From a bacterium (GTDB lineage: Bacteria > UBP18 > UBA7526): 34,665 nucleotides of DNA. Below, in pieces: positions 1 through 34,665 of this stretch; position 1 is the stretch's first letter, and every line of letters begins with the position of its first letter. Where the stretch lies: assembly GCA_030616365.1 (NCBI GenBank), contig JAUWXM010000003.1, positions 1 through 34,665 on the forward strand, read 5' to 3'. The notes below the pieces were generated by a model. It was given only the letters and a program-made list of their open reading frames with translations, made no database searches and was not told the DNA's origin. The position numbers were made by a program, and so were the translations under genes.

Positions 1-535
1 GGAAGAGGGCGGTAAAGACGCTGTTCTTCATCCACTTATCTGGCCCGTTTACCACCCGGCTGGCAAAGAGCATAATCCAGGGTAGCCAGCATTGTCCATA
101 ATACTCCATAGCCCCCTCAGCAATTCTTAAGGGGAAATGGCTGCTAAACATAAAGACCAGAGCCGCCAAGTAGGCTCCCCTGGTGTTAATGCCCCACTCG
201 CGAGCGAGTTTAAAGGTTCCTATCAGGCCAATGATCGTGCAGGCCACGATTACCAATTTTATACCTGCCACCGGACCAAATAACAGAATTAAGGGAAATA
301 AAGGAGACAGGCAGGAAGTGGCCACGTTTCCAATCCTCGGTATTCCACCACCCACATAGGGGTTCCAGAGCGGCCATTGACCATATTTCAGAATGCTATC
401 CCGTGCTCCCGCAGCCTGGAAGGCATGCGGATCCCAATCATGAATACCCCAGTAATGGATGTGAGATAAGATAGGCGCCAGAAAAAGAAGGGCCAAGAGA
501 GAAAAGATTACAATATGTAAGTAAACGTTTTTCAT
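1..535 (-). CDS. Polytopic membrane protein, N-terminal part (YfhO / GT-C-like), cut by window edge
   Basis: Open minus-strand frame from ATG at 535..533 to the window edge: MKNVYLHIVIFSLLALLFLAPILSHIHYWGIHDWDPHAFQAAGARDSILKYGQWPLWNPYVGGGIPRIGNV... Not in the ORF track because it has no stop inside the window. Confidence 0.75.
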   Translation of the reverse strand, partial: MKNVYLHIVIFSLLALLFLAPILSHIHYWGIHDWDPHAFQAAGARDSILKYGQWPLWNPYVGGGIPRIGNVATSCLSPLFPLILLFGPVAGIKLVIVACTIIGLIGTFKLAREWGINTRGAYLAALVFMFSSHFPLRIAEGAMEYYGQCWLPWIMLFASRVVNGPDKWMKNSVFTALF

Positions 536-719
536 ATATTGACCTTTTTTAATTAATAGTATAACATATATAAACAAAAAGTTCAAAAACTAATCTCTGG
601 AAAAGTTTGCCAAAAATGGATCTCTATGATAGAATAAAATTGATTCAACAAGTAGAAGGCTATCTTGATGGGAGAAATTCAATAAATTAGGGTAACCAAA
701 CAAGAATAAGAAGGAGTGT

Positions 720-1850
720 ATGCAGAAGCGGCGTTTAGGAAGAACAGAATTAATGGTTTCCTGTATAGGGCTCGGTGCGGGCAGTCGGATGTTTATGGAA
801 AGAGGTTACTCTGGACCAGATGCTCCCCCGACAGTAATTAACTGCGCCTTAGATAAAGGAATTAACTTCATTGATACCGCAAGAAGTTACTATAAGAGCG
901 AACAGATAATAGGTGAGGCAATAAAGGGTAGGAGAGATGAGTGCTTCTTAGCTACCAAAACCTATCTGAGAAAAGGCTCCCGGGTAGAAAAAGATATTGA
1001 TATTAGCCTGAAGAATTTACAAACAGATAGGATTGACTTATATCAAATACATAATATTACTTATAAAGATGAACTAAGAACTATACTTCAACCAAAGGGT
1101 GCCTTAGAGATGTTGAAGAAAGCAAAAGAGGCGGGTAAGATTAACTATATTGGAATCACAGGATTCCGTCCAGATATAATGAAGGAATGTATTCAGACGG
1201 GTGAATTTGATACTATTCAGATCCCATTTAATTTTATCGAAAGAACTCAGACAGAAAAAATTTTACTTCTAGCTAAAAGGTATGATCTGGGGATTATTAT
1301 TATGCGACCTTTCCTTGGAGGACTATTGGCTAATAGTGGGGAGGCTATTTTAAGATTCATCTTTAGTTATGATGTCTCTGTAGTTATCCCTGGCTGCAGT
1401 ACTGTAGAACATATACAAATGAATGCCCGAATAGGTAAAGATCTCAGGCCAGTATCATCAGAGGAAAGAGAAAGTTTGTTTTCAAACATAGGAGGTATTT
1501 TTTGCCGGGGCTGTAAGGTCTGTGAGCAGGGCTGCCCAATCAGCCTTTCTATTGCTGAAATCTTGCGTTGGGAAACCTACCTTTATTTTAATGCCACCTA
1601 TGCGAGAGATCATTACAGACAGCATCTTAAGAAAGCTACTGCTTGTATTGATTGTGGTAAATGCGAAGAGGTGTGTCCATACAACTTACCAATTAGAAAG
1701 ATGCTTAAGACCGCTCACCAGCGCCTTATGAAGGGCAAATTGGAGGATATAATAGTAGGTCTTCTTAGGAAATTACAGTTATACGAAAGATTGAGAGCAA
1801 CCTATTTTCGGTTGGGCCTGCCCCTGCCGAACAGATATTTATCCGATTAA
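720..1850 (+). CDS. Aldo/keto reductase fused to C-terminal 2x[4Fe-4S] ferredoxin-type domain
   Basis: MQKRRLGRTELMVSCIGLG AKR start; two clusters CRGCKVCEQGCPI and CIDCGKCEEVCPY; AAGGAG ribosome binding site just upstream. Confidence 0.9.
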   Translation: MQKRRLGRTELMVSCIGLGAGSRMFMERGYSGPDAPPTVINCALDKGINFIDTARSYYKSEQIIGEAIKGRRDECFLATKTYLRKGSRVEKDIDISLKNLQTDRIDLYQIHNITYKDELRTILQPKGALEMLKKAKEAGKINYIGITGFRPDIMKECIQTGEFDTIQIPFNFIERTQTEKILLLAKRYDLGIIIMRPFLGGLLANSGEAILRFIFSYDVSVVIPGCSTVEHIQMNARIGKDLRPVSSEERESLFSNIGGIFCRGCKVCEQGCPISLSIAEILRWETYLYFNATYARDHYRQHLKKATACIDCGKCEEVCPYNLPIRKMLKTAHQRLMKGKLEDIIVGLLRKLQLYERLRATYFRLGLPLPNRYLSD

Positions 1851-2120
1851 TTATAAGTCACAATATAATCTGCTAATTTAAGAACTCAAGGATCAAATGA
1901 CTAATGACCAAATATCCAATTTATCCTGCACTTTTTTACTTTGAAGAAGATACTTCATAGCAAAAGGTGCGGGATTTATATGCTTTCTCGTCATTGGACA
2001 TTAAAGAATTTGCTATTCATTTGACATTCGTCATTGGATAATTTGTTAGCTAAAAATGGGTTGATTTAGTTGTTGCTTATTTGATAAGAGTAATAATCAT
2101 GAGAAGATAAGGTTATTAAA

Positions 2121-2753
2121 TTGGCTAATGATAATTATAAAGGTAAATTGAAAATTGGCCTAAAACAGTGGCTTTCTATTCTCCTGAAACGAGAGATATA
2201 TCTGATGTTGCTGATATATCTATTTGTGCTTATTCCTTTAGCCTATTTTCTGGTCTGGCTGGGCGTCAAATTGGATAAGGCTTTGGGCTTTTTAAAGTTC
2301 ATTGGCAGGCCCTGGAATATAGTATGCTTTCTTTTCTTTATCCTTACAGGGTTGTTCATCGTCTGGTGGTCATACACTTATTTAATCTTAGAAGGTACGG
2401 GGAGTCCGGCCACAATGTTAGGACAGACAAAAAAACTGGTTAAAAAGGGCCCCTATGCCTTTGTCAGGAACCCCTCGGTGATTGGTAAGCTTCTTGGAGT
2501 GGTAGGATTAGGATGTTTATCTGGATCTTTTTCTTTCACCTTTATTATAGTGCCTCTTTTGCTTTTTGGATCGCTTCTTGAGAAGCGATTCCACGAAGAA
2601 AGGAATATGGAGAGGCTATGGGGGCAAGAATATATAGATTATAAAGAGGCCGTTCCTATGGTCATCCCCCGCTTTGATCGGATACTGCGAGAATTAGTGT
2701 CTTTTTTCAGAAAGAAAAAACATGATGAAGATACTTTTAATCAATCCGCCTAA
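2121..2753 (+). CDS. Isoprenylcysteine carboxyl methyltransferase / PEMT-like integral membrane methyltransferase
   Basis: C-terminal GPYAFVRNPSVIGKLLG...LLEKRFHEERNMERLWGQEYIDYKEAVPMVIPR is typical of the ICMT/PEMT family; probable TTG start; overlaps the next gene. Confidence 0.75.
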   Translation: MANDNYKGKLKIGLKQWLSILLKREIYLMLLIYLFVLIPLAYFLVWLGVKLDKALGFLKFIGRPWNIVCFLFFILTGLFIVWWSYTYLILEGTGSPATMLGQTKKLVKKGPYAFVRNPSVIGKLLGVVGLGCLSGSFSFTFIIVPLLLFGSLLEKRFHEERNMERLWGQEYIDYKEAVPMVIPRFDRILRELVSFFRKKKHDEDTFNQSA

Positions 2754-4173
2754 AAGATATACAATTTGGGCAGGGATACCCGAAGCCCTCAATAAAAGAG
2801 TATTTCTATATCCCCCCTTGGGGCTTATGTATATCCAAGCCTATTTAGAGGAATATACAGAACATAAAGTAATTATCCTGGATGCCTTAGCAGATAATTT
2901 AGATTTTTCTCAGATTGAGAGAAAGGTAAAACAGATTCAACCTGATGTAGTAGGGGTTACTGCCTGCACCCATAGTCTACTGGATGTAGTCAAGACCGTA
3001 GCAGCAGCAAAAAGAGCAAATAAAAAAATACACCTTTGTTTGGGCGGTCCTCATGTTTCTACCTTTGCCCGGGAGTCAATAAATCTCACTGGAGTAGATT
3101 CGGTTATTTTGGGCGATGGGGAGATTACGTTTAAAGAACTAGTAGAGTCTCTTGAGAAGGGAGATGATTTGTGTAATGTAAAGGGGATTATTTTCAAAAA
3201 TAATGACGATATTATTCAAACCGGAGAAGCTCGGTATACAGAGAATTTAGATATTCTACCTTTTCCCAAAAGAGAAAGATTGACGAATCTGAATCGATAT
3301 TATACCTCTGGAACAGAATCCAATCTTATGACTACGATGGTAACAAGTAGAGGTTGTCCTTATCGATGTAATTTTTGTAATACCTCTAAGAATTACCGTT
3401 ACCGTTCTCCGTCTAATGTTGTGGATGAAATAGAGCAATGCTTAAGATTGAATATTAGAGAATTCTATTTTATTGACGATACCTTTAATGTAAGCATTAA
3501 AAGAGTGATTGACATTTGTAGGGAGATATTAAAAAGAAATTTGAGAATCAAGTGGGGTTTTAAGGCAAGATGCGATAATATCGATTATAAAATGCTCAAG
3601 TTAGTCAGGGAGGCAGGCTGTAGAAAGATTCATTATGGAGTGGAGGCAGCAGGCGATGAGGCATTGACAGAACTCAATAAGGGTGGACAGGTAAATGTAA
3701 GACAGATAGAGCAGGTTTTCCAATGGACAAAAGATCTTGGAATAAGAACTATTGCTTATGTAATGATTGGTTGTCCTTACGAAAAGACAAGGGCAGATAT
3801 ATTAAGGGTTTTGGATTTTGTTAAAAAGATCGATGCTGATTATGTTGTGTTCTCTATATTTTCGCCCTACCCTGATACAGATTGTTATCAGGAGGCTGTA
3901 AAAAAAGGGATAATTAGAAAAGGGATATGGGAAGAATTTATTAAAAATCCGGTAGAGGGATATGAACTGCCTACCTGTTGGGAGGAGTATTTTTCTAAAA
4001 AAGAATTGTTGGAATTATTAAAGTTGGTGCACCGAAAATTTTATCTTAGATGGCAGATATTTTTCAGGGTTCTATTTAGCCTCCACAGTTTAGGAGAACT
4101 TAGAAGGGTGTATAAAGATATCATTGCCTTGGGAAAGTTATTAGTTATTCAAGAACCGCAGGGAAAGATATGA
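2722..4173 (+). CDS. B12-binding-type radical SAM protein (paralogue of 7243..8655)
   Basis: MKILLINPPKR, PPLGLMYIQAYL, GVTACTH, LCLGGPHVSTF, and SRGCPYRCNFC (CxxxCxxC); overlaps the next gene by 4 nt. Confidence 0.92.
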   Translation: MMKILLINPPKRYTIWAGIPEALNKRVFLYPPLGLMYIQAYLEEYTEHKVIILDALADNLDFSQIERKVKQIQPDVVGVTACTHSLLDVVKTVAAAKRANKKIHLCLGGPHVSTFARESINLTGVDSVILGDGEITFKELVESLEKGDDLCNVKGIIFKNNDDIIQTGEARYTENLDILPFPKRERLTNLNRYYTSGTESNLMTTMVTSRGCPYRCNFCNTSKNYRYRSPSNVVDEIEQCLRLNIREFYFIDDTFNVSIKRVIDICREILKRNLRIKWGFKARCDNIDYKMLKLVREAGCRKIHYGVEAAGDEALTELNKGGQVNVRQIEQVFQWTKDLGIRTIAYVMIGCPYEKTRADILRVLDFVKKIDADYVVFSIFSPYPDTDCYQEAVKKGIIRKGIWEEFIKNPVEGYELPTCWEEYFSKKELLELLKLVHRKFYLRWQIFFRVLFSLHSLGELRRVYKDIIALGKLLVIQEPQGKI

Positions 4174-5699
4174 AAGAGGAAATAACCACAAGTCTCATCT
4201 CTTTATACGATGTTGAAAATAACGCAGTGCGAAGTATCGCCGCTTTATTAAGAAAAAATGGCTATCGCGTTTTTGAGATTTATTTCAAAAATTGGGTGAA
4301 TAACCGTTTGGTTTGGCCTAAAAAAAGGGAATTGGATAATCTGATAAATCTTTTAAGAAATACGAACACAGATTTAGTTGGCATAAGTCTTCGGGCATCA
4401 GCTTATTTAAAGGTGACCATTTCAATTACCGAGTATATAAAAAGATTTTTGAAGATCCCAATAGTTTGGGGTGGTTTACATCCTACTTTAGTCCCTGAGG
4501 AATGCATAGAATTTGCTGATATAGTCTGCCTGGGTGAAGGAGAGTATCCCATGCTGGAGCTTGCGGATAGCATTTCACAACAAAAAGATATAGATAACAC
4601 ACCAAACTTATGGATTAGAAAAGGAAAAGAGATTAAAAGAAACGAGATTCGTCCTCTTATACAGAATCTTGATGAATTGCCATTTTTAGATTATACCAGC
4701 GAAGATAAATATTACATCGAAAACCGAAGGGTATTTATCGGGGACCCCGTGATAAAAAGACCTCTATTCCGTATAATGGCATCTCGCGGCTGTCTATTCG
4801 ATTGCAGTTACTGTTATAATAGTATACTGAAAAAGATATATCATAGTAAGGGTAGATATTTTCGCTATCGTAGTGTAAAGAATGTAATCGAGGAACTCTC
4901 TCGGATAAAACGAATTTTTAAAAACTTAAAATATATACGCTTTGATGATGAGATGTTTATCTTCAACAATGAATGGATTAAAGAATTCTGTCAGGAATAT
5001 AAGAAGAGAATAGATTTGCCCTTTGAATGTTTCTTGTCTCCCGAAAATTACAAAGAAGAATTGTTACCCAGACTTAAACAGGCGGGCTTAAAGGTAGTTT
5101 ATATGGGGATTGAGGGTCCGAATAGAATAAATAAGACGTTGTACAACAGGAAATTTTCTGTAAAAGATATTTTAAATGATATAAGGATCTTCCATAAGTT
5201 GGGTTTAGATGCCCGGTATCAAATTATTCTTGATGATCCTCTTTCTACAGAAGAGGATAAAAGAACCTTTTTTGAATTCTTAATGGATCTTCCCAGGCCG
5301 TTTGAGCTGTATCTATTTTCTTTAACAATTTTTCCCAGGACCAAATTAGCAGAGACGCTACTTGCTCAAGGATTAATTAGTGAGAGCGATATTGAAGGCA
5401 AAGCAATGAAGACATTTTCCCAACTAAGGGTTGATTTAAGTTTCCCTCGTGCAAAGTCAGATCAATTTTGGATTAGTCTGATAGTACTTATTTCAAAAAA
5501 TTTTGTTTCCAAGAGCTTAATCGATAGATTATCAAGAAGTAAATTTTTATATAAACACCCCAGACCTCTGGTAATTTTTAGTCAGATATGTAATCTGCTG
5601 AAGATGGTATGGGTAGTTTTTAAAATGTTCTTAAAAGGGGAAATGACCTGGATTCAATTCAAACAGTGGGCCAATCCCCGTTCCCTGATTACCCAATAA
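4170..5699 (+). CDS. B12-binding-type radical SAM protein (paralogue of 5708..7243)
   Basis: LISLYDVENNAVRSIAALL, VWGGLHPTLVPEE, SRGCLFDCSYCYNS; ATGA-coupled to the upstream gene. Confidence 0.92.
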   Translation: MKEEITTSLISLYDVENNAVRSIAALLRKNGYRVFEIYFKNWVNNRLVWPKKRELDNLINLLRNTNTDLVGISLRASAYLKVTISITEYIKRFLKIPIVWGGLHPTLVPEECIEFADIVCLGEGEYPMLELADSISQQKDIDNTPNLWIRKGKEIKRNEIRPLIQNLDELPFLDYTSEDKYYIENRRVFIGDPVIKRPLFRIMASRGCLFDCSYCYNSILKKIYHSKGRYFRYRSVKNVIEELSRIKRIFKNLKYIRFDDEMFIFNNEWIKEFCQEYKKRIDLPFECFLSPENYKEELLPRLKQAGLKVVYMGIEGPNRINKTLYNRKFSVKDILNDIRIFHKLGLDARYQIILDDPLSTEEDKRTFFEFLMDLPRPFELYLFSLTIFPRTKLAETLLAQGLISESDIEGKAMKTFSQLRVDLSFPRAKSDQFWISLIVLISKNFVSKSLIDRLSRSKFLYKHPRPLVIFSQICNLLKMVWVVFKMFLKGEMTWIQFKQWANPRSLITQ

Positions 5700-5707
5700 A
5701 ACTTATT

Positions 5708-7243
5708 CTATTGGGAGATAAGTTTTCTTAGGCTTCCGTATTGCTTGAGTTTGATGGGGTTTAACTCTCCCTGAAAAAGCATCTCTATTGCCATACCTGA
5801 GGCTTTCAGGAAATCGCAGGTAAAAGCCAGCCACTTTAAAGTGGCTGGCTTTTTTTCTAGCAACGAGCGGCGAGAAAGGAAGCGGATAAAGAACCTGGGA
5901 ATAAAAGACTTGGAGGTGAGAGAGCAAAGGCTTATCCAGAAGAGTTCCTCTTTGGGTCTGGGATACCAGAGGCTGAGACGGAACTGGCGGAAGGACTTGG
6001 TAGCCCTTCCCTCCACCTCTTCCGGTTTTATCATCCCCAGATCTAAGAGTTCATTGGTCAGAGCCGTTTTAGGGAAATGGGTCAGGGAGTACATATAGAT
6101 CTTAAAGGGTCGTGGAATCTGTAAGAGCATATGCAGCATTTCTTTCTTATCCTTCCGGGTGGAGAGAGGGTTATCCCAGATAAGGTCATAGACTACTTCT
6201 ATCCCCAAATCCTTAGCCAGATGGGCAAATTGTAGAATCTGCTGGTTGGGAGTATCCCGACCATAGACCTCCTTTAACTCCTTCTTAGAACCAGACTGCA
6301 GGCCTACCTGAATCTTAATCAATCCCGCCTTTCTTAATTGGGAAAGGGTCTGCCGATTGGCAAGATCCGGATGGAGAAGGATCTCAAAGGGAATCCCGAT
6401 TCTCTCTTTATAGAGGGAAGAAAAACGGGATATCCACTCCTTGGCAAAGAAGAAGGTATCTCCATCAAACTTTATTCTGCGAAGACACTTAAAATAGTTC
6501 CGGGCATACTCTAACTCAGTAATTACATTCTCTGGTGAGCGAGAACGATAATACTTTCCCTTTTCCCGATAGATTTTCCTCAAGATACTGTTATTACAGT
6601 ACTTGCAGTTAAAGGGGCAGCCCCGAGTGGGATAGATGCGATACTCAGAATCTTTTAAAAGCGGGTCACATCGCTTAAGCCTATTATCCTCAATGAAATA
6701 TTTATCCCGGCCTCCGTAATCCGGGAAGGGCAAATGGTCTAAATCTTCGATTAAAGGACGAAGCGCATTCTTCTGCATTCTTCCCTTCACCTTGATCCAT
6801 AGATTGGAGATTCCTTCCGGGCTTTCTCTTCGTTCCAAGGCCCTCATTAAATCCAGAAGTGGTTCCTCCCCCTCCCCTACGCAGACCATATCAGCGATCT
6901 CTATACCATCCTCGGGAGAGATGGTGGGATGGACCCCTCCCCAGACCACCGGGGCCTTGAATCTTCTCTTAATCTCTTTAGTGAGCTGAGTGGCGATCCG
7001 GAGATAGGGAGTTCCCAGACCGATCCCGATGAGCAAACTCTCCAAACCGGAGAGAAGTTCCATAAGTAACTTCACTTCTTTTTGGGAAGGTGGTCTAATG
7101 GCATTATTTACCCACTGCTTGAAAAAGATGATATTTACTGGATACCCATGTCTTGTGAGAAAAGAAGAGATATACCTCACTCCCCGATTCTCAATCCCAT
7201 AGAGAGAGATAAGGGTAAGGATTGGTTTCTTATTCTTTTTCAT
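5708..7243 (-). CDS. B12-binding-type radical SAM protein (paralogue of 4170..5699)
   Basis: LISLYGIENRGVRYISSFL, VWGGVHPTISPED, TRGCPFNCKYCNNS; co-linear with 4170..5699 through the C-terminus. Confidence 0.92.
   Translation of the reverse strand: MKKNKKPILTLISLYGIENRGVRYISSFLTRHGYPVNIIFFKQWVNNAIRPPSQKEVKLLMELLSGLESLLIGIGLGTPYLRIATQLTKEIKRRFKAPVVWGGVHPTISPEDGIEIADMVCVGEGEEPLLDLMRALERRESPEGISNLWIKVKGRMQKNALRPLIEDLDHLPFPDYGGRDKYFIEDNRLKRCDPLLKDSEYRIYPTRGCPFNCKYCNNSILRKIYREKGKYYRSRSPENVITELEYARNYFKCLRRIKFDGDTFFFAKEWISRFSSLYKERIGIPFEILLHPDLANRQTLSQLRKAGLIKIQVGLQSGSKKELKEVYGRDTPNQQILQFAHLAKDLGIEVVYDLIWDNPLSTRKDKKEMLHMLLQIPRPFKIYMYSLTHFPKTALTNELLDLGMIKPEEVEGRATKSFRQFRLSLWYPRPKEELFWISLCSLTSKSFIPRFFIRFLSRRSLLEKKPATLKWLAFTCDFLKASGMAIEMLFQGELNPIKLKQYGSLRKLISQ
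5822..5853 (+). terminator. Perfect 32-bp palindrome followed by a T run; candidate intrinsic terminator for the + operon, inside the 3' coding end of 5708..7243
   Basis: AAAAGCCAGCCACTTTAAAGTGGCTGGCTTTT is self-complementary; T7 at 5850-5856 on the + strand. Confidence 0.65.
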
Positions 7244-8655
7244 TAACTACTCCCTAAGATTTTTAAGGCGGTCTTTGCCTGCCAGAAGAAATTCCGGGGA
7301 TGAAGGATAGATTTTAGGTTTTTAAAAATAACTGAGGGCCGAAGATAGTATCGGCGGTAGATAGAGATTAAAATCTTTTCTAATTCTTCCTTAGTAAAGA
7401 ATTCTTCCCAGACTCTGGGCTCAAAATCTTTAGTGGGGTGGAGAGCGAACTCTCTCCAGAAATCTCTTCCAAAGAGGCCTTTCTCTAATCCCTCTTGATA
7501 GAGTTCGGTATCCGGGTAAGGGGTAAGGATATTAAAGAGGGCGAAGTCGGAATTTAGTCTTTTGGCAAAGTGGAGGGTGTGAAGGATATCTTCCCGGCTC
7601 TTCTCATGGGGACAACCGATTAAGAAGTAAGCCACAACAGGAATTCCGATCTCTTTTGTCCAGGTAAAGACCTCTTCAGTCTGGTGGATGGTTAGACCTT
7701 TCTTTAACCTCTTAAGACCTTCGTCTGTGCTGGTCTCCACTCCTAAGTTCATTCTAATGCAGTTAGCTGCTTTTAGTTCTCGCAGCACTTCCCGGGTGAG
7801 GGTATCCACCCTTCCCCGAAAGCCCCAGGGGATTCGCAGATTTCGTCTCTTAATCTCCTGGCAGAGGGAGATTACCCATTCAGGAGAAAGGTTGAAGGTA
7901 TCGTCGACGAAATGAATCTCCTCCACTCCCAGATGCCAGCATTCTTCCATTTCCTGAACCACATTGTGAACAGAGCGCCGGCGATAATTCTCCTTAGGGG
8001 TGCTACAGAAAATACAATGGTAGGGGCAGCCCCGACTGCTCGCCATAGTGGTAAAGGTGGACCTTCTCCCTAAAATATAATAATAGAGTTGAGGTTTAGT
8101 CAGTTCCCGGACAGGGAAAGGAAGCCTATCCAGGTCTGGGGAAGGGCCTGGTCTCTTCCCAGGGATGACTTCTTCTCCTTCTTTAAATATCAGACCAGGA
8201 ACCTTTCTCAAGTCTTTTTCCTGGGAAAGGGATTCCACTAATTGGAAAAAAGAAATTTCCCCTTCTCCGGGAATGACCGAATCCACCCCGAATAATTGTA
8301 GGGTTTCTTGGGGAAAGATCCGGGCATGGGGTCCTCCGATATTAATATGAATCCTGGGATCTATCTTCTTAATCAATCCGGTAAGTAGAAGCACATCTAT
8401 TAGGTTATTGGTATGGGCAGTAATTCCTATTATCTGAGGGTTGGACTCCCGAATTACTTGTTCTATCTCAGTCTGACTTAGGTCCTCCGCTATCGCATCC
8501 AGAATCTGAACCTCATGGTCACTATATTTCCGGAGATAGGAGGCGATGTACATCAATCCCAAAGGAGGAAAGATGCCTACCTCCCGGGATAGAGCAGGAG
8601 GAAGTTCGGTCTGAATGATATTCTTTATTGGAGGATTGATAAGTAATACTTTCAT
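7243..8655 (-). CDS. B12-binding-type radical SAM protein (paralogue of 2722..4173)
   Basis: MKVLLINPPIKN, PPLGLMYIASYL, GITAHTNNLIDV, INIGGPHARIF, SSRGCPYHCIFCSTP. Confidence 0.92.
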   Translation of the reverse strand: MKVLLINPPIKNIIQTELPPALSREVGIFPPLGLMYIASYLRKYSDHEVQILDAIAEDLSQTEIEQVIRESNPQIIGITAHTNNLIDVLLLTGLIKKIDPRIHINIGGPHARIFPQETLQLFGVDSVIPGEGEISFFQLVESLSQEKDLRKVPGLIFKEGEEVIPGKRPGPSPDLDRLPFPVRELTKPQLYYYILGRRSTFTTMASSRGCPYHCIFCSTPKENYRRRSVHNVVQEMEECWHLGVEEIHFVDDTFNLSPEWVISLCQEIKRRNLRIPWGFRGRVDTLTREVLRELKAANCIRMNLGVETSTDEGLKRLKKGLTIHQTEEVFTWTKEIGIPVVAYFLIGCPHEKSREDILHTLHFAKRLNSDFALFNILTPYPDTELYQEGLEKGLFGRDFWREFALHPTKDFEPRVWEEFFTKEELEKILISIYRRYYLRPSVIFKNLKSILHPRNFFWQAKTALKILGSS

Positions 8656-8662
8656 AAGAAGA

Positions 8663-9712
8663 TTAGTGCCTCATGCTTAATCTTAAGATGTGGTACAAAA
8701 TCCGCCAATCTTTCATCATAAAGGAGGTCTCCATCCAGCAGGGACGAATGCAGCCCGGACAACCAGAGATCAGCTCCTGGCGTTGCTTTTGATATTGGGG
8801 GCTGTGTATCACATTTCTTAATTCTGGGGAGGTCTTCATTCCCGGGTAATCAAAGCGGTGGCAGATAGAGATGCTCCCTTCCGGACTAACTGAGAGATAG
8901 AAGCCTCCGGCATCACACTCCCAGTCAATCCTTCCCGTCTTCAGGCAAATCCGGGAGGCCTCCAGAAACTTAAGGGAATTAAGGATGGGGTAGGATGCCC
9001 TCTTCATCTCTTTTAACTGCTCATAGACTTCATCTACTATAGGATGGTCTTCTTTTCTAATGGCTAGCTCAGGAGCATAGGCAGCGAAGGAGTCCTGAAT
9101 ATCGGAAGAAGGGGTTAAAACCACGGGAATAAAGGAGGCTAAGTAACCTTTGTCGTGGACAAAGCGGGCGATCTCAGGGAGTTCCTTGAGGTTTAAACGG
9201 GAGACCACGGTATTTAGAAGAAGCCTCTTCCCCTTCCGGGGCAATAATTTTTTAAAGAGGTCGAGTGAACGCATTATCTTAGGAAGAGTATCCTTCGAGC
9301 GGTGGATGAAATCCTGGGTCCTGGGGGAAAGGGAGTCCAGAGAGATGGAGGCGCTAGTCAGTCCTGCCTGGACCACGGCCCGGATATCTTCTGGAGTGGA
9401 CTTTATACCATTGGTAACAACTCTTACCCAGAGACCTTCATCTCTAAAGATACGGACGATCTTAGACAGGTCCTCTCTCATAAAAGGTTCTCCCCCACCT
9501 AAGGCCACGCTAATCGCTCCTAAAGAACGCAGACCTCGGGCAAGAGACTTAATCTCCGAAAGAGAAAGCTCCTTCCCTTTATCTCCTCCCTTCCAGACAC
9601 TGCACATCCGGCAGCGGAGATGGCAGCGATGAGTAACCCCGTAATGGATATAAACAAAGCCTCTACCTCTCAGGAAATATTTTAGAAAACGGAGATAATT
9701 AGAGATATTCAT
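8663..9712 (-). CDS. Radical SAM protein with SPASM-like C-terminal cysteines
   Basis: GVTHRCHLRCRMCSVW, GGGEPFMREDL, C-terminal CDAGGFYLSVSPEGSISICHRF...CPGCIRPCW. Confidence 0.88.
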   Translation of the reverse strand: MNISNYLRFLKYFLRGRGFVYIHYGVTHRCHLRCRMCSVWKGGDKGKELSLSEIKSLARGLRSLGAISVALGGGEPFMREDLSKIVRIFRDEGLWVRVVTNGIKSTPEDIRAVVQAGLTSASISLDSLSPRTQDFIHRSKDTLPKIMRSLDLFKKLLPRKGKRLLLNTVVSRLNLKELPEIARFVHDKGYLASFIPVVLTPSSDIQDSFAAYAPELAIRKEDHPIVDEVYEQLKEMKRASYPILNSLKFLEASRICLKTGRIDWECDAGGFYLSVSPEGSISICHRFDYPGMKTSPELRNVIHSPQYQKQRQELISGCPGCIRPCWMETSFMMKDWRILYHILRLSMRH

Positions 9713-10302
9713 TCTGGGATCTGACAGCTAAGAAGGACCCTTTCTCTCTGATAGAAAGAGAACTTTTTCTCTTGGCAAAAATGCATCTTCTGGAGGAGGT
9801 TAATCGTTTTTTGATCATTCCTTTCCACACTCACCTTTACTCCATTGATTCCCCTTCTCTTTAGTTCTTCCAGGGACCTTAGAATCAATTTACTCCCTAT
9901 GCCCCTTCTTCTACTCTCTGGGTTAACAGCAATAAAGAGAAGTTCCGCTTTGGTTTGAGGCAAACTAACCTTCCTGGAATATTGGAAAGTCTGGAAGAGT
10001 GAAGAAAGAAGCCGAGGATGGCGAAAGAGGGCCCTCAGAGAAATCCCTAAGAAAAAAAGAAAATGCCCGAGGAATAGAGATCTTAAAAGGCGCTGGGAGT
10101 CCGTTGCCCCGGCTATGAATCCCTGCATCTCCTTTCCTTCCCAATAGGTATAGACAAAACCATAGCGGGACTTAAGGAGGGAGTGGTAAAGGGTCTTCAA
10201 AAAGGGAATTCCTAACTGGGCAAAGGTGGAGTGGGGGATATATAAAGAGTGAAACCGGGCAACCTGGGAGATATCATCTTGCTTTAATAGTTGTAGGTTC
10301 AA
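9709..10302 (-). CDS. GNAT-family N-acetyltransferase
   Basis: LLFIAVNPESRRRGIGSKLILRSLEELKRRG...VSVERNDQKTINLLQKMHF matches the GNAT acetyl-CoA binding motif; ATGA overlap with 8663..9712. Confidence 0.85.
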   Translation of the reverse strand: MNLQLLKQDDISQVARFHSLYIPHSTFAQLGIPFLKTLYHSLLKSRYGFVYTYWEGKEMQGFIAGATDSQRLLRSLFLGHFLFFLGISLRALFRHPRLLSSLFQTFQYSRKVSLPQTKAELLFIAVNPESRRRGIGSKLILRSLEELKRRGINGVKVSVERNDQKTINLLQKMHFCQEKKFSFYQRERVLLSCQIPE

Positions 10303-10312
10303 TTAACTAACC

Positions 10313-11347
10313 TTATCCTTCTTTTTTCCTAAAACTGGTAAATAAAAGTTTTACCAAACCCCAAATAAATCCTAATCCAATGGCTATATGCATTACCTGC
10401 AATGCAAAAAGGGCATAAAACACCATTGGCCAGCCATACATTTTTCGGGCAAAACCTAAAAAACCCCATTCCATAACGAACTGAATTAACCAGGCCAGAC
10501 CTGCCAGGGCCACCATCCAGGGCATAAAGAGTCCAGCAATTAATGCCATTAAGGCCATAAATGTTAAGATACAAGAAAAAGCAGCATCGGCGGTTCCCAC
10601 CGCTCCGCGGGACTCAAATTTCTTTCTCCGCAGCAAAAGAGGAACCCAGCGTGCTGTCCGTTCCAGGAGGATGAGACACCGGCAGCCTAGGGTTTTATAA
10701 TAGTGGTGGTACGCCGCGGAACGTAGGAGGAGATGTCTATACCCCTTCCGCTCCATTTCGTAGGCCATATGGAACTCCTCCATACCAACCCCACCATATC
10801 GTTCTGAGAAACCACCCAATGCCTCAAATATTGATCTTCGTATCGCCCCGCACTCGGACTGAATGCAAAAAATGGGTCTTTCCATCTCCTCTTCGCCCCA
10901 ACGATAACCCCAAGCCGCGCGAAGTTCAACAAAACGAGCGCTCCACTTCGGGTTTAAATCGCCCGGAAGGGCATAGGCACCGACCGCGTGAATATCAGGA
11001 CGGGTCTGCAGGGTATTTACCATTGCCTCCAGCGCACCTGGTTGGGGCACAATATCAGCATCCACAAATATTAAAATGTCCGCATGTGCAGCTCTTGCGC
11101 CGATATTACGAGCGGCTGATACACCCAGATTCCGCTCTAACTTTATAACCCGAGCTCCTAATCTCTTGGCAATCCGAGCAGAGCCGTCGGTGCTGGCGTC
11201 ATCCACCACAATCAATTCCCAACCTGGTAGTTTGATACGGGGCCTGATAGCCTGTAGGCAAGTTTCCAAGGTGGCAGCGGCATTATAAACAGGAACAATC
11301 ACCGCTACTTTTGAGTCTAAACCGTTGTTTGCTGTTCCTTCTTTCAT
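10313..11347 (-). CDS. Family 2 glycosyltransferase (GT-A) with C-terminal membrane segments
   Basis: VAVIVPVYNAAATLETCLQAI, IVVDDASTDGSARIA, ILIFVDADIVPQPGAL. The tracked ORF extends to 11371, but the ATG at 11347 overlaps the upstream stop as ATGA and is the likelier start. Confidence 0.88.
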   Translation of the reverse strand: MKEGTANNGLDSKVAVIVPVYNAAATLETCLQAIRPRIKLPGWELIVVDDASTDGSARIAKRLGARVIKLERNLGVSAARNIGARAAHADILIFVDADIVPQPGALEAMVNTLQTRPDIHAVGAYALPGDLNPKWSARFVELRAAWGYRWGEEEMERPIFCIQSECGAIRRSIFEALGGFSERYGGVGMEEFHMAYEMERKGYRHLLLRSAAYHHYYKTLGCRCLILLERTARWVPLLLRRKKFESRGAVGTADAAFSCILTFMALMALIAGLFMPWMVALAGLAWLIQFVMEWGFLGFARKMYGWPMVFYALFALQVMHIAIGLGFIWGLVKLLFTSFRKKEG

Positions 11348-12780
11348 TTTCTGGCTTTCCAGTATTGCCACTGGGTATAGACTCTATACACTAGCCCTTC
11401 AAGATAAAAGCTAAACCAGCGGTGACGCCACCTGAACTGGGCTAATTTATGGGATAAAAAATAAGCCCAACGGAACCGTCTTAAACCGCTCAGTATATGT
11501 TCATAGCGAAAAGCTAAAAAGGAAATGAGGTAAACATTTTTGAAGAGTGGCCACTTGCTCAGCCAGGGGGTGTGAATCCGGTCCATAGTAAAATAGCTCC
11601 AGTCAACCAATCGAGAAGGAGGTTCAAAACCCATCTCTTTGGCCTCCTCAAAGAGTTCGGTGCCTGGCAGAGGTGCGTATGGCTGAATAACAATTTCGGC
11701 GGAGGGGTGGTGACGGTGGAGCTCATCGGCAAAATCCAAAACAGCCAAAGCATCCTGATAAATCTCTTTAGGGAAGCCAATCATAAGCGAATAGGTTACA
11801 ATAATGGGGGAATCCCTCATAATCTCAACTCCCTGATCAATAACTGCCTTAGTAATTCCCTTGCGAATATATTTCAGAATATGGTCCAGCGGAGACTCGA
11901 GACCAAAAAAGAGCCACTGGCAGCCGATTTTTTCGAAATTGCGAATTAGCTTTTTATCAATACAGTCTATTCTGGGACTGGCGGACCACTTTAAAGCAAG
12001 CCCCTCCATTACCGGGACCAGTTCCCGAAGAAAAGACTTTTGTCCTCCCATGCTGTCATCATAGAAAAAGATATTATCGACACCGAGAGAAATCAAACGT
12101 TCCAGCTCCTTTCTAATTAAACTTGGCGATTTATGGCGGCATATTCTGTTATGATAAAAGTCGTTATAACAAAAACGACAGTTGAAAGGGCAGCCCCGGG
12201 ACATCTGGTAGCCAACGGTTGGAAAGTTGGTATTCGGCCGGAGGTAGCGGGACAGAAGCTCTCCTGCTTTTCCCTGATAGGGAAAGGGTAATTCTTCAAT
12301 GTCTAGAAAGGGGCGGTCCCGGTTGATATGAATGCCTCCCTCTTTGTCCTTCCAGGCTAACCCGGCAATAGTGTTCAGGGCCGGTCGCCCTCTGCGGAGA
12401 TGCTGGTAAAGCTCATAAAGTGTTTCCTCCCCTTCTTTAATTACCAGGTAATCGATCGGGGGTTCAGCCAGTGTTTGTTCCGGACACATACTGGGATGAA
12501 CACCACCCCAGACTACAGGCGTATTCGGGCAACCTTGCTTAACGTAACTGGTCAGTGATAGTCCCCGAAGTATCTGGAGGGAAGTGAGGGCGCTAACCCC
12601 GATCAGTTTAGGTTTCTTCTCGAGCGCTTCGTCCAATTCTCGGCGGTTTTGCACCCGCTCATCGTAATATTCGACATCTATTCCCCGCCCCTCCAGGTAG
12701 GTCCCCACTGTGAAGATAGACAACGGGGTCATCACATGATAGGGAAACGAACTGGTATTGGGAAATATTAAAAGAATCAT
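11344..12780 (-). CDS. B12-binding-type radical SAM protein
   Basis: MILLIFPNTSSFPYHVMTPLSI, VWGGVHPSMCPEQT, SRGCPFNCRFCYNDFYHN. Confidence 0.9.
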   Translation of the reverse strand: MILLIFPNTSSFPYHVMTPLSIFTVGTYLEGRGIDVEYYDERVQNRRELDEALEKKPKLIGVSALTSLQILRGLSLTSYVKQGCPNTPVVWGGVHPSMCPEQTLAEPPIDYLVIKEGEETLYELYQHLRRGRPALNTIAGLAWKDKEGGIHINRDRPFLDIEELPFPYQGKAGELLSRYLRPNTNFPTVGYQMSRGCPFNCRFCYNDFYHNRICRHKSPSLIRKELERLISLGVDNIFFYDDSMGGQKSFLRELVPVMEGLALKWSASPRIDCIDKKLIRNFEKIGCQWLFFGLESPLDHILKYIRKGITKAVIDQGVEIMRDSPIIVTYSLMIGFPKEIYQDALAVLDFADELHRHHPSAEIVIQPYAPLPGTELFEEAKEMGFEPPSRLVDWSYFTMDRIHTPWLSKWPLFKNVYLISFLAFRYEHILSGLRRFRWAYFLSHKLAQFRWRHRWFSFYLEGLVYRVYTQWQYWKARK

Positions 12781-12900
12781 TTTAATACCCCGCTAACTTA
12801 ATCATTACTCTTGGGAGAAAGAATCAGAAAGCAGGATGGAATAAATCGCGACCAGCACTCGAACGTTTCAAAAGCCATGACTGGATCAGTCGCCATGGGC

Positions 12901-14349
12901 TCAGGGCTTTGCCCCAACCGGCTTTGAAGTCCGCTTCTTCTTTAGATTAAAGAAGAGGAGATAAAGCAAAAGTTTTAAGGCCCGAAAGTATTTTTTCAGG
13001 TCAGAGAATCTCCGGATATGGCGAAGATGACGCCACCAGATGATAGGTCGAAGATAAAACCGGCGGTAGAATCTTCGCTGGGCTCTTATTAAATCGCCAT
13101 AGGTTAACCCCCGGGGCAGGAAGACCGGCTGGAAAAAAGAGTAATCATCCGGATTCTCAGAGACTAAATCCCCGTATTTTTTATAAAGAGTGTACTGTTC
13201 CGTTCCTTTAAGGGGAGTGTTAATCTGTACGGTAACATCTTTTGAAGGAAGGCTCAGCGCAAACTGGATAGTTTCTTCCATAGTCTCCCTGGTATCCGGG
13301 CAATGGCCTAACATGAAGAAGGTCTTGGACTGCAGGCCTACTTCATCCGCCCATCCCACCACCCTTTTTATTTGTTCTTTGCTCATCTCCTTCTTAATAA
13401 ACCTTAGTATCTCTTCATTCCCGCTCTCAATCCCTATCCTTACTCGCCAGCATCCGGCCTCTTTCATTCTTTTTAGGAGGGATTTGCTCCTCATAGTATC
13501 GCTTCTGATGTTACAGGTCCAGGTAACATCCATTCTCTCTTTCTCCAATTCCTTCAGAAAACCTTCCATCCTCTCCATAGAAATGCCAAAGAGAGAGTCC
13601 ACAAAGGCAATGTCCTTTATTCCATAGGTATCTACCAGATGCTTCATCTCTAAGACTATTCTCCGGGGAGTGTAAGAGGTATAAAGATTGCCATAGACAC
13701 TGTGGTCACAGAATATACAGTGGTAAGGGCACCCCCGGCTGGTAATCATGGCGGTCTTGGGAAGGCGATATTCATCATTGGGCAGAGGTGAGTATTTATA
13801 AATTGGTAAGAGGTGCCGAGCAGGAAAAGGGAGAGAATCCAGGTCTCTTATCCTCTCTCTCTTAGGAGTAACTCGGAGTTTAGTATTCTTTCGATAGGCT
13901 ATGCCTTTGACACTCTCTATATTCCGTCTCCCAGAGATGGCATCCAAAAGTTCCACTATAGTCATCTCCCCCTCACCCAATACTGCTAAGTCAAAACAGG
14001 AGTGCTTGATGAGCTCCTCCGAATTAGTGGTGATGTGGCTTCCCCCGATTATTATGGGCACCTCTGGCTTCTTTTTCTTTATACGGTTTGCTGTCTCCCG
14101 AGCATTAGTGAAAAAGATGGTGGTGGAGGTAATGCCGATTACATCCGGAGCAAAGTGATCTATCCTCTCCATGACCCCCGAAAGAGACAGTCTTTCTACT
14201 AAGGTATCTATTAGGTCTACTTCTATACCTTTCTTCTCCAGAACGGCGGCGATATAAGCTAGACCTAAAGGAGGAGAGTTAAAGAAGAGATATTCTATAA
14301 CAGGATTCCTCTTCTCTCCCCGGGGTGGGTTAATCAGGGTGACTTTCAT
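12901..14349 (-). CDS. B12-binding-type radical SAM protein
   Basis: MKVTLINPPRGE, PPLGLAYIAAVLE, IIIGGSHITT, SRGCPYHCIFCDHSVYGN. Confidence 0.9.
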   Translation of the reverse strand: MKVTLINPPRGEKRNPVIEYLFFNSPPLGLAYIAAVLEKKGIEVDLIDTLVERLSLSGVMERIDHFAPDVIGITSTTIFFTNARETANRIKKKKPEVPIIIGGSHITTNSEELIKHSCFDLAVLGEGEMTIVELLDAISGRRNIESVKGIAYRKNTKLRVTPKRERIRDLDSLPFPARHLLPIYKYSPLPNDEYRLPKTAMITSRGCPYHCIFCDHSVYGNLYTSYTPRRIVLEMKHLVDTYGIKDIAFVDSLFGISMERMEGFLKELEKERMDVTWTCNIRSDTMRSKSLLKRMKEAGCWRVRIGIESGNEEILRFIKKEMSKEQIKRVVGWADEVGLQSKTFFMLGHCPDTRETMEETIQFALSLPSKDVTVQINTPLKGTEQYTLYKKYGDLVSENPDDYSFFQPVFLPRGLTYGDLIRAQRRFYRRFYLRPIIWWRHLRHIRRFSDLKKYFRALKLLLYLLFFNLKKKRTSKPVGAKP

Positions 14350-14375
14350 TTGAAATTCCTAATAATAAATATAGT

Positions 14376-15176
14376 TTATTGGGCCGGATAAAAGTCACTC
14401 TCATACTCCACCTCTTGGACTAGGCGGTCGATACCCAGTTCAGAGAGATGGGAAGGGATCCGTTTATTCTTAAAGAACTGGGTGTTACCCTTAAGGAATA
14501 AAGGCACGGGCATATTCCTATGAGTGAGTTTAAAGGTATAGACTCTGCATTCCTTTCGGCAGGAGAAAATACTTCTCAGGGGTTGGGTTCGCTGGTCACA
14601 GGCATTGGTGAGGCACATCCTGGTAGTGGTAACATAGGCATAAGGATAGTATAAGGAAGCGGGAATCTTAGGTTCCCTCTTTATTCCTTGAAGAAGGTTA
14701 TCCAGCTCTACCCGTCGGATGCCCATTTGGGAGAGAAAATTCTGGACCAAGGGGAGATCCAGATAGAACCTCTGAAAATGGTCCCACATCTCCCGGGGTA
14801 TCCTATCTTTGATATTGAGGAGACGGGGCCCTCTCTTCTGCTTGGATAAGAGTCGACCCAAAACTAAAGGGAATTCTGGATAATTCTCTCGGAGAAAGCT
14901 GAGCACCCCCCAATCATTAACTACTACTTCAGGTTTTTTCCAATCCTTTAGAACTTTCCAGAGCGGTGTTAAGTTCTTTAGCCCTTCATCAGTAACAAAA
15001 GGGGTGACCAGGGTAAAGGATAGCCTTTTCTGGCGGGCGAAGTTCAAGGCCTCTCTCAGTTCTGAAGAAGAAGGCAAGAGATATTGACAGAATTCCGGAC
15101 CAAAGTAGAGCCGCTGATGCTGGGAAGTAATCAGGGATAGATTATCAAGATTAGAAATTAAGGCTGCTTTTTCCAT
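14376..15176 (-). CDS. U32-family protein, UbiV-like partner of the adjacent gene
   Basis: MEKAALISNLDNLSLI...EFCQYLLPSSSELREALNFARQKRLSFTLVTPF...RRVELDNLLQGI...TTRMCLTNACDQ...SCRKEC. Start taken at the ATG at 15176 rather than the tracked ORF start 15266. Confidence 0.65.
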   Translation of the reverse strand: MEKAALISNLDNLSLITSQHQRLYFGPEFCQYLLPSSSELREALNFARQKRLSFTLVTPFVTDEGLKNLTPLWKVLKDWKKPEVVVNDWGVLSFLRENYPEFPLVLGRLLSKQKRGPRLLNIKDRIPREMWDHFQRFYLDLPLVQNFLSQMGIRRVELDNLLQGIKREPKIPASLYYPYAYVTTTRMCLTNACDQRTQPLRSIFSCRKECRVYTFKLTHRNMPVPLFLKGNTQFFKNKRIPSHLSELGIDRLVQEVEYESDFYPAQ

Positions 15177-16242
15177 AGTAATAACAGAGTTCTCCACAGG
15201 GAAAATGATAGCTCTGTCGGTATTTCTCCTTAACAAAATTAACAAAATCTTCTTGGGAAGGCTCATGGGAAAGAAAGTCTAAGGATGCTTTTAAAAACTT
15301 TACATCTTTCAATTTCTTAGAAGTAGGATTGCTCCTTCCTATAATCTTGATGCTATGCATACCTGCCTTCTGGAATTCATATAGCTGGCAAACCCCACAG
15401 GGATCGAGTCCGGAAAGGAGATTAAAGGTATTAGAGATACTCTTCTCCGCAGCACGTAGTTTCTCCTCATCGATTTTAGCAGATGAGGAGAAGGCCTTTA
15501 CCTCATAATTCAGAAAACAGGCACCCACTGAGCCGAAAAGAGAGGAACGGGAGATGGAAGAGGATATTCGGGAAGGCAGTCTTCTTAAAACATTCAAGAG
15601 ATAGTAGTCTAAGCCCAGGCTCTTGGGGATATTCCAGATGGGGCCCCATCTGACCTCATTAACTCCATGTTGAAAGGTGCAGAAGCCATCGATATTCTTG
15701 CAGCCCCGATTGAGAATAAAAGATTCCATCTCTATTCCTTTTGCCTTTTGAACTATCTCTACTATTTCTGGAACAGAGAAATGACGAGGGAGAATGATGC
15801 GGCTAGCCCCTAATTTCCGGTAAAATCTTATTGTCCAGGAGTTAAAGATAGTTCCTCCGGTGCTGATGTGGAGAGGGATTTTTATTCCTCTCTCTTTGAT
15901 ATAGAGGAGAAGCCCTAAATCAGCAACGATCAAGGCATCCACTCCAGTCTTTAACCCTTCCTCTAATTGTTTTTCCAGGGCCGGGTATTGAAGCTTGGTA
16001 TAGAAGGCGTTCAGGGCAAGAATGACCGGGACATTATGAGAGTGGGCCAGGGCAACTACTTCTTTAAGTTCCTGGTGATCATTGAGATTGGAGGCCTTCC
16101 ACTCCCTCCGATTGGGAGAGGCCACATTGGTATACTTCTTCTTCCAGGAAGCAGAAAGGACACCACAATAGAGTTCCTGGGCTCCAGCAACAATGAGGGA
16201 TTCCACCTCACGGGGTTTATTTACTGGTGCTAAAATCTTCAT
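15151..16242 (-). CDS. U32 peptidase-family protein (UbiU-like)
   Basis: MKILAPVNKPREVESLIVAGAQELYCGV; ALNAFYTKLQYPALEKQLEEGLKTGVDALIVADLGLL; RIILPRHFSVPEIVEI; C-terminal CGVC cluster. Confidence 0.85.
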   Translation of the reverse strand: MKILAPVNKPREVESLIVAGAQELYCGVLSASWKKKYTNVASPNRREWKASNLNDHQELKEVVALAHSHNVPVILALNAFYTKLQYPALEKQLEEGLKTGVDALIVADLGLLLYIKERGIKIPLHISTGGTIFNSWTIRFYRKLGASRIILPRHFSVPEIVEIVQKAKGIEMESFILNRGCKNIDGFCTFQHGVNEVRWGPIWNIPKSLGLDYYLLNVLRRLPSRISSSISRSSLFGSVGACFLNYEVKAFSSSAKIDEEKLRAAEKSISNTFNLLSGLDPCGVCQLYEFQKAGMHSIKIIGRSNPTSKKLKDVKFLKASLDFLSHEPSQEDFVNFVKEKYRQSYHFPCGELCYYYGKSSLNF

Positions 16243-17566
16243 TTAATCTCTTCTTATCTCTAAGGCAGTTGGCCCAGGCCCCCAGTTCCTGTTCCCCCAG
16301 ATCTAGAGAGAGCTCTCCCTTTCCACAGTTAAGGGCTATCCGGGAATCGTACATATAGGGATCGCAGGCAGAGATGAAACCTAAGAGTAGATACTTGGAA
16401 GGTATGCAAGAAATATCGAATCCCGAGGTCAATAAAGACCTATGCATCAGGAAATCCTTGGCTAAGATGAGGGTGGAAGGCCTAAGAAGTTTAGGAAAGA
16501 GATTGGCAAATAAAATAGCCTTGGCTAATCTGCGACTTGCTTTAACATTCTCTTTATAGCTATCTAGTGCTTTTTCCATTTTGGCTAAGTTAAGGATACG
16601 GTGAATGTTTTGATAACCCCCTTCCCTTCTCACCAGAAGGTAGTGATGGATATAGAAACACTTCTTCAGGGAGGTTAAAGAGAGGAGGGTAAAGTAAAGC
16701 TTCTGGAATCGGAATATCTCTTCTCTGGTAATGGGTTCTTTACTCTCCCTGGTCTGCTCGGTTAAAAAATCTATAATCTCATCAGGCAAGAGGCAGACTT
16801 TATAATCGAAATCCCGGGCCTTTCCTAGCCAGCGGCAGCCCAAAAAGAATATCTCCCGCACAAAAGGATTAGCCACCCCATAGTCCAGAATTTTAATAAT
16901 CTCTTTCTCATTATATCCCCGAAGAATGGTGGCCACTAAGTCCGTGCCGATATTCAGCCTCTTTAGGTTTTTCAGGGCCTTTAGCTTAATGGAAAGAAGT
17001 TTCTCTCCTCGAACCTTCAAATAAAACCGATCATCGAAGCCATCGAACTGAAAGTGAACCTCCCTTAAACCTGCATCCCATAATTTCTTCAGATAGGAGA
17101 AATCAGCGATTTTGATTCCATTGGTATGCAAAGCAGCCAGGTTGCCAGAATTGCGAATCATGCTTATGATCCGGGGAAGGTCTTTTCTCATGGTAGGCTC
17201 TGTCCCCATGAGATCGAATTTATATCCCCTCTTCCCCTGAATGAAGGCTTTTAGCCTCTCTAAGGGATAATCAATAGTGGGGTTCTCATTGGCCGAGGCC
17301 AAGCAGATGGAGCAATTGAGGTTACATCTCTCGGTCAGTCTGAGAATGTAGTCGCGCTGGGGTAGTCTTTCTTTGATTAAGGAGAAGTAGAAGTCATTCA
17401 GTTCCCGGTAGTACCAGGGGTGTTGAGAGAGAAAGACCCGGAATCTACCGTGCTGGGGACACTCCTTGACCATATAAATCTTCCCCTCTTCTTCAATGAT
17501 ATTAGCCGGGACCCTCTGGATGCATTGGGGACAGAAGCTTTCCGTCTTCCTGATTAGCCTATTCAT
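16217..17566 (-). CDS. Radical SAM protein with N-terminal Cys/His motif resembling the MJ0619 / Tes (tetraether lipid synthase) superfamily
   Basis: SFCPQCIQRVPANIIEEEGKIYMVKECPQHGRF N-terminal motif, then LTERCNLNCSICLASANENP, LMGTEPTMRKDLPRII, ALHTNGIKI. Confidence 0.78.
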   Translation of the reverse strand: MNRLIRKTESFCPQCIQRVPANIIEEEGKIYMVKECPQHGRFRVFLSQHPWYYRELNDFYFSLIKERLPQRDYILRLTERCNLNCSICLASANENPTIDYPLERLKAFIQGKRGYKFDLMGTEPTMRKDLPRIISMIRNSGNLAALHTNGIKIADFSYLKKLWDAGLREVHFQFDGFDDRFYLKVRGEKLLSIKLKALKNLKRLNIGTDLVATILRGYNEKEIIKILDYGVANPFVREIFFLGCRWLGKARDFDYKVCLLPDEIIDFLTEQTRESKEPITREEIFRFQKLYFTLLSLTSLKKCFYIHHYLLVRREGGYQNIHRILNLAKMEKALDSYKENVKASRRLAKAILFANLFPKLLRPSTLILAKDFLMHRSLLTSGFDISCIPSKYLLLGFISACDPYMYDSRIALNCGKGELSLDLGEQELGAWANCLRDKKRLNEDFSTSK

Positions 17567-18579
17567 CTGCTTGTCCTATGGAAAGCCCTTAGCCATTGAT
17601 AGACCACCTTGGGATTAAGAGCGAAGAGATAGTTGTACTCTGTGAAACAACTGGCGGCGCAGGCCTCACAGGGGATATTCTCTAAGGCCAGGAAGGCGTT
17701 TCTAAAACCAACCTCTAAGAAGTTTAAGGCGGGAGATTCCTCTATTAAAAGGGAGCAGCGATAAACCCTACCATCGGTATCAACATTGCAGTAGAGTTTG
17801 CCCGCCAAGCAGGGTAGGCCGTAATTCCTATCCCGGGAAACCGGTCTCTGATAATCCGGCCAACGAAGGAGGTATTTCAGGTAGTTGGTGGAGGAAGCGA
17901 CTCGCGCTCCTTCTCTTTTTAGGTGGAGTATCTTTCGGATGGCCTTCTGTAAATCCCCAGGGGAAGGGGATAATTCTTTAAGATTGCGGCCCAATTTTTC
18001 ATTATGATGGAGGATTTGGAAGGTGCTCATCAGACCATATCTCTCGGCTGTCTTTAAAATGAAATTAATGGCTCCCAGATTATACTTGGTGAGGACGGTG
18101 ATGGTCCAAGTATTGAGGTGCTGAGAGGCCACTTCTATCCCCTCCATGGCTTTAGAAAAACTCCCCTTCCCCCGATTGGCCTCATGGGCTATGCGGTCCC
18201 CGTCTAAGCCAATCACGATATGACCTAAGTTCTTCAGGCTCTCCATCTTCTCCGGAATCAGGAAGCCATTGGAATCCAGGGTGACATATAATCCTTTACC
18301 CGAAGCATAATCGATAATCTGCCTAATATCATCCCTTAATAAGGGTTCCCCGCCCCAGAGCCCTAATCTCTGGGTCCCGGCCTGGACCATCTGGTCAATG
18401 AGGCTGAATATTTGGTCCATGGATAGCTCCTTCTGTCTTCGCTGAGGAAACCGGCAGTATGAACAGTGGGCTGGACAGCGATTGGTCACAGAGAGCATAA
18501 CATTGAGGGGCTTTCTTTTTTTAAAAAGCCGGTAGGCTAAGGCCCCCCAACCCATCTGGAATTTATTCTTCCATCTCAT
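17563..18579 (-). CDS. Radical SAM protein with SPASM-like C-terminus
   Basis: SVTNRCPAHCSYCRFPQRR, GLWGGEPLLRDD, C-terminal CLAGKLYCNVDTDGRVYRCSLL...CEACAASC. Confidence 0.9.
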   Translation of the reverse strand: MRWKNKFQMGWGALAYRLFKKRKPLNVMLSVTNRCPAHCSYCRFPQRRQKELSMDQIFSLIDQMVQAGTQRLGLWGGEPLLRDDIRQIIDYASGKGLYVTLDSNGFLIPEKMESLKNLGHIVIGLDGDRIAHEANRGKGSFSKAMEGIEVASQHLNTWTITVLTKYNLGAINFILKTAERYGLMSTFQILHHNEKLGRNLKELSPSPGDLQKAIRKILHLKREGARVASSTNYLKYLLRWPDYQRPVSRDRNYGLPCLAGKLYCNVDTDGRVYRCSLLIEESPALNFLEVGFRNAFLALENIPCEACAASCFTEYNYLFALNPKVVYQWLRAFHRTSR

Positions 18580-19901
18580 CCTTTATCACCCGATTTAGCC
18601 CGGATGACTTGAGAAGCCACCCGAGAGGCCATCTCGATACATTCATCCATGTTATTATACCAGAAACTTCCTGAACGACCAGCAATGACTAAGTTGCTTA
18701 TTCGGGAAAGGTCTTTCTTTATCTGGGTCAATCTTTGGGGATAATCAATACGATAGATGGGATAGGCCTCAGGAATCCTTTGATAATGGAAACCCATTAT
18801 CTCCTCCTTCCTCCCTATTAGACCTACCTTCATGAGATCAGCAAGTACTCTATCCTTTAAACCCCGATAATTTTGCCAATAATCGTCTCCCTTCTGACAT
18901 AGGATTTCCAAGCAGAGGCCTGATTGGCCGGAAGGGGCAGCTGATTCATTGAAGAGGGATGGTTGGCTCACCCGACTAAATATGACCTTAGGGTCTCCAT
19001 AATAGCACCATTGATAAGGAAGGAGAGGAGGATGGTTTACCTCCAAAAGATAGAGTAGAAGAGCTCTATATTCTAGACCTCTGGACGGGATTTGTAGCAA
19101 TGAACAGAGGCTGGTGAGGGGGGCGGTCCAGATCACCCTTTCCACTGGCCATCTTTTTCCTTGAATAGAAACGGTCTTTATTCTTTCTTTAGATATCTTG
19201 AATTTTTCCAGAGGATGAGAGACCAATATTTCTCCTTCCAAATCTTTGATCTTCTCGGCCAAAATTTCGCAGAAGGAACCCATCATTCCTTTGGGATAGA
19301 TGAATTTTAAAGAAGCAGCGGGAGGAAAAAGGGCCATTCTGATAAGCCCTATCAGACCTCGTGGGGCGACCTTTTCATTTATTACTGCCTTGATAATCCC
19401 CATCTGGGCCCAGGTAGCGTGTGTCTCTTCGGAAGGAATACCCAAGAATTTCTGGGTATAGTCTCTGAAAAAGACCTCATAGAGGGTGGAGCCATACTGG
19501 TGGAGAATATAATCTCTGAAACTTCTCTCCGGGCCTTTACCCTTAAACCTCTGAGTAATGACATCCCGTGCGGCTCTCAGGGTAATGGGAAGGGGGAGCT
19601 TAAAAAGAGCCTGGGGCTGGAGAGGCCAGGAGTAATAGCGATTGCCAAAATGAACTGCGGTTCGGCGCTCTAAAATTTTGCCTTCATCACCCAATACTTC
19701 TCGAATAAAAGCCAGGACCCTTTGATTATGGGTATAGAATCTATGGGGGCCGATGTCAAAGGTGAAATCTCCGTAGCGAAAACTCTTGGCCAGCCCGCCT
19801 ACCCGCTTCTCCTTTTCCAGAACCAAGACCCTTATCCCGGCCTGGGCTAAGAGATAGGCTATGGTCAGACCAGTTATTCCGGCCCCTACGATCAACACCA
19901 T
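18576..19901 (-). CDS. NAD(P)/FAD-dependent oxidoreductase, protoporphyrinogen oxidase / UDP-galactopyranose mutase-like
   Basis: MVLIVGAGITGLTIAYLLAQAGIRVLVLEKEKRVGGLAKSFRYGDFTFDIGPHRFYTHN (GxGxxG with GG doublet) and C-terminal NLVIAGRSGSFWYNNMDECIEMASRVA. Confidence 0.85.
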   Translation of the reverse strand: MVLIVGAGITGLTIAYLLAQAGIRVLVLEKEKRVGGLAKSFRYGDFTFDIGPHRFYTHNQRVLAFIREVLGDEGKILERRTAVHFGNRYYSWPLQPQALFKLPLPITLRAARDVITQRFKGKGPERSFRDYILHQYGSTLYEVFFRDYTQKFLGIPSEETHATWAQMGIIKAVINEKVAPRGLIGLIRMALFPPAASLKFIYPKGMMGSFCEILAEKIKDLEGEILVSHPLEKFKISKERIKTVSIQGKRWPVERVIWTAPLTSLCSLLQIPSRGLEYRALLLYLLEVNHPPLLPYQWCYYGDPKVIFSRVSQPSLFNESAAPSGQSGLCLEILCQKGDDYWQNYRGLKDRVLADLMKVGLIGRKEEIMGFHYQRIPEAYPIYRIDYPQRLTQIKKDLSRISNLVIAGRSGSFWYNNMDECIEMASRVASQVIRAKSGDKG

Positions 19902-19999
19902 AATTTAAACCCCTAAATCACAAGAATATCCTCGTTATGCTCGGAAAGACGCGATGCACATGAATTTGGGTGGGATCAGACGAATTTACTTCTAACATT

Positions 20000-20896
20000 T
20001 TATTCGTTTGCATCTGTTATCATTCTAATTTCTTCTCGCTTCTGCCTATCTTGCCTCTTTGCTGTCCCATTCTTAGTATGCGATCGTTTACTCCATTTGG
20101 GTAATCTATTTAAACTCTGCCTTAGGAGTTTGACACATTCCTTAAAGAGGCGGTGGGCTTCCTTCTCTCGAAAGCCTTTAGGCAGGAGCTCATCCGGCAA
20201 TTGAGGATCACTTAATAGGATGCTGGATAGTTCTTCTCTCATCGCCCGTTCGAGTTTAAATAATTCCGAATCTTCGCTATGGTTAGGGTCTTCTTTGAAT
20301 TTGGAGAGTCGAGGTCGATATCTCTCTATAAACTGAATATATCTTCTGCTCAATCCTTCCAAATCCCAGATCTGGGAGGCAAATAAAGAGGGCTCCTTTG
20401 GACTGAGGAGCTGAGAGCGAAAGAGCTCTACATACTTCTCCAGATGGTAGTGATTGACTATTTTTCTTACCTCTTTGGTATGCTCATAAGGAGAAATCCA
20501 GAGACTGCGTTGCAACTTCCCAAGCCCAAGTATTAGCAATTTTTTCCTCAATAGGTTCCGGGAAGTCTTTTGAGTTTCTGGAATATCAAAACTTACCAGA
20601 TACCACCTTCCATCCCAATTTCTACTCTTTCTTTTTAAACTAAAGCCTGACCGATTAATCTTTTCCTTTCCCCTTTGGGTTATTTGCAAGAGGACCCGAC
20701 CTTCCCGTTCTGTTCTTTCAATCTCTCCCCTATCCTCAAGGCGCTTGAGAGCAGACTGGGTAGCCCTGCGGCTCTTCTCAAGTTCTCTCATAAGGAATCC
20801 GGTGGGAAGACAAACGAAGTAAGCAAAATCGTTCAGGAATTCCAAGATAATCTTACCCGTAGGAGCCATTCTCTTTCTCCTTATATTATCACTCAT
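20000..20896 (-). CDS. PaaX-like transcriptional regulator (wHTH plus Cas2-like fold domain)
   Basis: N-terminal wHTH SRRATQSALKRLEDRGEIERTEREGRVLLQITQRGKEKI followed by WDGRWYLVSFDIPETQKTSRNLLRKKLLILGLGKLQRSLWISPYE, the PaaX/Cas2-like segment. Confidence 0.78.
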   Translation of the reverse strand: MSDNIRRKRMAPTGKIILEFLNDFAYFVCLPTGFLMRELEKSRRATQSALKRLEDRGEIERTEREGRVLLQITQRGKEKINRSGFSLKRKSRNWDGRWYLVSFDIPETQKTSRNLLRKKLLILGLGKLQRSLWISPYEHTKEVRKIVNHYHLEKYVELFRSQLLSPKEPSLFASQIWDLEGLSRRYIQFIERYRPRLSKFKEDPNHSEDSELFKLERAMREELSSILLSDPQLPDELLPKGFREKEAHRLFKECVKLLRQSLNRLPKWSKRSHTKNGTAKRQDRQKREEIRMITDANE

Positions 20897-20901
20897 TTAG
20901 G

Positions 20902-21100
20902 GTAAACGATCGTCCACTGAATTTGTGCTTAAAAAGATCATTTACCCATTTTCAGTATGCGATCGTTCACTAGAATTGTGTTTGAAAGAATTTGAAGGAG
21001 TAAATTATGCACACTTTAGGTATGCGATCGTTCACTAGAATTGTGTTTGAAAGAATTTGGAGGAATAGATTATACACACTTTAGGTGGACGATCGTTCAT
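20902..21100. promoter_or_regulatory. Four-copy iteron/operator-like array (consensus GTRDRCGATCGTYYAY) directly upstream of the PaaX-like gene
   Basis: CGATCG cores at 20907, 20960, 21025 and 21090 (spacing 53, 65, 65). Unit GTATGCGATCGTTCACTAGAATTGTGTTTGAAAGAATTTG... is nearly identical in copies 2 and 3. A fifth core, AGTATGCGATCGTTTACT, lies at 20081 inside the gene. Confidence 0.7.
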
Positions 21101-21198
21101 TAATTTGAGGAATTTCAATGATGGATGCTACTTGCTTGGCTCATTTCTGAGCGGAGCGAAGAAACAAGGTTCTTGGGCGAAAGTGAAAGGCTTTCTTA

Positions 21199-21345
21199 TT
21201 TTCGAACGAAGTGAGAAAAGAGACAACTTGCTTGGCTCATTTTCGAACGAAGTGAGAAAAGAGACAACTTGCTTGGCTCATTTTCGAACGAAGTGAGAAA
21301 AGAGACAACTTGCTTGGCTCATTTTCGAACAGGGTGAGAAAACAA
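21199..21345. repeat. 41-bp tandem repeat, three full copies plus a partial fourth
   Basis: TTTTCGAACGAAGTGAGAAAAGAGACAACTTGCTTGGCTCA begins at 21199, 21240 and 21281; a diverged copy begins at 21322; a related sequence sits upstream at 21128-21166. Confidence 0.9.
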
Positions 21346-21367
21346 GGTTCTGCGAAGCAGGTTCTTA

Positions 21368-21495
21368 TTTGGAGAATTGGGCGGCCAGCTTAGGAATGAT
21401 CGCTGATTAACCGCCGGGCTTTGAGAATAAGGCAGCGACATGCCTCTTGACACTATAGCCTAAGGTAGAATCGTAGATGATTCCCCAGGAGGAGA
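21368..21495. pseudogene. ~128-bp duplicated fragment of the 3' end and downstream flank of the minor-pilin gene 26102..26491
   Basis: 21368-21495 aligns to 26063-26190 with about three mismatches by eye; both encode SWGIIYDSTLGYSVKRHVAALFSKPGG. Confidence 0.88.
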
Positions 21496-21549
21496 TGCTT
21501 CTCGATCTCATCAAGGTAAGCCTCACTCCGTTCGGCAGAAAGGGATGCA

Positions 21550-21610
21550 AACAGATGTAAGCGGATTCATACGGATTTACTCCTAGGTGCCCTATCCGTT
21601 TGCATCTGTT
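21550..21610. repeat. Imperfect long inverted repeat
   Basis: AACAGATGTAAGCGGAT (21550-21566) pairs with ATCCGTTTGCATCTGTT (21594-21610) with two mismatched positions. Confidence 0.8.
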
Positions 21611-21869
21611 ATAATTTGTTTGAATCCATTTTCCTGTAATTTTGAAATCCCGATGCTTCAAGGTATCTCTGCATTGTCTTGTGCTTTTGGCTGTGGACAT
21701 CCTTAATTCCGTCAAACCTTCCCTCTACTCTATTAGTGGTATTACCATTGCAATGCGGTTGTTGGATTTAGCCTTTATTCTTCCTTCTTTTAGTCTGCGG
21801 ACTATGATGTCGTCAAGCCAACCTTTTGTTGTTTAAGATACTACTTTCCATATAGAATTAAATTAGAAT

Positions 21870-21980
21870 CTAATACGTTGTATTAAAAAATGTATTAATC
21901 TCATTCTTATTAATCAATGAGCCATCCATAATCACAAAGTTCCAGTATTCTGTTGTGGCGAGCCCTGATTTAAGAGCCAT
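21870..21980 (-). CDS. Small ORF, 36 aa, function unknown
   Basis: GGAGG-N7-ATG just after the stop of 21981..23513; translation MALKSGLATTEYWNFVIMDGSLINKNEINTFFNTTY. Confidence 0.3.
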   Translation of the reverse strand: MALKSGLATTEYWNFVIMDGSLINKNEINTFFNTTY

Positions 21981-23513
21981 CTAAAAGCCTCCTGTATAGC
22001 AGCGAAGATAATCCAAGAGACAGGTAGTAGTCGCCGGCCGTTGCGAATCCAAAAGCGTAAAATAAATATCTGAGTCAGAACTGGAGTATTGGAGATAAGA
22101 AGACATTCTTAAAATACCATCTACATAGACCTTGCCGTAATTGCCTTTTATAGTTATTCTATAAATATGGAAAGCATCCCTTGTATTCATATAGTAAAGT
22201 TGTGTAGCCGAGGTGCCGTGGAGGGATACTTTACTGGAATCAATCCCAAAGCAAACGCGTTTAACACCATCATGAAAATAGAAGTATAGACGGTACGTCC
22301 CTGAGTAATATTTTGCCCTTATTTCGATTATATTGCCATTAGCATTAGAACCCAAAATATTTGGGAGAGCGTAAGTAAGTCCAAAACCTGGAACGCGTGT
22401 GACAGTTAATATTCCATTGCTTACGGAGCAGTTACTCTCATCACCACCTAGTGTCCACACAGGGTCTGCTGCAGTGGGCAATTCATTTGCTTCATACATT
22501 ACTGTCCAATGAAAGAGAACATTTTCTACCTTTATAAGGACTCCTTCAGATACTTTGGTGTTACCTGCTTGGTCGAAAGCTTTGGCATAGATAATATATT
22601 CGCCATCAGGAAATAGAGGATCGCCATATTCATCAAGAGCTGTAGTATCCCAATCTACCTGATAATTGCCTTGAATAAATCTATCTTTATTGTCAAAGCC
22701 TATCCTTATTCCTGTTCCTTCCCAGTTATCCGGAGTATCATCTGGATATCCTGCCCAGAACTCTACCATAGTTATTCCTGAACCCTTAAGCCAATCAGAG
22801 GCAAAGGCTTTTGGCGTATAGGTACCACTTATGGTTTTCATTTCTTCGTTAGGGTCTGGATCGGTTATTCTTACTTCTTTAACCTCTGCACTTTCTCGCT
22901 TTTCTAAGAAACTCCTTTGTAGTGCTGGAGTAAGAGTAAACCAAGCATCATCTGGTACTATGTCAACTCTCGCTTGCTCATAACAATATTCTACTAAGCC
23001 ATCGCAGCGAAAAGTTTTGCCTGGGTTTTTATATCCCCAGAAGAAACGATACTTGGCTCCCAACTCTTCCTGTCTCTTAGCAATATTTACAATCTTTCGA
23101 CGTTGAAAACAACTAAGTGAGGGTTCATATCTAACATCCCAGAAATCGCCCATTTCGTGGAATGCACGAAAAGTGATTTCGTGAACTCCCGGCTCAACAG
23201 AAAGGCCAAGAAGAATCTTCCAGACTTCCTCCGGCGCTGCATTAGATTCTAATACCCTATGCTGCTTCATATATGTATCCAAATCATCAGGATTATTAGG
23301 CTTTCCTGTTTCTCCATTTATATCCTTCCACTCCCGATAAAGACCAGCGTGTCCAATGAACCAGATGATGGGTATGTGCTTACCAAGATCACTATAGATG
23401 GCATCGCCTTTCTCGAAGTAATAACGCTCAGCAGCATAGGCATTGCCAAACATCATTAAAACCAAAAATGATACTATCAACGATAGCTTTAAAACCTTAC
23501 TTGTTCTGAACAT
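21981..23513 (-). CDS. Secreted multidomain protein: permuted NlpC/P60 (YiiX/LRAT-like) cysteine hydrolase-like domain, Ig-like segment, C-terminal lectin/laminin-G-like domain
   Basis: Signal peptide ending GNAYAA; GDAIYSDLGKHIPIIWFIGHAGLY (His motif) before FRCDGLVEYCYEQ (Cys motif); C-terminal beta-rich NIIEIRAKYYSGTYRLYFYFHDGVKR...KGNYGKVYVDGIL. Confidence 0.65.
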   Translation of the reverse strand: MFRTSKVLKLSLIVSFLVLMMFGNAYAAERYYFEKGDAIYSDLGKHIPIIWFIGHAGLYREWKDINGETGKPNNPDDLDTYMKQHRVLESNAAPEEVWKILLGLSVEPGVHEITFRAFHEMGDFWDVRYEPSLSCFQRRKIVNIAKRQEELGAKYRFFWGYKNPGKTFRCDGLVEYCYEQARVDIVPDDAWFTLTPALQRSFLEKRESAEVKEVRITDPDPNEEMKTISGTYTPKAFASDWLKGSGITMVEFWAGYPDDTPDNWEGTGIRIGFDNKDRFIQGNYQVDWDTTALDEYGDPLFPDGEYIIYAKAFDQAGNTKVSEGVLIKVENVLFHWTVMYEANELPTAADPVWTLGGDESNCSVSNGILTVTRVPGFGLTYALPNILGSNANGNIIEIRAKYYSGTYRLYFYFHDGVKRVCFGIDSSKVSLHGTSATQLYYMNTRDAFHIYRITIKGNYGKVYVDGILRMSSYLQYSSSDSDIYFTLLDSQRPATTTCLLDYLRCYTGGF

Positions 23514-23541
23514 AATTCCTTCCTCCTTATCCGGATGCTTT

Positions 23542-24510
23542 TTAGAAAGCTCCGCCTTTATATTTAAATCTCTTTATTACAGTCTTTTCTGTTCCATCAG
23601 GGTTCATCATCATAAAATAATGGGGAGTTATAAAAAGAAGTCTCTGATACCAGGGAGGAAGCTTCATTGGGCAGGCAAAATAAAGGATCTTTTTGCCATC
23701 TGGTGTCCATTGGAGCCCCCAATACTCGTAGTCTTCTTCAATCGTTGTTAAACGAGTCTTATGGAGGTCAATATACTCTTTCCTGTACCCCTCCTTTCTT
23801 CCCCATCCCGGGGGTTTTGTCGAACGAGCCTTAAGATACCAAGATTCGAATTTATCTATCTCTACTACATAAATAACCTCTGTCCGTTCATCGGAACTTA
23901 GAATGTTCTCGTGCCCAATAAAGACCATCCTTTTTCCATCAGGGGAGGTTTTCGACGAATCATCAACCCTCTGCTCATGTAGAGCAGATTGTATCTTGCC
24001 TAAAGGCCACGAGGGTAGTTCAAAGAATGAAATAATTTGGCCGTGACGGTTAGAAACTACGGCTAATTTTTCATTCTTTCCATCCGCATCGATAATATAA
24101 ACACCACTTTGTGGCGACTCATCGTAGACAATATCGGCTTTAAAAGCAATCTTTCTGCCATCAGGAGACCAAGCGATAGGTTGAGCATAATCATCAGGTG
24201 AATAAAATGCGGCCTTTTTAGTCAAGAGTTTTTGTTCAGTTCCATCTATATTTGCAATCCACAGCCCATCTCGGTTATTATAGGCGACCTTGGTCCCATC
24301 TGGCGAGAGTGCGGGATTGCACATATCCTCTTTTATAGGTATGCGTTTAATCTCACCGGTGGATAGGTTCAACAGGAAAGAATGACAATAGGCATCGCAA
24401 AACACAATTTTCCCTTTGAGTCCCATGCCTCGAAGGTCAAGCACACTTTCACAACCGGTTAAAGAAAGAAGGAAGAGAATAAGGATAAGAAATATTATCC
24501 GCTTCGACAT
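23542..24510 (-). CDS. Lipoprotein with TolB-like / PD40 beta-propeller repeats
   Basis: Lipobox LLSLTGCES; repeats NPALSPDGTKVAYN, PIAWSPDGRKIAFK, KTSPDGKRMVFIG, QWTPDGKKILYF. Confidence 0.85.
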   Translation of the reverse strand: MSKRIIFLILILFLLSLTGCESVLDLRGMGLKGKIVFCDAYCHSFLLNLSTGEIKRIPIKEDMCNPALSPDGTKVAYNNRDGLWIANIDGTEQKLLTKKAAFYSPDDYAQPIAWSPDGRKIAFKADIVYDESPQSGVYIIDADGKNEKLAVVSNRHGQIISFFELPSWPLGKIQSALHEQRVDDSSKTSPDGKRMVFIGHENILSSDERTEVIYVVEIDKFESWYLKARSTKPPGWGRKEGYRKEYIDLHKTRLTTIEEDYEYWGLQWTPDGKKILYFACPMKLPPWYQRLLFITPHYFMMMNPDGTEKTVIKRFKYKGGAF

Positions 24511-24540
24511 TGTCTGATTAATCTCCTTCTCTTTAATGCC

Positions 24541-25827
24541 TTACTCTTGATACTCTTCTCCGGTTAAGGTTTTATAAGCTTCCTTTAGTTCGGTTTTTAT
24601 AAATTCATCAGTTACTCTTTCAATGGCCATTCTTATTGGTTCTGCTGCTCGCTGGTCTTTAATCTTAGCCAGGGCAGAGCCAGATTCCATCACTAAATAC
24701 TCGTCTTCATTTTCTAGGAAAGCTATTAAAGGCTCTACTGCTCTTGGGTCACCTATCTCTCCTAAAGATTCTATAGCACGAATCTGTTTTTCAGTAGTTC
24801 CGGTTTGAAGGATATTCAATAAGGGGTCTACTGCTCTATTATCCTTTAAGAATCCTAAGGCAAGGATTGCAGCGCAAGCAATGGTTTCACTCTCATCGTT
24901 CAAAAGATCCATCAAAGGCTCTATGGCTCTTGGGTCATTTAATAGTCCCAGAGCCCGAATAACTCCAATCCTAACATCTGCGCTACTATCCGATAACTTC
25001 TCAATAAGAGGAGGCACAGCATCAGTATTACCTATATAACCCAGGCCAAGAGCAGCTGAAGTGCGTATCTGTTTACTCTCATCAGATAAGGATTGAATTA
25101 AAGCTTGAGTGGCAGCTCTGTCACCTATTTCACCTAAAGCGAATGCTACTTCAGCACGAACAAATTCTGTTTCAGTGCTACTCTGAAGGACCTCAATTAG
25201 TGGCCCCACAGCGCTACTATCTTTGATGGCCGCTAATATTTCAAGATACATTTTTCTAAGGATTTCGTTTTTGCTTGGGTCTTTGAAAGCAATCAGGAGT
25301 TTAGGGACCGCTGGCTTCCCTATTTCTTTTAGCGTCTCTGCTGCCATAGTTAAGTCTTCCCAGGAACCAGAAATAAGAGATCCTTCTATCTTGGCAATCT
25401 GTCTGGCTATGCTGGTAAATGTGAAGGTGACTATTTCGGAAGAGCCCTCGAGCATGGCTCGCTCTTCTGCTTGATAGGCAAAGGCCTGAAGGGTATGTTT
25501 ATCATCTGGTAGGTCTGTTATATCTAATTTGAAGGTATGGGTTCCTTCTTTAATTTGAGCTGGATTATCGTGTGTGGCCACTGATTTCGCATCGAGTTTG
25601 AGTTTAATTGTTCTAACATTTCCCTTCCCTTTTTCTTTAGGACCAAAGTCAACTATTACATCAAGTGAGTCTTCATAGATTTTTGCTCCATTCTGTGGCG
25701 AGGTAATACTCACTCTCGGAGCTACTTTCGGATTTTTAGCCAAAGAGGTGCTCACCATGGATAAGATCAAGATTGAACATACCCCGAGCGTTAAAAAAAA
25801 CGTTCCTAATTTTTTATGCTTCTTCAT
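24541..25827 (-). CDS. Exported HEAT-repeat (PBS-lyase type) protein with N-terminal Ig-like segment
   Basis: Signal peptide; PRVSITSPQNGAKIYED; repeats such as VPPLIEKLSDSSADVRIGVIRALGLLNDPRAIEPLMDLL. Confidence 0.9.
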   Translation of the reverse strand: MKKHKKLGTFFLTLGVCSILILSMVSTSLAKNPKVAPRVSITSPQNGAKIYEDSLDVIVDFGPKEKGKGNVRTIKLKLDAKSVATHDNPAQIKEGTHTFKLDITDLPDDKHTLQAFAYQAEERAMLEGSSEIVTFTFTSIARQIAKIEGSLISGSWEDLTMAAETLKEIGKPAVPKLLIAFKDPSKNEILRKMYLEILAAIKDSSAVGPLIEVLQSSTETEFVRAEVAFALGEIGDRAATQALIQSLSDESKQIRTSAALGLGYIGNTDAVPPLIEKLSDSSADVRIGVIRALGLLNDPRAIEPLMDLLNDESETIACAAILALGFLKDNRAVDPLLNILQTGTTEKQIRAIESLGEIGDPRAVEPLIAFLENEDEYLVMESGSALAKIKDQRAAEPIRMAIERVTDEFIKTELKEAYKTLTGEEYQE

Positions 25828-26101
25828 TCTTCAGCCTCCTTAAAATTTTGTTTTGATTGACATTTTTAAATATATCACAAGATTGTTTATTTATCGAGTG
25901 TTTTTTTACCTTTTAATACAATTCCTGCCAGTTGGTGATGGTGATTTTGGTTTCTCCTTTTTATTTGATTCATCAAGAGAAGAAAAAGTATCTTTTTGTA
26001 CATCTTGAGTGATGTTATTTCACCCGGAGTTTTTTAATTTTTTCATTCCTCTTATTTTACTCTTTGGAGAATTGGGCGGCCAACTTAGGAATGATCGCTG
26101 A

Positions 26102-26491
26102 TTAACCGCCGGGCTTTGAGAATAAGGCAGCGACATGCCTCTTGACACTATAGCCTAAGGTAGAATCGTAGATGATCCCCCAGGAAGAGACATATTTGGA
26201 GTAATCTCCTCCCCCAGTATAAATGAGAGAAAAGGAACCTTCTCCAAGTTCTCGAATGGTGTAATGGTCATCAAATGTTATCCAATCATTATCTGTATCG
26301 CCCAGGGAGTATTGGGCGTATTGGAGGCCGGCATCGGCAAGATAGAGGGCGACAGTGGATTGTTTCTCCCGGACGGAGGTATTGGTCTCAGAGGCCATCA
26401 TCATGGTGAAGACCATTCCCAGCATCATGATGACAATCAGGATGAATAGAGCCATCACTAAAGCGACGCCACTCTCTTTTTTCTGGGGCAT
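26102..26491 (-). CDS. Minor pilin / GspK-PilX-like protein
   Basis: MPQKKESGVALVMALFILIVIMMLGMVFTMMMASETNTSVREKQSTVALYLADAGLQYAQYSL. Confidence 0.8.
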   Translation of the reverse strand: MPQKKESGVALVMALFILIVIMMLGMVFTMMMASETNTSVREKQSTVALYLADAGLQYAQYSLGDTDNDWITFDDHYTIRELGEGSFSLIYTGGGDYSKYVSSWGIIYDSTLGYSVKRHVAALFSKPGG

Positions 26492-26510
26492 AGAACCTCC
26501 GAAATTTAGG

Positions 26511-26538
26511 GTTAAGGGTTAAGGATTAAGGGTTAAGG
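26511..26538. repeat. Heptanucleotide tandem repeat (GTTAAGG)x4
   Basis: GTTAAGG GTTAAGG ATTAAGG GTTAAGG, abutting the stop codon of 26539..27153. Confidence 0.9.
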
Positions 26539-27153
26539 TTATTGAGTATAGGGATAGTTTCTGGGCTGAACGGTGGACCTCAGGTGTACTACATCCTCCT
26601 CTCCGGTAGCCCCTCTTTTTAGTTTAGCTTCTATTTCAATCATCCAGATGCTGTTGTATGAGCCTGCTTCAGGAGTGAATGAATTGATAGTGTTATCAGC
26701 CCACTTAGAATAATAATAAAGAGAAAAACTATCCATATATTTGGCCATTTCTTTTCCTCCTACACCTTCCTCATTACGATATAGGATGTGTTGAGCAGAA
26801 TCATAATAATAAGAGACATCCTTCAGGGTAGTAGTGTCTAAGAGATAGGCGCTGAAATTTATACTGGTAGCATCTGCAGCTTCCATCCAAGTGGCTTCTC
26901 TGGCTTCCCTGGTTAGTCTATCCATGGCCACTCGGGCCTGGGCGATGATGTCTGTTCTTTCCTTCCCTCCTCGCCAGACATCTAAACCACCCTTGAGAAT
27001 GCCATATAAAGCCATAGCGATCATACCAAGAATGGCTAAGGCAACCAGAATTTCAATGAGGGTAAGCCCCGTTGGAGATCCTTGCCAGAGGCAAGGCATC
27101 CGTCCCCTTCGGGGTCGGATTATCTCCAACGGGGTAAATCCTCTCTTCTTCAT
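26539..27153 (-). CDS. Type II secretion / type IV pilus minor pseudopilin, GspJ-like, with interrupted leader
   Basis: MKKRGFT-(24 aa)-LIEILVALAILGMIAMALYGILKGG...ARVAMDRLTREAREA. Confidence 0.85.
   Translation of the reverse strand: MKKRGFTPLEIIRPRRGRMPCLWQGSPTGLTLIEILVALAILGMIAMALYGILKGGLDVWRGGKERTDIIAQARVAMDRLTREAREATWMEAADATSINFSAYLLDTTTLKDVSYYYDSAQHILYRNEEGVGGKEMAKYMDSFSLYYYSKWADNTINSFTPEAGSYNSIWMIEIEAKLKRGATGEEDVVHLRSTVQPRNYPYTQ
27061..27132. mobile_element. 72-bp palindromic element inserted in frame in the pseudopilin leader, with GGTAA target-site-like duplication
   Basis: Outer stem CCCCGTTGGAGAT (27067-27079) / ATCTCCAACGGGG (27122-27134). Inner hairpins CCTTGCC-AGA-GGCAAGG (27080-27096) and ATCCG-T-CCCC-TTC-GGGG-T-CGGAT (27098-27120). 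GGTAA at 27061 and 27133. Confidence 0.75.
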
Positions 27154-27170
27154 TTATGGTACTCCTGTGA

Positions 27171-27668
27171 TTAGTAGACTGATAATGTTTTTAGGCCGTA
27201 TAGAGAGACGGTAGCGATATCAGAATGCTCAACATAGACAATAATCCTTTTACAAGGGGTATTGGCCCCTGTTCCCATAGGGGTCTGGAGATCATAGGCA
27301 CTGACAAAGGCCACAGAGACGCTGCGTGTGAAGTCGGCATAGGCAGTCCCTACGCTGCTGCCCATAACATCTAGAGGAGGTATTTTATTCTTCCAATCAG
27401 AGTAATCATCGACATCGTCATATTCAGATCTATAGTTTTCTTCATGCCCAAAAGTGGCACTTTGTGTTTGAGGATCCCAGAACTCCTTGCCCATTATCTC
27501 GTCCATCAGGTCCTGGGCTAAGTTTGTGGCCTGGGTTCTCACCTGGTTGGCGATAACCCCATCCATACCCACAGTGAACATGGTGATGAGCATGGCGATC
27601 CCCATTGATAGAATGACTAAAGCAATCAAAATCTCGATTAAAGTAAAACCTTTCCTCTTTTTTAACAT
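27171..27668 (-). CDS. Minor pseudopilin, GspI/PilV-like
   Basis: MLKKRKGFTLIEILIALVILSMGIAMLITMFTVGMDGVIANQVRTQATNLAQDLMDEIMGKEF. Confidence 0.85.
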   Translation of the reverse strand: MLKKRKGFTLIEILIALVILSMGIAMLITMFTVGMDGVIANQVRTQATNLAQDLMDEIMGKEFWDPQTQSATFGHEENYRSEYDDVDDYSDWKNKIPPLDVMGSSVGTAYADFTRSVSVAFVSAYDLQTPMGTGANTPCKRIIVYVEHSDIATVSLYGLKTLSVY

Positions 27669-27675
27669 ATCTTTC

Positions 27676-28167
27676 CTACCAAATACTCACTGCCCCAGTC
27701 TCTGCGGCTATTCCAATATACAATTGATTTGAGCCCTTTTGAATCAGGACATTTCTGCTGCTTGTTAAGTCACCTCCGCTATCTGAGGGTTTGCCCAGAG
27801 CATTAAAAGTCACATAATGTTCACCAAAGGTGGTGTCCTCTATGGTAACGCCCTTCAATTGCTCATCATCATCAAAGTCGATATTTAGATTCGTGCCCCG
27901 TTTGAGAGGATTCTCTACAACTGTTCCCGTTTCCTCATTGTAAACGCTATAACGGTTCTCTGATGGAATAAAGTCTACAGTATGATCCTCATGCTGGGCG
28001 ATGGCGCGGCTCTGGGCTAATCTTATGTGATTGGCAATCTGTTCGGCGGCCGCGTCCACCTTGAAGCTGTCCGCCTGGCGGAAGAGGCGAGGAGCAAAGA
28101 CCGCAGCTAAGATGCCGATCAATAAGATAACAATGACCAGTTCAATGAAAGTAAAGCCTCTTGACAT
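27676..28167 (-). CDS. Minor pseudopilin, GspH/FimT-like
   Basis: MSRGFTFIELVIVILLIGILAAVFAPRLFRQ...AAAEQIANHIRLAQSRAIAQHEDHTV. Confidence 0.85.
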   Translation of the reverse strand: MSRGFTFIELVIVILLIGILAAVFAPRLFRQADSFKVDAAAEQIANHIRLAQSRAIAQHEDHTVDFIPSENRYSVYNEETGTVVENPLKRGTNLNIDFDDDEQLKGVTIEDTTFGEHYVTFNALGKPSDSGGDLTSSRNVLIQKGSNQLYIGIAAETGAVSIW

Positions 28168-28193
28168 AAAACCTCCAAGTATAGGGGTAAGGG

Positions 28194-30629
28194 TTAGGGG
28201 TTAGCCATTCTGGTCAGGGCTTCTTTTGCCGGAAGAAAATTGGGTCGCATCTTTAAGAGATATTTATATTCTGCTTTTGCTTCTTTTATTCTGCCTCCCC
28301 TTTCATAAAGACTAGCCAGTTGGAAGTGGGCCAGGGTATAATCGAACTTCAGGAGGGCCCCCTCATAACCACAGGATATCTTAGGAAAGAGATTCCGTTG
28401 CTCAATCTCAATAATTTTCTCATACTCTGAGAGTGCTCTGTTATATAAGCCTTTCTTAGAATAGAGGAGGGCAAGGTTATAGTGGGGTTCTACATAGTTC
28501 GGCTCATAATAGACCGCTCTTTCAAACTTCTCAATGGCTTTATCATCCCAACCCATTTTAGCATAGATGACCCCTAAAGCGCAAGAAGAAAATGGGAAGG
28601 TGGGATCAATCCTTAGAGATTCTTTGAACTGAGTGATGGATTTATTCATCAGGAGCCTATTTCTTCCCTGAGAGGCAAGCCAGTAGATAACCCCTAAATC
28701 TCTTCTATAATGACTATTCTCAGGGTTCAAAAGGACCATCTCCTCATATTCCCCAGTGGCCTTCTCAAGCCAGAATTCTCTTTTTTCTTTAGCGATGAGA
28801 GCAAGGTGGCGATATAAGTCTCCCAGGTTCTTGTGATAGCGGTCGTTGGTGGGCTCTAACTTCTGAGCGATGAGATAGGAGGATATCGCTTGATCGAAGG
28901 TCTTCTTCTTCTGATAATCGATTCCTTTTTTATAATGCCTATGGGCTATCAAGGGAAGGGTTGCCTGGGCAACGAGGAACAGGGTGAGGCAGATGATGAA
29001 ACTGCCCCGGATGAGGGGGCTGTGGTAGAGATGAGAGAATAGAGAGGCTGCGGGATGTGGGATGTGGGATGTGGGATGGGTTAGGTCCGTTGACCCGTTG
29101 GCCCGTTGGCCCGTTAGCCGGTTGACCCGTTGACCCGTTGGCCTGTCTTTCGTCTTTGCTTGGAGTATGAGGAGGGCGGCGAAGTAGATGAAGAGTATGT
29201 CTGTGGCTGGGGGGCGAAGGACGAAGTCGACAAAACTGTGAAGGAGAAGGCCGCTAAGGCCGGATAGGAGGCCGATGGTCAGATAGGGCTGAAAGTTGGC
29301 CGGTTGGCCGGTTGGCCGGTTTGCCGGTTGGTCAATTTGCCCGGTCCCAACATCTGTTGGGGTATTCGCCGGTTCTTTTAACTGGGTAACTGGGTAACGG
29401 GGTAACTGGGTAACTTTTGTTAGGGTTCGGAGGCCGGTGCGGAAGATGAGGGTTATTATCCATAAGAAGATGACCAGGCTGGGGAGACCAGTCTCGGCTG
29501 CTATCTGAAGATATTCATTATGGGCAAAACGAGCAGAGAGGCCATAGCGGGCAATGGTTTCATTGGTTAAGGGTATAGGAATCTTATGCCCCTTAAATAT
29601 TATACCATAGGTTCCCATCCCGGTGCCAAGGAAGGGATAGTCTCTGATGATTCTTAGTGTCCTCCCCCAGATCTGAAGTCTGTCAATGATGAATTTATTG
29701 GCCGGGGTTCTCTGAAAGGTGAACCCTCGCTCCTCTTTGAGGGGCGGGGTAAAGAAGCGGGTTGAGATGGGTTCCCCCAGGGAGACGTCGCTCGGTTCCT
29801 GGACAGTGACTTGGGCAGTAGAGTAGGGTTTGAGCTCTGTCAAAAATTGGGTGGTCTTCTTCAATGGTTGGGGCTTCAGAATTATCTGGATAGTAACAAG
29901 GGAGGCAGTAATGACGAGAAGTATTCCCAATAGAGAGAAGAGGCGTCTTTTCCTTTCTAAAATTCTCTTTCTTGCCAGGAGGATGAAGATGACTACGGAA
30001 CCCACAAAGGCCAGGTATCCTCCCCGGGAATGGGTGGCGAGTAGAGAGATAAAGGCTAAGGATGCGGTGATGAAGGCGAGGCGGGAGAGCCACTTTGAGG
30101 AAGACCAGAGGGCAAGGGCAAAGGCTAAGGGGATGATGAGGAGGAGATAGCCGGCCAGGGAATTGGGATTGGGAGGAAAAGTGGAAGCAATTTCAGTCAA
30201 ATTTGGCCAGTGGGAGAAGTATTGATAGACTCCGTAACCGGCTACGATGCTTCCCACACCAAGAATAGCAGAAATGGCAACCGGGAAATGATACTTTTTC
30301 CTAAGATTATTGACCAAGAGAAAATAGAGAAGAATAAAGGCCGCTACTTTATATAATTCAGAGAGGCTCGCTCCCTTATTTACAGAAAAAATGGTGGAAA
30401 GTAAGGCAAGGAAGAGGAAGAGCACCAGGGGAAGGTTTAAAGGGGTCTTGATGAATTTTACACCCCTCTCCCAGTTCATCCTGAGAAACCAGAGACAGGT
30501 TAGAAATAGGATGAGGATATAGGTAGCGGTAAGGGTCGGGATTTGCTTTGTTGCCCGAATAAGAGGGGTATAGATGAGGATGGCTAAGAGGCCAAGCTCC
30601 GTTATCCTAGCAAAAGTCTTCCTCGCCAT
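28194..30629 (-). CDS. O-antigen ligase/Wzy-like polytopic membrane protein with C-terminal TPR repeats
   Basis: Multiple hydrophobic segments; FLGTGMGTYGIIFKGH...RFAHNEYLQIAAETGLPSLVIFLWII is typical of Wzy_C/O-antigen ligase; TPRs at the C-terminus. Confidence 0.88.
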   Translation of the reverse strand: MARKTFARITELGLLAILIYTPLIRATKQIPTLTATYILILFLTCLWFLRMNWERGVKFIKTPLNLPLVLFLFLALLSTIFSVNKGASLSELYKVAAFILLYFLLVNNLRKKYHFPVAISAILGVGSIVAGYGVYQYFSHWPNLTEIASTFPPNPNSLAGYLLLIIPLAFALALWSSSKWLSRLAFITASLAFISLLATHSRGGYLAFVGSVVIFILLARKRILERKRRLFSLLGILLVITASLVTIQIILKPQPLKKTTQFLTELKPYSTAQVTVQEPSDVSLGEPISTRFFTPPLKEERGFTFQRTPANKFIIDRLQIWGRTLRIIRDYPFLGTGMGTYGIIFKGHKIPIPLTNETIARYGLSARFAHNEYLQIAAETGLPSLVIFLWIITLIFRTGLRTLTKVTQLPRYPVTQLKEPANTPTDVGTGQIDQPANRPTGQPANFQPYLTIGLLSGLSGLLLHSFVDFVLRPPATDILFIYFAALLILQAKTKDRPTGQRVNRLTGQRANGSTDLTHPTSHIPHPAASLFSHLYHSPLIRGSFIICLTLFLVAQATLPLIAHRHYKKGIDYQKKKTFDQAISSYLIAQKLEPTNDRYHKNLGDLYRHLALIAKEKREFWLEKATGEYEEMVLLNPENSHYRRDLGVIYWLASQGRNRLLMNKSITQFKESLRIDPTFPFSSCALGVIYAKMGWDDKAIEKFERAVYYEPNYVEPHYNLALLYSKKGLYNRALSEYEKIIEIEQRNLFPKISCGYEGALLKFDYTLAHFQLASLYERGGRIKEAKAEYKYLLKMRPNFLPAKEALTRMANP
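29052..29079. repeat. Heptanucleotide tandem repeat (GGGATGT)x4 inside 28194..30629
   Basis: GGGATGT GGGATGT GGGATGT GGGATGG. Confidence 0.92.
29087..29142. repeat. Octanucleotide tandem array, seven units (consensus CCGTTGRC), inside 28194..30629
   Basis: CCGTTGAC CCGTTGGC CCGTTGGC CCGTTAGC CGGTTGAC CCGTTGAC CCGTTGGC. Confidence 0.92.
29295..29334. repeat. Octanucleotide tandem array, five units (consensus GTTGGCCG), inside 28194..30629
   Basis: GTTGGCCG x3, GTTTGCCG, GTTGGTCA. Confidence 0.92.
29380..29415. repeat. Octanucleotide tandem array, 4.5 units (consensus AACTGGGT), inside 28194..30629
   Basis: AACTGGGT AACTGGGT AACGGGGT AACTGGGT AACT. Confidence 0.92.
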
Positions 30630-30634
30630 ATTCT

Positions 30635-32860
30635 TTATCTAGGCTTCTCTTTCTTAAGCGTCCGAAGGTATTGTCGGGCTGTCCTATAGTTGGGGTCGGT
30701 TCTTGATACTTTCTTAAACTCGCTCCCGGCCTTCTCGTACTCACCTTTTTTGTAATAGGCCAGGCCCATATTACAGTGGACGCCGAGGAAATCGGAATCC
30801 AATTTCAGTGCTTCCTCGAATTCCTTGAGCGCCTCATCATAACGGCCCTGCTCACCATAGGTCGCCCCCAGGTTATTGTGGGGGCTGGGAAAGTGGGGAT
30901 CGAGTGTTATGGCCTTTTCGAAGTTCTGGATGGCCTCCCCAAACCGCCCCTTCTTGGCATAAACAACCCCCAGATTGTCATAGGCTGAGGTAAAATCAGG
31001 ATTGATCTCTATGGCTCGCTCATAAGACTCTATCGCCTGGTCGTACATCTCATATTCCTGGAACATAAGCCCCAAGTTATAGTGGACTTCCATTGTATAC
31101 CAGCCTGCCTGACTAGCCTTCTTCGCCTCTTCCATCATTTGTTTAAAATCTTTTTCCATCCCGTAGTGTTGGGCTAAGGAATGGTGATAGATGGCTACTA
31201 TCTCGTTACTCTCTATATCCTTGAAGACTTTCTCATCGTCTACCCCCCGCAGGGTATAGCGACTATAATAATCCGGCTCTTTCCTGAGAGGACTTCCCTT
31301 TTTCACCAAACGATAGACCAGTCCGCTGACCCTCAATTCGTAATCCGGGATTTGGGATATATCCTTTCTCGTCCCATAGTAGACCGGCCGGAGGGTGGTG
31401 GTCGCTATCTCCCTCTCCACCCTGTTCTTCTGGGCTACCCACTCCTTCTTGGTCCACTTCTTATCTGTTCTATAAAAGCCGTAGATATCCTCGAAGAGGT
31501 TGCCCATGCGATCGTAGACCGTGACATCCGGCCGTTTGTTCTCCACTAATTTCAGATAGGCCATAGAGAAGGCGATATTATCCCCATAAATAAAGAGGAT
31601 GGCATCTCTATCTAAAGTATTTAAGATATTCATACCATAGTCATAGGCTAAGTAGTGGTGGCTGTGATCATTGAAAAAGTAGTTATTACGGAGGGGGAAG
31701 ATGGGAAGGATGAGTATCAAGAGAGCGCTTAAGAAGCGATAGGTTCTGGGGTTGGCCCCCAACCTCTCACTATAGCCCTTCCCCTTAACCCAGAGACACT
31801 CTATTCCATAACCAATCCATAGAGTAAGAACAATAAAGGAGGGAATAAAACGGATGGGAAAGTCATCAGGTACATCCTTTAATTTACCTACAGCGGCATA
31901 AGCCAATCCAAGAAATAGAAATATTACTAAAGTAATCACAAACCAGCGCCTATTATTTTTGAACATTCTCACCGCACCTAGCAAGCCTAACCAGCTAATA
32001 TATACTGGTATTTCTCTTGACCATATCTTAAAGTATGTCCCGATAGAATTTAAAGAAGTTTGAATAATATTTTTTGACAATACGAATCCATAATTCAACG
32101 GTCCGGGAACTATGGAGGTACTACTTTTAATATATTGCCTGCGCATAATATGGGCTAAGAAACGCTCCCAAGTCTGGGGGTTCCCCCAATCGATGGGTGG
32201 ATTGGCCAGGGAGCGTAAGGGAAGATAGAGATAAACGATTAAGCCTAATAAGAAAAAAAGAAACATAATGGTTAATTGCTTAACTTCTCTAATCATTCTC
32301 CAATTAACCAAGAGTACCCAGAAGATAAATACTGGAGCCAGATACAACAGAGATAGATGAATGGTCAAACTCAAACCATAGATGAGACAAGCTCCATAGA
32401 GGTATTTGCTTTCCTGCTTCTCCTGCCACAATAATAGCAGGAAAATGGCAATAAGCATGAACAAAATGAGTAAGGTATATACTTCAGCAATAACCGCTAT
32501 TGACCAAAAACATTTGCTAAAGGCTACAAGTAATGCCGTAACTATAGCAGGAATGATAATGTTAGAGGTTTTCCTCATTATCAGGTAAACCAGGACCACG
32601 GCACAGGAAGCAAAGAAGGCACTGGAGAGATTAACCCGCCAGGCGATGTTCCCTATGGGGATGAGGGTGAATAGTCGAGCGAGGAGGCACCAGAGGGGAA
32701 AGCCCGGGGGATGGGGGATGCCCAAAAGATAGGCGCTAGCGATGAGTTCCCCGCTATCCGCAACATAAAGAGTAGGACAGAGGGTCTTGAGATAGATTGC
32801 GAATGAGATAGAGAATATTAGAAGAGATATCCAGATATCTTTTCTTCTCAAATCTTCCAT
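30635..32860 (-). CDS. DUF2723-type polytopic membrane protein with C-terminal TPR repeats
   Basis: YLKTLCPTLYVADSGELIASAYLLGIPHPPGFPLWCLLARLFTLIPIGNIAWRVNLSSAFFA; YLPLRSLANPPIDWGNPQTWERFLAHI; C-terminal TPRs. Confidence 0.87.
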   Translation of the reverse strand: MEDLRRKDIWISLLIFSISFAIYLKTLCPTLYVADSGELIASAYLLGIPHPPGFPLWCLLARLFTLIPIGNIAWRVNLSSAFFASCAVVLVYLIMRKTSNIIIPAIVTALLVAFSKCFWSIAVIAEVYTLLILFMLIAIFLLLLWQEKQESKYLYGACLIYGLSLTIHLSLLYLAPVFIFWVLLVNWRMIREVKQLTIMFLFFLLGLIVYLYLPLRSLANPPIDWGNPQTWERFLAHIMRRQYIKSSTSIVPGPLNYGFVLSKNIIQTSLNSIGTYFKIWSREIPVYISWLGLLGAVRMFKNNRRWFVITLVIFLFLGLAYAAVGKLKDVPDDFPIRFIPSFIVLTLWIGYGIECLWVKGKGYSERLGANPRTYRFLSALLILILPIFPLRNNYFFNDHSHHYLAYDYGMNILNTLDRDAILFIYGDNIAFSMAYLKLVENKRPDVTVYDRMGNLFEDIYGFYRTDKKWTKKEWVAQKNRVEREIATTTLRPVYYGTRKDISQIPDYELRVSGLVYRLVKKGSPLRKEPDYYSRYTLRGVDDEKVFKDIESNEIVAIYHHSLAQHYGMEKDFKQMMEEAKKASQAGWYTMEVHYNLGLMFQEYEMYDQAIESYERAIEINPDFTSAYDNLGVVYAKKGRFGEAIQNFEKAITLDPHFPSPHNNLGATYGEQGRYDEALKEFEEALKLDSDFLGVHCNMGLAYYKKGEYEKAGSEFKKVSRTDPNYRTARQYLRTLKKEKPR

Positions 32861-32865
32861 ATCCT

Positions 32866-34665
32866 TTATCTAGGCTTCTCTTTCTTAAGCGTCCGAAGGT
32901 AGTGTCGGGATACCCTATAGTGGGGGTCGGTTCTTGATACCTTCTTAAACTCGTGCCGGGCCATCTCCCAATCACCCTTTTTGTAATAGGCCAGTCCCAT
33001 ATTACAGTAGACGCCCATGAAATCGGAATCGAGTTTCAGTACTTTCTCGAATTCCTTGAGCGCTTTATCATAACGGCCCTGCTCGCCATAGGTCGCCCCC
33101 AGGTTATTGTGGGGGCTGGGAAAGTCCGGATCAAGTGCTATGGCCTCTTCAAAGTTCTGGATGGCCTCTTCAAACCGCCCCTTCCTGGCATAGATGACCC
33201 CCAGATTGTTATAGGCTGAGGTAAAATCAGGATTGATCTCTATGGCCTTCTCATAGGCCTCTATGGCCTGGTCATATATTCTTTTTGCATCGTATATGAG
33301 GCCGAAGTTATAGTGAATTCCAGCGATATCCCATCTGGCCTCACCGGCCTTCTTGACCTCTGCTACCGCCCTCGCCAGGTCCTCCTCTTCAAAGTAATGT
33401 TGGGCTAAATGGTAATGGTACTCAGCCACTAGCTCTCGGGACATTTGATCCTTAAATATCGTCTCATCATCCACCCCCCGCAGGGTATAGCGACTATAAT
33501 AATCCGGCTCCTCTCTGGAAGGTGCTCCCTTCTTTGCCACACAGTAGACTAACCCGATATGCTTCAGTTCATAGTCCGGCATAGGGAACATATCCCTTCT
33601 GGGAGAATAATAGACGGGTCGGGAGGTGGTGACCATTATCTCCCTCTCTATCCTATCCTTTCTCTTGAGCCATGTTTCACGTGTCAGGTCAGAAGGACGG
33701 ATATCGCGGGTCTGATAGATATCCTCAAAGAGGTTTCCTGATCGGTCATAGATAGTAATATCGGGACGTTTATTCTCCACTAACTTGAGATAGGTCATGG
33801 AGAAGGAGATGTTGTCCCCATGCATGAATAGTATGGCGTCCTCGTCTAAAGTGGCCAGGACATTCATCCCATAGTCATAGGCCAGGAAGTGCCTACTGCG
33901 ATCATTGAATGGGTAGTTGGTGAGGAGGGAGGAGATGGGAAGGGCGAGTATCAGGAGGCTGCTCAAGAAGGAGTAGTATCTGGAGTGAGCGGTCAATCTC
34001 CTGTTCCATTGAGCTCCCTTAATCAGGAGATACCTTATCCCATAGCCCACCCAGAGGGTGAAAAAGAAGAAAGAAGGAAGGGTGGAACCGAATTGTATCA
34101 AGAGGTTGACCACCACCCCGGTCAATAGATAGCTTGAGAGGGTAACAAAGAACCAGGCCCTCCTCTCTCTGAATAGGGCAATGAGACCTACAAAGGCAAG
34201 CCAGCTGATATAGGGAGGCATCTCCTGGTATAGCTGTCTCAGGCAGGGCGAGAGGCGGTGCAGAATCATGAGCCATTTCTGGGTAAGGAGGGTGATGGGA
34301 GCGAAGAGAAAGAGGGTCTCGCCACCCCCATACTGTTTGCCAACCACATGGGCCCAGAAGCGACTCAGGGTCTGGGGATTTCCCCAATCAATGGCTGGGT
34401 TGTGGAGGGACCTCAGGGGGAGGTAGAGATAGAGAAGCAAGCCCAGCAGGAGGAGAAAGAAACATAGGGTGAGGCGTCTAATGTCCTTTATGAGCCGCCA
34501 ATCGGTAAAGAGGAGCCAGGGAATGAAGATGGGGAGAAAGACGAGCGTATGGCGATGTATCGCCAGGCTCAGGCCAAAGATGAGGGAGGCGAGATAGAGA
34601 TAATTAAATTCTTTTTTTTCGCTCCAGAGGAGGAGGAGATAGAAGAGCACCGCCATGAGTAATAT
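32866..34665 (-). CDS. DUF2723-type membrane/TPR protein, paralogue of 30635..32860, N-terminus beyond window edge
   Basis: YLPLRSLHNPAIDWGNPQTLSRFWAHVVGKQY and C-terminal TPRs nearly identical to the neighbour. The frame stays open to the window end, so the tracked ATG at 34656 is internal. Confidence 0.85.
   Translation of the reverse strand: MLLMAVLFYLLLLWSEKKEFNYLYLASLIFGLSLAIHRHTLVFLPIFIPWLLFTDWRLIKDIRRLTLCFFLLLLGLLLYLYLPLRSLHNPAIDWGNPQTLSRFWAHVVGKQYGGGETLFLFAPITLLTQKWLMILHRLSPCLRQLYQEMPPYISWLAFVGLIALFRERRAWFFVTLSSYLLTGVVVNLLIQFGSTLPSFFFFTLWVGYGIRYLLIKGAQWNRRLTAHSRYYSFLSSLLILALPISSLLTNYPFNDRSRHFLAYDYGMNVLATLDEDAILFMHGDNISFSMTYLKLVENKRPDITIYDRSGNLFEDIYQTRDIRPSDLTRETWLKRKDRIEREIMVTTSRPVYYSPRRDMFPMPDYELKHIGLVYCVAKKGAPSREEPDYYSRYTLRGVDDETIFKDQMSRELVAEYHYHLAQHYFEEEDLARAVAEVKKAGEARWDIAGIHYNFGLIYDAKRIYDQAIEAYEKAIEINPDFTSAYNNLGVIYARKGRFEEAIQNFEEAIALDPDFPSPHNNLGATYGEQGRYDKALKEFEKVLKLDSDFMGVYCNMGLAYYKKGDWEMARHEFKKVSRTDPHYRVSRHYLRTLKKEKPR

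Follow-up and report, generated by a model that had tools for sequence, protein, structure and literature searches.

The window (the whole stretch of DNA that was analyzed, 34,665 nt) contains on its minus strand a cluster of pilin-like genes, one of which carries an insert within its leader. The genes of the cluster and the two cleavage motifs of the interrupted leader are as follows.

26539..27153, minus strand: minor pseudopilin (PilW/GspJ-like), 204 aa, with the insert inside its 29-aa leader; from profile matches
27064..27069, minus strand: predicted prepilin peptidase cleavage point G29|L30; from the start of the HMM alignments and the hydrophobic +1 to +20 stretch
27136..27141, minus strand: original G5-F6 motif, now preceding charged residues and probably nonfunctional; from hydropathy
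27171..27668, minus strand: PilV-like minor pilin, a neighbor with an ordinary 7-aa leader; from profile matches
27676..28167, minus strand: GspH/ComGD-like pseudopilin, a neighbor with a 4-aa leader; from profile matches
26102..26491, minus strand: PilX/GspK-like protein, encoded downstream within the cluster; from weak PilX_N and GspK matches

The interrupted pseudopilin matched TIGR02532 (E = 3e-6), PF07963 (above the cut-off), and, weakly, GspJ, and its alignments to Pfam N_methyl and NCBIfam IV_pilin_GFxxxE both start at residue 29. A type IV pilin-like class III signal peptide consists of a hydrophilic leader ending in Gly, about 21 hydrophobic residues, and Glu5; Gly(-1) is critical for prepilin peptidase, and leaders are usually hydrophilic, with lengths of 6-26 aa (PMC4471445). 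The sequence G29|LTLIE has the hydrophilic leader ending in Gly, the hydrophobic stretch, and Glu5, with a leader that at 29 aa is slightly longer than this descriptive range. A previous reading of the sequence alone (the sequence-only reading) had noted two cleavage motifs, and both RG|FTPLE and TG|LTLIE do possess Gly(-1) and Glu(+5), but the hydrophobic stretch follows the second only: the Kyte-Doolittle means over +1 to +20 are -0.42 and 2.57, respectively. These sequence features make it very unlikely that the upstream motif works as a cleavage site, and we infer cleavage at G29 with removal of the leader. The final 3' segment of the PilX-like gene also occurs a second time in the window, upstream of a tandem array, as a 128-nt duplication (21368-21495 and 26063-26190, 98% identical). 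Positions 21198-21342, 29087-29140, and 29295-29331 hold an array of 41-nt tandem units and tandem repeats of 8 nt, the 8-nt repeats lying within the coding sequence of an O-antigen-ligase/TPR protein (28194-30629).

The pseudopilin ORF translates as MKKRGFTPLEIIRPRRGRMPCLWQGSPTGLTLIEILVALAILG, and removal of 72 nt leaves MKKRGFTLIEILVALAILG, confirming the earlier proposal that excision restores a normal leader. The insertion comprises 24 codons with no stop, as had been described, but the element proper accounts for only 68 nt and the remainder is one 4-nt target copy. In the direction of the gene (27153..26539) the order is ATGAAGAAGAGAGGATTTA, then CCCCGTTGGAGATAATCCGACCCCGAAGGGGACGGATGCCTTGCCTCTGGCAAGGATCTCCAACGGGG (the 68-nt element part), then CTTACCCTCATTGAAATT, and the insertion is divided as follows.

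27067..27134, minus strand: palindromic mobile element, 68 nt, CCCCGTTGGAGAT...ATCTCCAACGGGG; from a covariance-model match, the fold, and copies elsewhere
27122..27134, minus strand: 5' arm of the outer 13-bp stem, with terminus CCCC; from the fold and outer-stem covariation in 16 copies
27067..27079, minus strand: 3' arm of the outer stem; from the fold and the leader register
27067-27069, minus strand: terminal GGG of the 3' arm, which encodes Gly(-1) in the rebuilt cleavage site
27098..27120, minus strand: inner hairpin 1, ATCCGACCCCGAAGGGGACGGAT; from the fold and the alignment of copies
27080..27096, minus strand: inner hairpin 2, CCTTGCCTCTGGCAAGG, the part that varies most among copies in sequence and length
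27135..27138, minus strand: upstream target copy, TTTA; from the YNNR 4-nt duplications
27063..27066, minus strand: downstream target copy, CTTA, which is TTTA with one substitution; from the YNNR 4-nt duplications

As the sequence-only reading had it, a 13-bp outer stem encloses two hairpins, here of 9 bp (with one internal mismatch) and 7 bp. The DNA has a minimum free energy of -31.1 kcal/mol (z = -8.4; 0 of 200 shuffled sequences were equally stable), and the corresponding RNA values are -48.4 and z = -7.3. The 13-nt arm motif occurs twice in the window, at the two arms, against 0.00 occurrences expected by chance, and an Rfam search with the element matched no family. The 5-bp GGTAA duplication that had been proposed was not upheld: the flanks on the plus strand are TAAG (27063-27066) and TAAA (27135-27138), which agree at three of four bases, and one of the two GG pairs belongs to the GGGG end of the element itself. 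At the same place in two other pilin genes (G000:C45:4817 and G003:C27:2034) the target is TTTA, versus CTTA at the window element.

The BLASTN check that had been suggested for this insert revealed many dispersed copies in its own and related genomes, with a second full copy in the same MAG (C20; 85% identity, E = 9.4e-17), partial copies besides, copies in each of the five further MAGs from its GTDB family, and none in 35 other genomes. When one genome per species (84,980) was scanned for a 24-nt core of the element, only the KR13_S3.mb.88, CSMAG_2709, HyVt-354, and UBP18_UBA7526 MAGs matched; the core was absent from viral contigs, and a phage-borne copy was rejected on that ground. After both strands were merged, 74 distinct places in six related MAGs of candidate phylum UBP18, all of them fragmented, were used for the analyses below, of which the weak ones may be related palindromes instead of full members. 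The window element scored 92.3 bits (E = 7.6e-21) against a covariance model (R1) built from 16 aligned copies, which are part of the copies that it recovers. In this 16-copy alignment 97.6% of the pair cells were paired, compared with 37-55% in slid controls, and double-sided changes numbered 46 versus 12.1 after shuffling; compensatory changes have preserved the stems. Counts of the 13-nt arm CCCCGTTRGARRT are 167 versus 5 for the reversed pattern, the termini of the family are fixed (CCCCGTTRGA...TCYAACGGGG), and typical copies are 62-80 nt long and form a three-way junction. Elements may also lie within elements (99 nt inside 243 nt in G004:C123); the rpoN insert (G004:C93) can likewise be read as nested elements, and the one in moaA (G004:C175) has a CCCCGCACC palindrome within it. 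Element-type inverted repeats with CCCCGTTAGA or CCCCGCACC arms also enclose tRNA genes for Val (L024:209-317 and L021:1840-1950), Lys (L041:1200-1304), and Met (L259:977-1083), and both mobile tRNA cassettes and processing stems are possible interpretations. At L245:2604, L251:2486, and L253:2472, isolated CTTGCCCCGTTAGAAAT arms precede TGTGRTA-type sequences and resemble -35/-10 promoters; those in L245 and L251 are situated upstream of large ORFs.

Duplications at other copies had been anticipated, and they are present at a length of 4 nt rather than 5. Of the 74 places, 32 have perfect 4-nt flanking duplications (2000 shuffles gave 4.7 on average and at most 13), exact duplications of 3 and 5 nt are rare (two places and one place, respectively), and all 32 perfect cases have the form YNNR. 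The murA gene provides a filled and an empty site at the base level: G000 reads CCCAGGTAAC[62 nt]TAAAGAGG, a 62-nt element with its target duplication (TAAC/TAAA), compared to CCCAGGTAAAGAGG in G005, and the same codon is uninterrupted in five relatives. The family is therefore mobile. Alignments of the filled gene's product to PDB homologues of MurA break off after residue 146 and resume at residue 171, and the filled gene is under purifying selection (dN 0.035-0.067, dS 0.41-0.97). An AlphaFold prediction of insert-bearing MurA based on six sequences had a mean pLDDT of 34.5 and was uninformative. At the protein level, a SufC-like ATPase has an insert in G004 and none in G001-G003. The murA gene of G001 (L267:622-1977) has another insert of about 22 aa, at a different position and with inverted repeats in its DNA, and other coding repeat families probably exist.

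Copies within ORFs of at least 150 aa have a length of 2 mod 3 in 34 of 34 cases, a class picked for being open and thus biased toward 3n inserts, and copies without an ORF of at least 90 aa do so in 16 of 27. Coding copies keep the frame because a length of 3n+2 plus the 4-nt duplication is a multiple of three. Two reading phases are in use, giving the peptides xPVRS...TSNGV and xPLEV...LLTG, and the third is blocked by a TAG in the common arm CCCCGTTAG. The host genes and products include RodA/FtsW, YjeF, MoaA, RpoN, a pseudouridine synthase (RluD-like), an M24 peptidase, and Memo-AMMECR1. This is a repeated element with a 4-nt YNNR duplication, conserved stems, and frame-keeping coding copies.

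We conclude, with a probability of roughly 0.85, that the window insert belongs to a MITE-like family of nonautonomous palindromic transposable elements restricted to this lineage, which are tolerated in genes, and that its leader site was self-rebuilt. The sequence-only reading had likewise suggested a tolerated, in-frame insertion of a nonautonomous palindromic element, and the copies, the duplications, the filled and empty sites, and the 34/34 frame-keeping support it; neither of the outcomes named there as refuting it was observed. Movement would depend on a DNA-cutting transposase acting in trans, and genic copies would survive where the frame is kept, no stop arises (two of three frames being usable), and the site is tolerant. 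DDE_Tnp_1 was absent from all six MAGs, rve was detected in only two (G003 and G004), and a search for an autonomous parent with matching ends, in which arms were paired over up to 4 kb (20 regions) in these incomplete MAGs, returned nothing convincing; nor did ORFs near unpaired arms reveal a convincing parent element. The transposase may be missed in the fragmented MAGs.

Prepilin leaders are a recurrent location of these elements. In three pilin genes (G000:C21, G000:C45:4817, and G003:C27:2034) the 13-nt arm is present without mismatch and stops precisely at the +1 codon, and in a fourth (G003:C7:4515) it lies in the same register with two mismatches; about 0.0007 exact in-register arms are expected (P ~5e-11 by a simple Poisson calculation that ignores relatedness among the pilins). 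The exact arm TCTCCAACGGGG followed by TTTA at the +1 codon yields LSPTG|FTLME in G000:C45:4817, where leaders of 7 aa are seen in three probable orthologues, and LSPTG|FSLLE in G003:C27:2034. A second element family, CCCCGCACC...GGTGCGGGG, is flanked by TTCA at both ends where it interrupts the G000:C45:272 leader (GAG|FTLIE); its 48 + 4 nt are not a multiple of three, the difference being offset by two extra leader bases, and three probable orthologues have short leaders of 6 aa. The prepilin codons GGN-TTY-ACN contain the YNNR target TTYA, and insertion would generate (N)CG GGG|TTY-ACN, that is, Gly(-1)|Phe(+1)-Thr(+2), with Gly supplied by the GGG of the element and Phe-Thr by the duplicated target. 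Because the element ends in GGGG and TTYA is duplicated, the prepilin peptidase motif would be rebuilt automatically before an unchanged hydrophobic helix. The element-encoded peptide would then fall within the leader and be cut off with it, so that selection against the peptide is probably weak. The suggestion that the insert was selected for, or tolerated by, keeping the processing site is retained as regards toleration with the site kept, whereas selection for keeping it is not required since the element end and target duplication rebuild the site upon insertion. For CCCCG...CGGGG palindromes as a superfamily, we regard it as an even call that prepilin genes offer a self-restoring site at which unrelated families land repeatedly and from which the host peptidase removes their peptides. 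Many prepilin leaders in the pilin clusters of G000-G003 (L226, L227, L228, L229, L230, L232, and L234) contain short tandem repeats, (CCGATTCC)n or GGCTTG-rich, and these leaders may exceed 30 aa; in general, prepilin leaders seem to tolerate repeat DNA. A literature search for UBP18 repeats or prepilin-leader insertions found nothing relevant.

Several pilins carry arms in exact register, and two element families occur at the same codons, which could also mean that the mobilizing enzyme prefers prepilin genes (e.g., GGN-TTYACC), making the leaders true hotspots that are targeted rather than tolerated. We consider this unlikely, as TTTA or TTCA make up only 8 of the 32 duplications, the majority of copies are elsewhere, and survival bias in a discarded leader would give the same picture.

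Two orthologues of the window pseudopilin were found. The G003 leader, MKRRGFTPSPTG|ITLVE, has 21 extra nt resembling the 3' arm of the element (a remnant), and the G005 leader, MKKKGFIQHHFWLKSGAG|LTLIE, has a different 35-nt palindrome, perfect over 15 bp, between the same TTTA and CTTA. Neither is a clean empty site, and the site was disturbed either before these genera split or repeatedly. The 24 aa as a native, single-copy part of the leader are ruled out by the dispersed copies together with the orthologue leaders, which have no such native stretch. The G005 palindrome was considered as a repeated family and rejected, its exact matches being its own two arms and the rest being at about the level of the reversed-pattern control. 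That a different perfect palindrome occurs at this site, once in its genome, is in line with birth of the palindrome in place by template switching or quasi-palindrome correction, with no transposition, as is the divergence of inner hairpin sequences among orthologous rodA inserts. Dispersed copies with common termini and 4-nt duplications, and the base-exact filled and empty murA site, contradict such an origin and make it very improbable; template switching may explain later remodeling of the inner hairpins. In rodA, the inserts of G005 (L138) and G004 (L117) are at the same codon and keep the outer stem and hairpin 1, and hairpin 2 (17 versus 23 nt) has been replaced or remodeled in place.

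Three further explanations are likewise improbable. Skipping or removal of the insert at the RNA or translation level, as an intron-like or hop element that never appears in protein, would accord with the stable RNA fold and with the translational bypassing of palindromic elements reported in yeast mitochondria (PMC6649704), but a skipped insert requires neither a 3n length nor an open frame, yet 3n was seen in 34 of 34 coding copies, and with no Rfam match in addition this is hard to credit. Short hairpin DNA in many copies recalls REP-type elements mobilized by a RAYT/Y1 tyrosine transposase, a proposal that is scarcely tenable as clear 4-nt target duplications are present and Y1_Tnp (PF01797) was absent from all six MAGs with positive controls; RAYT was rejected on this basis. 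Target duplications are not expected from single-strand Y1 transposition. True homology to Rickettsia palindromic elements (RPEs) through horizontal spread would fit the shared behavior of in-frame palindromes in unrelated genes (PMC10969869) but is most improbable, given that the exact 24-nt core is confined to the MAGs of this group among the 84,980 species genomes and is in no viral contig, and that the UBP18 element is shorter (mostly 62-80 nt vs about 150 nt).

RPEs are short, multicopy palindromic repeats situated in frame in unrelated genes and translated as an extra peptide (PMC10969869; PMC6649704), and the UBP18 element is also a palindrome in frame in unrelated protein-coding genes, so that the label "RPE-like" holds for behavior; beyond that it is analogy only, as the core is absent from all named genomes outside the group. 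The UBP18 element differs in its lineage, its three-way junction, its explicit 4-nt YNNR duplication, and its repeated landing at prepilin cleavage sites. Its dispersed copies with terminal inverted repeats and target duplications of a fixed 4-nt length resemble bacterial MITEs, which are likewise short, noncoding, and multicopy, whereas its terminal repeats form the two arms of a single palindrome, its parent element was not found, and it is strongly biased to frame-keeping lengths. The coding inverted repeats of Nematomorpha mitochondria are also palindromes tolerated in coding sequence, but those are perfect, with arms of up to 142 bp, and described as actively maintained (PMC6649704), and the UBP18 element has shared terminal sequences and marks of transposition. 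We group it with coding palindromic MITEs, as a new variety, the resemblance to RPEs apparently being one of behavior.

In-frame coding palindromes have been known as a peculiarity of Rickettsia, and a 2024 review regarded their occurrence beyond Rickettsia as "conceivable" (PMC10969869). The UBP18 element would represent an independent system outside Rickettsia with explicit marks of transposition, including in essential genes such as murA, and these marks (the YNNR duplication and base-exact empty sites) make the mechanism testable. The pilin case would constitute a new route by which coding DNA tolerates a transposon, with the protease site rebuilt and the foreign peptide discarded. If the superfamily reading is true, prepilin leaders would be a post-translational counterpart of a safe-harbor site.
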